From positions 1,939,363 to 2,003,362 of the forward strand of contig NZ_CH902583.1 in NCBI RefSeq assembly GCF_000152965.1: a stretch of DNA of 64,000 nt, written 5' to 3'. This DNA comes from Roseobacter sp. MED193. GTDB lineage: Bacteria; Pseudomonadota; Alphaproteobacteria; Rhodobacterales; Rhodobacteraceae. Each line of letters begins with the position of its first letter. Positions within the stretch are counted from its first letter, which is position 1. Of the stretch, positions 1 through 64,000 are shown piece after piece. The notes beneath the pieces are model-generated. The model was not told the DNA's origin. It searched no databases and was given only the letters and a program-made list of their open reading frames with translations. The position numbers and the translations under genes were made by a program.

Positions 1-9678: not shown

Positions 9679-11850
9679 ATGAAAGTCTCAGTAAATTTCA
9701 TCTTCCTCTTTATCATCCTCATGGCTGGCGCCGTCATGTTTGGTCTTGCTGGGATCTCCTACTACACCCACGAAGTTCGCGATGAGTTGGAAGAGGATGT
9801 TCTCGTAATCGAGCATATATACCAATCTCTGGACAAGATGGAGATCGAGTTCCTCATGGCGCGGCGCTTTGAAAAAGATTTTCTGCTGCGAATGGATCCC
9901 AAATACATTGATCACCACGCCAGCGCGATGCAGCATCTTTACGATACAGAACACATGCTCGAAGAAGAAATGCCGCTGCTTGACAGCATGCGGGATCAAA
10001 TCGAGCCTCTGCGCGCGCTGATGGCAGCGGCGAAATCCTATGACCAAAGCTTTGCAACCCTGGTCGACAGCCACAACACCCTGGGTCTCGATGAAAAATC
10101 CGGTCTGCAGGGTGCACTGCGCTCGGCGGTTCACGGGATCGAAGAACGCCTGTCCGAGATGGGGAACGCTGAAATGACGGTCAAAATGCTGATGATGCGT
10201 CGGCATGAAAAAGACTTCATTATGCGCAAAAATACCAAATATCTGGACCGGTTGAACGCCCGCGTAGACGAGTTCCTGGCCTTCCCGGACAGCTATTACA
10301 ACAGTGCAGACCAGCGCAGCGAAGTTGAATCTCTGTTGCAGACTTATCAGACTGCCTTTGCCTCTTATGTAAAGGTGAGCATGGAGGAAACGGCCCTGCG
10401 CAGGGATCTATCGGCCCGGTATTCAGAAGCTGAGCCAATCCTGGTCGACATTCACAAAGCTGCCGCAGCGCGTCTCGCCGATATTGTTGAGGCCACACAT
10501 GTCGCCAGTGCCGATGCAAAGTACTACTCCTTGCTCACCAGCGCCATCGGCACTGCCGTCTTCCTGGTGCTTGCCTTCCTACTGGCACGCAGCATCGCGC
10601 GCCCCTTGAGCAAACTGGAGTCAGTTCTGCAGGGCATCGTAGATCATGATTTTGCCGAAGAGCCGCCAAAATCCCGCCTGGGCGAAATCGCCTCAATCAG
10701 CAGCGCGGTGGCTGTCTTCCGCCAGGGAGAGATGAAGAAGGACCAACTCACTCAGGACATCTCGGAGGTAATTTCTGCCTGCGCAGAGGGCGATTTCAGC
10801 CGCCGGATCGCCACAGATGACTCCGACGGCACCTTTGCCGAATTGGGCAAAGGCGTGAATTCCATTGGTGAGGTTGCGCAGAAAGGTCTTGGCGATGTGC
10901 TCTCGGCGCTTGCCGCACTAAGCCAAGGCGATCTAACCAAAAGCATGCCAGAAGGGCAAAAGGGGATCTTTAAGGAGATTTCCGATGCCACCGAGAACCT
11001 GAACCACAGCCTCGGCGGCATGGTTGCACAGCTGACCAACAGCAGTGATATGCTAAAGAACACCTCCAACGAAATAGCTGCCGCAGCAGATGATGCCTCT
11101 CAGCGTAGCGAACGCACATCCGCATCCATTGTAGAAACCGCAGGAACCCTGCAAACTCTGGCCGAAACTGTAAAAGACACCGCGGAAAACTCGCAGCAGG
11201 CCCGCACGATTGTCACCAGCGCACAAGAGCGTGCCCGTACCACGCAGGAGATTGCTCAGCAAACCAACCAGGCCATGAAGCGGATCGAAGCCTCCTCTGG
11301 GGCGATCGCGAAGATCATCAGCATGATCGAAGACGTTGCCTTCCAGACCAGCCTCCTGGCCCTGAACGCCGGAGTCGAAGCCGCCCGTGCGGGGGAAGCC
11401 GGGCGGGGCTTTGCCGTTGTCGCCTCCGAGGTGCGTTCTCTTGCCCATCGTTCTGCGGAAGCTGCGCAAGAAATCAATGACCTTATCTCCACCAGCGAGA
11501 AAGAAGTTGCCGATGGAGTCAAACTGGTGGGGCAGACCGGTTCGTCACTGGAGGAAATTCTCACCATGGTCGAAGAAGTGGTCGAAAAGGTGAATGAGAT
11601 CGCTGATAACACCGTAGAGCAATCTAAGAGCATTGCTCAGGTCAATAGCAGGGTGGATGCGCTGGACAGCGATGCGCAGCAAAACGCCGCAATGCTGGAA
11701 GAAACTGCAGCCTCGGGTCAAATGCTGCGGGATGAGGCCAACAATTTGGTTCAGATCGTTTCGAATTTTGAACTGCCCACCGACAGTCCAACGGCCGAAG
11801 AGTTTGTCGAGGCAGATGCCGTGTTCGACGGGGAAACCTGGGCTGCATAA
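9679..11850 (+). CDS. Methyl-accepting chemotaxis protein with HBM sensor domain
   Basis: About 723 residues from ATG 9679; an in-frame ATG at 9640 would add 13 residues ahead of the first membrane segment. Order of parts: TM1 (about residues 5-27), a periplasmic helical bimodular (HBM) sensor marked by two related motifs 'MARRFEKDFLLR' and 'MMRRHEKDFIMR', TM2 near residues 285-305 ('IGTAVFLVLAFLLARSIARP'), HAMP, and the cytoplasmic signalling hairpin with 'IEDVAFQTSLLALNAGVEAA'. HBM domains in characterised receptors bind small organic acids, but the ligand here is unknown. The gene is alone and ends in a strong terminator. Confidence 0.93.
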   Translation: MKVSVNFIFLFIILMAGAVMFGLAGISYYTHEVRDELEEDVLVIEHIYQSLDKMEIEFLMARRFEKDFLLRMDPKYIDHHASAMQHLYDTEHMLEEEMPLLDSMRDQIEPLRALMAAAKSYDQSFATLVDSHNTLGLDEKSGLQGALRSAVHGIEERLSEMGNAEMTVKMLMMRRHEKDFIMRKNTKYLDRLNARVDEFLAFPDSYYNSADQRSEVESLLQTYQTAFASYVKVSMEETALRRDLSARYSEAEPILVDIHKAAAARLADIVEATHVASADAKYYSLLTSAIGTAVFLVLAFLLARSIARPLSKLESVLQGIVDHDFAEEPPKSRLGEIASISSAVAVFRQGEMKKDQLTQDISEVISACAEGDFSRRIATDDSDGTFAELGKGVNSIGEVAQKGLGDVLSALAALSQGDLTKSMPEGQKGIFKEISDATENLNHSLGGMVAQLTNSSDMLKNTSNEIAAAADDASQRSERTSASIVETAGTLQTLAETVKDTAENSQQARTIVTSAQERARTTQEIAQQTNQAMKRIEASSGAIAKIISMIEDVAFQTSLLALNAGVEAARAGEAGRGFAVVASEVRSLAHRSAEAAQEINDLISTSEKEVADGVKLVGQTGSSLEEILTMVEEVVEKVNEIADNTVEQSKSIAQVNSRVDALDSDAQQNAAMLEETAASGQMLRDEANNLVQIVSNFELPTDSPTAEEFVEADAVFDGETWAA

Positions 11851-11877
11851 CCCGTCCTCTGTGCTAGCCAGCTCGCA

Positions 11878-11910
11878 GGATCGCGCACCATGTGCGCGAT
11901 CCTTTTCTTT
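11878..11910 (+). terminator. Rho-independent terminator after the chemoreceptor gene
   Basis: An 11-bp perfect stem (GGATCGCGCAC / GTGCGCGATCC) with a 3-base loop is followed by TTTTCTTT. It lies between two convergent genes. Confidence 0.85.
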
Positions 11911-11937
11911 GCTAACCCACTGCTTTTCGCAACAACA

Positions 11938-13266
11938 TCACGCCGAGTGCAAAGCGGAGGATATAGCAAGATCCAACTTGTCGACAACTTCGCCAATTTG
12001 GGTTTGCGTCATGATGAAGGGGGGCGCCAGTAGGATATGATCGCCCAGGCGACCATCGCGCGTTCCTGACATCGGATAGCAAATCAACCCGGCCTCAAAA
12101 GCGGCGCGCTTCACCTTGGCTGCCATGCCATCGCTGGGGTCAAACGGGGCTTTTTTCACCCGATCCGCAACCAATTCGATGCCACGAAATAAGCCTCGCC
12201 CGCGAATATCGCCGATATTTGGGTGCTCGCCAAACCGGTCTATCAGGGCAGCCTGTAGCTGTTCCCCGCGCGTGCGACACTGCGAAATCAGATCGCGCTC
12301 TCGCATTTGCGTTACTACGGCTAACCCGGCGGCGGTGGCGACGGGATGACCAATATAGGTGTGGCCATGCTGGAAAAATCCGCTCCCCCCGGCGATGGCG
12401 TCATAGATCTGCCCACTGCAGAGCATGGCGCCGATGGGCTGATAGCCGGCCCCCAGGCCTTTGGCGATACAGAGGATATCAGGTGCGACCCCCTCCGCTT
12501 CACAGGCAAACAGATGTCCCGTGCGCCCCATGCCACACATGACCTCATCCAGGATCAAGAGAACCCCGTATTTATCGCAGATCTCACGGATGCGCTTGAA
12601 ATACCCCGGCACCGCAGGCACCGCGCCACAGGTGGCCCCAACAACCGGCTCGGCCATAAACGCCATGACCGTTTCCGGCCCCAATCGCAGGATTTCCTCT
12701 TCCAGTTCATTGGCGACACGCTGACCATAGTCATAGGCGCTCTCGCCCCCCTCGCGCTCGGCATATTCATAGCAAGGCGCAATATGCGACATCCCGATCA
12801 ACAGCGGATCAAACTGCTGCCTGCGCCAAGCATTGCCGCCCGCCGCCAGGGCACCCAAGGTGTTGCCATGGTAGCTCTGCCGCCGCGCGATAAGGTGGCG
12901 ACGCTCTGGCGCGCCGCGTTCCAGATGATACTGTCGCGCCAGCTTGATGGCCGCCTCTGTGGCTTCGGAGCCGCCAGAGACAAAATAGACCCGGTCCAAT
13001 CCCTTCGGTGCCTGTTCGATCAGCAGATCCGCCAGCGCCTCAGCTGGTTCAGAGGTCATAAACCCAGTATGGGCAAAGGCCAGCTTTCCGACCTGTTCCT
13101 GCACGGCCGCGATGACCGCCGCGTCTGAGTGCCCCAGGCAAGACACCGCCGCACCTCCGGAGCCGTCAAAGTAGCGCTTGCCCTCTGAATCGATCAGATA
13201 GCAGCCATCGCCCCCAACCGCTGTTGGGAGCTTAGCCTTGGTATGGCGTGGAAAAACATGGCTCAT
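11938..13266 (-). CDS. Class III (omega) aminotransferase, PLP-dependent
   Basis: 442 residues, typical of fold-type I class III aminotransferases (4-aminobutyrate, beta-alanine, omega-amino acid:pyruvate families). The PLP lysine lies in 'LCIAKGLGAGYQPIGAM', after the 'LILDEVMCGMGRTG' aspartate motif; 'YFVSGGSEATEAAIKLARQY' and 'QSYHGNTLGA' form the cofactor pocket. The start ATG lies only 3 bp from the end of the upstream BKACE gene, so the two are an operon. The pairing suggests catabolism of an amino acid whose deaminated product is a beta-keto acid. The exact substrate cannot be read from sequence. Confidence 0.9.
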   Translation of the reverse strand: MSHVFPRHTKAKLPTAVGGDGCYLIDSEGKRYFDGSGGAAVSCLGHSDAAVIAAVQEQVGKLAFAHTGFMTSEPAEALADLLIEQAPKGLDRVYFVSGGSEATEAAIKLARQYHLERGAPERRHLIARRQSYHGNTLGALAAGGNAWRRQQFDPLLIGMSHIAPCYEYAEREGGESAYDYGQRVANELEEEILRLGPETVMAFMAEPVVGATCGAVPAVPGYFKRIREICDKYGVLLILDEVMCGMGRTGHLFACEAEGVAPDILCIAKGLGAGYQPIGAMLCSGQIYDAIAGGSGFFQHGHTYIGHPVATAAGLAVVTQMRERDLISQCRTRGEQLQAALIDRFGEHPNIGDIRGRGLFRGIELVADRVKKAPFDPSDGMAAKVKRAAFEAGLICYPMSGTRDGRLGDHILLAPPFIMTQTQIGEVVDKLDLAISSALHSA

Positions 13267-13269
13267 GGA

Positions 13270-14046
13270 TCAGGTCCTTTTTAGGGTATGGCCAGCCAGT
13301 GAGGCAGCCTTGACCAGCGCCGCGACAGAAGCGGCATTATCTTTCAACACTCTGCCCTCTGGGGTCTCGAGGTTATTCTCAAACCCTACGCGGACATGGC
13401 CGCCTGCTTGGATCGCCGCCAGCAGGCAGGCGCGCTCGTCTCGGCCAAAGGCACAAAGGCTCCAACTAAGTTCCAGCGCCTGAGCGGCCGACACAAATTC
13501 TACCAGCCCCTCGGCCCGGCCCGGTGTCGCAGGCGCGTATTGCCCCAGCACAAAAATCACATCCCGCATCGCCGCAGGGACAACGCCAGCGACATACCAG
13601 GACGTGAGTTGGGCAATACAGGCCGGTGAATACAGAATATGCTGAACCTGCGTTCCTGCCTCAGCGCTCAGCGCATAGGCGCGCGCTGCGATCTCAGGCG
13701 CCCTGGCCATTTCACGAATTGCAATCGATGCCGCCGCTGGGCGCAAGGCTTCCAAACAGGCCAGCTGCGCTTCTGGGCTATAGATCCCGGCGCTTTCGGT
13801 GGTGATCTGAATGCCCATACCGGGTGCAGCGGTGCGTATCGCGGCCATGGCTTCGCGGTAGCGCCCGGCATCAAGGGAATGCCCACCCGTCCCATCGCGG
13901 ACATGCAGATGTAGGCTACTGGCCCCCGCCGCCTGGCATTGCCGCGCAGTCTGTGCCAATTCCTGTGGCGTTATCGGGAGCATGGGATGATCCCTTTGTT
14001 GCCGCCGTGCCCCATTGGGCGCCACTGTTACCTGATAATCTGCCAC
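13270..14046 (-). CDS. BKACE family beta-keto acid cleavage enzyme (DUF849)
   Basis: 258 residues from a GTG at 14046, which has GAGG six bases upstream and places the conserved 'VTVAPNGARR' at the N-terminus as in the family; another GTG at 14079 would add 11 unlikely residues. The Zn-binding HxH is visible in 'SLHLHVRD'. 'SLCAFGRDE' and the C-terminal 'VGFENNLETPEGRVLKDNAA' are family landmarks. BKACE enzymes condense a beta-keto acid with acetyl-CoA to give acetoacetate and a CoA ester (the founding member acts on 3-keto-5-aminohexanoate). The product of the linked aminotransferase is a plausible substrate; this is inference. Confidence 0.85.
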   Translation of the reverse strand: MADYQVTVAPNGARRQQRDHPMLPITPQELAQTARQCQAAGASSLHLHVRDGTGGHSLDAGRYREAMAAIRTAAPGMGIQITTESAGIYSPEAQLACLEALRPAAASIAIREMARAPEIAARAYALSAEAGTQVQHILYSPACIAQLTSWYVAGVVPAAMRDVIFVLGQYAPATPGRAEGLVEFVSAAQALELSWSLCAFGRDERACLLAAIQAGGHVRVGFENNLETPEGRVLKDNAASVAALVKAASLAGHTLKRT

Positions 14047-14430
14047 ATCTGACCTCGTGCACTGTCTTGACCTAAACACTGGGTGGCGCGCAAAGCGATC
14101 TCAAGATGGTGAATTCAGAACATTTGTTCTTTTACTTATGATTCACCGCAATGTGATCCAGGCGGGCATTTCTGGTCATCAAACTACGCCGCCGCTATTG
14201 GCCGCTGCGATTACCCGGACCTGCAGCGCCAGAGGAAAGTTTCTTTTTTACCATATGGTTAAAATTTAATGGGGAGGTTCCACTGGGAAATACGTCGAAA
14301 CTGGATGCAAAACACGCCACCAACTGGCCCTAGAGTATCCGCCCGTTTTGGCGTTTCGTCACAGTAGAACGACTCCGGCTGACAGGCAGCTGGCAGACAC
14401 CCCACTCTTACTTTTATGGAAGGACATGTC
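14047..14430. promoter_or_regulatory. Divergent promoter region with candidate TauR site for tpa
   Basis: This 384-bp gap lies between the leftward BKACE operon and rightward tpa. At 14302 TGGATGCAA and at 14325 TGGCCCTAG form a direct repeat with 23-bp register. Almost the same pair occurs upstream of xsc, and a cleaner one upstream of tauR. As I recall, Rhodobacter capsulatus TauR binds direct repeats of CTGGACYTAA upstream of tpa, so these are good candidates for TauR boxes. An AAGGA ribosome site lies at 14420. Confidence 0.6.
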
Positions 14431-15828
14431 ATGGACGGCACGTTCAACGAAAACGATCTCAGCCGGGTAGTTGCGGCTGACAAGGCCCATGTCTGGCACC
14501 ACCTGATTCAGCACAAACCCTTTGAAGAAAATGATCCCCGCATCATCGTCGAAGGCAAGGGCATGCGGGTCTGGGACCAGAACGGCAAGGAATTCCTTGA
14601 TGCTGTGTCCGGCGGTGTCTGGACCGTCAACGTTGGCTATGGCCGCGAAGACATCTGCAAGGCCGTCTATAACCAGATGATGAAGCTGTGCTATTTCGCC
14701 CAGTCTGCAGGCTCGATCCCCGGCGCACTCTTTGCCGAAAAACTGATCGAAAAAATGCCCGGCATGAGCCGCGTCTACTACAACAACTCTGGCTCCGAGG
14801 CGAACGAGAAAGCCTTTAAGATGGTGCGCCAGATCGCGCACAAAAAATACGGCGGTAAGAAAACTAAGATCCTGTACCGCGACCGCGACTATCATGGCTC
14901 CACCCTGGCGGCGATGTCCGCTGGTGGCCAGGATGAACGCAACGCCCAGTATGGTCCCTTTGCACCTGATTTTATCCGCGTGCCGCATTGCATGGAATAC
15001 CGCAAGCACGAGCTGGGTCTTGAGCATCTGTCGGGCCGTGAGTTCGGCATCGCGGCCGCCAATGCGATTGAGGAGGTGATCCTGCGCGAAGGTCCCGAAA
15101 CTGTTGGCGCCCTCTGCCTAGAGCCCGTGACCGCAGGCGGTGGTGTTATTGAGGCCCCCGAAGGCTATTGGGAGCGCGTGCAGGAAATCTGCACCCAGTA
15201 TGACATCCTGCTGCACATCGACGAGGTGGTCTGTGGCGTTGGCCGCACCGGCACCTGGTTTGGCTATCAGCACTATGGCATCAAGCCTGACTTCGTGACC
15301 ATGGCCAAAGGCGTTGCCTCGGGCTATGCCGCCATCGCCGTGTTGGTCACAACTGAGGAGGTCTTTGACATGTTCAAAGACGATGCCTCTGATCCGATGA
15401 ACTACTTCCGCGACATCTCCACCTTTGGTGGCTGCACCGCCGGCCCGGCTGCGGCGCTGGAAAACATGCGCATCATCGAAGAAGAAGGCCTGTTGGACAA
15501 CTGCACCGCCATGGGCGAGCGGATGATGAACAACCTCAAGGCGCTGCAGGAAAAGCACGCCGTGATTGGCGATGTGCGCGGCAAGGGGCTGTTCCTTGGT
15601 GCCGAGCTGGTCTCGGATCGCGAAACCAAAGAGCCGGTGGACGAAAAGCTCGCCCAGCAGGTTGTGGCCGATTGTGGCGCCCAGGGGGTTATCATCGGTG
15701 TCACCAACCGCTCGGTTCCCGGCAAAAACAACACGCTCTGCTTCAGCCCAGCGCTGATCGCCACGGCCGATGACATCGACGCCATCACCGATGCGGTCGA
15801 CAAGGCGCTGACCAAAGTCTTTGGCTAA
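14431..15828 (+). CDS. tpa: Taurine-pyruvate aminotransferase Tpa
   Basis: 465 residues from ATG 14431, chosen because AAGGA lies 7 bp upstream; the ATG at 14416 lacks a ribosome site. Class III aminotransferase fold with the PLP lysine Lys293 in 'FVTMAKGVASGYAA', 'LLHIDEVVCGVGRTG' and 'YYNNSGSEANEKAFK'. Tpa transfers the amino group of taurine to pyruvate, giving sulfoacetaldehyde and L-alanine. Assignment to taurine rather than another omega-amino acid rests on overall similarity to roseobacter Tpa and on tauR and xsc lying 3-5 kb downstream. It is monocistronic, with a strong terminator. Taurine uptake genes (tauABC or TRAP) are not in the window. Confidence 0.92.
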   Translation: MDGTFNENDLSRVVAADKAHVWHHLIQHKPFEENDPRIIVEGKGMRVWDQNGKEFLDAVSGGVWTVNVGYGREDICKAVYNQMMKLCYFAQSAGSIPGALFAEKLIEKMPGMSRVYYNNSGSEANEKAFKMVRQIAHKKYGGKKTKILYRDRDYHGSTLAAMSAGGQDERNAQYGPFAPDFIRVPHCMEYRKHELGLEHLSGREFGIAAANAIEEVILREGPETVGALCLEPVTAGGGVIEAPEGYWERVQEICTQYDILLHIDEVVCGVGRTGTWFGYQHYGIKPDFVTMAKGVASGYAAIAVLVTTEEVFDMFKDDASDPMNYFRDISTFGGCTAGPAAALENMRIIEEEGLLDNCTAMGERMMNNLKALQEKHAVIGDVRGKGLFLGAELVSDRETKEPVDEKLAQQVVADCGAQGVIIGVTNRSVPGKNNTLCFSPALIATADDIDAITDAVDKALTKVFG

Positions 15829-15854
15829 GCCACCCGAGCCTTAGTCAAGTTAGG

Positions 15855-15889
15855 AACGCCCCGGTTTTTCCGGGGCGTTTTTCATTTCA
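15855..15889 (+). terminator. Rho-independent terminator of tpa
   Basis: A 10-bp perfect stem AACGCCCCGG / CCGGGGCGTT with a TTTTT loop is followed by TTTTCATTT, starting 27 bp after the tpa stop. Confidence 0.92.
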
Positions 15890-15967
15890 ACCCAAAGCAG
15901 AAAACCCACCTTGAAAAGCAGCCCTACCTTCTCCATTTAGGATTCAGGAAGTTTTTTAAGGATTGCG

Positions 15968-16357
15968 ATGTTTTCCTTTCTGGTGCGCATACTCGGCCAA
16001 TACAGGGCAGAAGTGCTGCGGTACTATGTCAGAGAATATGCAAGTCTTAGCATTGCAGGTATTCTCGGGATTGCCGGGATGACCGCATTGGTACTGTGGT
16101 TTGATCCGGAAAAATACGTCCACGACGGTTATAATGTGGTTGGCGTAACCGGCATATTCCACGATGCAGGTGTTAAGTATAGCAGAGTTATCGTTGGCGT
16201 TGTCCTCCCCGATGGAAGCCGTCGCAATTTGATAGCAGTTCATGGCTCAACCTATGGATCTATTTCTGACCGCGCCTGTGTTGAACGCAGACGTTCAGAA
16301 GCCAGCGAATATTTCCGCTACAGGTTGGTCCCAGCCCAAAAGTGCAAGGACTGGTAA
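15968..16357 (+). CDS. Hypothetical single-pass membrane protein
   Basis: 129 residues, with AAGGA 5 bp before the ATG. One hydrophobic helix at about residues 27-45 ('SIAGILGIAGMTALVLWF') follows a basic N-terminus, so the C-terminal 80 residues are probably periplasmic. That part contains two Cys residues (in 'RACVER' and 'KCKDW'). No family is recognised. It stands alone between tpa and a GNAT gene. Confidence 0.55.
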   Translation: MFSFLVRILGQYRAEVLRYYVREYASLSIAGILGIAGMTALVLWFDPEKYVHDGYNVVGVTGIFHDAGVKYSRVIVGVVLPDGSRRNLIAVHGSTYGSISDRACVERRRSEASEYFRYRLVPAQKCKDW

Positions 16358-16477
16358 CATCCGCGCTGATCGGGGCGTCTCAATTGGATTGATCATTTGT
16401 AGCAAAAGTGGCTCTTTTCATCTGACCGGTCTTTCCTCAGTCTGCCCCAAACACCGCCTCGACTAAGGAATTTTCCC

Positions 16478-17059
16478 ATGTGGGCCCACCCCGTCACACT
16501 CTCCGGCCAACAGGTCACGCTTGCACCTCTTTCGCAAAGCCATGCTGCCGATCTCGCCGTGGCAAGCGCCGATGGCAATCTCTCGGCTCTATGGTACACA
16601 ATGGTCCCGACGCCAGAGGAGGTCCCTGCAGAGATTGACCGGCGACTCGCGCTGCAAGAGGCCGGCAGCATGGTGCCCTTTGCCATTCTGGACAGCGCGG
16701 GCCGCGCCGTTGGAATGACAACCTATATGAATATCGACCACATAAATCAGCGCCTGGAGATCGGCTCAACCTGGTACCGCAAATCCGTGCAACGCACCGG
16801 GCTGAACACCGAATGCAAACTGCTGATGCTGCGCCATGCCTTTGAAGATCTCAATGCGATCGCGGTGGAGTTCCGCACCCATGTGATCAACCATCAAAGC
16901 CGTCGCGCCATCGAACGAGTCGGAGCCAAGCTTGATGGCATCCTGCGGGCCCATATGAAGATGGCCAATGGCACCATTCGCGACACCGCAGTCTATTCGA
17001 TCATCGCCCCAGAATGGCCCACCGTGCAGGCCCATCTGACTCACCAGCTGACCCGCTAA
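16478..17059 (+). CDS. GNAT family acetyltransferase (RimJ/RimL type)
   Basis: 193 residues with GGAA upstream of the ATG. The RimJ/RimL pattern is present: 'LEIGSTWYRKSVQRTGLNTECK' region (about residues 90-110) with the acetyl-CoA loop, 'HAFEDLNAIAVEFRTHVINHQSRRAIERVGAKLDGILR' region as the conserved C-terminal half. These enzymes acetylate N-termini of ribosomal proteins or other amines; the substrate here is unknown. A pair of GC-rich hairpins follows the stop. Confidence 0.85.
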   Translation: MWAHPVTLSGQQVTLAPLSQSHAADLAVASADGNLSALWYTMVPTPEEVPAEIDRRLALQEAGSMVPFAILDSAGRAVGMTTYMNIDHINQRLEIGSTWYRKSVQRTGLNTECKLLMLRHAFEDLNAIAVEFRTHVINHQSRRAIERVGAKLDGILRAHMKMANGTIRDTAVYSIIAPEWPTVQAHLTHQLTR

Positions 17060-17100
17060 AGTGGCAAATCTGGCCCCTTCCGCTGGCCCTAAGCGTCACA

Positions 17101-17181
17101 GCGCCGCGCATCAGCGCGGCGCCGGGCCCAACGGGAGGCAGGCATTCTTTGAATGACAACTCCGGGCGGGAGCCCCGCCCG
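17101..17181. repeat. REP-like intergenic palindromes
   Basis: GCGCCGCGC / GCGCGGCGC (17101-17122) and CGGGCGGG / CCCGCCCG (about 17163-17181) are perfect hairpins. The 16-mer GCGGCGCCGGGCCCAA at 17116-17131 occurs again at 35788-35803, also next to a small palindrome. This fits a dispersed repetitive extragenic palindrome family and could also terminate the two convergent genes. Confidence 0.6.
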
Positions 17182-17194
17182 AAGCCCCTTACGC

Positions 17195-18244
17195 TCAGAC
17201 CAATTGAAACAGGATGCCCGAAACAATTGCACCGCTGACCCCAAGCCCCAGATAGGTGGCAAAGACCCGCGGCTTGACCAGTGACCAGACCGCCGCCATC
17301 GCCGGGATAGAGCTCACAGCCCCCGCCACCATAAAGGCCATTGCGGCGCCTGCCGTCATCCCCTGCTCCATCAGTCCCGCCAACAAAGGTGGTGCCACAT
17401 AGGAGTTCAGATAGGCTGGCATGCCAACCAAAGCCGCGACGGCAATCGGCAGGACCCCTTCGCCACCAACCGCCTGGGCGATCAGGTCTGCGGGCACATA
17501 ATTCACCAGGATGGCTTCCAGCACATAGGCCAGGGCCAACCACTTCAGCAGGAACAACCCATTGCTGACAAATTCCTCACGAAATTTCAGCCGACGCGCA
17601 GACTCCTGCCAGAATTTCCAATGCGGCTTATCATCCAGTTTTGGCCCCGCACTGCAGCAGCTCGAGCAACTCTGCGCCTGTTTCAACGGATTGGCAAAGG
17701 CACCCTGCCCCATCAGGGCTTTGACAAAGAAACCGCCAAACAGCCCCAGAGACACAGCAATCACCGCCTTGCCAATGGCAAAGTCCCAGCCCAGTGCCCC
17801 TGCGGTAATCAGCAAAGTCGGCGGATCTATCAGGGGTGAAGCCAGCCAAAAGGCCATGACAGCCGACAGCGGCGCGCCCAGCGCCAACAGCCCAGCAATG
17901 AATGGAATCACCTCGCAGGAGCAAAAGGGCGCCAATCCGCCAAAAATTGCCGCAAGGAAGATCATCCGGGTTTCACGCCCCACAAAGGCCCGCGCCACCA
18001 TGGTTTCGGCGCCGGTGGCCTTGAGATAGGCCAGTAGCAGAACCGCAAAGAGGATGTATTGCCCGGTATGGGCCAGAGCCCCAGCAGCAAAGTAAATCAC
18101 CGCCCGCAAATTGCCCGGATCCAGTATGGCCACGGCAATCAGGATCAGAACGCTTAGTGTCCAGGGGGTCTTGAGCCAGGCAAGAGACACACCAGAGGCC
18201 TTGGGCGCCGGGCCCGATGAGTTTTGAGAAAGATCAGCCATCAT
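17195..18244 (-). CDS. Permease of the ArsP/DUF318 (COG0701) family
   Basis: 349 residues from the ATG at 18244, which overlaps the end of the upstream regulator by 11 bp. About eight hydrophobic segments are visible. The family hallmark 'APFCSCEVIPFIAGLLALG' is in the first half, and a Cys-rich cytoplasmic loop 'SCSSCCSAGP' lies in the middle. Members export organoarsenicals (ArsP) or other soft-metal species. Translational coupling with an ArsR-type regulator supports a metal(loid)-responsive efflux role, but the ion is not known. Confidence 0.85.
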   Translation of the reverse strand: MMADLSQNSSGPAPKASGVSLAWLKTPWTLSVLILIAVAILDPGNLRAVIYFAAGALAHTGQYILFAVLLLAYLKATGAETMVARAFVGRETRMIFLAAIFGGLAPFCSCEVIPFIAGLLALGAPLSAVMAFWLASPLIDPPTLLITAGALGWDFAIGKAVIAVSLGLFGGFFVKALMGQGAFANPLKQAQSCSSCCSAGPKLDDKPHWKFWQESARRLKFREEFVSNGLFLLKWLALAYVLEAILVNYVPADLIAQAVGGEGVLPIAVAALVGMPAYLNSYVAPPLLAGLMEQGMTAGAAMAFMVAGAVSSIPAMAAVWSLVKPRVFATYLGLGVSGAIVSGILFQLV

Positions 18245-18545
18245 TTGCCGCCTTTTTTGTAACGTCAGCACAACATTCACTGAGGATGAAACCAGCCAGT
18301 TGCTCCAGCTGATCAAAATTGGCCCGGTTGAGGATGCTGCGCCCCGCGCGTTCCTGTTCGATGACCTCGGCTCCGCTGAGGAACTTGAGGTGATGCGCCA
18401 GGGTCGAGGGCGCGATGCCCGTGCGCTCCTGAATCTCGCTCACTGTCAGCCCTTCTTGGCCAGCCCGGATCAGGCAGCGCAGCACCTGCAGGCGTGCCTC
18501 TGATCCCATTGCGGCAAAGCCCTGTGCCGCTTCTTCCCACTGCAT
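18234..18545 (-). CDS. ArsR/SmtB family transcriptional regulator
   Basis: 103 residues. A winged helix is visible: 'LTVSEIQERTGIAPSTLAHHLKFLSGAEVI' (about residues 33-62) is the helix-turn-helix and 'QERAGRSILNR' the wing. A vicinal Cys pair in 'SECCADV' near the C-terminus is a candidate metal(loid) sensing site. It should repress its own operon with the downstream permease until the inducer binds. Confidence 0.85.
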   Translation of the reverse strand: MQWEEAAQGFAAMGSEARLQVLRCLIRAGQEGLTVSEIQERTGIAPSTLAHHLKFLSGAEVIEQERAGRSILNRANFDQLEQLAGFILSECCADVTKKAANDG

Positions 18546-18640
18546 TGTGAAACCCCAATTGATTCGATAAAACTAGTTATATGGTTATTAAAGCCTCTCT
18601 GCAAGCCTCAATTATGCCGCCAAAACCCTTCACAGTGTCG

Positions 18641-18670
18641 TAAGTCCAGATTGCACCGGGTTTATGTCCA
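18641..18670 (-). promoter_or_regulatory. Candidate TauR autoregulatory site
   Basis: Read on the minus strand, TGGACATA and TGGACTTA form a direct repeat in 22-bp register (plus-strand TAAGTCCA at 18641, TATGTCCA at 18663), ending 17 bp before the tauR start. The sequence agrees closely with the TGGACYTA core I recall for TauR. The site position suggests autoregulation. Confidence 0.6.
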
Positions 18671-18686
18671 CCCTAAGGTGCCTGGC

Positions 18687-20147
18687 ATGGCTATATCTGT
18701 TGACACATTCTTCCTGAACCCAGACGCACAGGGCACCCTGCAGGCGCAGATCCAGGAAATGATTGCCGAAGGCATCCTCTCGGGACGCTTTCTCGTTGGT
18801 GAGAAACTGCCCTCTTCACGCAAACTGGCGTTACACCTGGGCATTAGCCGCATCACTGTAACCCTGGCCTATACCGAGTTACTGGCAAATGACTACCTGA
18901 CCTCGCGCGGCCGTTCCGGATACTATGTGTCAGAAAATGCGCCAGTGCCGCCGAGCTACACCCCGCCGGTTCAATCAGAGGAAGCCGTGGACTGGGGGCA
19001 TATGCTGGTGCGCACCTTCACCGGTGGCGACACACCGCGCAAAGCCCGCGATTGGCGCAGCTATCGCTACCCTTTTATTTACGGGCAGGCCGACCCATCC
19101 CTGTTTGATCATGCCAACTGGCGGCTCTGTTCCCTGCGGGCCCTGGGACAAAAGGATTTTGCCGCCCTAACGGATGACTATTTCGACCAGGATGATCCGC
19201 TGCTGATCGAATATATCGCCCGCCATACTCTGCCCCGGCGCGGCGTCATTGCGCGCCCCGAACAAATCCTGATCACCCTTGGTGCCCAGAACGCGCTCTG
19301 GCTCGCGGGTCAGTTGTTGCTGAACCGGGGACGCAAGGCCACCATCGAGGATCCCACCTATTACACCCTGCGCGACCAGTTGCACCACGTCAGGTGTCAG
19401 GTCGAGTGTATACCCGTGGATAAGGACGGCTTGCCGCCTCAGGAAATCTCGGACGACACAGATGTGATTTTCTGCACCCCAAGCCACCAAAGCCCAACCA
19501 CCGCGACCATGCCCATGGCACGTCGCCGCGAACTGTTGCAACGGGCCCATGATATTGACGCGGTCATTGTCGAAGACGACTATGAATTTGAGATGTCTTT
19601 CATGACCGCTCCCTCGCCCGCGCTGAAATCGCTCGATAGCGACGGTCGGGTCATCTATGTCGGCAGTTTTTCCAAATCGCTGTTCCCGGGCCTACGGCTG
19701 GGCTACATGGTTGGCTCCGAAGCCTTTATTCGCCAGGCCCGTGCCCTGCGTGCCAATGTGCTGCGTCACCCTCCCGGGCATGTGCAGCGCACCGTCGCCT
19801 ATTTTCTGTCGCTGGGCCACTATGACGCCCAGATCCGCCGGACGGCCAAGGTTCTGCAGGACCGCCGCCATGTCATCGAAGAGGCCATTACCGCCCATGA
19901 CCTCACCGTCTCGGGTGCCGGGGTCTATGGCGGGTCATCCCTGTGGATGCATGCGCCGGAAGGCGTCGACATGGCAGAGGTTGCGGAACGGCTCAAACCC
20001 GACAGCGTCATTGTTGAACCCGGGGCTCCGTTCTTTTCGGCCCAGAATCGGCAACATAACTACTTCCGGCTCGGATATTCTTCCATCTCGGCCAACCGCA
20101 TCGCGCCGGGTATGGAACTATTGGCGAAGGCGCTCAAAAAGAGGTAA
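18687..20147 (+). CDS. tauR: MocR/GntR-type regulator TauR
   Basis: 486 residues from ATG 18687, which has AAGGTG upstream and leaves the candidate TauR boxes outside the gene; an upstream TTG at 18651 would run through them. The N-terminal GntR winged helix ('GEKLPSSRKLALHLGISRITV', about residues 36-56) is fused to a fold-type I aminotransferase-like domain ('VIYVGSFSKSLFPGLRLGYMV' contains the PLP lysine motif). TauR activates taurine genes in Rhodobacter with taurine as effector. Location 260 bp upstream of xsc and 2.9 kb downstream of tpa supports the name. Confidence 0.88.
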   Translation: MAISVDTFFLNPDAQGTLQAQIQEMIAEGILSGRFLVGEKLPSSRKLALHLGISRITVTLAYTELLANDYLTSRGRSGYYVSENAPVPPSYTPPVQSEEAVDWGHMLVRTFTGGDTPRKARDWRSYRYPFIYGQADPSLFDHANWRLCSLRALGQKDFAALTDDYFDQDDPLLIEYIARHTLPRRGVIARPEQILITLGAQNALWLAGQLLLNRGRKATIEDPTYYTLRDQLHHVRCQVECIPVDKDGLPPQEISDDTDVIFCTPSHQSPTTATMPMARRRELLQRAHDIDAVIVEDDYEFEMSFMTAPSPALKSLDSDGRVIYVGSFSKSLFPGLRLGYMVGSEAFIRQARALRANVLRHPPGHVQRTVAYFLSLGHYDAQIRRTAKVLQDRRHVIEEAITAHDLTVSGAGVYGGSSLWMHAPEGVDMAEVAERLKPDSVIVEPGAPFFSAQNRQHNYFRLGYSSISANRIAPGMELLAKALKKR

Positions 20148-20192
20148 TCGGCCCAGCCGCCCCACGGGGCAGAGAGCAATTTCAGCAATTAA

Positions 20193-20209
20193 TGAGATAT
20201 TTCATCTCA
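20193..20209. terminator. Short inverted repeat after tauR
   Basis: TGAGAT and ATCTCA are separated by 5 bases, in an AT-rich stretch 46 bp after the tauR stop. The stem is only 6 bp and there is no clean T tract, so it could be a weak terminator or an operator. Confidence 0.35.
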
Positions 20210-20295
20210 ATAATTTTCAACAAACCACATCAAGACAACATGCGACCCCTTGAAGGGATTAGAAAATTTCGCTCTTGGATCGAGAGCGTCGATGT

Positions 20296-20328
20296 TTGGA
20301 TCTATCCGCGTTTGGAACTGGCCCTATC
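20296..20328 (+). promoter_or_regulatory. Candidate TauR site upstream of xsc
   Basis: TGGATCTAT at 20297 and TGGCCCTAT at 20319 form a direct repeat with 22-bp register. The second half matches the tpa site over AACTGGCCCTA. It lies about 85 bp before the xsc start, in the only gap large enough for the promoter of the seven-gene xsc-soeC run. Confidence 0.6.
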
Positions 20329-20411
20329 TGACACGGCTCCGTCTGCCTAAACCGGTGTTAATCCCCGGCGACTGATCGGGGCTCTATGCGTCTCACTTAG
20401 GAGCACCCGCC

Positions 20412-22184
20412 ATGAAAATGACCACCGAGGAAGCCTTTGTAAAAACCCTGCAAATGCACGGTATCCAGCATGCATTTGGGATTATTGGTTCGGCCATGAT
20501 GCCGATCTCTGACATCTTCCCCAAAGCTGGTATTACCTTCTGGGACTGCGCCCACGAAGGATCCGGCGGCATGATGGCAGACGGCTATACCCGCGCCACT
20601 GGCAAAATGTCGATGATGATTGCCCAAAACGGTCCCGGCATCACAAACTTTGTCACCGCCGTGAAAACCGCCTATTGGAATCACACGCCGCTCTTGTTGG
20701 TGACGCCACAGGCCGCCAATAAGACCATCGGCCAGGGTGGTTTCCAGGAAATGGAACAGATGCGCATGTTTGCCGACTGCGTCTGCTACCAAGAAGAGGT
20801 GCGCGATCCCTCTCGCGTGGCCGAGGTCCTGAACCGTGTGATCATGCAGGCCAAACGTGCCTCTGCCCCAGCCCAGTTGAACATCCCACGCGATATGTGG
20901 ACCCAGGTCGTTGACATCACCCTGCCTCAGATCGTGGAATTCGAACGTCCCGGCGGCGGCGAAGCTTCGCTGCAGGAGGCTGCCGACCTGCTGTCGAAGG
21001 CCAAGTTCCCAGTGATCTTGAACGGTGCCGGCGTGGTTCTGGCCGGTGGTATCGAAGCCTCCAAGGAACTTGCTGAGCGTCTGGGTGCACCCGTCTGTGT
21101 CGGCTACCAACACAATGACGCCTTCCCCGGCTCGCACCCACTCTTTGCCGGTCCGCTAGGCTACAACGGCTCCAAGGCCGGTATGGAATTGATCGCCAAG
21201 GCCGATGTGGTCCTTGCCCTGGGCACCCGGCTGAACCCGTTTTCAACCCTTCCTGGCTATGGCATCGACTACTGGCCGGTGGATGCAAAAATCATCCAGG
21301 TCGATATTAACCCCGACCGCATCGGCCTGACAAAGAAGGTCAGTGTTGGTATCGTTGGCGACGCCAAGAAAGTCGCAACCTCGATCCTCGAAAAACTCTC
21401 TGACACTGCCGGGGATGAAGGTCGTGATGATCGCATGAACCTGATCTCCACTGCAAAATCCACCTGGGCACAGCAGCTCTCCTCGATGGATCACGAAGAT
21501 GACGATCCAGGCACCACCTGGAACGAGCGCGCCCGTGCCGACAAGCCAGAGTGGATGAGCCCCCGCATGGCCTGGCGTGCCATCCAGGCGGCCCTGCCGA
21601 AAGAGGCAATCATTTCCTCTGATATTGGCAACAACTGTGCCATCGGCAACGCCTACCCATCCTTCGATGAAAGCCGCAAGTATCTTGCCCCCGGCCTGTT
21701 TGGCCCCTGTGGTTATGGCCTGCCAGCCGTTGTTGGCGCCAAAATCGGCTGCCCTGACGTCCCGGTAGTTGGCTTTTCCGGCGATGGCGCCTTTGGCATT
21801 GCCGTGACCGAACTCACCGCAATTGGCCGCGGCGAGTGGCCCGCCGTGACACAGGTGGTCTTCCGCAACTACCAGTGGGGCGCGGAAAAGCGCAATTCGA
21901 CCCTCTGGTTTGACGACAACTTTGTAGGTACCGAACTGGACCAACAGGTGTCTTACGCAGGCATCGCCAATGCCTGTGGTCTGAAAGGCGTCGTTGCCCG
22001 CACCATGGATGAATTGACCGCTGCGCTCGCGCAGTCGGTTGAAGACCAAAAGAACGGGATCACCACTCTCATTGAGGCCATGATCAACCAGGAACTGGGG
22101 GAGCCGTTCCGTCGCGACGCGATGAAAAAGCCCGTCGAGGTGGCCGGTATCGATCCTGCAGACATGCGCGAACAGCAGGTCTGA
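20412..22184 (+). CDS. xsc: Sulfoacetaldehyde acetyltransferase Xsc
   Basis: 590 residues, AGGAG upstream. This is a thiamine-diphosphate enzyme of the acetolactate synthase superfamily. It converts sulfoacetaldehyde plus phosphate to acetyl phosphate and sulfite. The catalytic glutamate is in 'CAHEGSGGMMADGYTRATG', and the ThDP/Mg site is 'GFSGDGAFGIAV' with the downstream 'FRNYQWGAEKRN', which is characteristic of Xsc. Length agrees with known Xsc. It is the first gene of a run in which both products have a dedicated next enzyme: AckA for acetyl phosphate and SoeABC for sulfite. Confidence 0.96.
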   Translation: MKMTTEEAFVKTLQMHGIQHAFGIIGSAMMPISDIFPKAGITFWDCAHEGSGGMMADGYTRATGKMSMMIAQNGPGITNFVTAVKTAYWNHTPLLLVTPQAANKTIGQGGFQEMEQMRMFADCVCYQEEVRDPSRVAEVLNRVIMQAKRASAPAQLNIPRDMWTQVVDITLPQIVEFERPGGGEASLQEAADLLSKAKFPVILNGAGVVLAGGIEASKELAERLGAPVCVGYQHNDAFPGSHPLFAGPLGYNGSKAGMELIAKADVVLALGTRLNPFSTLPGYGIDYWPVDAKIIQVDINPDRIGLTKKVSVGIVGDAKKVATSILEKLSDTAGDEGRDDRMNLISTAKSTWAQQLSSMDHEDDDPGTTWNERARADKPEWMSPRMAWRAIQAALPKEAIISSDIGNNCAIGNAYPSFDESRKYLAPGLFGPCGYGLPAVVGAKIGCPDVPVVGFSGDGAFGIAVTELTAIGRGEWPAVTQVVFRNYQWGAEKRNSTLWFDDNFVGTELDQQVSYAGIANACGLKGVVARTMDELTAALAQSVEDQKNGITTLIEAMINQELGEPFRRDAMKKPVEVAGIDPADMREQQV

Positions 22185-22189
22185 AACTG

Positions 22190-22936
22190 ATGGAGCTGCC
22201 CTTTGATCTGACAGCAGGCCAAGGGGCATATCTGGCCGCCGCATTGTTTGCGGCGGCCTATGTTCGCGGCTACTCCGGCTTTGGGTTTTCCGCGATTTTT
22301 ATCATTCTTGCGGCACTGACCACCAATCCGCTGCCACTGATCCCGGTGATTTTCTCCTGCGAAATCGCCATGACGCTATTTCAGGCGCGTGGCATTCGGG
22401 CCCATGTAGACTGGTCCCGAATGCGTCCTTTGCTGGTTGGCGCCGCGATTGCAACTATCCCCTCTGTGACTGTCATGGCGCATCTCGGGGAGGCTCAGGC
22501 ACGTCTGGCGATCTCTGCCGTCATTCTAGGCCTCAGCCTCATTCTGCTCAGTGGCTGGCAGTTGCGTCGTGAGATTGGCTTTGGCGGCAATCTATCGGTT
22601 GGCCTTCTCTCTGGCATGGTCAACAGCGCCGGAGTTGGAGGCCTGCCTGCGGCGGCTTTTCTGACAGCGCAACCTCTGGCCCCGGCGGTGTTTCGTGCCA
22701 CAATGATTGTATTTCTCACCGGAATTGATCTGATGGCCCTGCCCGTCATGCATGCCAATGGTCTGACCGGGACAGAGACCCTCATGGGGGTTCTGCTGGC
22801 CTTCCCCATTTTGGGGGTCGGCATCTGGGCCGGGGGACTGCGGTTTTCATCAGCCTCTCAGGCGCAGTTTCGCCGGGCAATCGTAATCTTGCTAACCCTG
22901 TTTTCCGTTCTCAACATCCTGAAGGTGGCGCTATGA
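22190..22936 (+). CDS. TauE/SafE family permease, candidate sulfite exporter
   Basis: 248 residues, six or more hydrophobic segments. The start lies 5 bp after xsc and its stop overlaps ackA (ATGA). Family features are 'RGYSGFGFSAIFIILAALTTNPLPLIPVI' near the N-terminus and the repeat 'LLSGMVNSAGVGGLPAAAFLT' in the second half. A family member, TauE of Cupriavidus necator, was proposed as the sulfite exporter of taurine metabolism. Position between xsc and ackA makes export of sulfite or a related anion the best guess. Confidence 0.85.
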   Translation: MELPFDLTAGQGAYLAAALFAAAYVRGYSGFGFSAIFIILAALTTNPLPLIPVIFSCEIAMTLFQARGIRAHVDWSRMRPLLVGAAIATIPSVTVMAHLGEAQARLAISAVILGLSLILLSGWQLRREIGFGGNLSVGLLSGMVNSAGVGGLPAAAFLTAQPLAPAVFRATMIVFLTGIDLMALPVMHANGLTGTETLMGVLLAFPILGVGIWAGGLRFSSASQAQFRRAIVILLTLFSVLNILKVAL

Positions 22937-24087
22937 CTCACCCAGCCGACATTCTGGTGCTGAATACAGGCTCTTCTTCAGTGAAATTTGCGGTCTTCGA
23001 CGCCCAGCTGCAAGAGCAGATGAGCGGCGTAGCTGAGGGCATAGGTGGCCGTGGTCACCTACGTGTCGGAGCCGAAAAAGAAGCCTTGGAGCTGCCCACC
23101 CACGGTCGGGCTCTCGCGGCCATCCTAGAGCGTCTAACCAAGGCGCGCGCGGGAGCAGACAGCCTACGCGCAGTGGCCCACCGGGTGGTCCATGGAGGCA
23201 CCTCGCTCACCACTCCCTCCCGTGTCACCTCCGCGGTACGGGCCGAAATCCAAGCCTGCGTACCCCTGGCCCCGCTTCACAACCCCCATGCGCTATCGGC
23301 GATTGACGCTCTGGAACAATTGGCGCCGGATCTGCCGCAATACGCCAGTTTTGACACCGCCTTCCATGCCGACGCCCCCGAAGTGGCGCGTCGCTACGCT
23401 CTGCCGCCCCGGGCCGAAGCCCTGGGCCTGCGTCGCTATGGGTTCCATGGCCTCTCCTACGCCTCTATCTGCCGCTGCCTGCCAAAAGTATCTGGCGCTC
23501 TGCTGCCATCGCGTCTGCTTGCCTTTCACTTGGGCAACGGGGCCTCAATTTGCGCCATCAAAGACGGACGATCGGTCGCCACCACCATGGGGTATTCCCC
23601 CTTGGAAGGGCTGACCATGGGCACCCGTGTGGGCACCCTTGACCCCAATGCCACTCTCAGGCTTGTCGAGGAAATCGGCCTTACAGAGACCAAGGCGCTG
23701 CTAAACAACCGCTCCGGCCTTGCGGGCCTGTCGGGTGGGCTGTCGGATATGCGCGCCCTGGAAAAAGCAGACACGCCCGAGGCTCAGTTTGCCATCGCGC
23801 ATTTCTGCTACTGGGCCATCCGGCACGGACACAGCATGATTGGAGCCATGGGCGGCTGCGACGCAATTGTCTTTACCGGCGGCATTGGCGAAAACGCCCG
23901 CAACATTCGCGCCCGCATCATGGAAGGGTTTGGCTGGCTTGGCTGTGACATCGATCCTGGGAAGAATGCCCGAAACGCGCCCAGCCTGACTCTCCCTGGC
24001 GCTGCGACGGTGGCCTGGATCGTTGCAGCAGAAGAAGAGCGTGAGATCGCTATGAATGCCAGCGCCCTGATGGAGGTGGGCGCATGA
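22933..24087 (+). CDS. ackA: Acetate kinase AckA
   Basis: 384 residues. ASKHA-fold acetate kinase motifs: 'LVLNTGSSSVKF' at the N-terminus, 'AHRVVHGG', 'FDTAFH', 'HLGNGASICAIKDGRSVATTMGYSPLEGLTMGTR' region and 'VFTGGIGENA'. It converts acetyl phosphate and ADP to acetate and ATP. Its start overlaps the TauE-like gene. Its presence directly behind xsc means that acetyl phosphate from taurine yields ATP here; many relatives carry pta in this place instead. Confidence 0.95.
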   Translation: MTHPADILVLNTGSSSVKFAVFDAQLQEQMSGVAEGIGGRGHLRVGAEKEALELPTHGRALAAILERLTKARAGADSLRAVAHRVVHGGTSLTTPSRVTSAVRAEIQACVPLAPLHNPHALSAIDALEQLAPDLPQYASFDTAFHADAPEVARRYALPPRAEALGLRRYGFHGLSYASICRCLPKVSGALLPSRLLAFHLGNGASICAIKDGRSVATTMGYSPLEGLTMGTRVGTLDPNATLRLVEEIGLTETKALLNNRSGLAGLSGGLSDMRALEKADTPEAQFAIAHFCYWAIRHGHSMIGAMGGCDAIVFTGGIGENARNIRARIMEGFGWLGCDIDPGKNARNAPSLTLPGAATVAWIVAAEEEREIAMNASALMEVGA

Positions 24088-24106
24088 GACCGTCACTGCT
24101 GCAGCA

Positions 24107-25171
24107 ATGCGGCTCAAGCCGAAGAGACCTGCCGTGACCGACACGAGCCTCCGCAACCGTTCCATGCAGATGGCACAGACCCTGCGCGGCCATGCAAAGG
24201 AACTGTTTCCTGGTGTTGCAGTGGCGCTGATTGTCGCTGTTACCGCGCAGTTCCTGGCAGAGCATTACGCCACCCCCGCCATGTTGCTGGCCTTGCTGCT
24301 CGGCATCGCTGTCAGCTTTCTTGGTGAAGAAGGCAAAACTGTTGCTGGCATTGCCTTTTCTGCGCGCGCACTGCTGCGTCTGGGAATTGCCTTTCTGGGC
24401 GTACGGGTCTCAATGATGCTGATGGTGGGCCTGGGCTGGGATCTGATCGCCTTGGTGGTTGGAGGCGTGATCGCCACCATTGGCTTTGGCCTGCTGGTGG
24501 CGCGGTTCTTTGGCCACAAATGGCGCTTTGCCCTGCTCACAGCCGGATCTGTCGCGATCTGCGGGGCTTCGGCCGCCATGGCAATCAGCGCCATACTGCC
24601 CCGCGATGACCGCTCCGAAGAGCGACTAATCTTTACCGTGATGGGAGTCACCGTACTCTCCACCGTTGCCATGATTGCTTATCCTATCTTGGTGAAATTT
24701 CTTGATCTGGACTCGGTTCAGGCAGGCGTTTTCCTTGGTGGGACCATCCATGATGTGGCCCAGGTTGTTGGCGCAGGCTTTTCCATCTCAGAACAAACTG
24801 GCGATACGGCCACCCTGGTCAAACTGATGCGCGTCGCCATGCTGGCACCCATCGTCTTGATGGCCTCTCTGATGATCCGTTCCTTTGCTGAGCTGCCGAC
24901 AGATGGCACCCGTCCGCCGCTGTTGCCCGGCTTTGTTGTTGCCTTTTTGGGTTTGGCGCTGCTCAATTCCTTTGGGTTTATCCCGGCAGTAATCAGCGAC
25001 ACGCTCAGCCAGGTTTCACGGTGGCTCTTGCTGACGGCCATTGCCGCCGTCGGCATGAAGACAAATCTGAAACAGGTGCTGGCCGTCGGAGGCGCTGCCA
25101 TCGCCCTCATAATCGTAGAAACACTGTTCATTGCCGGGCTTATCCTGGCAGGGATCACGATCCTTACCTGA
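24107..25171 (+). CDS. YeiH/UPF0324 family putative sulfate exporter
   Basis: 354 residues from ATG 24107; a GTG at 24134 is an alternative start. About ten hydrophobic helices. Family landmarks: 'LLLGIAVSF', 'RLGIAFLGVRVS', 'AICGASAAMAISAILP' and 'GGTIHDVAQVVGAG'. The family is widely annotated as putative sulfate exporter because members (SuyZ, TauZ type) sit in sulfonate-degradation clusters. Here it lies between ackA and soeABC, so removal of the sulfate formed by SoeABC is a consistent role. Transport itself has not been shown for this protein. Confidence 0.85.
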   Translation: MRLKPKRPAVTDTSLRNRSMQMAQTLRGHAKELFPGVAVALIVAVTAQFLAEHYATPAMLLALLLGIAVSFLGEEGKTVAGIAFSARALLRLGIAFLGVRVSMMLMVGLGWDLIALVVGGVIATIGFGLLVARFFGHKWRFALLTAGSVAICGASAAMAISAILPRDDRSEERLIFTVMGVTVLSTVAMIAYPILVKFLDLDSVQAGVFLGGTIHDVAQVVGAGFSISEQTGDTATLVKLMRVAMLAPIVLMASLMIRSFAELPTDGTRPPLLPGFVVAFLGLALLNSFGFIPAVISDTLSQVSRWLLLTAIAAVGMKTNLKQVLAVGGAAIALIIVETLFIAGLILAGITILT

Positions 25172-25213
25172 TACCCAAAGAGGGGCCAGGCAAACAAAGA
25201 CAAGGGAGGCCAG

Positions 25214-28039
25214 ATGACGTTCCAGCAACCCCGGGTGGAAACATCCCCCAAGGTATCCGACGAGATCCGTCAGACCACCTGCTACATGTGCGCGTGCCGC
25301 TGTGGCATTAACGTGCACATGAAGGATGGCAAAGTTGCCTATATCGAGGGCAATCGGGATCATCCCGTCAACAAGGGTGTGCTCTGCGCCAAGGGCTCAG
25401 CAGGCATCATGCAGGTCAATGCGCCCTCGCGTCTGAAGGCACCTTTGAAACGGGTCGGTCCAAGGGGCTCAGGAGAGTTCGAGGAAATCTCTTGGGAGGA
25501 GGCGCTGGACATTGCCACCGAATGGCTGGAGCCAATCCGCCGGGATGACCCCTCCAAACTGGCCTTCTTTACCGGTCGGGACCAATCCCAGAGTTTTACC
25601 GGCTTCTGGGCGCAGAACTTTGGCACCTGCAACTACGCAGCCCACGGCGGCTTTTGCTCGGTCAATATGGCGACCGCCGGTATCTATACCATGGGCGGCG
25701 CTTTTTGGGAGTTCGGCCAGCCTGACTGGGACCACACCAAGCTGTTCATGCTGTTTGGCGTTGCTGAAGATCACGACAGCAACCCGATCAAAATGGGCCT
25801 GGGCAAGATCAAGGCCCGTGGCGCACGGGTGATTGGCGTCAATCCGATCCGCTCAGGGTACAATGCCATCGCGGACGATTGGGTGGGCATCACCCCGGGC
25901 ACCGACGGGCTGTTCATTCTAGCGCTGGTGCATGAGTTGATGAAGGCCGGCAAGATCGATCTGGACTACCTCAGCCGCTACACCAATGCGCCGGTTCTGG
26001 TGAACCAGGATCCCAACTCTCCAGACAAGGGCCTGTTCCTGCGCGACGACCACGGCACGCCGCTGGTCATCAACCGCACCACCGGCAAACTTGCGCCCTT
26101 TGACATGAAAGGCGTACGGCCTGATCTGGGCGGCAGCTTCAAGATGGGTGATGTCACCCATGTCTCTGTTTTTCAACTGATGGCAGACCGCTACCTCAAG
26201 GACGAATACGCCCCCGAAGCCGTGGCCGAGCGCTGTGGCATCCCAGCCAAACGCATCCGCGCCATTGCCGCAGAGCTGGCCCGCGTCGCCTTTGACGAGG
26301 CCTTTGAGCTCGATCAGGAATGGACAGATTTCCGCGGCGAGAAACACGACAAAATGATCGGCCGACCCGTCGCCATGCACGCCATGCGCGGGATCTCTGC
26401 CCATGCCAACGGTTTTCAAACCTGCCGCGCCCTGCATGTGCTGCAAATCCTGCTCGGCACCGTGGAGGCCCCCGGCGGTTTCCGCTTCAAACCGCCCTAT
26501 CCCAAACCGGTTGAAGCCCACCCGGCGCCCCATTGCCGCGTCACCCCCAACAAACCCCTGGATGGTCCGCATCTGGGCTTTGTGCACGGCCCCGAACATC
26601 TGGCGCTGAAAAGTGATGGCAGCCCAGCGCGTATCGACAAGGCCTTTACCTGGGAAAACCCCATGTCCAGCCATGGGCTGATGCATATGGTGATCTCTAA
26701 CGCCCATGCGGGCGACCCCTACAAGATCGACACCTTGTTCATGTATATGGCCAATATGTCGTGGAACTCCTCGATGAACACCGGCGGTGTCATCGACATG
26801 CTGACGGATAAGAGCGAGGACGGCGAATACAAGATCCCCCGCATCATCTATTCCGATGCCTATTCCTCGGAAATGGTGGCCTATGCCGATCTAATCCTGC
26901 CCGACACCACCTATCTGGAGCGCCACGACTGCATCTCGATGCTGGACCGCCCCATCTGCGAGGCCGATGGCGCCGCCGATGCGATCCGCTGGCCAGTGAT
27001 CGAACCGGACCGGGATGTGCGCGGTTTCCAAACCGTATTGGTGCAGCTGGCCAACAAGATGAAACTGCCCGGCTTTACCGCTGAGGACGGCAGCGCCAAA
27101 TGGCAGGACTACGCCGATTACATCGTCAACCATGAGCGCAAACCGGGTATCGGCCCGCTGGCCGGTTTCCGCGGCCCCGATGGTGACAAATCCGGGCGCG
27201 GTGAGCCAAACCCAGAGCAGCTGGACAAATACATCAAAAACGGCGGTTTCTTTGTCGAACATATCCCGGCCGAGGCCAGCTATTTCAAACCCTGGAACCG
27301 CGCCTATCAGGACTGGGCCGTAGACCTTGGGCTCTACGACAGCCCGCAGCCCTATCTGTTCCAGCTCTATGTCGAACCGATGCGCAAGTTTCAGCTGGCC
27401 GCCGAGGGCCACGGCGAGCGCCAGCCCCCTGAGCATCTGCGCCAGCGCATCAAAGACACCATGGACCCGCTGCCGATCTGGTATGAGACCGATCAACAGG
27501 GCAACGAGGGTTTCACCGTCAACGCCCTCACCCAGCGCCCGATGGCGATGTATCATTCCTGGGGCACACAGAATGCCTGGCTACGCCAGCTGCATGGCCG
27601 CAACCCGCTCTATCTGCCGACAAAGCTGATGCGACAACACGATCTGGCAGATGGCGATTGGGCCCGCGTCTCCTCTCCCCATGGGGAAATCACCGTACCC
27701 GTGATGGAAATGGCGGCGCTGAACGACAATACCGTCTGGACCTGGAATGCTATTGGCAAGCGCAAGGGCACCTGGGGCCTGCAGGAAGATGCGTCCGAGG
27801 CCACCAAAGGCTTCCTGCTCAACCATCTGATTCACGAGCTGATGCCGCCCAAGGGCGACGGGCTTCGCTGGGCCAACTCCGATCCCATCACCGGCCAGGC
27901 CGCCTGGTTTGATCTCAAAGTGAAAATTGAAAAAGCAGGTGCCCCAGAAGATTTCACCGAAAGCCAACCCGCGCTGGAGCCCATTAAATCTCCCGTCGGC
28001 ACTGGCCCCAAAGATCTGACATGGAAGGTGGGCAAATGA
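25214..28039 (+). CDS. soeA: Sulfite dehydrogenase (quinone) molybdoprotein SoeA
   Basis: 941 residues, AGGGAGG upstream. A DMSO-reductase-superfamily Mo-bis-MGD protein with an N-terminal [4Fe-4S] motif C23-x2-C26-x3-C30-x27-C58. No twin-arginine signal is present, so the enzyme is cytoplasmic, as known for SoeABC and unlike periplasmic SorAB. The C-terminal molydopterin-binding barrel ('LMRQHDLADGDWARVSSPHGEI', about residues 805-825) is complete. It oxidises sulfite to sulfate and passes electrons through SoeB to SoeC and quinone. Assignment to sulfite rests on this architecture and on its place behind xsc. Confidence 0.88.
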   Translation: MTFQQPRVETSPKVSDEIRQTTCYMCACRCGINVHMKDGKVAYIEGNRDHPVNKGVLCAKGSAGIMQVNAPSRLKAPLKRVGPRGSGEFEEISWEEALDIATEWLEPIRRDDPSKLAFFTGRDQSQSFTGFWAQNFGTCNYAAHGGFCSVNMATAGIYTMGGAFWEFGQPDWDHTKLFMLFGVAEDHDSNPIKMGLGKIKARGARVIGVNPIRSGYNAIADDWVGITPGTDGLFILALVHELMKAGKIDLDYLSRYTNAPVLVNQDPNSPDKGLFLRDDHGTPLVINRTTGKLAPFDMKGVRPDLGGSFKMGDVTHVSVFQLMADRYLKDEYAPEAVAERCGIPAKRIRAIAAELARVAFDEAFELDQEWTDFRGEKHDKMIGRPVAMHAMRGISAHANGFQTCRALHVLQILLGTVEAPGGFRFKPPYPKPVEAHPAPHCRVTPNKPLDGPHLGFVHGPEHLALKSDGSPARIDKAFTWENPMSSHGLMHMVISNAHAGDPYKIDTLFMYMANMSWNSSMNTGGVIDMLTDKSEDGEYKIPRIIYSDAYSSEMVAYADLILPDTTYLERHDCISMLDRPICEADGAADAIRWPVIEPDRDVRGFQTVLVQLANKMKLPGFTAEDGSAKWQDYADYIVNHERKPGIGPLAGFRGPDGDKSGRGEPNPEQLDKYIKNGGFFVEHIPAEASYFKPWNRAYQDWAVDLGLYDSPQPYLFQLYVEPMRKFQLAAEGHGERQPPEHLRQRIKDTMDPLPIWYETDQQGNEGFTVNALTQRPMAMYHSWGTQNAWLRQLHGRNPLYLPTKLMRQHDLADGDWARVSSPHGEITVPVMEMAALNDNTVWTWNAIGKRKGTWGLQEDASEATKGFLLNHLIHELMPPKGDGLRWANSDPITGQAAWFDLKVKIEKAGAPEDFTESQPALEPIKSPVGTGPKDLTWKVGK

Positions 28040-28051
28040 CCAAGATCCTCC

Positions 28052-28096
28052 TTTCACTTTTCCCAAAATATTCCGGGGTCCGGGGCAGCGCCCCGG
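28052..28096. repeat. Dispersed intergenic repeat and hairpin between soeA and soeB
   Basis: The 27-mer starting TTTCACTTTTCCCAAAATAT at 28052-28078 is the inverted copy (26 of 27 matches) of 29909-29935 after soeC. It is followed by a perfect 7-bp hairpin CCGGGGC-AGC-GCCCCGG at 28080-28096. It fits a family of short repeats common in roseobacter intergenic regions. Lying inside the operon, it may affect mRNA processing or the ratio of SoeA to SoeBC. Confidence 0.7.
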
Positions 28097-28130
28097 TCCT
28101 GCACGTCAAAATGAGCGGAGGTATGTTCTG

Positions 28131-28937
28131 ATGACCGAACTCCCCACCAGCACCAACCGCAAAATGGGTCTGGTCATCGACCTGGACACCTGCGTTGGCT
28201 GCCATGCCTGCGTGATCTCCTGCAAAGGCTGGAACACCGAAAACTACGGCGCCCCCCTGTCAGATCAAGACGCCTACGGCGCTGATCCCTCAGGCACCTT
28301 CCTGAACCGAGTGCATAGCTTCGAGGTCCAGCCAGCTGCAACGCCCAGCCAACCGGATCCAGCGGCCCAATTGATCCACTTCCCCAAATCCTGCCTGCAT
28401 TGCGAAGACGCCCCCTGTGTCACCGTTTGCCCCACCGGCGCCAGTTACAAACGCGTCGAGGATGGCATCGTCTTGGTGAACGAGGACAATTGCATCGGCT
28501 GTGGCCTCTGCGCTTGGTCCTGTCCCTATGGCGCCCGCGAACTCGACCTGGCTGAGGGAGTAATGAAAAAGTGCACCCTCTGCGTTGATCGTATCTACAA
28601 TGAAAACTTACCCGAAGTGGATCGTGTCCCTTCCTGCGTGCGGACCTGCCCCGCCGGGGCCCGCCATTTTGGTGACCTCGGGGACCCAGAGAGCCAGGTC
28701 AGCCAATTGGTTGCCGAACGCGGTGGCATGGATCTGATGCCTGAGATGGGCACCAAACCTGTGAACAAATACCTGCCACCCCGCCCCAAGGATCAGCTAG
28801 ATGAACAGATCGACGTGCTGGCTCCCTTGCTGGCTCCTGTCACCCAAGGGCCCGGCGGGTTCCTCGGCTGGCTCGACAAGGCGCTCGACAAACTCCCAGG
28901 TCACGCTTCCGGCCAATCTTCTGGAGGATCCACCTGA
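28131..28937 (+). CDS. soeB: Sulfite dehydrogenase iron-sulfur subunit SoeB
   Basis: 268 residues. Four ferredoxin-type Cys clusters are visible: C21-x2-C-x2-C-x3-C in 'CVGCHACVISC', 'CLHCEDAPCVTVCP', 'CIGCGLCAWSCP' and 'CTLCVDR' completed by 'CVRTCPAG'. That is the DmsB-like arrangement of four [4Fe-4S] centres that wire the molybdoprotein to the membrane subunit. No signal peptide. GGAGG lies about 12 bp before the ATG, and the stop codon overlaps soeC. Confidence 0.9.
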   Translation: MTELPTSTNRKMGLVIDLDTCVGCHACVISCKGWNTENYGAPLSDQDAYGADPSGTFLNRVHSFEVQPAATPSQPDPAAQLIHFPKSCLHCEDAPCVTVCPTGASYKRVEDGIVLVNEDNCIGCGLCAWSCPYGARELDLAEGVMKKCTLCVDRIYNENLPEVDRVPSCVRTCPAGARHFGDLGDPESQVSQLVAERGGMDLMPEMGTKPVNKYLPPRPKDQLDEQIDVLAPLLAPVTQGPGGFLGWLDKALDKLPGHASGQSSGGST

Positions 28938-29824
28938 TGCATCCTGCACCATCCGTTATTCTCTTCACCACCCTCTCTGGTCTGGGCTTTGGCCTGCTGA
29001 CCTTCCTTGGCATCGGCTATCCCGGCGTCACCGGTTGGGTCGCCTTTGTTTTCTACGCGATTGCCTATGCTTTGGCCGTCGGAGGGCTGCTGGCCTCCAC
29101 CTTCCACCTTGGCCGCCCCGAACGCGCGCTGAAAGCCTTTAGCCAATGGCGCAGCAGCTGGCTCAGCCGTGAAGGCCTTTGCGCCGTGGCGGCGCTGTTG
29201 ATCATGGGGCTCTTTGCCATAGGCGCCATCTTCCTGGAAAGGGACTGGCGCCTCTTGGGACTGCTTGGGGCGGGTCTGAGCCTGGCCACGGTCTTCACCA
29301 CCTCGATGATCTACACCCAGCTCAAGACCATTCCGCGCTGGAACATGGCACTCACCCCGGTGGTGTTCCTCAGCTTCTCCATCTCTGGGGGGGCTCTTTT
29401 GGCCGGGCAAGAGAGCCTGTCGATCTGGTTATTGCTCGCAGCTGGCGCCGTTCAACTGGCCTATTGGGCCAAAGGAGACAAAGCCTTTGCTGCCTCTGGC
29501 ACCACCATAAAAACCGCCACTGGTCTGGGGGGAGAAGGAACTGTGCGGGCTTTTGAACCGCCCCATACGGGCAGCAACTACCTATTACGTGAGTTTGTGC
29601 ATGTGGTGGGGCGCAAACACGCCCAGAAACTACGCGTAATTGCGCTCCTCCTCGGCTTTGGTTTACCCATTGTCTTTTTGGTGCTGCCTGTAGAATCCAG
29701 CCTGGTCAAACATCTGATGGCCGCTTTTGCTGTACTGAGCCATATGGTCGGGGCTGCTGTCTCTCGCTGGTTGTTCTTTGCCCAGGCGGAACATGTTGTG
29801 GGACTCTATTATGGGAAAAGGTGA
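28937..29824 (+). CDS. soeC: Sulfite dehydrogenase membrane anchor SoeC (DmsC family)
   Basis: 295 residues, start overlapping the soeB stop (TGATG). About eight hydrophobic helices, beginning 'VILFTTLSGLGFGLLTFLGI'; 'STFHLGRPERALKAFSQWRSSWLSREG' carries the DmsC-family His/Arg region near the quinone site. It anchors SoeAB to the cytoplasmic face of the membrane and delivers electrons to quinone. It is the last gene of the run starting at xsc and is followed by a bidirectional terminator. Confidence 0.9.
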   Translation: MHPAPSVILFTTLSGLGFGLLTFLGIGYPGVTGWVAFVFYAIAYALAVGGLLASTFHLGRPERALKAFSQWRSSWLSREGLCAVAALLIMGLFAIGAIFLERDWRLLGLLGAGLSLATVFTTSMIYTQLKTIPRWNMALTPVVFLSFSISGGALLAGQESLSIWLLLAAGAVQLAYWAKGDKAFAASGTTIKTATGLGGEGTVRAFEPPHTGSNYLLREFVHVVGRKHAQKLRVIALLLGFGLPIVFLVLPVESSLVKHLMAAFAVLSHMVGAAVSRWLFFAQAEHVVGLYYGKR

Positions 29825-29908
29825 GGCCTTGGTTACTCCCCAAAAGTCTTGCGCTGCCCTGAGCTCCACTAAGAGGGGCCAGCCCCTCTGCGCCTAGGGG
29901 CGCATTCA

Positions 29909-29935
29909 CCCCGGAATATTTTGAGAAAAGTGAAA
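29909..29935. repeat. Inverted partner of the soeA-soeB intergenic repeat
   Basis: The element begins CCCCGGAATATTTTGAGAAA and is 27 bp long; its reverse complement differs by one base from 28052-28078. The two copies face each other across soeB-soeC. Confidence 0.75.
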
Positions 29936-29942
29936 CCAAAGA

Positions 29943-29971
29943 AAAAGCCCCGCTGCGCATGCGGGGCTTTT
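29943..29971. terminator. Bidirectional terminator between soeC and dapA
   Basis: AAAAGCCCCGC and GCGGGGCTTTT form a perfect 11-bp stem with a 7-base loop and A/T runs on both sides. It lies between convergent soeC and dapA and can serve both. Confidence 0.9.
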
Positions 29972-29997
29972 GAAGGATTGATTGCAGCAGTGCAGTA

Positions 29998-30870
29998 TTA
30001 CAAAAGACCCGCGTGCAGCATCGCGGCATCTATGGCGGCTTTGGTGCTGTCTTCGAGGCCAGTCAGGGGAGAGCGCACTTCCTCGGAGCACAGCCCTAGT
30101 TTGCTGAGGCCGTATTTCGCGCCGACTAGACCTGGTTCAATAAAGATCGCCTCATGCAACGGCATGAGCTTATCCTGATACTCCAGAGCTTTGGCGTAAT
30201 CGCCCGCGAGGGTTGCAGCCTGGAATTCGGCGCAGAGTCTTGGTGCCACATTTGCTGTCACTGAGATGCAGCCTACGCCACCATGGGCGTTAAAGCCCAG
30301 CGCGGTGGGATCTTCGCCGGAGAGCTGAACAAAATCGGCGCCACAGCTGGCGCGTTGCTGGCTGACACGCCCAATATCACCAGTGGCATCCTTGACCCCA
30401 ATAATGCGCGGCAGCTTGGCCAGCTCGCCCATGGTGGCAGGTGTCATGTCAACGATCGAGCGGCCAGGGATATTGTAGATGATGATTGGCACATCTGCAC
30501 AGTCATGGGCGGCCTGGAAATGTGCCAGCAAACCGCGCTGTGTCGGTTTGTTGTAGTAGGGGGTCACAACCAGAGCAGCATCGGCGCCAACCTTCTGGGC
30601 AAATTCGACAAACCGAATCGTTTCAACCGTGTTGTTCGACCCGGCACCGGCAATCACCGGCACTCGCCCGGCTGCGGCTTTGACCACTTCTGCAATAACC
30701 GCTTCGTGCTCATCATGGGTGAGGGTTGGGCTTTCGCCGGTGGTGCCAACCGGCACCAAAGCGCTTGACCCTTCATCAATATGCCACTCAACCAAGCGTT
30801 TGAGCGCATCCAGATCCAACGCGCCGTTTTGAAACGGGGTGACGAGGGCTGGCATAGAGCCTTTAAACAT
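29998..30870 (-). CDS. dapA: 4-hydroxy-tetrahydrodipicolinate synthase DapA
   Basis: 290 residues, normal for DapA. It condenses pyruvate with aspartate semialdehyde in lysine and diaminopimelate synthesis. Schiff-base lysine Lys160 in '[10 protein letters not shown]', Tyr132 in 'IIIYNIPGR', and the 'GTTGESPTL' motif at about residues 42-50 are present. It is divergent from the lytic transglycosylase gene, with 139 bp between the starts. This link between peptidoglycan precursor synthesis and peptidoglycan turnover is probably coincidental but recurs in the Rhodobacteraceae. Confidence 0.93.
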
Positions 30871-31009
30871 GGGTGCGCTCCCTTAGCTGGTGGTCTTGAC
30901 AGGCGGAGTACCGCCTTCATTGTGGACATGACCGGAATTTGTGTTGATACCGGCCATTCTCGAATTATCGTCAATGCCTCTATCCCCTGATCCACTATAA
31001 AAGCAAGCC

Positions 31010-32977
31010 ATGACACGCATTCTTCTCCTCTTATCGCTGATCCTGACGCTGGGATCCGCCGCGCAGGCGCAAACGCGCCCACTGGCACAGGCGCTAGAGC
31101 TGGTGCGCTCTGAAGACTGGGCACAAGCGCTTCAGGCTGCAGGAGCCGAAGGGTCTGTGTCTCGTGACATAGTTGAATGGCATAGGCTACGGGCCAAGGA
31201 AGGCACGGCTGAGGATCTGGAACGTTTTTTGGCGCGACGTCCCAACTGGCCCGGCCTGCCCTATCTGCGCCGCCGCAGCGAAAAGATCATCATAGAGAAA
31301 TCGCATAAACGGGTCCGCGCTTTCTTTGCCGATCATCCACCGCAAACTCCCGAAGGAGCGGCCAGCCTGGCGCGTGCATTTTATGCCCAGGGCGCGCAGT
31401 CCCTTGGCGATGCGGAGCTGATCCGCGCTTGGCAGACAATGCCGATGAGCGAAGAGACGCAGGCCGACTATCTGGCGGAGCACGCAAATCTGCTAAGCCC
31501 TCACCACGCCACCCGCCTGAGTCAGTTGTTGTGGGACGCGCATGATGCGAGCGCTACGCGCATGCTGTCACTGGTTGGAGATGGGCCCCGCGCCCTAGCA
31601 GAGGCACGTATTGCGCTGCAAAAACAATCCAAGGGAGTGGATGAGAAGATCCAAGCCATACCGGCCGCGTTCCAAGACGACCCTGGCCTCGCCTATGATC
31701 GCTTTGTCTGGCGCGACCGGAAAAGGCGCCAGGACGACGCTGTTGCCCTCATGATTGATCGCAGCACCAGCGCAAAGGCCCTCGGGCAGCCGGAAAAATG
31801 GTTGCGACGGCGGCGCGATTTGGCGCGGCAGTTGATGCGAGATGGCAAGCATGAGCGCGCCTATCAGCTGGCAGCGCATCATTTTGCGGCCCCAGAAGCA
31901 GGTTATGGTTATTCCGATTGCGAATGGCTGGCAGGATATATCGCACTGCAAAAACTGAAGGATGCAGAGCTTGCGGTGTATCACTTTGAGCGGTTTCTGG
32001 CCTCAATTGAGACGCCGATTTCCGTCGGCCGTGGAGGTTACTGGCTTGGCCGGGCCTATGCCGCGCTGGGGAACGTCGACAAGGCGCATGCGGCCTATGC
32101 GAAGGCTGCGGAGTATCAGACCTCCTTTTATGGGCTTCTGGCAGCAGAAAACCTGGGACGGGCATTTGATCCTGCCCTTGTGACACCGCCTCAGCTGCCC
32201 CCTTGGCGCAGCGCTGCGTTCCTCGAGTCCTCGGTGATTGAAGCGGCATTACTGCTGTTGCAGGCCGGTGATTTGACGCTGGCAGAACGGTTCTTCACCC
32301 ATAAGGTGGAAAGCCTGTCCCCGTTGGAAGCCCAGCAGTTGGGACAGATGGCGGTCGATATGAAAGAACCACACCTGGCGGTGATGATCGCCAAACGCGC
32401 GGCCCAAGCAGGGATTGAACTCCACAGCGCTTACTACCCTTTGCACCCCGTGGCACAGCAAAAACTCCCCATGGCCGCCGAGATGACACTGGCAATTTCC
32501 CGGCGCGAAAGCGAATTTGACCCTGTCGTAATCAGCCATGCGGGCGCACGTGGCTTAATGCAACTAATGCCAGCCACGGCCAAACTGGTCGCCAAAGAGC
32601 TGGACATCCTCACCAAACATGACAACTCCCGCCTGACAGCAGAATGGGACTACAACGCAAAACTGGGCAGCCAGTATCTGGCCGGGCTTGCAGGGGAGTT
32701 CGATGGAAATGTGGTGATGATGGCGGCAGGCTATAATGCCGGCCCCCGCCGCCCGACAGCCTGGATGCAACGCTATGGCGATCCGCGCAGCGGCAGCCCG
32801 GATATCATCGACTGGATCGAACATATTCCCTTTAACGAGACCCGCAATTACGTGATGCGGGTCACCGAAAGCCTTCCAGCCTATCGCGCCCGCCTTGGCA
32901 AAGTCCCCCTGCCAGTGCCCTTTTCCAAGGAATTGTCAGGTGCGAGCCTTGCGGCTTTCACGCCAAAGGGTGAATAG
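31010..32977 (+). CDS. Soluble lytic murein transglycosylase
   Basis: 655 residues. A Sec signal peptide (MTRILLLLSLILTLGSAAQA) precedes a long alpha-superhelical region with TPR-like repeats, about residues 100-460. The C-terminal SLT domain has the catalytic Glu500 in 'ISRRESEFDP', followed by 'SHAGARGLMQLMPATAK' and 'AGYNAGP'. It cleaves glycan strands in the periplasm to give 1,6-anhydro-muropeptides. It overlaps the end of the convergent DMT transporter gene by 42 bp. Confidence 0.93.
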   Translation: MTRILLLLSLILTLGSAAQAQTRPLAQALELVRSEDWAQALQAAGAEGSVSRDIVEWHRLRAKEGTAEDLERFLARRPNWPGLPYLRRRSEKIIIEKSHKRVRAFFADHPPQTPEGAASLARAFYAQGAQSLGDAELIRAWQTMPMSEETQADYLAEHANLLSPHHATRLSQLLWDAHDASATRMLSLVGDGPRALAEARIALQKQSKGVDEKIQAIPAAFQDDPGLAYDRFVWRDRKRRQDDAVALMIDRSTSAKALGQPEKWLRRRRDLARQLMRDGKHERAYQLAAHHFAAPEAGYGYSDCEWLAGYIALQKLKDAELAVYHFERFLASIETPISVGRGGYWLGRAYAALGNVDKAHAAYAKAAEYQTSFYGLLAAENLGRAFDPALVTPPQLPPWRSAAFLESSVIEAALLLLQAGDLTLAERFFTHKVESLSPLEAQQLGQMAVDMKEPHLAVMIAKRAAQAGIELHSAYYPLHPVAQQKLPMAAEMTLAISRRESEFDPVVISHAGARGLMQLMPATAKLVAKELDILTKHDNSRLTAEWDYNAKLGSQYLAGLAGEFDGNVVMMAAGYNAGPRRPTAWMQRYGDPRSGSPDIIDWIEHIPFNETRNYVMRVTESLPAYRARLGKVPLPVPFSKELSGASLAAFTPKGE

Positions 32978-33835
32978 CCCCGCCGCGATGATGATAGCGG
33001 CTCCAGTGGCCACGTTGAGGCGGATAACCTCCCCAAAGATGGAAACCCCCAAAATGGCCGCCCAGATCAAATGGAAATAGGCAAAAGGTTGCACCGCGCT
33101 GGCCTCCGCCATCTCGTAGCATTTTATCAGTAACCAGTGCCCGGTCACCCCAGAAACGCAGAGCAAGGCCATCCACAGCCAATCATTCTGGCTCATTGGC
33201 TCCCAGAACCAAATGCCGATTGAGGTCATGAACACCATGCCCGCAATTCCGGTCCAGAAAAAGCTGGTGGCAGTGCTGTCACGCCGCGCCGCATAGCGGG
33301 TGACAAGACCATAGACCGCAAACATCAGGGCCGAGGCAAAGGGGATCAAAGCCGCCGGATCAAATACTCCGACGCCTGGTTGCAGAATAATCAACACTCC
33401 GATGAGCCCAACACCAATGGCCGCCCAGCGCCGCCACCCCACGCTTTCGCCCAGCACCGGACCGCTAAGTGCGGCCACTAGCAAAGGATAGCAGATAAAC
33501 ACTGCTTGGCTTTCGACCAACCCCAGTAGGGTAAAACCGTAGACAGCAACGCAGATCTCTGCGACCAACAGGACACCGCGAAAGATCTGCAATCCCAGTT
33601 GGCTTGTGCGCGCCACGCTCCGAATGCCGCCTGGAGCACGCATTGCGAGGAACAGGACAAAGGCGGCAAAGAACCAGTAGCGCACCATCACCACCATATA
33701 GGTGTTGTAGGTGCCCGCCAGATGGCGTGAGATTCCGTCTTGCAGGGCAAAGACAATCGTCGCCCCGATCATCAGCAAAATACCCATGGGCACATTGTTG
33801 CTTTGGGGCGTCGTGCCTGCCATTGGCTTGCTCAT
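32936..33835 (-). CDS. EamA/DMT family transporter
   Basis: 299 residues with about ten hydrophobic helices arranged as two EamA halves. The start overlaps the upstream tRNA-modification gene by 4 bp (ATGA type), so the two are probably co-transcribed. Its 3' end overlaps the lytic transglycosylase gene tail to tail. Substrate unknown; family members export amino acids or other metabolites. The hydrophilic N-terminus (about 14 residues) is short. Confidence 0.88.
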   Translation of the reverse strand: MSKPMAGTTPQSNNVPMGILLMIGATIVFALQDGISRHLAGTYNTYMVVMVRYWFFAAFVLFLAMRAPGGIRSVARTSQLGLQIFRGVLLVAEICVAVYGFTLLGLVESQAVFICYPLLVAALSGPVLGESVGWRRWAAIGVGLIGVLIILQPGVGVFDPAALIPFASALMFAVYGLVTRYAARRDSTATSFFWTGIAGMVFMTSIGIWFWEPMSQNDWLWMALLCVSGVTGHWLLIKCYEMAEASAVQPFAYFHLIWAAILGVSIFGEVIRLNVATGAAIIIAAGLFTLWRESRKART

Positions 33836-34515
33836 TTCAATGTCGCCTCTGCCCTGACTGCCGTGGTCATATGTCGTTTACGTCCAAACCCCGATGTCCG
33901 CTTCACAGCGAACCCTGCCGCCTCCAAACCGCGCCGCACAAAGCCCGCTGCGGTATAGGTGGACGCACTACCGCCCGGCTTGGTATGATTTGCCACCGCT
34001 TGCAAAAGATCCGGCTGCCACAGCTCGGGGTTTTTCGCCGGAGAGAACCCGTCCAGAAACCATGCATCTGCTGCCCCTGTCCAGTCTGGCAACGACACTC
34101 TTGCGTCGCCGGCAACCACCTGCAGCTTGAGTGTACCCAGATCACAGGTCCCGATGCCCTGCCATTGTGCCAGAAAACGATCTGCCCAGGGCGCGATGTC
34201 AGGAAATGCCGCCAAGGCTTTTGCCATATCCGCAGGTGCCATAGGAAAGGCCTCAAAACTGGTGAACCGCAGGGCCGTGCGTTGGCCGCTGTCCTCCCAG
34301 GCCCGCCAGGTCGCCAGCATGTTCAACCCGGTGCCAAACCCCAACTCAGCGATGTGAAAACCAGGTGCAAACCGAGCTGGCAGATCATTGCCAGCCAGAA
34401 ACACATGCTCAGTCTCTGCCAGCCCATCCTGGATCGAGAAATAGGGGTCATCAAACTGATCCGAAACCGGAATGCGCTCCTCGCGCCAGCTGAGCTGTGC
34501 CTGCTGGTCTGCCAT
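33832..34515 (-). CDS. mnmD: tRNA 5-methylaminomethyl-2-thiouridine methyltransferase domain protein (MnmD-like)
   Basis: 227 residues from ATG 34515, chosen because GGGG lies upstream and the preceding 22 codons of open frame look non-coding. 'DPYFSIQDGLAETEHVFL' and the SAM-binding 'IAELGFGTGLNML', followed by 'DAWFLDGFSPAKNPELW', are the signature of the DUF752/MnmC methyltransferase domain that completes mnm5(s2)U34. In enterobacteria this domain is fused to an FAD domain. Here the FAD protein is a separate, divergent gene 59 bp away. Confidence 0.85.
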   Translation of the reverse strand: MADQQAQLSWREERIPVSDQFDDPYFSIQDGLAETEHVFLAGNDLPARFAPGFHIAELGFGTGLNMLATWRAWEDSGQRTALRFTSFEAFPMAPADMAKALAAFPDIAPWADRFLAQWQGIGTCDLGTLKLQVVAGDARVSLPDWTGAADAWFLDGFSPAKNPELWQPDLLQAVANHTKPGGSASTYTAAGFVRRGLEAAGFAVKRTSGFGRKRHMTTAVRAEATLK

Positions 34516-34574
34516 GGCAATATCCCCTAGATGAAGTTTTGAAACTGGCGCGACACTGGCGAAAGGCATGACAA

Positions 34575-35615
34575 ATGACAATGGCAGATATCACCGTTCG
34601 AGGCGCAGGCATCTTTGGCCTTTCCATCGCCTGGGCCTGTGTCCAGCGTGGCGCTCGGGTTCAGGTGGTTGACCCTCATGGCGTCGGGGCGGGCTCCAGT
34701 GGTGGTTTGGTCGGCGCACTGGCACCGCACGTGCCAGAAAACTGGAATCCGAAAAAGCAGTTCCAGTTGGAAAGCCTCCTTATGGCGCAGCAGTTCTGGA
34801 CCGAGGTTAAAGCCGCTGGAGGCCACTCCGCCGGTTATGGTCGCACCGGACGCCTCCAACCCCTCCAAGACGCCCGCGCTGTTGTACTTGCCCGGCAGCG
34901 CGAAGACACTGCCCGCGACCTATGGCAGAACCATGCGCAATGGCAGGTCCGCCCAGCCTCGGACTTTAGCGCCTGGTGCCCACCCAGTGAAACCGGGCTG
35001 GTAGTCTACGATACCCTGAGCGCCCGCATGCACCCCCGTCGGGCTTGTGCCGCTCTCGCGGCGGCTCTTGTCAGCAAGGGGGTAACTATCTCAGCCGAGG
35101 CGGCTGACACAGGCCAGGTGCTGCATGCCAAGGGCTATGCAGGGCTTCTAGACCTAAACGCGCGCTTTGCCAGGACTGTGGGCAATGGCGTTAAGGGCCA
35201 GGCTGCGCTACTGCGCCATGACGCCGGAGAGGTGCCACAGCTCTATGCGGATGGTCTGCATATTATTCCACATGACGATGGAACTGTGGCCATTGGCTCC
35301 ACCAGCGAGCGCCTGTTTGACCACCCAAGTGCCCCTGACAACCAGCTCGACGATGTCATCGCCCGCGCCACTGCAGCGATTCCGGTTCTGCAGCAGGCTC
35401 GGATCATCGAACGCTGGGCTGGGGTCCGCCCCCGCGCCAAAAGCCGCGCGCCCATGCTCGGCCCTTGGCCGGGGCGCCCAGGGCATTTCATCGCCAACGG
35501 CGGCTTCAAAATCGGGTTTGGCATGGCTCCCGGGGTCTCCCAAGTCATGGCGGACCTTCTGTTAGACGGCAACGACCACATTCCACCGGGTTTCCGGATC
35601 GAAGACAACCTTTGA
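34575..35615 (+). CDS. FAD-dependent oxidoreductase, MnmC oxidase-domain homologue
   Basis: 346 residues. The N-terminal Rossmann motif 'ITVRGAGIFGLSIAWACVQRG' binds FAD; 'GSSGGLVGALAPHVPENW' resembles the MnmC oxidase domain more than generic D-amino acid oxidases, and 'RWAGVRPRAKSRAPMLG' is in the C-terminal half. In MnmC this domain removes the carboxymethyl group of cmnm5U34 before methylation. Divergence from the methyltransferase gene supports that role. Other DAO-family functions cannot be excluded. An in-frame ATG at 34581 is an alternative start. Confidence 0.8.
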   Translation: MTMADITVRGAGIFGLSIAWACVQRGARVQVVDPHGVGAGSSGGLVGALAPHVPENWNPKKQFQLESLLMAQQFWTEVKAAGGHSAGYGRTGRLQPLQDARAVVLARQREDTARDLWQNHAQWQVRPASDFSAWCPPSETGLVVYDTLSARMHPRRACAALAAALVSKGVTISAEAADTGQVLHAKGYAGLLDLNARFARTVGNGVKGQAALLRHDAGEVPQLYADGLHIIPHDDGTVAIGSTSERLFDHPSAPDNQLDDVIARATAAIPVLQQARIIERWAGVRPRAKSRAPMLGPWPGRPGHFIANGGFKIGFGMAPGVSQVMADLLLDGNDHIPPGFRIEDNL

Positions 35616-35886
35616 GCCAGCACCCCAGCCCAGCTTTTGCCCTTTGGTGGGTCAAGGGCGGCGCAGCCGCCGCGCGTGAGCGCGGTTCACCCTTGAGGCG
35701 GTACAGGGCCCCTTAAACTGGACCCAGGCGTCTCGAGAGGCAATCCTGCCGCTCAAGCGCTTCCCCAGCAGCCTGTTACGCCGCGTAGCGGCGCCGGGCC
35801 CAAGGCTTCTATTGATGATCAGCCCCGCTGGTCGTCAAAAAGGCGCGGGAGCCTCCGCGCTATTGCGATTAAACTCAAGACCTCAC
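35616..35886. repeat. Intergenic region with REP-like palindromes
   Basis: GGCGGC-GCA-GCCGCC (about 35658-35672), GCGCGTGAGCGC next to it, and GCCGC-GTA-GCGGC (about 35780-35792) followed by the 16-mer shared with 17116-17131. The region separates two convergent genes and contains no plausible gene. Confidence 0.5.
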
Positions 35887-36726
35887 TCAGCCCTTAGGGA
35901 CAGCTTGCGCCTGCATGCATTGGCGCCCGTCCGGGGCCCGCACCCATAGTTCCCGCCCCTTGCAACACAGAGTCGCCGCCTCAAAATGCATCAAGGGCGC
36001 TGTCGCGCGAAACGAAAACTCTGCCAACGGCCCCATCACCTCTTCAGCCAGAAGCATCAGCTGCTGTGCCAAAAGCGGCCCATGGACCACCAGCCCAGCG
36101 TATCCCTCAACGTCGCGGGCGTAATCAAGATCATAGTGGATACGATGACCGTTGAAGGTCAGGGCCGAGTAGCGAAACAGCAGGGTCGAGCTGAAACTGA
36201 CCTGCCGCGCTTCTTCTTCGTCCTCACGCGCCCGGGGCGGCACAGGCTTTGGCGCCTCAGGAGAGGGATCTTCACGGAAGAGCAGGTCATGCCATTCACG
36301 CACACATAACCGCCCCTCTTGGTGAACTTCATGCCTCAAAGTGACAAAGCCCAAAGGACCGCTGCGCCCCATCTTACGGTTAGACTGTTCCACAACAGAA
36401 CGTTTTTCCGCTGCAATCCCCGCGATAAGCGGGTGTTCAAACTGCAAGCGGCCACCAGCCCACATGCGCCGGGGCAGCCCCAGATCGGGGATAAGACCGG
36501 ATTTGCTTCGACCTGGGTGGCCATCGCGCCCCAACTGTTCCGGTGGCACCGGCGTCCAGAAATAGAGCTGATGGAAAAACGGCGGCAGCTCTGATCCGGC
36601 ACTGATGTCTGGCTCCAACCCGAGCGCAACTTGTAGAGCGGCAGAGCGGGCTGGATCCATCACATCAGTGCTGCGAAACACTGGGTCGGTGGTCGAGGGC
36701 GAGGCGGTTTCCGGAGCATATGTCAT
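35887..36726 (-). CDS. FAS1-like dehydratase / mesaconyl-C4-CoA hydratase-like protein
   Basis: 279 residues. The double hot-dog layout is seen in an N-terminal part ('GLPRRMWAGGRLQFEHPL', about residues 84-101) and a C-terminal part with the hydratase motif 'RIHYDLDYARDVEGYAGLVVHGPLLAQQLM'. This resembles mesaconyl-C4-CoA hydratase and eukaryotic HTD2 hydroxyacyl dehydratases. It acts on acyl-CoA thioesters. No other acyl-CoA genes are adjacent, so the substrate is open. Confidence 0.75.
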   Translation of the reverse strand: MTYAPETASPSTTDPVFRSTDVMDPARSAALQVALGLEPDISAGSELPPFFHQLYFWTPVPPEQLGRDGHPGRSKSGLIPDLGLPRRMWAGGRLQFEHPLIAGIAAEKRSVVEQSNRKMGRSGPLGFVTLRHEVHQEGRLCVREWHDLLFREDPSPEAPKPVPPRAREDEEEARQVSFSSTLLFRYSALTFNGHRIHYDLDYARDVEGYAGLVVHGPLLAQQLMLLAEEVMGPLAEFSFRATAPLMHFEAATLCCKGRELWVRAPDGRQCMQAQAVPKG

Positions 36727-36784
36727 GGCGCAACCTTAGTCCCCGCCGCATCCAGAGCAACCATCTAAATTAGGATCGCAAATC

Positions 36785-36806
36785 AAAAAACCACATCCAT
36801 ATGTGG
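36785..36806 (-). terminator. Rho-independent terminator of the OmpA-like gene
   Basis: On the minus strand a 6-bp stem CCACAT / ATGTGG is followed by TTTTTT. It is 40 bp beyond the stop codon at 36846. A second dyad GGCATC-TGAC-GATGCC (36816-36831) lies between. Confidence 0.75.
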
Positions 36807-36845
36807 CCTTTCGTCGGCATCTGACGATGCCATTCCTCTCCCCTG

Positions 36846-37502
36846 TTAGGCAGTGGGAACGATGACAATCTCAACCCGGCGGTTCTGCGCCTTGCCTTCG
36901 GCGGTCAAGTTACTGGCCACGGGCTGGGATTCCCCGCGCCCAAAGGTCTGCAAGCGATTATAGGGAACGCCCCCCGCCTGAACCTGATCCGCCACGGTAT
37001 TGGCCCGCTGCTCTGACAATGTCTGGTTATAGCTTGCATCCCCATCACTATCGGTATGGCCAATCACCTGGACCGAGCTATTGGGATAACGCACGATGCT
37101 TTGGGCAACCTGACGCAAATCAGATTCCACCGCCGGAGAGATCGCTGCACTATCGCTGGCAAAGGTCAGATCATTGGGCAGGGACACAATCAGCCTATCG
37201 CCGGTATTGACGATGGTAATGCCATTGTTGGAGAGGCTCTCACGCAGCTCTGCCTCTTGTTTGTCCAGCTGGCTGCCAATGACACCGCCCAGCAGCGCCC
37301 CGGCAGCAGCCCCAGCGACCACCGCAGCACCCTTATTGCTGGAATTGGACAGCCCGGCCAATCCTGCACCCACAATCGCCCCAGCGATCAACCCGTTGCG
37401 TTCCTTTTCTCCGGGCTGGCGCAGCGCATCTGTATCGGTACAGGCGGTCAGCCCAAGGGTCGCGGCCAAGAGCCCTGCGCTGGAGATTTTCAAAACGGTC
37501 AC
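36846..37502 (-). CDS. OmpA family outer-membrane lipoprotein (YiaD-like)
   Basis: 218 residues. Lipobox 'LAATLGLTAC' gives lipidation at about Cys21. A glycine-zipper stretch ('IAGAIVGAGLAGLSN', 'AVVAGAAAGALLGGVIG') follows. The C-terminal OmpA domain contains 'QVIGHTDSDGDASYNQTLSEQRA', the peptidoglycan-binding Asp/Arg motif. It ties the outer membrane to the cell wall. Probably monocistronic with the terminator noted above. Confidence 0.92.
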   Translation of the reverse strand: MTVLKISSAGLLAATLGLTACTDTDALRQPGEKERNGLIAGAIVGAGLAGLSNSSNKGAAVVAGAAAGALLGGVIGSQLDKQEAELRESLSNNGITIVNTGDRLIVSLPNDLTFASDSAAISPAVESDLRQVAQSIVRYPNSSVQVIGHTDSDGDASYNQTLSEQRANTVADQVQAGGVPYNRLQTFGRGESQPVASNLTAEGKAQNRRVEIVIVPTA

Positions 37503-37634
37503 TGCGACACCTCTTTATCTGCTCATCGGTACAGGTTTTGCACCTTTCCTCCTATATCGGCGCTCGCGGCATCTGGCTCAAGCTCTTGCCTGCTCTCTTC
37601 GGCGAAATACTGCGCAAAACCCTGCCTTAGCCCC

Positions 37635-38501
37635 TCAGATCTCTGTTCCCTCGGGCTTTGGGCTGTCCGCGCGGGCCGCCTCATAGGCGAGCATGGCCCG
37701 TTTGACCGGCTGCCCCCAGTGATAGCCTCCCAATTCACCGGATTTCTTCAGCGCCCTGTGGCAGGGGATCAACCAGCTTACTGGATTGCGCCCCACCGCT
37801 GTCCCAACCGCCCGTACCGCCTTGGGCGATCCGATAGATTTCGCGATTTCTGAATAGCTGGTCACATGCCCATCAGGGATCGACAGCAGCGCCTCCCAAA
37901 CCTTGATCTGAAGCGGCGCACCGATCAGATGCAGGGCCGTTTCTCCCCTTTGAGCAAAGGCCGCGTCAACCAAGGGCCGTAACGCGGTAGGATCTTCGAT
38001 GAACTCCGCCTGTGGCCAACGGCTGCGCATATCAGCCAGTGTCGGCTCGGCACCTGTTTCCGCCGCAAAACCCAAGCCACAGATACCTTTGGACGTCCCC
38101 ATCACCAGAGCCAAACCAAAGGGACTGTCAAACCAGCCCCAGAAAATCTGCAAGCCCTGCCCTTTGCGGGCGTATTCACCGGGGCTCATCGCCTCCCAAC
38201 GTAAAAACAGATCATGCAAGCGGCCGGACCCAGAAAGCCCTACGGAATGCGCAGTTTCTAGGGTCGAAAATCGCTCACGGAGTAAAGCCTTAGCATGCCC
38301 CAGGCGGAGATATTGCTGATAGCGTTTGGGGGAGACTCCAACCCATGCCGAAAACAAGCGTTGAAAATGCGCCGGGCTCATATCCATATGGCCTGCGAGT
38401 TCCTCCAAAGACAGATCACCGCCCCCCGCATCAATCAATTCAATTGCACGGCGCATGACCCCGTAGTGGTAGCTTTGCTCGCCTGCTTGAATATTCATCA
38501 C
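37635..38501 (-). CDS. AraC-HTH/O6-alkylguanine-DNA alkyltransferase (Ada-like, lacking the N-terminal Zn domain)
   Basis: 288 residues. Residues 1-110 form an AraC-type helix-turn-helix ('LSLEELAGHMDMSPAHFQRLFSAWVGVSPK' region). Residues 115-275 are the methyltransferase, with Cys247 in the active-site motif 'IPCHR' and 'GSPKAVRAVGTAVGRNP' before it. It transfers alkyl groups from O6-alkylguanine to its own cysteine. The N-terminal methylphosphotriester-accepting Cys domain of E. coli Ada is absent, so regulation by that route is not expected. ATG or the adjacent second ATG could be used. Confidence 0.9.
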   Translation of the reverse strand: MMNIQAGEQSYHYGVMRRAIELIDAGGGDLSLEELAGHMDMSPAHFQRLFSAWVGVSPKRYQQYLRLGHAKALLRERFSTLETAHSVGLSGSGRLHDLFLRWEAMSPGEYARKGQGLQIFWGWFDSPFGLALVMGTSKGICGLGFAAETGAEPTLADMRSRWPQAEFIEDPTALRPLVDAAFAQRGETALHLIGAPLQIKVWEALLSIPDGHVTSYSEIAKSIGSPKAVRAVGTAVGRNPVSWLIPCHRALKKSGELGGYHWGQPVKRAMLAYEAARADSPKPEGTEI

Positions 38502-38701
38502 CGCGCCTTTCTGCTCTGACGTTTGGCCCTCACCATACGGCCATCAAGGTCCCGCCAGCGACCCGAAACTTGCGAGAACTTCCAACCTCAACCCGTTAGC
38601 TGGCCAGGGCTGTGGCTAAAGAACCAGCTGGAAAGCCATTGTAAACCGCGCTGATGCTTTGTCATTGCAGGACGTGACCCAAAACGGCAATAAGATCCGC
38701 A

Positions 38702-39346
38702 ATGGCTAAGCAACTCGATTATCACACCATCCGCGAGATCTTTTCGCGGTTTCAGGCAGCAGAACCAGAGCCCAAGGGCGAACTGGAGCATGTCAATGTC
38801 TACACCCTGGTGGTGGCTGTTGCCCTGTCGGCGCAGGCCACCGATGCCGGGGTGAACAAGGCAACGCGGGCGCTGTTCAAAATCGCCGATACACCGCAAA
38901 AGATGCTGGATCTTGGCATCGAGGGCGTCACCGAACATATCAAGACCATCGGATTGTTCCGACAAAAGGCCAAGAATGTCATCAAACTCAGCCAGATTTT
39001 GGTGGATGACTATGGTGGCGAAGTACCAAACTCCAGAGCCGCGCTGCAATCGCTACCCGGAGTTGGCCGCAAGACCGCCAATGTGGTTTTGAACATGTGG
39101 TGGCATCAGCCCGCCCAGGCCGTCGACACCCATATCTTTCGGGTTGGCAACCGGTCCGGTATTGCACCGGGCAAGGACGTCGATGCGGTGGAACGTGCCG
39201 TCGAGGACAATATCCCTGCTGATTTCCAGCAACATGCACATCATTGGCTGATCCTGCATGGCCGCTATCACTGCAAGGCGCGCAAGCCCCTGTGTGGCAC
39301 CTGCCTGATCCGCGATCTCTGTCAATATGAGGACAAGAACTTATGA
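38702..39346 (+). CDS. nth: Endonuclease III Nth
   Basis: 214 residues. Base-excision glycosylase/AP-lyase for oxidised pyrimidines. The helix-hairpin-helix 'LPGVGRKTANVVL' carries the catalytic Lys; the catalytic Asp is in 'AVDTHIFRVGNR'. The C-terminal [4Fe-4S] motif C-x6-C-x2-C-x5-C is intact. The stop overlaps the start of the sugar kinase gene by 4 bp. Confidence 0.95.
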   Translation: MAKQLDYHTIREIFSRFQAAEPEPKGELEHVNVYTLVVAVALSAQATDAGVNKATRALFKIADTPQKMLDLGIEGVTEHIKTIGLFRQKAKNVIKLSQILVDDYGGEVPNSRAALQSLPGVGRKTANVVLNMWWHQPAQAVDTHIFRVGNRSGIAPGKDVDAVERAVEDNIPADFQQHAHHWLILHGRYHCKARKPLCGTCLIRDLCQYEDKNL

Positions 39347-40332
39347 AAACCTACCAAATCGTTGGCATCGGCAATGCGGTTGTCGACGTGATCTCGCAAA
39401 ACAACGACGACTTTCTCGCCCATATGGGGATCGAGAAAGGCATCATGCAGTTGATTGAACGGGATCGTGGCGAAGTCCTTTATGCCGCCATGGACAATCG
39501 GGTACAAACCCCGGGTGGCTCGGTCGCCAATACCATCGCTGGTGCCGGTGCCCTAGGCCTGGACGCCGCCTTTATTGGACGCGTCCATGATGACGCCCTG
39601 GGGCATTTCTACGCTGATGCTATGAACGAAGAGGGGGTCGATTTTGTCAATCCACCGGTTAAGGGCGGCGAACTGCCAACCTCGCGTTCAATGATCTTTG
39701 TTTCGCCCGACGGGGAACGCTCAATGAACACCTATCTGGGCATCTCGTCAGAGCTGAGCAGCCAGGATGTACCCGATGAAGTGGCCGGTAACGCTCAGAT
39801 TATGTTCCTGGAAGGCTACCTTTTTGACAAAGACAAGGGGAAGTCGGCCTTTATGGAAGCGGCCCGCGACTGCCGCAAAGGCGGCGGCAAATCCGGCATC
39901 GCCATTTCGGACCCTTTCTGTGTCGAACGGCACAGGACGGATTTCTTGTCGCTGATCGAGAATGACCTGGATTTTGTCATCGGCAATGAAGACGAAATCA
40001 AATCCCTGTTTGAGACCGATGATCTCGAAGTGGGCCTCGCCAAGACCAGCGCAATCTGCCCACTGGTGGTCTGTACCCGGTCCGGTGATGGCGTCACAGT
40101 GATCGGAGACGGCACCCGGATCGACGTGCCTGTCACCAAGGTGGTGCCCGTGGATGCAACTGGGGCCGGTGATCAATTTGCGGCCGGCTTCCTGTTTGGT
40201 CTGGCCACAGGGCGGGATCTTGAGACCTGTGCGAAGATCGGCAATATCTGCGCTGCTGAAGTCATCAGCCATATTGGCCCGCGTCCTGAGACCAATATGC
40301 AGGATCTGCTGCGCGAGGCAGGCCTACTGTAG
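39343..40332 (+). CDS. PfkB family carbohydrate (adenosine-type) kinase
   Basis: 329 residues. The ribokinase-family signature is 'VDATGAGDQFAAGFLFGLA' (DATGAGD anion hole and catalytic Asp), and 'PGGSVANTIAGAGALG' is the N-terminal substrate motif. The sequence is of the type often labelled adenosine kinase in Alphaproteobacteria. Translationally coupled to nth. Substrate specificity is inferred from similarity only. Confidence 0.88.
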   Translation: MKTYQIVGIGNAVVDVISQNNDDFLAHMGIEKGIMQLIERDRGEVLYAAMDNRVQTPGGSVANTIAGAGALGLDAAFIGRVHDDALGHFYADAMNEEGVDFVNPPVKGGELPTSRSMIFVSPDGERSMNTYLGISSELSSQDVPDEVAGNAQIMFLEGYLFDKDKGKSAFMEAARDCRKGGGKSGIAISDPFCVERHRTDFLSLIENDLDFVIGNEDEIKSLFETDDLEVGLAKTSAICPLVVCTRSGDGVTVIGDGTRIDVPVTKVVPVDATGAGDQFAAGFLFGLATGRDLETCAKIGNICAAEVISHIGPRPETNMQDLLREAGLL

Positions 40333-40419
40333 ACGAAGCCTCGAGCTCCAAGAGGGCGCTCCCGCCCCTCGCCCTTCTCGCCGATGGCGGGCGGGGCTCC
40401 CAAACCCAGTGCGTTTCCT

Positions 40420-40920
40420 TTAGCTGCCCGCCTGCTCCACTGCAGCCTGAGCCCGAGATAGCAAGGTTTTGAAAGCTCTCCGCTCTTCCTCTGGCATAGC
40501 TGCAAGCATGCGCTCCTGCGTGACAACATGATCCTCTACCACCTGATCAATTAGATCCAGGCCCGCTGGGCTAAGCTCAATCAAAAAGCTGCGGCTGTCT
40601 TCGGGGTTGAGCTGACGTAGGACCAGGCCATCCGCCTCGAGGCGTGCAATACGGTTTGTCATAGTTCCAGAGGCAACCATAGTCGCCTTCAGCAGCTCCC
40701 CTGGTGACAGCTGATACGGAGCCCCTGCACGCCGCAGGGTCGCAAGCACGTCAAATTTTGCGGCATTCAATCCAAAACGGGCAAAGGTCTGCTGCATGCC
40801 CTCCTGGTAAGCCATGTACAACCGTGCCACCCGACCAATGATCCCCATCGCGCTGACATTCAGATCGGGCCGTTCACGCGTCCATTGGTCAATGATAAAG
40901 TCTACATGATCCATGCACAT
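40420..40920 (-). CDS. MarR family transcriptional regulator
   Basis: 166 residues from ATG 40920; a second ATG at 40914 is also possible. The longer frame back to 40986 runs through the operator and is unlikely. Winged-helix features: 'LSPGELLKATMVASGTMTNRIARLEADGLV' is the recognition helix region and 'DSRSFLIELSPAGLDLI' the wing. It is divergent from a DMT transporter gene. Two palindromes between them mark it as the probable repressor of both. Confidence 0.88.
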   Translation of the reverse strand: MCMDHVDFIIDQWTRERPDLNVSAMGIIGRVARLYMAYQEGMQQTFARFGLNAAKFDVLATLRRAGAPYQLSPGELLKATMVASGTMTNRIARLEADGLVLRQLNPEDSRSFLIELSPAGLDLIDQVVEDHVVTQERMLAAMPEEERRAFKTLLSRAQAAVEQAGS

Positions 40921-40935
40921 AGCCTGTTCACTAAA

Positions 40936-40979
40936 TATCTTGATGTCAAGACAAACACATATATCTTGACGTCGAGATA
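40936..40979. promoter_or_regulatory. Two MarR-type operator palindromes
   Basis: TATCTTGATGTCAAGACA (40936-40953) and TATCTTGACGTCGAGATA (40962-40979) are imperfect 18-bp palindromes of the same sequence, 26 bp centre to centre. They fill the gap between the divergent marR and DMT transporter genes. The form matches operators bound by MarR dimers. Confidence 0.8.
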
Positions 40980-40999
40980 AATACATGGAGACTCACGAC

Positions 41000-41872
41000 A
41001 TGGCCCGCTTGGATTTGTTTTACACCGCGCTTGCCCCGGCAATTTGGGGCAGCAGCTACATCGTGACCACCAGCCTGCTGCCGGGCCAATCTCCCCTATT
41101 GGTCGCCCTGCTACGCGCCCTGCCTGCCGGGCTGATCCTCTTGCTGCTTGTGCGCCAATTGCCGCCACTGAGCTGGATACCAAAACTGTTGATACTAGCC
41201 ATGCTCAACTTTTCCCTGTTCTGGACCCTGCTCTTTGTCTCAGCCTACCGTCTGCCAGGAGGCGTCGCGGCAACCCTGGGAGCAACGCAGCCGCTGCTGG
41301 TGGTGTTTCTTTCGGCCTATGCGCTGAAAACGCCGATGAGGCCAGCTGCTCTTTTGGCCGGCAGCCTTGGCATCATAGGCGTTGCCCTCTTGGTTCTCAC
41401 TCCGGAGGCAAAACTTGACATGTGGGGCGCCATCGCCGGACTTGGCGGCGCTGCATCCATGGCGGCAGGCGTAGTCTTGACCCGCAAATGGCAGCCACCC
41501 GTGCCACCACTCACCCTTACTGCCTGGCAATTGACGGCAGGTGGGGTGCTGTTGGTCCCCTTTGCGGCTCCAAACCTCTTAGATATCCTCTCGCTTACCG
41601 GAGCCAACCTCTTGGGCCTCGCCTATATGAGCTTGGTTGGCGGTGCCCTGACCTATATCCTGTGGTTTCGCGGCATTGCACGGATCGAGCCTGCCAAAGT
41701 CTCACTCCTGGGTGTGCTGAGCCCGCTCACGGCGGTTATCCTGGGATGGGTATTGCTGGCGCAAAGCCTAACTCAGATGCAGTTTATAGGAGCCGCCCTT
41801 GCCCTGTTCAGCCTTTGGCTGGGACAGACAGATCTGAGCCTGAAATCCATAGGGCCCCGGTCTTCCGCCTAG
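41000..41872 (+). CDS. EamA/DMT family transporter under MarR control
   Basis: 290 residues from ATG 41000, which has GGAG 9 bp upstream; an ATG at 40985 would add 5 residues and abut the operator. Ten hydrophobic helices, two EamA halves, starting 'YTALAPAIWGSSYIVTTSLLP'. The arrangement with a divergent MarR regulator suggests efflux of a small toxic or signalling molecule that is the MarR ligand. It overlaps the convergent acyltransferase gene by 4 bp. Confidence 0.88.
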   Translation: MARLDLFYTALAPAIWGSSYIVTTSLLPGQSPLLVALLRALPAGLILLLLVRQLPPLSWIPKLLILAMLNFSLFWTLLFVSAYRLPGGVAATLGATQPLLVVFLSAYALKTPMRPAALLAGSLGIIGVALLVLTPEAKLDMWGAIAGLGGAASMAAGVVLTRKWQPPVPPLTLTAWQLTAGGVLLVPFAAPNLLDILSLTGANLLGLAYMSLVGGALTYILWFRGIARIEPAKVSLLGVLSPLTAVILGWVLLAQSLTQMQFIGAALALFSLWLGQTDLSLKSIGPRSSA

Positions 41873-42570
41873 GTTCCGTTTTCATCCTGGCCGCGCCCTA
41901 CAGCCCGATCTGCACGATCTGTGATCTCATCCAATGAGGCCTGCAAACTCATCCGGAGGACTTCCGCCTCTTCTTCACTTGGCTTCTTAGGAACCACATC
42001 TGTCCACTCCTGACAGATCAGGACCCCGCGCGAAAAGGGCAAAGGCAACATCTGTTTGTCCCAGGTCGGAAGCTTCAACACATGCCGTTCAGCAAAGGCC
42101 ACGGTAAAAACCCGACAGCCAGTCATGCGCGCCCAAGTGATTGGCACCCCAGATGAAACCCGCGCCGGGCCGCGGGGTCCATCCGCAGCAATGCCAATAG
42201 AACACCCAGATTTAGTGCGCCGCAACACTTCGCGCGACAAGGCGACATGACGTTTATGGCTCGACATCGGGATGGTCTCGAAGCCCAATCGAACCAGGAT
42301 CTGCCCAGCCAATCGACCTGCGCGGGCAGCCGATGTTAGCGCGCAGATTGGGCCCAAAGAAGTGTCGAACAGATAAGGCGCCATAATAAGGCGTTGGTGC
42401 CAGAGCACAAAGATCACAGGCTCGCCTCTTGCAACGGCAGCATCCATCTCCGCACAGCCGGACCTCTGCCAGCGAGATGTTTTATATGCGAAGGCAACGT
42501 AGCCTGCAAAAAACGCCTCAATCATTCGATTGAAGCGGGGGCTGTCAGCTATTTTTTTGCGCAAGCTCAA
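41869..42570 (-). CDS. Lysophospholipid acyltransferase family protein (DUF374)
   Basis: 233 residues. The DUF374/LPLAT pattern is visible: 'PVIFVLWHQRLIMAPYLF' with the catalytic His of the HxxxxD-type motif (about residue 58) and 'SIGIAADGPRGPARVSSG' (about residues 123-140). These enzymes move acyl chains in lipid A or phospholipid assembly. It is the last chromosomal core gene before the tRNA-Trp and the accessory region. Confidence 0.8.
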   Translation of the reverse strand: MSLRKKIADSPRFNRMIEAFFAGYVAFAYKTSRWQRSGCAEMDAAVARGEPVIFVLWHQRLIMAPYLFDTSLGPICALTSAARAGRLAGQILVRLGFETIPMSSHKRHVALSREVLRRTKSGCSIGIAADGPRGPARVSSGVPITWARMTGCRVFTVAFAERHVLKLPTWDKQMLPLPFSRGVLICQEWTDVVPKKPSEEEAEVLRMSLQASLDEITDRADRAVGRGQDENGT

Positions 42571-42712
42571 TAGAGGATCCCTTTTTTACTTGTCATAGAA
42601 TACAGAACTCGCGAGATCCAGCCTGGTTACTACGTCGCGAAAAAAGCAACGCCTTTCTGATGATTTCCCTCTTGCGAGTCAGCCGGAGGTGCCTTAGTTA
42701 AACCGGCATTGC

Positions 42713-42788
42713 AGGGGTATAGCTCAGTTGGTAGAGCGACGGTCTCCAAAACCGTAGGTCTCGGGTTCGAACCCTGATGCCCCTGCCA
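42713..42788 (+). tRNA. tRNA-Trp (anticodon CCA)
   Basis: A full cloverleaf: acceptor AGGGGTA / TGCCCCT, D arm with AGCTCAGTTGGTAGAGC, anticodon stem ACGGT / ACCGT around the loop CTCCAAA, T arm CGGGTTCGAACCC, discriminator G and encoded CCA. The 3' end is followed directly by an integrase remnant, so this tRNA has served as an integration site. Confidence 0.97.
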
Positions 42789-42856
42789 GTAAAATCAAGG
42801 ACTTGATGTCCTGTTCATTCTTCCCCAAAAATGGTTTCCCACAAAGTTTCCCACGG

Positions 42857-43814
42857 TCACGTTTTGTTTTTGTTCTGTTCTCGCAGTGCTTGCGCCTGCT
42901 TAGCGAGGACTTTTTGACTCGCACCGCGTGAATACTTCTGGATCATCGACAAACTTTTGTGGCCAGTAGTGGCGGCGATTTGGTGGTCGGTACACCCAGC
43001 CTCTGCCAACTCACCTGCCACTGGGGCTATGGGCGTTCCTTTCCCTGTTCCGTCTTCGCTGGCGTCAAACCCTTCGCCTCGCAGAGTGTGTGTGGCTGAC
43101 ATAATCGGGACGAGGCCGTCGGAGGTGTCAACATCCATCCCATATGGGCGGTCGCCCCCAGTTCTGTTTCCCCCAGCCCTCATGGTGGGTGCGATTCCAA
43201 TTGGGTATTCGCGACCGCCTCCCAGGCCTTCTGAAGCACCCGTGGTAGAGTCTTGCCCCTCTTCGCGGCGCTGCGGAGAATCCCCGCGCATGCGGTCGAG
43301 CTCAAGTAGTATCGCTGCGGGATCAATGCAGTTTCCAAAGTCGATGACAACAAACACGCGACGGCGACGCTGCGCCACTCCGAATCATTGGGCGTCGAGA
43401 ACGGCCCAAGCCGCCCGTGCCCGCGGCCCCTGCACCATACCTTCACCGGGCCAGCTGCCGTCTCCTGGTGACTGCAGGGCATTCACTGCGCCGACAAGTC
43501 AGTCCTGCCAAGAAGCACCCAAAGGCGTTTCCTTCGTCGCTGAGGACACCAGGGACGTTTTCCCAGATGACTGCGCGTTTTCCATCAGGTCGAGCAGCGA
43601 CGAGTTCATGTGAGATTGCCGCGGGCGTCTGCAGTGCCTTTGCGAAGGCCAGCTACGGAAAAGGACTGGCAGGGAGTGCCGGCCACCAGAAGGTTAGGCA
43701 GGGTGCACGCGCAGTGCCCATAAAGCTCCATTCCATGGTCTCAATGGACCGATCTCTGAACTCTTGGATTAGCGTCTTGCCGAAGAGGTCCAACGCACTT
43801 GTTTCTGTCATCAT
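42857..43814 (-). pseudogene. Decayed phage-type cytosine-5 DNA methyltransferase fused to an integrase C-terminus
   Basis: Reading leftwards from 43814, pieces of a C5 methyltransferase appear in three frames: catalytic 'AGTPCQSFSVAGLRKGTADA', then 'IWENVPGVLSDEGNAFG', then 'LQSPGDGSWPGEGMVQGPRA', then after an in-frame TGA near 43383 'FGVAQRRRRVFVVIDFGNC'. At least two frameshifts and one stop break it. The last open piece (43378-42857) runs in frame from 'DASEDGTGKGTPIAPVA' into 'GCTDHQIAATTGHKSLSMIQ', the tail of a tyrosine recombinase. This junction is a deletion scar joining the two ends of a lost prophage or island next to tRNA-Trp. Confidence 0.8.
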
Positions 43815-43839
43815 TGAACCCCCAGAATGTCTATAGGCA

Positions 43840-44070
43840 TTAGAGCATATTTTTTCGCAAGCGAACTAGAGAGCACGCAATCAGCTCTCTAGCTTGGGTG
43901 CGGGTCGGACCGCCCGATTCAACGGCTCCCACAGAAACACGCGTGTTTTCACGCTTAGTATTTGATCGACCATCCAGGTGCAGTTCTCTAAATGTACGAA
44001 ATCGCCACACGGAAAATGGCTTAACTGGGATCACCTCGGCCCAGATTTCATCTTCATTCAGAAGCTCCAA
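43840..44070 (-). CDS. Possible small island ORF of unknown function
   Basis: 76 codons, just upstream of the methyltransferase remnant and on the same strand. The start 'MELLNEDEIWAEVIPVKPF' looks protein-like, and the frame is rich in Arg, Glu and Thr. No family is recognised and no strong ribosome site is seen. It may be another broken piece of the lost element. Confidence 0.3.
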   Translation of the reverse strand: MELLNEDEIWAEVIPVKPFSVWRFRTFRELHLDGRSNTKRENTRVSVGAVESGGPTRTQARELIACSLVRLRKNML

Positions 44071-44297
44071 CCTCTGTTCCAGCCCGTTGGTATCAACCCA
44101 ACGGCCCGACCGGACGCAAACATCCCGGCTCAGGGGCTGCGTATTCTACTGACGCTCCCTCAGGCGGGTCTCTATTTTGGGTTTTAGGATTTGAAGCTCG
44201 TGTTTTGATGTTATGAGCGTGGGGAGGTGAAGAGGTTAATCAATTGATGCTGTTGGTCAATTGTATTTTGATGGGTCTGTGTTGACCTTTTCCGACC

Positions 44298-44345
44298 TGG
44301 TTGCGGGAGTAGGATTTGAACCTACGACCTTCAGGTTATGAGTCG
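44298..44345 (-). other. 3' half of a tRNA-Met (attachment-site scar)
   Basis: On the minus strand the sequence from the anticodon loop CTCATAA to the terminal CCA of a Met-type tRNA is intact, with the T arm GTAGG-TTCAAAT-CCTAC and 3' CCCGCAACCA. No D arm or 5' acceptor strand precedes it, and the anticodon 5' stem cannot pair. Such 3' halves are left as attR/attL when islands insert into a tRNA gene. The sequence is therefore mobile-element junction DNA, not a functional tRNA. Confidence 0.8.
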
Positions 44346-45103
44346 TAACCCTTTGATTTTGATTTATTATTTTAAATCAAGCACTTAACCGATAAGCCTT
44401 TGTTTTCATTCAATCTGTTCACCGACTTCCACCGACATTGGGTGCGTTGAGACGCTTTGAGATGTAGGCAAACAGACGTTGAGTGGTTGACGTGGTGTTG
44501 ACGTAAACCATCGCGATTATAATCGCAATATCGCTCTCTGACGGCCCCATGGACCGGCCATTTTGACGACGAACTGGCCCGTTTCCATCAAATTCCTGAG
44601 CACAAAGCGCGGAGCATCATGTGGCGGACCACAATGCGGGGAAGCTCACCCGAAACCCATGGCGCGCATGGGCCTAATGAAGCGTCTATAGCGCCCCGGC
44701 TGGCCCGCCAACCCGGTTTCCGGAATTCATTCCGCGCTTATGAGTTCCGGGTTCTTATTGAATTCCGGCGGCAGTGACTTGGTCACAGGGCGCGGCTTGT
44801 GCCGCAGTATTGAAGTAAACTTAGCCAGAGCAGCATCGTGATCGGCCCAGAGCAGTCATTCAATCCGTCCAGCTTGCCGCAGCGCAGCTACCAAGAAAGA
44901 TCCGTCAGATGAAGCGTAGAAATCCTGCAAGGACGGCGGCGTCGCCCACGCGGTATTGCCCTTCTGACGGCAACAGGATCTGCGTTTCCCAGAGGGGCTG
45001 CCAAATTCTGTCATCTGTGGTGGAACCGATTTAGACGTACGCTGTGGGTTGCGAAATTACTGAATGCCGATACCATCTTCGCGGCAGAATGCGTGGTGGG
45101 GAA
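44346..45103. other. Gene-free accessory stretch with 69-bp repeat copy A
   Basis: About 760 bp without a credible gene. It contains one conspicuous element at 44710-44778 (see separate entry). The rest looks like degraded mobile DNA. I found no complete transposase or tRNA. Confidence 0.5.
44710..44778 (+). repeat. 69-bp direct repeat, copy A (left)
   Basis: It matches 58682-58750 at 59 of 69 positions, same length and orientation, no gaps. Inside are three inverted versions of one motif: CCGGAATTCAT, ATGAGTTCCGG and TGAATTCCGG. The pair brackets the 14-kb catabolic region, and copy B lies just upstream of an integrase gene. Confidence 0.8.
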
Positions 45104-46546
45104 ATGAGACTTCTTGGTTTCTTGCAGATCATTTTTTTCGTGGTGGGGCTTTCCTTCCCAGCCTATTCACAGCAGTTCGAAAGGCTGCTTAGGGATTTCG
45201 ATAGCAATGCTCTGACGCAAGCCGATAAACGATTCTTGCAAACAGCGCTTGCTTTCGAAGGAGACTACATAGGTCTGTTAGACGGGGCATGGGGGCGACT
45301 AAGCCAAAGAGCGATGGAGCAATATTCGCGGCGTGAGTACAGCACAGCCTCTGAAGATTGGCATATGGCGATGCTGGCCTATGGCTTCTTTAGTAAATGG
45401 AGTGAGAGCGGGTGGCGGATAGAGTACATTCCGAAACTGGGATTATCGTTCCTGATCCCAAAGGAAGCCGTAGTCATTGATCCGCCAAGTGAGTATTTCG
45501 CGAACATACGCCATACAAAAAGCTCCCTTTCAATATCGACAGGTGTTCACCGTACCGAAACTGCCGTGCGCTTCCATGAATTCACTCTGTCGGAGGCTAG
45601 TCGAACAAAGGATCCTTACGTGGTGCGGAAAAAAGGGTTGGCTGTCACGAGCATCATCAAACCAGATGGTTCCGCCCTCTACACCAGATCCGACTATATA
45701 AACGGGGCATGGTCGACCATTATGCTGTCCGCAAATCGCTATGACGCCAACGTCCTTGGCGCGGTGTCTTCGAGCATACAAAAAGGATACGCTCCACCAA
45801 TTATCTTCACTCAAGGCGGCTACCTAGAAAACATTCTAAAACAGACAAATGAACTGTTGGCCGCTATGGAGCGCGAAGAAGAGAAACCAGGAGACCAGCG
45901 GGCAGCTACAACACCTCCGAAAGCTAAGAGGGGTGGCCAGGGCTCTCAAGGCTCAGGCTTTTTTGTTTCGGATCAAGGTCACGTGCTGACGAATGCCCAT
46001 GTCGTAGAAACTTGTAGTCGCTTCACCGTGGATGGGGAAAGCGCGACGCTTGTTGGACAGTCCAAGACGTTTGATTTGGCACTACTGAGAACGGAGCTAC
46101 CAATAGGTAGGACATTCGCCCGATTTTCGCCCTCTCCCCCTCAACTCAATTCGGATGTGACGGCTGTAGGTTTTCCCTATTCAGGGTTACTTGGTGGGCT
46201 AAACGTTACACGCGGGGCCATTTCTGCATTGCAGGGCCTAGGTGGGGACGAAACGACACTACAGATTTCCGCACCAATTCAATCTGGCAACTCCGGCGGT
46301 CCATTGCTGGGAGACGATGGTGAGGTAGTTGGTGTTGTTGTTTCGAAGCTTGACGCCAAATTGGTTTCAGAGGTTTTGGGGGATGTTCCTCAGAATGTGA
46401 ATTTTGCTGTCAGAGGTGAGATCGCCAAGCTATTCCTCTCGCAAAATGGTGTCGATCCGGTCAATGGGGAAACAGACTTACCCCTTGATGGGGTAACTCT
46501 GGCAAGGCAAGCTCAGGCCTTTACCGTACAGATCGTTTGCGAATAA
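45104..46546 (+). CDS. Secreted trypsin-like serine protease
   Basis: 480 residues from ATG 45104, which has GGGGAA directly upstream and begins a Sec signal peptide (MRLLGFLQIIFFVVGLSFPAYS). Residues 25-75 ('QADKRFLQTALAFEGDYIGLLDGAWG') resemble a peptidoglycan-binding-like repeat. The middle is unassigned. The C-terminal protease domain has His in 'VLTNAHVVETC', Asp in 'KTFDLALLRT' and Ser in 'QSGNSGGPLLGDDGEVVGV', so it is an intact DegP-like catalytic domain without PDZ. Codon use is less GC-rich than the P450 operon downstream. Its role is unknown. Confidence 0.85.
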   Translation: MRLLGFLQIIFFVVGLSFPAYSQQFERLLRDFDSNALTQADKRFLQTALAFEGDYIGLLDGAWGRLSQRAMEQYSRREYSTASEDWHMAMLAYGFFSKWSESGWRIEYIPKLGLSFLIPKEAVVIDPPSEYFANIRHTKSSLSISTGVHRTETAVRFHEFTLSEASRTKDPYVVRKKGLAVTSIIKPDGSALYTRSDYINGAWSTIMLSANRYDANVLGAVSSSIQKGYAPPIIFTQGGYLENILKQTNELLAAMEREEEKPGDQRAATTPPKAKRGGQGSQGSGFFVSDQGHVLTNAHVVETCSRFTVDGESATLVGQSKTFDLALLRTELPIGRTFARFSPSPPQLNSDVTAVGFPYSGLLGGLNVTRGAISALQGLGGDETTLQISAPIQSGNSGGPLLGDDGEVVGVVVSKLDAKLVSEVLGDVPQNVNFAVRGEIAKLFLSQNGVDPVNGETDLPLDGVTLARQAQAFTVQIVCE

Positions 46547-46702
46547 CTAGCCTTTGCACTTAATCGCAGCGGCGCACAAATAGGCCTTTGAAAACACCAC
46601 GGCTGGTGGCTAAGCTACAAGCAACTAAACTCAAACTTCTTCCACCTTGCTTGACTGTTGTCTGGCTCAATATCTGCTTTAGAATGTACAAAGGGCTTCG
46701 TG

Positions 46703-47068
46703 ATGAAATTTAGACCAATACTGGCAATCACCCTTTCTGCAGTCTCTTTGGCAGCGTGTGCCGACATAACCGTTCCTGTAGCTGCAATTGGCCAAACTGG
46801 CACGATTATGAAGGGTACAGCGACAGCCCGGATGAATGGTGACGGTGAAATATCTGTTTCTGGCCCCTATGGAGCATGTACCGGGAACTACAATTCCTTG
46901 GACTACTCTCTGACCATTCCAATCTCGTTGCTTTGTGAAGACGGTACAACTGCACTTGGCTCAGCTACGCGAACTGCTAGTGGATTGTCAGGCGCTGGAA
47001 CCATGAGAGATTCCAAGGGGCGCGAATGGCAATTCGTATTTGGTCAGAACGCGGCGGCGCTTTTTTGA
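46703..47068 (+). CDS. Small lipoprotein of unknown function
   Basis: 121 residues from ATG 46703; the lipobox 'LSAVSLAAC' predicts lipidation at Cys19. The mature part is Gly/Ser/Thr-rich and beta-prone ('GTATARMNGDGEISVSGPYGAC', then 'SLLCEDGTTALGSATRTASG'). No family is recognised with certainty. Located 156 bp after the protease gene. Confidence 0.65.
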   Translation: MKFRPILAITLSAVSLAACADITVPVAAIGQTGTIMKGTATARMNGDGEISVSGPYGACTGNYNSLDYSLTIPISLLCEDGTTALGSATRTASGLSGAGTMRDSKGREWQFVFGQNAAALF

Positions 47069-47497
47069 GAGGCACACGAAAAAAGCTTGAGGAAGGAGGC
47101 GCCCCTAGTTTCCTTAACGCCTGCCTTCCTGAGTTGTCGCTTGTTGCTCACATAGCCAACAGTTGAAAGCGAACTGTCGTTCGCGCATTCCGCAATAAAT
47201 GGCCACTCACTGTCCTCTGCACCTATCAAGCAAACGGCCCTTAGCGGAAGTTAAGCCAATAAGCAGCTAACGGCGGCTTTGAGCCCAAAATAGCCAGTGC
47301 TGCAATTTGCCTGAATGCCCGTGAAGCAACCAAACCCGACATTGGATTCGCAGAGTCTGCCCTGCAAGGTCGGGACCTGCGCGGCGCATTCGGCAAGTGC
47401 GAAACCCGTTGCGTATTCGAAGTGAAACCTATCAACTTCCTGGTGACACCAAAAATTTGAGGGGACCGATCCTCATGCCAACAATCGTCGAGAGTTC
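47069..47497. other. Gene-free stretch upstream of the regulator
   Basis: About 430 bp. The first 200 bp look like degraded DNA with no good frame. Close to the right end a possible 8-codon leader (ATG 47475, preceded by GAGGGG at 47459) overlaps the start of the regulator gene as ATGA at 47498. The promoter of the regulator must lie here. Confidence 0.35.
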
Positions 47498-48994
47498 ATG
47501 ACGCGCAGCGCATCCAGAGACAGCACTGGATCAGACCCCGCACAGACGACCGACATCGCTGTGAACGCCTCTCTGATCTACCAAGAAACGGATGTCGGCT
47601 TCCTGGTGGAAGCCCTCGTCGCCTTGTCCCAAAAGGATTCGCCGGTTTTGGTCCTTTCGGATGACGACAGCTTCCTTCCAGATCTCCAAAACCAGGAACG
47701 ACTGGACTACACCGCCGCGGGGCTGGACGAAATTCCGATCCGCTTTGACGTCGTGCGAGAACGCATCTCGAAGGCCGCAGCGCCCCTGGCAATGGGGGCT
47801 CGGATCGTCGTCGATATGCGCTGGGGCCTGCAAACGGTCTCGGCCTCGGCCAATTTCGAACGTTGGGGCGGACAATGCGACCGGCTCGTTGCCGATCTTG
47901 GCTTGTCGGTGGTGTCGGTTTATGCCCGCAGCCTGTTGATCGAAGACCAGTTAATCGCGGCGCTTCGCGGCCATAGCCATTTCCTAGCCCCGTCCGGGAT
48001 CTACCCCAATCCCTACTGGCTGCCGCCTGAATACCTTGAGGGTGCGACGCTGACCAAACAGGTGGCATTTCTTCTGGGACGGCTGGTGCCGGATTATGCC
48101 GGGCTCGTCGCCGGAACGGAACTGGGCGAGGGCGCTGCAACCGGAGCCGACCCGAACTGGATTACGACACCGCGGCGGATCAGGCCACGTGCCGGCGGCG
48201 ACGATGTTTGGAAGATCCGCTGTTTCGGCCGGTTGAGGATCTATCAGTCCGACGGGAGCCAGGTCCGCTGGGGTATCCCCGGCAGTGCGCCGAAGAAATC
48301 CAAGGCCCTGTTCGCCTACCTGCTGCAACGTGGCGAACGCGGCGCGCGCGCCGACCAGTTGGCGGAGCTTCTGTGGGGCGACGAACCGGACGAGACCGTC
48401 AAGCGTTCTCGCCTGCACCACGCGGTCGCCATGCTGCGCAAGACCCTGGGTGGGCGCGAGTTCGTGCTGCGCACCGGCGAGTACTACAGCCTGCTTCCAC
48501 CAACCGGAACCTGGATCGACGTCAGCAGCTTCGAACAGCTCTGCCACCGCGCCAAGGTGCTGGCGAATACCGGACGGGCCGACGAGGCGATCACGCTGCT
48601 CGACGCGGCGGACCGGCTCTATACCGGCGAGTTATTCGAAGATCTGCTGCCCGACTTCGTCGAGAACGACATTGAGGATTGGGTGATGCCGCGCCGGATG
48701 TGGTTCAAGGACATGGCCCTGAAAGTGCAGCGCGACAAGGCCGAGATCCTGCGCCGCCAGGGCCATTTGCGCGAGGCGCTGGAATGTTGCCAGAAGGCGT
48801 TGAACATGGATCCGACCTGCGAGATCGCCCACGCCGAGGCCATGCAGATCTTCTGTGCCCAGAATCGCCCCGAGGCCATCACCCGGCAATACCGCCAGAT
48901 GCGCGCCGCCATCGAGGCGATCGGCGCCGAATTCGCAACACCCGAGCTCGATGAACTCCAGGCCAAGCTCCTCAAAAGCGCAAAAAATCAATAG
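47498..48994 (+). CDS. MEDS sensor - BTAD/SARP-type transcriptional activator
   Basis: 498 residues. Residues about 20-215 look like a MEDS (DcmR-type sensory) domain: 'NASLIYQETDVGFLVEALVAL' and 'GARIVVDMRWGLQ' follow its RecA-like pattern. Residues about 235-330 are an OmpR/SARP-like winged helix ('KKSKALFAYLLQRGERGARADQLAELLWGDEP' region). Residues about 335-490 are a bacterial transcriptional activation domain with TPR-like helices ('HLREALECCQKALNMDPTCEIAHAEAMQI' region). It lies 80 bp upstream of the P450 gene on the same strand and is the obvious candidate activator. The ligand is unknown; MEDS of DcmR senses a C1 halide, so small-molecule sensing is plausible. Confidence 0.75.
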   Translation: MTRSASRDSTGSDPAQTTDIAVNASLIYQETDVGFLVEALVALSQKDSPVLVLSDDDSFLPDLQNQERLDYTAAGLDEIPIRFDVVRERISKAAAPLAMGARIVVDMRWGLQTVSASANFERWGGQCDRLVADLGLSVVSVYARSLLIEDQLIAALRGHSHFLAPSGIYPNPYWLPPEYLEGATLTKQVAFLLGRLVPDYAGLVAGTELGEGAATGADPNWITTPRRIRPRAGGDDVWKIRCFGRLRIYQSDGSQVRWGIPGSAPKKSKALFAYLLQRGERGARADQLAELLWGDEPDETVKRSRLHHAVAMLRKTLGGREFVLRTGEYYSLLPPTGTWIDVSSFEQLCHRAKVLANTGRADEAITLLDAADRLYTGELFEDLLPDFVENDIEDWVMPRRMWFKDMALKVQRDKAEILRRQGHLREALECCQKALNMDPTCEIAHAEAMQIFCAQNRPEAITRQYRQMRAAIEAIGAEFATPELDELQAKLLKSAKNQ

Positions 48995-49074
48995 CTTGCG
49001 CAATCCCAAAGAAAAACCAAAGTTGCGGTCGTACTGTGATTCGCAACGAACGCACATTTTCGGGAGGACAAGAG

Positions 49075-50307
49075 ATGAGCGTTGCCGAACTGTCCCGCGA
49101 GGCGGGAAAAATCGACATCTTCGATCTCAGCGCGCCCCATGCCGCATGGAAGGCCCTGCGCGAGGAAGCGCCGGTCTATCATGACCCGGCCTCGGGATAC
49201 TGGGTCGTCACGGCCTATGATGACATCAAGGCGGTGTTTGACGACTACCAGACCTTTTCTGCGGAAATCGCCCAGGAGCCGACGAAGCCCCTTTGCGACG
49301 AGGCGAAACGGATCATCGCAAAGGGCGGTTTCACCTCCGGCCTTTCGGCGCGGATGCCCCCGGATCACACCCGTATTCGCAAGGTCGCCCAGACCGCCTT
49401 CGGTCCGCGCCGGTTCAAGTCGATCGAACCGAAGATCGAGGCGATCATCGACCGGACGCTGAACGAGGCCGCCGAACTGGGCCAGTTCGATTTCTTCCGC
49501 CAGGTTGCCTACCCGGTGCCGGCGCTGGTGCTGTTCACGATGATGGGCATCCCGGACGAGGACGTGCCCAAGGTCAAGGATTGGGCTGTCAGCCGCGCCC
49601 TGGTGACCTGGGGCGATCTGAGCGACGAGGAACAGGTGGTCCATGCACAGGGTATGGTCGACTACTGGGCCTATTGCCGTGCGCTGGTCGACGCCCGCCG
49701 GGAAAACCCCGGCGATGATTTCCCCAGCGATCTTCTGAAGGCGCAGGCGGAAGGTGCCGACATCACCGACGAAGAAATCGCGGGCCTGATGTATTCGACG
49801 TTGTTTGCCGGGCACGAAACCACCACCACCCTGATGTCCAACGCGGTGATCACGCTGATGCACAACCGCGATGCATGGGACGCGATCCGTGAAGATCCTT
49901 CGCTGATCCCCGCCGCGACCGAGGAAATCCTGCGCTATTCGCCCTCGATCGTATGCTGGCGGCGCCTTGCCAAGGCCGATACCCAGATCGGCGGTGTCGA
50001 CGTGCCCGCAGGGGCCAAGATCCTGATGGCGATGGGTTCGGGCAACCGCGACGAAAGCGTTTTCCCCGGCGGCGAGGAATTCGACATCCACCGCGCCAAC
50101 GCCCGCAATCACCTGACCTTCGGTTACGGCATCCATTTCTGCATCGGCTTTCAACTGGCCAAGATGGAGTTTGGCATCATGCTGCGCGAACTGACCAAGC
50201 GGTTCCCGAACATGACACTGACGGACGGGCAAAACATCGACTACCTGAAAAACATCTCGTTCCGCGTGCCGCTCAAGGTGGAAGTGGATCTGGGGCTCGG
50301 AGGCTGA
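49075..50307 (+). CDS. Cytochrome P450, class I (CreJ-like)
   Basis: 410 residues from ATG 49075, with GGAGGA upstream. Haem thiolate Cys356 in 'FGYGIHFCIGFQLAKME', oxygen-binding helix 'TLFAGHETTTTLMSN' (about residues 243-257) and the ExxR motif in 'EEILRYSPS'. It is soluble with no membrane helix, as for bacterial class I P450s fed by ferredoxin and reductase; both partners are encoded at the end of the same operon. By analogy with CreJ of Corynebacterium glutamicum it would oxidise the methyl group of a phosphorylated phenol in successive steps. Substrate assignment is inference from the gene set. Confidence 0.9.
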   Translation: MSVAELSREAGKIDIFDLSAPHAAWKALREEAPVYHDPASGYWVVTAYDDIKAVFDDYQTFSAEIAQEPTKPLCDEAKRIIAKGGFTSGLSARMPPDHTRIRKVAQTAFGPRRFKSIEPKIEAIIDRTLNEAAELGQFDFFRQVAYPVPALVLFTMMGIPDEDVPKVKDWAVSRALVTWGDLSDEEQVVHAQGMVDYWAYCRALVDARRENPGDDFPSDLLKAQAEGADITDEEIAGLMYSTLFAGHETTTTLMSNAVITLMHNRDAWDAIREDPSLIPAATEEILRYSPSIVCWRRLAKADTQIGGVDVPAGAKILMAMGSGNRDESVFPGGEEFDIHRANARNHLTFGYGIHFCIGFQLAKMEFGIMLRELTKRFPNMTLTDGQNIDYLKNISFRVPLKVEVDLGLGG

Positions 50308-50309
50308 AG

Positions 50310-51371
50310 ATGTCAGATTACACGCTGCCTTTCGACAGCATTGGATCGGCGGATCACGCCCGTGTCGGCGGCAAATGCGCCAGCCTGGGCGAGATGACCC
50401 AAGCCGGTGTTGCGGTGCCGCCTGGCTTCGCCGTGACCACGGATGCCTACAAGACGATGCTGGAGGAAACCGGTCTGTGCGGCGAGATCGAGAAGCAGCT
50501 CGCGCGCACCGATTTCGACGACGTGGATTCGCTCGACCGCTCGGCGCAGGCGATCCAGGTTCGCTTCCGCTCGCACCACCTTCCCGCTGCGGTCGAAGAG
50601 GCCATTCGCGCCGGGTACGAGGGAATGGGGGCCGACATGCCGGTCGCGGTGCGCTCTTCCGCAACGGCCGAAGACCTGCCCGATGCGTCATTTGCCGGAC
50701 AGCAGGACACCTATCTGTGGGTGGTCGGCGCCCATGACGTGATCGAACATGTGCGCGATTGCTGGGCCTCGCTGTTTACCGCCCGGGCGATGAAATACCG
50801 GCACGATCACGACCTTGGGCAGATCGACGTATTGATGAGCGTCGCGGTGCAGAAAATGGTCAACGCCCGTGCCGCCGGCGTGGCGATGACGCTGGACCCG
50901 CTGACCGGCGACAAAACCAGGATCGTGATCGACGCTTCTTACGGTCTGGGTGAACTCGTTGTCTCCGGGATCGTCACCCCCGACAACTATTCGGTCGAGA
51001 AAGTCCTGATGGAGGTCGTAGATCGCAAGATCTCGGACAAGCATCTCGAGCTGATCCCCGACGCCAAGGCCGAAACCACTGTCGAGCGCGTCGTCGCCGA
51101 AGACCGGCGCAAAGCGCAGTGTCTGAGCGACAAGGAAATCCTTGCCGTGGCCGAGCTTGCCAAACGGCTTGAGAAGCAGAACGGCTGCCCGCAAGACGTG
51201 GAATGGGCGCTCGACGCCGATCTGCCCGAGGGCGAGAACCTTCTGGCGCTGCAAAGCCGGCCCGAGACGGTCTGGTCGCAGAAACCCAAGGAAAAACCCA
51301 AATCCGCCTATGCCACCGGCATGGCCGGGATCGTGGGTGCGCTGAATAATCCGATCGGCGCAAAAAACTAA
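50310..51371 (+). CDS. Split dikinase, ATP-grasp/PEP-synthase N-terminal subunit (CreH/I- or phenylphosphate synthase-like)
   Basis: 353 residues from ATG 50310, 2 bp after the P450 stop. It corresponds only to the pyruvate phosphate dikinase N-terminal ATP-binding part: 'VGGKCASLGEMTQAGVAVPPGF' start region, 'AVRSSATAEDLPDASFAGQQ' (ATP-binding Arg/Ser motif, about residues 110-130), and 'ALQSRPETVWS' at the end. The phosphohistidine and PEP-binding domains are missing; they are replaced by the next gene. The size matches the ~40-kDa subunit of Thauera phenylphosphate synthase. Together with the next protein it should transfer the beta-phosphate of ATP to a phenolic hydroxyl, giving AMP and phosphate. 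Confidence 0.85.
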   Translation: MSDYTLPFDSIGSADHARVGGKCASLGEMTQAGVAVPPGFAVTTDAYKTMLEETGLCGEIEKQLARTDFDDVDSLDRSAQAIQVRFRSHHLPAAVEEAIRAGYEGMGADMPVAVRSSATAEDLPDASFAGQQDTYLWVVGAHDVIEHVRDCWASLFTARAMKYRHDHDLGQIDVLMSVAVQKMVNARAAGVAMTLDPLTGDKTRIVIDASYGLGELVVSGIVTPDNYSVEKVLMEVVDRKISDKHLELIPDAKAETTVERVVAEDRRKAQCLSDKEILAVAELAKRLEKQNGCPQDVEWALDADLPEGENLLALQSRPETVWSQKPKEKPKSAYATGMAGIVGALNNPIGAKN

Positions 51372-51404
51372 GAAAATCATCGGAAATCAGGGAGGAATTT
51401 TCCA

Positions 51405-53216
51405 ATGGACGCGCAATCACCGATGTTTCCAAGTGCATATGACCTGAAGGCCCCCGCGGGCGCCGAAGGTTGGGAAGAGCTCTACCCCTATTACCTCACG
51501 TTCCAGCCGAACCTGAGGGAACAGGAAGACGCGAAATTCTGGTTCTGTGACAGCCAGCACTGGCCGAACCCGTTCAAACCTTTCGACGCGGTCACCGTGG
51601 AATTCGCGGTTAAATGCCTTGGCCAGTACAACACCCGCCACTACCTGGTACCGCCCGCCAATGGCGTCGACTACCGCATCCACAACGGCTATTGCTACAT
51701 GTCGCCGATCGCCGTTGCGCCGGAGCTGATCGAGGGCCGCGTGCCCCAGTTCATGGACCGCGCGGGGCATTATTTCCAGAACTGGCCGACGCTGCTGGAA
51801 AACTGGCACAAGAAGGTTCGCGCCAATATCGACGAGATGGAAGCGTTGGAGTTCGAAAAGCTCCCCGAGACCGTGTCGGTCGAGGATGTGAAGGGCGGCG
51901 TCGGGCTGGATAACACCACCAAGCTGACCGAGACCTATGACCGCGCCATCCAGCTTCTCTACCGGACCTGGCAGTATCACTTCGAGTTCCTGAACCTCGG
52001 CTATGCCGCCTATCTCGACCTGTTCGGTTTCATGAAGGAACAGTTCCCGTCGATCCCCGACCAGGCCATCGCCAAGATGGTACAGGGCCATGACAGCGAC
52101 CTGTTCCGCCCCGATGACGAGCTGAAGAAACTGGCCCGGCTGGCCATTGAGCTGGGTTTGGCAGACGCGTTGCGGTCCGGCTCGGTCGACGAGGCGCTGG
52201 CACAGGTTGGCACCCGTCCGAATGGCGAGAAATGGCTCGCCGCCTGGGAAGAGGCCAAGGATCCGTGGTTCAACTACACCACCGGCAACGGGTTCTATTC
52301 GACCGACAAGTACTGGATCGAAAACCTTGATATCCCGATGGGCTATCTGCGCGACTACATCGCGCGCGCCGAAGCAGGCGGAACCATCGAACGGCCGACC
52401 GCCGAACTGCATGCCGAACGCGACCGCATCACCTCCGAATACCAGGAGATGATGGAGCCCGAAGCCCAGGAGGTGTTCCAGGGCAAGCTTGGGCTGGCGC
52501 GGGTGGTCTATCCGTACGTCGAGGACCACAATTTCTACATCGAGCATTGGTCGATGGGCGTGTTCTGGCGCAAGATGCGCGAGCTTTCCAAGCTGTTGTC
52601 CGAAGAGGGTTTCTGGCCGACCGAGGACGGCATGTTCTACCTCACCCGCAACGAGGTGCGCGACGTGCTGTTTGACTACGGCAATGCCTGGGCAACCGGC
52701 GGCGACTGGATCGGGCCGAGCTACTGGCCGCAGGAAATCGAGCGCCGCCGCGGCATCATCGATGCCCTGTCGACCGAGGCCCCGCAGCCGGCGCTCAACA
52801 ACCCGCCCGAGGTGATCACCGAACCCTTCACGATCATGCTCTGGGGCATCACCTCGGACTCGATCAAGAACTGGACCGGCGGTGACGACAATAGCAGCGA
52901 CCTGACCGGCATGGCCGCCAGCCCCGGCGCGGTCGAAGGCCTCGCCCGGGTGATCCGCAGCCCCGAGCAACTGGGTGAGATCCAGCAGGGCGAGATCCTT
53001 GTCGCCCCGGTGACCGCGCCAAGCTGGGCGCCGGTGTTTGGCAAGATCCAGGCCACCGTAACCGATATCGGCGGGATGATGAGCCACGCCGCCATCGTCT
53101 GCCGCGAATACGGCCTTCCGGCCGTGACCGGCACCGGCAACGGCAGTTCGCGGATCGAAACCGGACAGAGGATCCGGGTTGATGGCAACACCGGTCAGGT
53201 CACGATCCTCGACTGA
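51405..53216 (+). CDS. Split dikinase, phosphohistidine (PEP-utilizer) subunit (CreH/I- or phenylphosphate synthase-like)
   Basis: 603 residues, GGAGG upstream. The C-terminal 90 residues are the swivelling PEP-utilising domain; His561 in 'DIGGMMSHAAIVCREYGLPA' is the phosphocarrier. The long N-terminal part (about residues 1-490) resembles the substrate-binding portion of the 70-kDa subunit of phenylphosphate synthase and of related phosphotransferases, and contains no PEP-carboxylase-like or C-terminal TIM-barrel motif of PEP synthase. A PEP synthase or PPDK function is therefore unlikely. It pairs with the ATP-grasp subunit just upstream to phosphorylate a phenol, as CreH/CreI do for 4-cresol. 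Confidence 0.82.
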   Translation: MDAQSPMFPSAYDLKAPAGAEGWEELYPYYLTFQPNLREQEDAKFWFCDSQHWPNPFKPFDAVTVEFAVKCLGQYNTRHYLVPPANGVDYRIHNGYCYMSPIAVAPELIEGRVPQFMDRAGHYFQNWPTLLENWHKKVRANIDEMEALEFEKLPETVSVEDVKGGVGLDNTTKLTETYDRAIQLLYRTWQYHFEFLNLGYAAYLDLFGFMKEQFPSIPDQAIAKMVQGHDSDLFRPDDELKKLARLAIELGLADALRSGSVDEALAQVGTRPNGEKWLAAWEEAKDPWFNYTTGNGFYSTDKYWIENLDIPMGYLRDYIARAEAGGTIERPTAELHAERDRITSEYQEMMEPEAQEVFQGKLGLARVVYPYVEDHNFYIEHWSMGVFWRKMRELSKLLSEEGFWPTEDGMFYLTRNEVRDVLFDYGNAWATGGDWIGPSYWPQEIERRRGIIDALSTEAPQPALNNPPEVITEPFTIMLWGITSDSIKNWTGGDDNSSDLTGMAASPGAVEGLARVIRSPEQLGEIQQGEILVAPVTAPSWAPVFGKIQATVTDIGGMMSHAAIVCREYGLPAVTGTGNGSSRIETGQRIRVDGNTGQVTILD

Positions 53217-53227
53217 CCGGACTCCCA

Positions 53228-53263
53228 CGGGGCGCGCCTGCGCGTGAGGCAAAGCGCGCCCCG
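53228..53263 (+). other. Strong hairpin inside the catabolic operon
   Basis: CGGGGCGCGC and GCGCGCCCCG form a perfect 10-bp stem with a 16-base loop, in the only sizeable gap of the operon (71 bp). No T tract follows, so it is not a normal terminator. It might set a 3' end for the kinase mRNA section or reduce read-through into the HD gene. Confidence 0.55.
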
Positions 53264-53287
53264 ACCTACCCGTCCTTGGAGACAGTG

Positions 53288-53893
53288 ATGCTGGACAAAT
53301 CCGCCGAAATCGCACGTTACAACCCGGTCTGGCGCGCGGCCGAACCCTACATGCGGGCCCGAAAGAACGACGTGCATATCCCGCTGTCTTTCGCCTGGGC
53401 TCAGCGACTATTGGACGAACACCCCGAGGCCGACCGCGACGTCTGTTCGCTGGCGATCCTGCTGCACGATATCGGCTGGTACACCATCGACATGGAAGAC
53501 ATCATCGAAAAGGGGTTCTCCGGACCCAACATGCTGCAATCCGACGTGCGCTACCTGCACGAGAGCGAAGGCGTGCGGCTGGCCAGGGAGGTCCTGACTG
53601 AGACCGGCTGGGACGAGGGTGTCATCGCGCAGGTCTGCGAGATCATAGACGGGCACGACACCCGCCCCGACCCGCGCCATCTCAACGACCGGATCGTGCG
53701 CGATGCTGACAAGCTCTGGCGCTTTGAGGTTACCGGCATTGCCGTGGCCAGCGATTGGTTCAAGACCACGCCGCATGGTTATGCCGACCGGCTGGAAAAG
53801 CAAAAAGACACCCTCGAAACCGAAGCCGGGCGGCGCATGGCAAACGAGACGCTGGCCGAAACCCGGCGTGCCCTGATGCTTCACGTGATCTGA
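53288..53893 (+). CDS. HD-domain phosphohydrolase 1 (CreD-like)
   Basis: 201 residues from ATG 53288, with GGAG 6 bp upstream; TTG at 53276 is an in-frame alternative. The HD metal ligands are readable: early His ('DVHIPLSFAWAQRLL'), 'ILLHDIGWYTID' (HD pair), a middle His-Asp in 'IIDGHDTRP', and 'VRDADKLWRFE' (final Asp). The domain order fits Mn/Mg-dependent phosphomonoesterases. In the cre pathway the hydrolase CreD removes phosphate from the oxidised intermediate; this is the inferred job here. The gene precedes the aldehyde dehydrogenase by 11 bp. Confidence 0.82.
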   Translation: MLDKSAEIARYNPVWRAAEPYMRARKNDVHIPLSFAWAQRLLDEHPEADRDVCSLAILLHDIGWYTIDMEDIIEKGFSGPNMLQSDVRYLHESEGVRLAREVLTETGWDEGVIAQVCEIIDGHDTRPDPRHLNDRIVRDADKLWRFEVTGIAVASDWFKTTPHGYADRLEKQKDTLETEAGRRMANETLAETRRALMLHVI

Positions 53894-53904
53894 GGACTTT
53901 CCCA

Positions 53905-55344
53905 ATGGACATGTTTATCGACGGCGCATGGCGCCCCGCCGCCTCGGGGGCGCGCCAGGATGTGACGGCCCCCGCAACCGGCGAAGTTTTCGACACGGTG
54001 CCCGCCGGGGGTGCCGAGGATGCCGACATCGCCATCAAAGCCGCCGCGCGCGCTTTCGAGACCTGGAAAAAGGTGCCGATGAGCGAGCGCGTGCGCGTCC
54101 AGAAGGCCTGTGCGCAGGCCATGCGCGACAAGGCCGAGACCGTGGGCGCCGTTCTGAACCGCGAGCTTGGTCGCCCGCTTGCCGCCTGCATCGCCGAGAT
54201 CACCCGATCCGCAGACCTGCTGGACGTCTATGCCCAGGAGGGCCTGCGCCTGTCGGCCACGATGTCGCTGGCCTCTGGCCCGGGCGAGAAAACCATTGTC
54301 ACCCGCGAGCCGCTGGGCGTTGTGGTGGCGATCACGCCGTTCAACTACCCGATCACGCTCTTGATGTTCAAACTCGGGGCCGCCGTCATCGCGGGCTGCA
54401 CGATGGTGGCGAAACCGGCCGAGGATACGCCGCTTTCGACCCTGATGCTGGCCGAGATCTTTCACAAGGCTGGGCTGCCGGCAGGCGTGTTCAACGTGGT
54501 CACCGGCCGGGGCCGTGGTATCGGCGCGGCCATGATCGAGCACCCGGTACCGCGCAAGATCGCCTTCACCGGTGGGACCGCGGCGGGCAAGGCCATCGCC
54601 GCCGCCGCGACCGGCACGATGAAGCGCGTGACACTGGAACTGGGCGGGCAAAGTGCCGCCATTGTCTGTGCCGATGCCGATCTTGAGAAAGCCACCACCG
54701 CCATCGCCCGCCACGGTTTCGCCAATTCCGGGCAGTTCTGTTACCGGGTCAACCGGGTCTATGTCGAACGCCCGGTCTACGAGGCGTTCCTGTCGCGGCT
54801 GGCCGAAAAGGCAGGCAAGCTCAGCCTCGCGCCCGCCGGGGGCGATGGGGATCTCGGACCCCTCGTGAACGAGAAGATCTATTCCAACAGCGAGGTTCAG
54901 GTCGCCGATGCCCGCCAGAAAGGTGCGCGTGTCCTGCTGGGGGGCGACCGAAAGACCGGCGACGGGTTCGACGGCGGCTTCTACTTCCCGCCCACGATCA
55001 TCGCCGATGCGACCCACGAGATGCTGATCCTGACCGAAGAGACTTTTGGCCCGGTGCTCGGTGTCTGCCCGGTCGACAGTGCCTTCGACGCCTTGGCCCA
55101 CGCGAATGCCAGCCGCTACGGGCTGGCCGGCTTTGTCTTTGCCGGAGATCTGGCCAAGGGGCTGACGCTCTGCGAAGGGCTGGAAGCCGGGTCGGTTTGG
55201 CTCAACGACATTCACCGCTCGTCCCATTACGTGCCCTTCGGCGGCATGAAGGAAAGCGGGCTGGGCCGCGAAAAGGGCCGCTACGGGGTCGAAAGTTACC
55301 TCGAATACAAGACCATGTATCTCAGCTACGAGGTGCCGGAATGA
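53905..55344 (+). CDS. NAD(P)+-dependent aldehyde dehydrogenase
   Basis: 479 residues from ATG 53905. Catalytic Cys in 'FANSGQFCYRVNRVYV' (about residue 281), general base Glu in 'RVTLELGGQSAAIV' (about residue 247), and the Rossmann loop 'ITPFNYPITLLMFKLG'. The C-terminal 'VPFGGMKESGLGREKGRYG' is typical of the family. In the cre scheme an aldehyde dehydrogenase turns 4-hydroxybenzaldehyde into 4-hydroxybenzoate. The stop overlaps the start of HD phosphohydrolase 2 by 4 bp (ATGA). Confidence 0.93.
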   Translation: MDMFIDGAWRPAASGARQDVTAPATGEVFDTVPAGGAEDADIAIKAAARAFETWKKVPMSERVRVQKACAQAMRDKAETVGAVLNRELGRPLAACIAEITRSADLLDVYAQEGLRLSATMSLASGPGEKTIVTREPLGVVVAITPFNYPITLLMFKLGAAVIAGCTMVAKPAEDTPLSTLMLAEIFHKAGLPAGVFNVVTGRGRGIGAAMIEHPVPRKIAFTGGTAAGKAIAAAATGTMKRVTLELGGQSAAIVCADADLEKATTAIARHGFANSGQFCYRVNRVYVERPVYEAFLSRLAEKAGKLSLAPAGGDGDLGPLVNEKIYSNSEVQVADARQKGARVLLGGDRKTGDGFDGGFYFPPTIIADATHEMLILTEETFGPVLGVCPVDSAFDALAHANASRYGLAGFVFAGDLAKGLTLCEGLEAGSVWLNDIHRSSHYVPFGGMKESGLGREKGRYGVESYLEYKTMYLSYEVPE

Positions 55345-55964
55345 TCGACGAGGGCGTCATTCTGCCGCGCGATTTGCCCCTGTGGCAGGACGCCAAACCC
55401 TATCTCGACGTGCGCAACAACGACGAGCACACGATCGTTGCCTATGGACTGGCCCGTGCGCTGCTGGCGGAAATGCCGCAAGCGGATGAGAGCGTGGTGC
55501 TGCCGGCGATCCTCCTGCACGATGTCGGTTGGAAACGGATCGATCCCGAGCTTCTGTTGCTCGCCATTGGGCGAAACCCGACCCGCAAGGACCTCGTGCG
55601 CGAGCACGAGATCCACGGCGTCGAGATCGCCCGCGAGATCCTGGAACGCCACCGCCCCGAGGGGGTCGATGTCGAGGCCGTGCTGGCGATCATCGACGGC
55701 CATGACACCACCAAACAGGCGCGCTCGGTGAACGATGCGGTGATGAAAGACGCCGACAAGGGCTGGCGGGCGACACCGCACGGCGTGAAGACGATTTGCG
55801 GCTGGTACGATACCTCGCCGGTCGAGCATGTCGAAACGCTGGAGCAGGTGTCCAACCCCTACATGCTGACTGCCGCCGGACGGGCCTTTGCTGAGGGAAT
55901 GTGCGTGGCGATCAAGGCCGAGGCACAAATCAATCGATACATGGGAGAGGCGGCTGATGAGTGA
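55341..55964 (+). CDS. HD-domain phosphohydrolase 2
   Basis: 207 residues, translationally coupled on both sides (ATGA overlap with the aldehyde dehydrogenase gene; 8-bp overlap with the SDR gene). HD ligands: 'NDEHTIVAYGLARALL', 'ILLHDVGWKRIDPE', 'IIDGHDTTKQ' and 'MKDADKGWR'. It is a diverged paralogue of the protein at 53288-53893: the same order of motifs but low identity in between, and a different C-terminus. The two may hydrolyse different phosphorylated intermediates (alcohol versus acid level) or form a heteromer. Neither possibility can be decided from sequence. Confidence 0.82.
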   Translation: MIDEGVILPRDLPLWQDAKPYLDVRNNDEHTIVAYGLARALLAEMPQADESVVLPAILLHDVGWKRIDPELLLLAIGRNPTRKDLVREHEIHGVEIAREILERHRPEGVDVEAVLAIIDGHDTTKQARSVNDAVMKDADKGWRATPHGVKTICGWYDTSPVEHVETLEQVSNPYMLTAAGRAFAEGMCVAIKAEAQINRYMGEAADE

Positions 55965-56718
55965 TCTGGGATTGACGGACAAACGCGTGGTCGTGACCGG
56001 CGCGGCGGGCGGTCTGGGCAGAGCCTTTGCCGAAGGGTTCGCCGGGGCTGGTGCACGTGTCATCGTGGCCGATATCAATGTCGATGGTGCGCGTGCAACC
56101 GCCGCGCAGATCGCCGAAACCGGGGCCGAGGCACATGGCGCCGAGGTGGATGTCACCCGTGGCGACAGTTGCCGCGCGCTTGCCGACTTGGCCCGCACAA
56201 TGCTTGGCGGCGTCGACATCCTGGTCAACAACGCCGCGATCTACGCCGGGCTCGAACGGCGCGATTTCGAAGAGATCGACGAAGCGACCTGGGACAAGGT
56301 CATGGAAGTCAACGTCAAGGGTGTGTGGCAAATGAGCCGTGCCCTGACCCCGCTGATGCGCGAGGCAGGTGGCGGCGCCATCGTCAACGTTGCCTCGGCG
56401 ACGGTGTTTTCCGGCTCGCCGCAGTGGATGCACTACGTCGCCTCCAAGGGTGCGGTGATCGCGATGACCCGCTCGATGGCGCGCGAGCTGGGCGACGTGC
56501 CGATCCGCGCCAACGTGCTGGCGCCGGGCTTCACTCTGACCGAGGCCAGCCTCGAGTTGATCGAAGGCGCCGAGAGCTATGGCGTCAACCGGGGCGCGCT
56601 CAAGCGGGCTGCCCAGGCCGAAGACATGGTCGGCGGCGCGCTCTACCTCGCCTCCGATCTAGCCGGTTTTGTGACCGGGCAGACATTGGTCGTCGACGGC
56701 GGCCGGCAATTCATCTGA
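55957..56718 (+). CDS. Short-chain dehydrogenase/reductase
   Basis: 253 residues from ATG 55957. Classical SDR: nucleotide motif 'VVVTGAAGGLGRAFAEGF' (TGxxxGxG), 'VNNAAIYAG', and 'MHYVASKGAVIAMTRS' with the catalytic Tyr/Lys (YxxxK). 'DI' after the second strand ('VIVADINVDG') favours NAD+. In the cre-type pathway an alcohol dehydrogenase oxidises 4-hydroxybenzyl alcohol to the aldehyde; this protein is the only candidate in the operon. Confidence 0.92.
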   Translation: MSDLGLTDKRVVVTGAAGGLGRAFAEGFAGAGARVIVADINVDGARATAAQIAETGAEAHGAEVDVTRGDSCRALADLARTMLGGVDILVNNAAIYAGLERRDFEEIDEATWDKVMEVNVKGVWQMSRALTPLMREAGGGAIVNVASATVFSGSPQWMHYVASKGAVIAMTRSMARELGDVPIRANVLAPGFTLTEASLELIEGAESYGVNRGALKRAAQAEDMVGGALYLASDLAGFVTGQTLVVDGGRQFI

Positions 56719-56725
56719 GGACCCC

Positions 56726-57040
56726 ATGACCAAACTTACATTCATCGAACCGTCCGGAAACCGCCGCGAAATCGAGGCGGATGGAGGCCAAAGCGTGATG
56801 CAGGCCGCAACAGCCGCCGGGATCGAGGGCATTGCCGCCGAATGCGGCGGGTCGTGCATGTGCGCAACCTGCCACTGCCTTGTCTGCGAGGCGCCGGGGG
56901 GCTTGCCCGAAATGGAAAGCGACGAGGCCGACACGCTGGAATTCACTGCCGAAGAGATGCGAGAGACCAGCCGCCTGATCTGTCAGATCGAGGTGACAAC
57001 CGAAATCGAAGGCACGGTCTTCAAGGTCATGGGGCGTTGA
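56726..57040 (+). CDS. [2Fe-2S] ferredoxin, adrenodoxin/putidaredoxin type (CreF-like)
   Basis: 104 residues. Cluster ligands follow C-x5-C-x2-C in 'ECGGSCMCATCHC', with the fourth Cys in 'LICQIEV' near residue 87. The surface loop 'ESDEADTLEF' is the acidic helix used by this class to dock with P450 and reductase. It delivers electrons from the reductase encoded next to the P450 at the head of the operon. Gap of 7 bp to the SDR gene and 2 bp to the reductase gene. Confidence 0.94.
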   Translation: MTKLTFIEPSGNRREIEADGGQSVMQAATAAGIEGIAAECGGSCMCATCHCLVCEAPGGLPEMESDEADTLEFTAEEMRETSRLICQIEVTTEIEGTVFKVMGR

Positions 57041-57042
57041 TC

Positions 57043-58272
57043 ATGCCAGGAACGGTTATTATCGGCGCAGGTCATGGCGGCGTGCAACTTGCCGCAAGCC
57101 TGCGCGAGACGGGGTATGAGGGGCGTGTCCGTCTTATCTCTGCTGACCCGGACCTGCCCTATCACAAACCGCCCCTGTCCAAGTCGTTCATGAAAACGCC
57201 GGACGCGCCGCTGCAACCACTGCGTGGCGAAGCATTCTTTGACCAAAACGACATCGCGCTCGATCTCGGGCGGGAGGTGGTGCGCGTTGAGCGGGAACGG
57301 AAACGACTGATCTGTTCCGACGGAAGCGCCCTCGACTATGACAAGCTGGTGCTGGCGACCGGGACGCGGGCGCGCAAGCTCACCGTCCCCGGCGCGGAGC
57401 TCGACGGCGTCCACAGCCTGCGCACGGCCGAGGATGCCCGCGCGCTGCGCGCCGATCTGCCCGGCGCGCGCCGCGTGGTCGTCATCGGCGGCGGCTTCAT
57501 CGGGCTGGAGGCCGCCGCCATGCTGGCCGCGCGGGGCCTTTCTGTCAGTGTCGTTGAACTTGCCCCGCGCCTGCTTGGCCGCGCGGTCAGTTCGATCACG
57601 GCGCAGACCATAGCCTCCTATCTGGAAGGCGAAGGGGTCAGCCTGCACCTCGACACCGCGATCGAGGCAATCGACGGGCAGAACGGACGGGTCACGGACG
57701 TTCGCCTGTCCGACGAGGTGCTGGCGGCAGATCTTGTGTTGGTTGGCGTCGGGGCAGAGCCAATGGACGAACTCGCCCGCGATGCCGGTCTTGTCGTAGA
57801 AAACGGGATCGTTGTGGATGAGTTCCTTGCAACCAGCGCGCCCGATATCTTCGCGATCGGCGATTGCGTGTCGTTTCCACAGGTTCACCTCGGATGCCAC
57901 ACCCGTCTGGAATCGGTACAGAACGCGACCGACCAAGCCCGTTCGCTGGCCCAGACCCTGACCGGCACGCCACAACCCTATGCCGCCCTGCCGTGGTTCT
58001 GGTCGGACATCGGCGCCGTGAAACTCCAGATCGCCGGTCTTGCCCGGGAAGGGGGCGAAACCCTGGCGACCCGATCCGACGATGGGCAGGTGAAGTCGGT
58101 CTATCACTTGGCAGGAGGCCAGCTGGTGGCCTGCGAAACGCTCAACAGCGCGGGCGAGCACATGCTTTCGCGACGCATGATCGCCGAGGGGATCACGCCG
58201 GCGCGCACGGTGCTCGAGACGGGCGACACGGCCGAGATCAAGAAGGCCTACGCTGCAGTGAAAAACTTCTAA
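57043..58272 (+). CDS. Ferredoxin reductase, FAD- and NAD(P)H-dependent (CreE-like)
   Basis: 409 residues from ATG 57043. Putidaredoxin-reductase type: FAD motif 'TVIIGAGHGGVQLAASLRE' at the N-terminus, NAD motif 'VVVIGGGFIGLEAAAMLAA' near residue 147, and the second FAD motif 'DIFAIGDCV' near residue 270. It completes a three-component class I P450 system with the ferredoxin and the P450. Last gene of the operon; I see no convincing T-tailed terminator immediately after it. Confidence 0.95.
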   Translation: MPGTVIIGAGHGGVQLAASLRETGYEGRVRLISADPDLPYHKPPLSKSFMKTPDAPLQPLRGEAFFDQNDIALDLGREVVRVERERKRLICSDGSALDYDKLVLATGTRARKLTVPGAELDGVHSLRTAEDARALRADLPGARRVVVIGGGFIGLEAAAMLAARGLSVSVVELAPRLLGRAVSSITAQTIASYLEGEGVSLHLDTAIEAIDGQNGRVTDVRLSDEVLAADLVLVGVGAEPMDELARDAGLVVENGIVVDEFLATSAPDIFAIGDCVSFPQVHLGCHTRLESVQNATDQARSLAQTLTGTPQPYAALPWFWSDIGAVKLQIAGLAREGGETLATRSDDGQVKSVYHLAGGQLVACETLNSAGEHMLSRRMIAEGITPARTVLETGDTAEIKKAYAAVKNF

Positions 58273-58815
58273 GACGGATGTTTGGACCAGCTAACCGTGT
58301 GGGATGGTGGTCCGCCGAAAAACGAGCTTGGACAAAACAGTCCCACAGTCAGTATTTGGATGCCCGCCGGGCTTTGTCCCGAGTTCCAAGTCGACATCCG
58401 TCTGTCACCGATTCAACCTTATTCGCGATCGCAACGTGACGGTAGCGGCCATTGCGTTGCATCCGACGAATGCCGGAAACGTCCCGCATAGCGGGCCTTA
58501 GTGCGGCACGCAGCGAACGACCGCTTCCCGCCCTTCACGTCGGTGGTGCTTCAACAGCGACAGCTGATAGATGGCGCGAACGGCGGAAAGGTCCGGCATG
58601 GCTGCCTCTCGCAACAGTATTGTGTAAGGCGAAGGAACCTTTCGTCAGGCAGCGGTCACCAATGCACCACCCGCAAGTGCCAACCTGGATTCCGGAATTC
58701 ATCCCGTGCCTATGAGTTCCGGGTTCTTCCTAAATTCCGGCAGCACTGACGTGCTCTAACTTGATTCGGGCGCGAATCTACGCCTCATGTCAGGGTTAGA
58801 AGGAGGCTGGAACCC
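58273..58815. other. Gene-free stretch between the operon and the integrase, with 69-bp repeat copy B
   Basis: About 540 bp. Several short frames exist but none has a family match or ribosome site. The recognisable element is the repeat at 58682-58750. The rest resembles degraded mobile DNA. Confidence 0.5.
58682..58750 (+). repeat. 69-bp direct repeat, copy B (right)
   Basis: Same length and orientation as copy A at 44710-44778, 86% identical, with the same internal CCGGAATTCAT / ATGAGTTCCGG dyad. It ends 65 bp before the integrase start, a usual position for the core attachment site of P4-type integrases. Confidence 0.8.
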
Positions 58816-60075
58816 ATGCGCAACCGATTGAAACTGAATGAAAAAGAAGTACGCAACCTGGAATCCACTGAGGGTCGTGACTACCAGGTTTTCGACAGCG
58901 AGATCCGCGGATTTTCCATCCGGGTCTACAAATCCGGCAATAAGGCTTTCACGCTGGATTACCGCATCAACGGCCGGCAGCGGCGCTACAAGCTCGGCGC
59001 CTGGCCCGAATGGACCACGACAGCTGCCCGCGAACGTGCCAAGGAAATCAGGCGGCAAATCGACGAGGGAATCGACCCGCTCTCTGTTCGCGAGACCGAA
59101 CGAGAGGCCCCGAAGGTCAGCGACATGATCGATCGCTATATTGAGGAACACCTGCCCCGGCTCGCGCCGCGCAATGCCTCAGACCAGATTTCAATGCTAC
59201 GGAAGATGGTCGAACCTGAATGGGGCAACCGGCTGGTGACAGAGATCACCAAGCAGGACGTCGAGCGCTTTCTGAACAAGGTCGCCGAGGGGCGGCCGCG
59301 CCCTTCAAAGCTCAAGCCCAACAACCGCGCCCGCAAGCTGCAAGGCTGGAAACCTACACCGATCCGGGCCAACCGGGTCGGGCAACTTCTGCGCAAGATG
59401 TTCAATCTGGCCATCAGCTGGGAATGGCGCGAAGACAACCCTGCGGCTGGGTTCCGCATGCGGATTGAGAACAGCCGCGAACGCTTCCTGAGCCATGAAG
59501 AGTTGGCAAGGCTGGCCACCGCACTGGACCACGCAGAAGATCAGCGCGCGGCGGGGATCATCCGCATGTGCATGCTGACCGGCGCGCGTGTCGGGGAAGT
59601 CCGCACGGCGCGGTTTGAACATTTCAACCTCGACTATGGCAGCTGGGCCAAGCCCGCTGACACGACCAAGCAACGCAAGGTCCACCGCATCCCGATTTCC
59701 GCCGACGTGGCCACGATCGTGCGCCAGCGCAAATTGGTCGTGCCCAAGGGCTCGCCGTGGCTCTTTCCCGGCGACACGCCGGGCCAGCCTGTTAAGGAAA
59801 TCCGCCGGTTTTGGCGCAACATGCAGCGCGAGGCGGAGATCCCCGATGTGCGCATCCACGACCTGCGCCACACATTCGCGTCGCTTTTGGTCAGCGGTGG
59901 CGCCTCGCTCGAGATGGTCGGGCGTCTGCTGGGCCACTCGCAGATGTCGACCACACAGCGCTACGCCCATTTCATGGACTCGCCCTTGCGCGCTGGCGTC
60001 GATGCTGTGGCCCAGGCCTTTCGGCCGCGCCCCGTCCTTGTGCACGATACGAGGACCGATCGTGCTGCAAGCTGA
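58816..60075 (+). CDS. P4-type tyrosine recombinase (integrase)
   Basis: 419 residues, GAAGGAGG-like site upstream. The N-terminal DUF4102 arm-binding domain ('DYQVFDSEIRGFSIRVYKSG') and a SAM-like core-binding domain (about residues 98-215) are followed by the catalytic domain: Arg258 in 'GARVGEVRT', Lys in 'TTKQRKVHRIPI', His348 and Arg351 in 'HDLRHTFAS', His374 in 'LGHSQMSTTQ' and nucleophile Tyr383. All residues are intact, so it is probably active. It faces the accessory module to the right and is convergent with the next gene (5-bp gap). Confidence 0.94.
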   Translation: MRNRLKLNEKEVRNLESTEGRDYQVFDSEIRGFSIRVYKSGNKAFTLDYRINGRQRRYKLGAWPEWTTTAARERAKEIRRQIDEGIDPLSVRETEREAPKVSDMIDRYIEEHLPRLAPRNASDQISMLRKMVEPEWGNRLVTEITKQDVERFLNKVAEGRPRPSKLKPNNRARKLQGWKPTPIRANRVGQLLRKMFNLAISWEWREDNPAAGFRMRIENSRERFLSHEELARLATALDHAEDQRAAGIIRMCMLTGARVGEVRTARFEHFNLDYGSWAKPADTTKQRKVHRIPISADVATIVRQRKLVVPKGSPWLFPGDTPGQPVKEIRRFWRNMQREAEIPDVRIHDLRHTFASLLVSGGASLEMVGRLLGHSQMSTTQRYAHFMDSPLRAGVDAVAQAFRPRPVLVHDTRTDRAAS

Positions 60076-60080
60076 CGGGC

Positions 60081-60689
60081 TCACGCCAGCGCTGTGAGAC
60101 GGCGCCAGACCGCTGCGACCCGTTTCCGAATGGTGCTCTCATCGGGAATATCACCGGTTTCGGACTCGCTGTGGAACCAGTCGATGATCAGGGACACGAA
60201 ATCTGCCTGCTTTTGCGGGATCCCCTGCTCGTTGATGATGCGCACCATCTCCACGAACATGCCATCCCAGTCGTAGCGCGGCTCGCTGCCCCCGGCCCCG
60301 CCCTTGCGGCCACCTTTTCGCCGGAGAAGATCGCATTCCTCTTCAAAAGCCAGCACATCATCTGCCTTCAACAGCAGGTCCGCCCGGCGCAATCGCAGCC
60401 CCTGCGTTGGATGCGTAACGTACCGCCAGATGGTGCTTCCGTCGGGCAGGATATGCCGCACAGTGCAGGACTTTTCGCTGCGCGCATAGCGTCGGAACAT
60501 CGCCATGATGTCGGCGGCGTTGATTTGCACAAGACCAGCCACGGGCTCGGTACCGCAGACAAGCGGGCCAACCGCCGTCATCATCTGCAACTGGCCTGTG
60601 AGCGCCCAGCCCGCAACATCGGTTGGGCAGCATCCCCAACGCGCGGCGACTTCGTTGAGAGAAAAAATTGGTCGGGGTGGCAGAGACAT
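60081..60689 (-). CDS. Island-encoded HTH protein of unknown function
   Basis: 202 residues from ATG 60689, which has AGGAG 6 bp upstream; the open frame extends to 60749 but without a ribosome site. The N-terminus 'IFSLNEVAARWGCCPTDVAGWALTG' resembles a helix-turn-helix of the MerR/excisionase class. The C-terminal 'GIPQKQADFVSLIIDWF' and 'DESTIRKRVAAVWRRL' are seen in proteins next to integrases in Alphaproteobacteria. A regulatory or excision role is plausible. The gene is divergent from the WYL regulator. Confidence 0.65.
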   Translation of the reverse strand: MSLPPRPIFSLNEVAARWGCCPTDVAGWALTGQLQMMTAVGPLVCGTEPVAGLVQINAADIMAMFRRYARSEKSCTVRHILPDGSTIWRYVTHPTQGLRLRRADLLLKADDVLAFEEECDLLRRKGGRKGGAGGSEPRYDWDGMFVEMVRIINEQGIPQKQADFVSLIIDWFHSESETGDIPDESTIRKRVAAVWRRLTALA

Positions 60690-60907
60690 ATGGTGCTCCT
60701 TCTGTCGATCGCGCGGGCGCCCTGCCCGTCGCGTTCGTGCTGAGATCAATCACCGATGGACAGGATGACCATCCGGTGGAAACCCTCAGCGCCGGAGCTG
60801 AACCCGATACCTCACGCGCAGCACGTGACGACCTGCAACTCTCCTTCAGAGAATCGCTGAGGCTTCGGGTCCGCGATTATTGGCCTGCCGACCGGGAATG
60901 CACTAGG

Positions 60908-60932
60908 CTCAACGTCAAGTTCTGACGTTGAG
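60908..60932. promoter_or_regulatory. Perfect operator-like palindrome upstream of the WYL gene
   Basis: CTCAACGTCA and TGACGTTGAG are exact inverted repeats around AGTTC, ending 17 bp before the WYL start. A 10-bp perfect dyad at this position is a strong candidate operator for autorepression and possibly for the divergent island gene. Confidence 0.75.
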
Positions 60933-60949
60933 AGGAAAATATTTGGCAC

Positions 60950-61936
60950 ATGAGAAAGGTTCTCGATGTTTTGCGCCTGGCTGAAGCGGCTCTCGCGAGG
61001 GAGAACGGCATCAACATGGATGACATCCAGCGGCTGCTGAAGCTCCGCACACGGACTGCACAACGCCTCATTCACCTATTCGAGGAGGCTTTCCCTGCGG
61101 TTGAAAAACGCAAGGATCCGGATCGAACCAGGTGGTGGAAACTGCACGATGAGCCACTGATACGGTATCAAGGCATCCGCGAGAAAGAGCTGGCCTCTCT
61201 CGAAACCGCCATCCTGCGCGCGCGCCAGCATGGGTCGCCCCTCGAAGTCCACCATCTTGAATCCATCCGCGATCGCATGCTCGCCAGCATGTCGCCGATA
61301 GAGGCGCGGGCCATCAAGCGCAATGCCAAGGCCGTGCTGGAGGCGCGCGGCCATGCCTACCGCCCTGGCCCTCGTGCGCGCCTGAACCCTGACATTTTAT
61401 CTGCGATCGAAGAAGCCCTGGAAACCAGCATGCGACTGTCGGTCAGCTATCAGGGCAAGGAGGATGCGGTCGCCACGGATCGCAGCCTTGAGTCCTATGG
61501 ATTATTGTTTGGGATCCGCGAGTATCTCATTGCCCGCGACACTAACAAGGATGACCGGCTGCGCAGCTTTCGCCTCGATCGCATTGCTGCCATCGCCGTC
61601 ACCGATCAGCCTTTTCAAAAGGACCCGGAGGTTGATCTGCAGGCTCATGCGGCAAAGGCGTTTGGGTCCTATTACAGCGAAGAGGAATTCGGACCTGTCG
61701 CGTGGCGCTTCAGCCCGGAGGCTGCGAAAGTTGCGCGCGAGTTCGAGTTCCACCCGGACCAGCGCGTCGAGGAAACTGACGACGGTGGGATGATCGTTCG
61801 CTTCAGCGCGAGTGGCTGGTTGGAAATGGCCTGGCATCTCTACAAATGGGGCGATGGCGTCACCGTTCTGGAGCCTGCCGGGCTTGCAAAGGTTGTTGCC
61901 GAGCACCGTCGCGGCGACTTTCCTTCCCTGCCGTAG
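60950..61936 (+). CDS. WYL-domain transcriptional regulator
   Basis: 328 residues. N-terminal winged helix (about residues 5-65, 'NMDDIQRLLKLRTRTAQRLIHLF'), a linker with 'SPLEVHHLESIRDRMLASM', and a WYL ligand-binding domain (about residues 160-240, 'MRLSVSYQGKEDA', 'SLESYGLLFGIREYLIARDT') plus the C-terminal WCX extension ('EFHPDQRVEETDDGGMIVRF'). WYL regulators bind nucleic acids or nucleotides and often control phage, CRISPR and defence functions. Here it sits in a mobile module with its own palindrome upstream. Confidence 0.88.
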   Translation: MRKVLDVLRLAEAALARENGINMDDIQRLLKLRTRTAQRLIHLFEEAFPAVEKRKDPDRTRWWKLHDEPLIRYQGIREKELASLETAILRARQHGSPLEVHHLESIRDRMLASMSPIEARAIKRNAKAVLEARGHAYRPGPRARLNPDILSAIEEALETSMRLSVSYQGKEDAVATDRSLESYGLLFGIREYLIARDTNKDDRLRSFRLDRIAAIAVTDQPFQKDPEVDLQAHAAKAFGSYYSEEEFGPVAWRFSPEAAKVAREFEFHPDQRVEETDDGGMIVRFSASGWLEMAWHLYKWGDGVTVLEPAGLAKVVAEHRRGDFPSLP

Positions 61937-62187
61937 ACTGGCTGTTCCCGGCCTGGTGCTGCGTTGTGCGCATGATTCCTACAACGGGCCGGAATTCAAA
62001 TCCGGGATCGGTGTCGTGATGACCGCCGGTTTCCGGTCCAAGCGCGCGAAACACGCCAAAACGCTGATTTTGTTGGCCGGAACTCAGGCCGCCGTATGAC
62101 CGCCGGTCACTGCCTAGGGGCCGGTCGGTTCGGGATGTTTCTCTGCCTCTGCTGGCGACGCATGCCAGCTTTGAAACGGAGACACCC
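61937..62187. other. Intergenic region with a 12-bp direct repeat
   Basis: 250 bp. ATGACCGCCGGT occurs at 62019-62030 and again at 62096-62107 (77 bp apart). CCGGAATTCA and CCGGAACTCA echo the motif found in the 69-bp repeats. It should hold the promoter for the next four genes. Confidence 0.4.
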
Positions 62188-62439
62188 ATGTCTGATCAGC
62201 ACATTTCACCGCCGACGCGCCCTGCGCCCTTGTTGTCGGAAATGTACACACGCCAGCAGCTGGCCGTGGAGCTTGGCTTCACCTGCGACACGCTCTGCCG
62301 CTGGGAAGCCCGCCAAATTGGCCCGCCCTGCACGCGCATTGGGAGACGGGTCTTTTATCGTCGTGACGCGGTTGAGGCCTGGCTACTTGAACAGGAAAAT
62401 ACACGCGTCACTCGCGGGTGCCGGGGGGCACGCAGATGA
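62188..62439 (+). CDS. AlpA/excisionase-type helix-turn-helix protein
   Basis: 83 residues. 'YTRQQLAVELGFTCDTLCRWEARQIGPPCTRIGRRVFYRRDAVEAWL' region is the winged MerR-like fold of AlpA/Xis proteins (about residues 20-67). Such proteins direct excision by the cognate integrase or activate it. GGAGA lies 7 bp before the ATG, and the stop overlaps the next gene by 4 bp. Confidence 0.85.
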   Translation: MSDQHISPPTRPAPLLSEMYTRQQLAVELGFTCDTLCRWEARQIGPPCTRIGRRVFYRRDAVEAWLLEQENTRVTRGCRGARR

Positions 62440-62705
62440 GCATTCCCATGCCCTTCCGCAAGCCCAGCGCCCGGGACCGCGTCCGCCAGGACTGGATCGA
62501 AGAACGCCGGCGCGAGGCGCGCATGGTGATCGCTGATGTGGCGCACCATTCTGATTATCTGGTGCGGCTGGCCTGCAATGTGCTGGTGCAACATGGTGAG
62601 ACCTTCGAGGAGCGCGAAGACGCGCGCATTCTGCTGGTCATCCTAGATGCCAAGACGCCTGGTCGGTTGCCTGCACCCTCCCCAGACCGGGAGGGCCGCT
62701 CATGA
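62436..62705 (+). CDS. Hypothetical phage/island protein
   Basis: 89 residues from ATG 62436 (ATGA overlap with the HTH gene). Highly charged N-terminus ('RKPSARDRVRQDWIEERRREAR') and a helical middle ('VAHHSDYLVRLACNVLVQHG'). No family is recognised. Its stop overlaps the VRR-NUC gene (ATGA). Confidence 0.6.
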   Translation: MSIPMPFRKPSARDRVRQDWIEERRREARMVIADVAHHSDYLVRLACNVLVQHGETFEEREDARILLVILDAKTPGRLPAPSPDREGRS

Positions 62706-63097
62706 AACGCCGCGGCACACCTGAAGCAGATCTGCAGCGCGCTGTCGTGACCGCGCTGCGCTTTGCGCTCCCCAAGGGCGCCATCATCCATCACTGCGCC
62801 AATGAGGTCACCGAAGCCGGCCCGCGTGGGGCCAAGCGGCAAGCCATCCTCGTTGGCATGGGTGTCCATCCCGGATTTGCCGATCTGATCATTCTCTGCG
62901 AGGGCAAGGCGCTCTTCCTCGAGCTGAAATCCCTCAAGGGGCGGCTCAGCCCAGCGCAGGAGGCGTTTCGGGACGCCGTGACGGCGCAGGGCTTTGGCTG
63001 GGCGCTGGTGCGTTCACTTGATGATGCGCTGGGCGCCCTCGCCGATTATGGCTTTACGACGCGCGTCGCCCCTCCAACCGGGAGGATCGCCCCATGA
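62702..63097 (+). CDS. VRR-NUC domain nuclease
   Basis: 131 residues. The nuclease core is 'GVHPGFADLIILCEGKALFLELKSLKGRLSPAQEAF' region (about residues 56-92), with the GxxD-x(n)-ExK pattern of PD-(D/E)XK enzymes (Asp in 'FADLI', Glu and Lys in 'LELKS'). Phage members of this family act as Holliday-junction or structure-specific endonucleases. It is coupled to the neighbours on both sides by ATGA overlaps. Confidence 0.88.
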   Translation: MKRRGTPEADLQRAVVTALRFALPKGAIIHHCANEVTEAGPRGAKRQAILVGMGVHPGFADLIILCEGKALFLELKSLKGRLSPAQEAFRDAVTAQGFGWALVRSLDDALGALADYGFTTRVAPPTGRIAP

Positions 63098-64000
63098 GCC
63101 ATGCCGCCACAAACTGGGCCATCCAGCAGCGCGGGCTGAAGCCCACGACCAAAATCGTGCTTTGGCATCTGTGTGACCGGTTCAACCCGGACTTCGGGTG
63201 TTTTCCGACGCAAGAGCGGCTCGCACATGATTGTGAAATCGGGCGCGCCACATTGAACCGCCATCTCGATGAGCTGGAGGCCCGCCGGTTGATCAAGCGC
63301 GTGCGCATCGTCGACACTAAAACCGGCCAGCAGCGGCCCACACGGTATTTGTTGGGGTTCGAGTTCGACGATGGAAATGGTGCCCGACCGTCAAGCGCAC
63401 CCCCTGATGGGAACACCGCTACGGGTGCAGGTGACACAGCCCCGCCCCGCCGCCCTGAGGACGCGTCCTCCAAATCGCAAAACACCGCAAAAACCCCGTG
63501 TCTTGATTTGGGACACGGGCAAGACGCTGAAACGTCCTATGGCGACGAGGGTAAAACACTGTCAGTCCCTGCCACGCCATGTCCCAAAACAGGACACGGG
63601 CCCGTGTCTCATTTTGGGCAAAACCCGTGTCTCAAAAATGGCGATTCCCGTGTCTCAAAATGGGACACTAACCCTGTAAGGGAACCTTTAAGTAAACCAG
63701 TAAAGGAGGAGGAGGACGCGCGAGCGCGCGAAACTGCATTTGATGTTTTTTTTGGAAAGCTGCTCACGGCGCTGGGCTTCGATCCAGACGGGCCCCTGCC
63801 CGGCTGGTGGCAAGGCAGGCCGCCTCGAGAACATGTGTGGCGATGGATTGATGATCTCGGGCTGATCGAGGTTGAAATCCTCGAGGCGGCTGAGGCGTCT
63901 CGGCAGGAGCATCCCGAGCCTCCCGACGGGCCCAAGGCGCTGGATCGGATCATGCAGCGGGCCGCCCAGCGCAAGGCGCAGACCAAAGCGGTTTCGGATA
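63094..64000 (+). CDS. Replication-initiator-like helix-turn-helix protein (C-terminus beyond right edge)
   Basis: At least 302 residues, ATG 63094 overlapping the VRR-NUC stop; the frame is open to the window end. Residues 1-90 form a winged helix ('TTKIVLWHLCDRFNPDFGCFPTQ', then 'DCEIGRATLNRHLDELEARRLI') like DnaA-box/iteron-binding initiators and phage regulators. A low-complexity linker (about residues 95-205) is encoded by DNA packed with repeats, and a second ordered part starts near residue 210 ('FDVFFGKLLTALGF'). The layout is that of phage replication initiators that bind iterons inside their own gene. Confidence 0.75.
   Translation, partial: MSHAATNWAIQQRGLKPTTKIVLWHLCDRFNPDFGCFPTQERLAHDCEIGRATLNRHLDELEARRLIKRVRIVDTKTGQQRPTRYLLGFEFDDGNGARPSSAPPDGNTATGAGDTAPPRRPEDASSKSQNTAKTPCLDLGHGQDAETSYGDEGKTLSVPATPCPKTGHGPVSHFGQNPCLKNGDSRVSKWDTNPVREPLSKPVKEEEDARARETAFDVFFGKLLTALGFDPDGPLPGWWQGRPPREHVWRWIDDLGLIEVEILEAAEASRQEHPEPPDGPKALDRIMQRAAQRKAQTKAVSD
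63495..63668. repeat. Iteron-like repeats inside the initiator-like gene
   Basis: CCCGTGTCTCA recurs at 63601, 63624 and 63647, exactly 23 bp apart. A 16-bp perfect palindrome GACACGGGCCCGTGTC spans 63593-63608, and an 8-bp inverted repeat CCCGTGTC / GACACGGG lies at 63495-63519. The three copies fall in three different reading frames, so they are conserved as DNA and not as a peptide repeat. Confidence 0.75.

Follow-up and report, generated by a model that had tools for sequence, protein, structure and literature searches.

A Probable Lambda-Type Replication Origin inside the O-Like Initiator Gene of a Roseobacter Prophage and Its Relatives

In phage lambda, the replication origin lies inside the initiator gene O: in the available parts of three papers, ori-lambda is described as four inverted-repeat iterons that are bound by O dimers and followed by ∼40 bp of AT-rich DNA (PMC7466680, PMC6022878, PMC5043065). 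The lambda record annotates these four iterons inside O, at 39034 to 39118. Plasmid iterons bind Rep monomers and usually sit outside the gene. Iteron plasmids, as the available portion of one paper has it (PMC5043065), carry directly repeated initiator sites that adjoin weak DNA, and so does the locus described here.

We analyzed a 64,000-nucleotide stretch of the Roseobacter sp. MED193 genome (the window), in which a repeat array lies inside the gene for an O-like replication initiator. The repeats are very probably the iterons of a prophage's own intragenic lambda-type origin, bound by the N-terminal winged helix of the protein encoded around them, with C-terminal domains that would be exchangeable. 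As in lambda O, 18- to 19-bp dyads are arrayed mid-gene in 20- to 24-bp steps, ∼40 bp of weak DNA follows, and the next gene overlaps by a few bases. Unlike in lambda O, the winged helix is of the Pfam HTH_36 type rather than Phage_rep_O (PF04492), and the iteron words are different; there are usually five units (by a lax score), at least one of them distal, and a conserved TAACC-TGTAAG segment is present. No recognizable lambda P is found next door, where the neighboring gene encodes a 240-amino-acid protein that matches only PHROG 9306 (function not assigned) and has no Pfam match. On this comparison, the origin would be best filed with the already known ori-lambda kind, its initiator group being Pfam-distinct. 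The new parts are the assignment of an origin to a widespread group and the classes of initiator-origin specificity.

Among phages, RcHotPocket and RcBaka (Rhodobacter phages of cluster RcC), Labrenzia phage vB_LagS-V1, and Rhizobium phage PPF1 have a homologous N-terminal domain and, in the corresponding region of the gene, recurring words; in all these phage records, the genes are named helix-turn-helix proteins. vB_LagS-V1 shares residues R51, A52, and R56 and the same GTGTCTCA iterons with the window gene, and PPF1 has a 23-bp array, as does the window gene; the proteins of both phages are longer and match the query over its N-terminal part only. The RcC phages have ACTCCG words without the 23-bp triple. 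In titles and the openings of abstracts, with subscription journals largely outside the coverage, we found no earlier description of iterons in this initiator group, and the available main text of a paper on Rhodobacter capsulatus phages (PMC8601537) contains neither "iteron" nor "origin of replication." From sequence, we locate a likely origin for a large, mostly Rhodobacterales group of prophages and phages; the phage records examined call their initiators nothing more than helix-turn-helix proteins. The result also supplies origin candidates in an ecologically interesting group of bacteria.

The initiator gene and its repeat array

The O-like initiator gene begins at 63094 on the plus strand and is cut by the window end at 64000; in the genome, it extends to the equivalent of 64209 and encodes 371 amino acids. 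Its assignment is based on PHROG 345, other O-like families, and Pfam HTH_36. The match to PHROG 345 ("replication initiation O-like") covers residues 1 to 228 at 4e-23 (6.8e-23 with the full protein), and several sister families match too. Lambda O matches PHROG 345, 391, and 678, and the window protein matches the same three; we link the protein to lambda O because of these shared profiles. Pfam Phage_rep_O, which lambda O matches at 5.7e-36, was not matched by the window protein or its homologue L016, both of which match HTH_36 instead, and a profile comparison with the single lambda O sequence found no relation. No named family was found in Pfam for the C-terminal domain. No plasmid Rep family reached an E value of 0.1 for the window protein; homologues L129 and L147 gave weak, sub-cutoff matches to the RepC N-terminal domain. 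A protein search found no second copy of the initiator N-terminal domain in the host genome.

An AlphaFold2 model of L016, a 93% identical homologue, predicts a winged helix at residues 1 to 90, confident except at residues 31 to 35, and a helical C-terminal region from about residue 204; the overall pTM is 0.33. Residues 94 to 193 have pLDDT values of <50 and are predicted to be disordered, and it is within this predicted disordered stretch that the iterons are encoded. The same model places the predicted recognition helix at codons 51 to 63 (63244 to 63282, plus strand), which include the residues that track iteron class (R51, A52, and R56 in the window protein). A profile search of solved structures returned only a MarR-type regulator (E value, 0.0095). 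With Foldseek, nothing in the PDB scored at an E value of ≤0.001, the best matches being MarR-type and DnaD winged helices; among viral models, 38 matches at ≤0.001 were to phage O-like or helix-turn-helix proteins, with low whole-length TM-scores.

Three exact copies of CCCGTGTCTCA start at 63601, 63624, and 63647, spaced 23 bp apart, and no others occur in the 64-kb window. Their gene offsets are 0, 2, and 1, so each copy lies in a different reading frame and all three frames are used, as the first-pass annotation had reported. When up to two mismatches are allowed, the window shows no excess of the word (18 observed versus 18.7 expected). A count of three repeats is too low; the copies are the left halves of longer dyads. 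We placed five 19-bp dyad iterons, A to E, between 63498 and 63668, that is, 405 to 575 bp inside the initiator gene; they are assigned to no strand. Both halves are present in the distal unit A (63498 to 63516; GTGTCTTGATTTGGGACAC) and in unit B (63579 to 63597; ATGTCCCAAAACAGGACAC), 81 bp further on. Unit C (63604 to 63622; GTGTCTCATTTTGGGCAAA), 25 bp after B, and unit D (63627 to 63645; GTGTCTCAAAAATGGCGAT), 23 bp after C, combine a strong left half with a weak right half, and unit E (63650 to 63668; GTGTCTCAAAATGGGACAC), 23 bp after D, is a near-perfect dyad. With up to two mismatches, the dyad consensus is found at three places only in the 4.67-Mb host genome, namely, units A, B, and E; a backwards control pattern gave one match. 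The 16-bp palindrome GACACGGGCCCGTGTC (63593 to 63608, no strand), also pointed out in the first pass, is real but is a by-product of the junction between B and C; it is exact in just 6 of 170 homologous genes and is not conserved.

Conservation of the array and constraint on its DNA

To obtain a null expectation, we reshuffled synonymous codons within the gene, keeping the protein and codon usage, and scored triple repeats with a frame-shifting spacing of 12 to 40. The triple of the window gene matches at 11 of 11 columns, and none of 1,000 shuffles was as good (best shuffle, 9). Per 1,000 shuffles, 0 were as good for LagS-V1, 2 for PPF1, 15 for lambda, 980 for RcHotPocket, and 978 for RcBaka; the test is blind for the arrays of the last two phages and weak for lambda. 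It replaced a half-site test (8 bases, one mismatch, anywhere in the gene) that proved too lax: 49 of 2,000 shuffles of the window gene matched the real count, and at least one shuffle equalled the real gene in 51 of 120 genes (100 shuffles per gene; 2,000 for the window gene). With exact words, the half-site count of the window gene was matched by 0 of 2,000 shuffles.

Two protein searches of GTDB genomes and IMG/VR contigs, the first contributing the best 80 of 131, gave 140 loci. With L141 and L143 (partial) excluded, 138 loci and the window make up 121 distinct genes; some search peptides overlap the array-coding region, which biases this set mildly toward array-bearing genes. A dyad lies directly 5′ of a TAACC-TGTAAG-like segment in 120 of the 121 genes by pattern and, on reading, in L081 too. 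Three more searches, seeded with N-terminal domains or other relatives, enlarged the pool to 170 distinct genes. No gene fitting the start pattern was present at 14 loci; L001, L003, L004, and lambda (L145) had been excluded in advance.

The first-pass annotation had proposed looking for the same repeats in relatives, and their spacing is indeed kept: the best frame-shifting triple is spaced 23 bp in 165 of the 170 genes, although three of the 165 (L175, L224, and L227) match at just 6 of 10 columns. The other five are RcHotPocket and RcBaka (L146 and L148), which by reading have two units 24 bp apart; L222 and L225, which by reading have dyads with two units only at 23 bp; and L223. A strict TAACC[CT]TGTAAG follows the array in 156 of 170 genes and a looser form in 164. 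When units were counted laxly (≥11 of 19 to the class consensus), the mode was five, seen in 87 of 166 genes; 283 of the 1,093 hits lie outside the array region.

L411 from 2501 (also L410 from 1425) is an initiator homologue whose middle is missing, iterons and unwinding segment included, through either a natural deletion or an assembly fault. The more distant L386, L393, and L394 (from 2501) carry different recurring words within this gene (TTTGCCG, ACACCGGACAAAA, and CCGTGTCAGAGAGTCAC), in 23-bp triples in L386 and L393 and in a 17-bp triple in L394. These three sequences suggest that the architecture is longer-lived than the iteron sequence itself.

Constraint on the DNA was also assessed with synonymous codons. 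In 4,889 gene pairs with <68% protein identity (120 genes), we asked, in steps of 9 codons, how far the share of identical codons at conserved residues exceeds what the gene as a whole predicts for that amino acid. This excess is positive at codons ∼157 to 213 (to 63732), with a maximum of 0.30; this stretch corresponds to units B to E and the following segment. Elsewhere, it ranges from −0.23 to +0.08, except for 0.13 at codons 133 to 141, which correspond to unit A. Conservation past the array could in part stem from recombination or protein constraint.

By nearest-neighbor stability, the weakest 40-mer anywhere in the gene lies at 63666 to 63705 (no strand) and is a candidate DNA unwinding element. 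Across the family, the 40 bp after the array have a median AT content of 60% (range, 45 to 65) versus 37% gene-wide, and the least stable 40-mer starts at −20 to +15 of a GTAAG-like word in 158 of 169 genes, L277 being unscorable. In lambda O, the same analysis places it at 39122, just after the annotated iterons. Just past the unwinding segment of the window gene, at 63700 to 63732, is a purine run, AAAGGAGGAGGAGGA, followed by GCGCGAGCGCGC; many of the homologues examined share both.

The conserved 23-bp array, the peak of synonymous conservation, the adjoining weak duplex, and the lambda-like layout lend good support to both first-pass suggestions, selection on the DNA and an internal origin in the initiator gene.

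Iteron classes, recognition-helix residues, and the two protein domains

The iterons within one gene share a sequence type, and four sequence classes are found overall (TGTC-TCA, TGTC-CGR, TCTC-CGR, and TGTC-CAG). Our class tables cover the 170 genes and use the commonest half-site word of each (L149 has none); the word pattern admits only G or C as the third base and so assigns RcHotPocket and RcBaka words other than their ACTCCG repeats. R51 occurs with TGTC in 149 of 149 genes and I, V, or P51 with TCTC in 19 of 20. A52 plus R56 goes with TCA (32 of 32), S52 with CG after the first base (131 of 132, the one miss being TGG), and A52 plus V or T56 with CAG (5 of 5). When one unit per gene was used instead, two exceptions appeared: L175 (RSE, with TCA in a hybrid unit) and one RSD gene with CAA. 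The remaining words of L175 are C-type, and its class label was set to C by hand for the tree and pair comparisons.

This rule was fixed before new genes were fetched. Among 86 new loci, 38 were analyzed, the other 48 being genes of the first set; the test set comprised 27 new distinct genes, and the units of 11 were fully read. Genes with other residues fall outside the rule and were left unscored, as were L411 (array lost) and L426 (truncated). R51 was accompanied by TGTC in all 12 readable genes (L375, L391, L394, L396, L397, L402 to L407, and L409). V51 was accompanied by TCTC in none of three (L416, L417, and L418), which have a different helix type. Alanine with R56 gave TCA in L409 (two of its three units) and not in L419 (E51), and alanine with V or T56 gave CAG in 6 of 6 genes (L402 to L407). 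Serine with any residue at 56 gave CGR in L396 and L397 and not in L375 (CAA/CAG), L391 (CCA), or L423 and L424 (both K51); L420 (K51) has no site recognized in this test. Given this mixed outcome, the rule is local to this part of the family. Judged by these words, residue 56 weighs more than in the rule as first stated.

We compared the evolution of the two domains in quick trees with many unresolved forks, for which the N-terminal rows were aligned and the recognition-helix columns left out. Iteron class changes 6 times on the N-terminal tree of 167 rows. For the same 146 rows, there are 3 changes on the N-terminal tree versus 28 on the C-terminal tree. At least 10 of these 28 (class C) are forced by well-supported branches, and starred branches of the N-terminal trees force just one change per class. 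Because class changes on the N-terminal tree are few and most forks are unresolved, the residue association is based on few independent events. The C-terminal coding used here begins ∼60 bp after unit E, and the recognition helix stops ∼215 bp short of unit A and ∼300 bp short of unit B. The C-terminal coding is thus nearer the array, and closeness alone cannot explain which half the array follows.

The C termini are mosaic with respect to class. In 221 gene pairs of different classes, identity between the C-terminal domains exceeds 80% and reaches 95%; between N-terminal domains of different classes, it is 83% at most. Between L070 (class C) and L136 (class A), identity is 95% at the C terminus and 68% at the N terminus, and DNA identity climbs around the unwinding segment. 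These sequences suggest that the conserved segment may serve phages as a place of recombination and that separated helix-iteron pairs would be lost.

On balance, we lean toward a matching code between initiator and origin. Residue 51 would set the third half-site base (R for TGTC; I, V, or P for TCTC), and residues 52 and 56 would set bases 6 to 8 (A..R for TCA, S..D/E for CGR, and A..V/T for CAG); C-terminal effector domains would be traded near the unwinding segment, with the helix-iteron pair locked. If true, such a code would sort prophages that share a host into replication-compatibility groups. The family offers 169 natural initiator-origin pairs, many of them closely related, in four sequence classes, which makes the coevolution of initiator and origin within one gene directly testable on natural variants alone.

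Proposed origin function and the prophage

We propose that, once the prophage has been induced and excised, the 19-bp dyads (a cluster of four at steps of 25, 23, and 23 bp and one distal unit) would be bound by the N-terminal winged helix of the initiator in dimeric form. The bound initiator would then strain and open the adjoining weak-duplex segment at 63666 to 63705, and the C-terminal domain would bring in the host replicative helicase, either directly or via a partner. The gene may tolerate the iterons because the linker that they encode is disordered. C-terminal domains would be swapped between phages by switching near the unwinding segment, and the winged helix and iterons would move as a matched pair.

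Alternatively, the dyads could be operators, at which the winged-helix protein or some other repressor would regulate transcription of the later operon genes; the N-terminal domain does weakly resemble MarR-type regulators in sequence and fold. We consider this improbable, since the sites lie 405 to 575 bp inside the gene, the gene's least stable segment adjoins the array in 158 of 169 genes, the matched families are named replication initiators, and lambda shares the layout. Autoregulation may nonetheless accompany origin function. A centromere or partition function for the array, in a plasmid-like prophage, is more improbable still; a downstream gene with a ParB-like part fused to a methyltransferase would fit this role, but the integrase, together with genes for head, packaging, and tail, is in keeping with an integrated phage, and the iteron class of each array goes with the helix encoded by its own gene. 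Repeats produced by chance or at the protein level, through coding constraint in the linker, are hardly credible even though some encoded peptides recur (e.g., PCxxxGHG), because the three copies in three frames encode different peptides, none of the 1,000 synonymous shuffles matches the triple, synonymous sites show an excess of conservation, the linker is predicted to be disordered, and the 23-bp spacing is kept across homologues.

The lambda-type origin that we favor would serve a phage. A tyrosine integrase gene (58816 to 60075, plus strand; Pfam and PHROG) lies near the left prophage end. It is followed by a gene for a small HTH_17-like protein of the excisionase or regulator type (62188 to 62439, plus strand; just below the Pfam cutoff, and PHROG) and a VRR-NUC-like nuclease gene (62702 to 63097, plus strand; just below the Pfam cutoff), which is directly upstream of the initiator gene and overlaps it start to stop. 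A gene for 222 amino acids with no assigned function and one for a WYL-domain regulator are also found upstream. Downstream in the genome are genes for terminase, portal, head maturation protease, major head protein, tape measure, and tail lysozyme hub proteins. With these head, packaging, and tail genes, the element is a lambda-like prophage, and the window holds its left part. The first-pass annotation had spoken of a mobile module that might replicate after excision: the element is a prophage rather than a bare island, so replication after excision would be ordinary phage replication. No helicase loader was recognized beside the initiator gene with PHROG or Pfam. We found no attachment sites, the longest words common to both flanks being an unconvincing 13 to 15 bp, and no tRNA at the prophage ends; tRNAs were detected at window position 42713 and inside the prophage region.

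The latter region holds several further genes. Two tRNA genes (Leu taa and Met cat) lie on the minus strand between head and tail genes (L003, 9203 to 9368), and one phage gene fuses a ParB-like domain to a DNA methyltransferase (L002, 12652 to 13914). Downstream in the same prophage, two pairs of peptidase S24 (UmuD-like) and Y-family polymerase (UmuC-like) genes lie in opposite orientations within ∼5 kb (L002, 7891 to 9590 and 10668 to 12396). In or adjoining the prophage are a HigB-like toxin gene followed by a small gene without a Pfam match (L002, 9724 to 10432), a Phd/YefM-PIN pair (L003, 183 to 826), and a ParE-Phd/YefM pair (L004, 508 to 1099). BREX-type defense genes (BrxL, PglZ, PglX, and BrxC) occupy the minus strand, starting ∼5.5 kb past the last identified phage gene (L004, 7740 to 18953).
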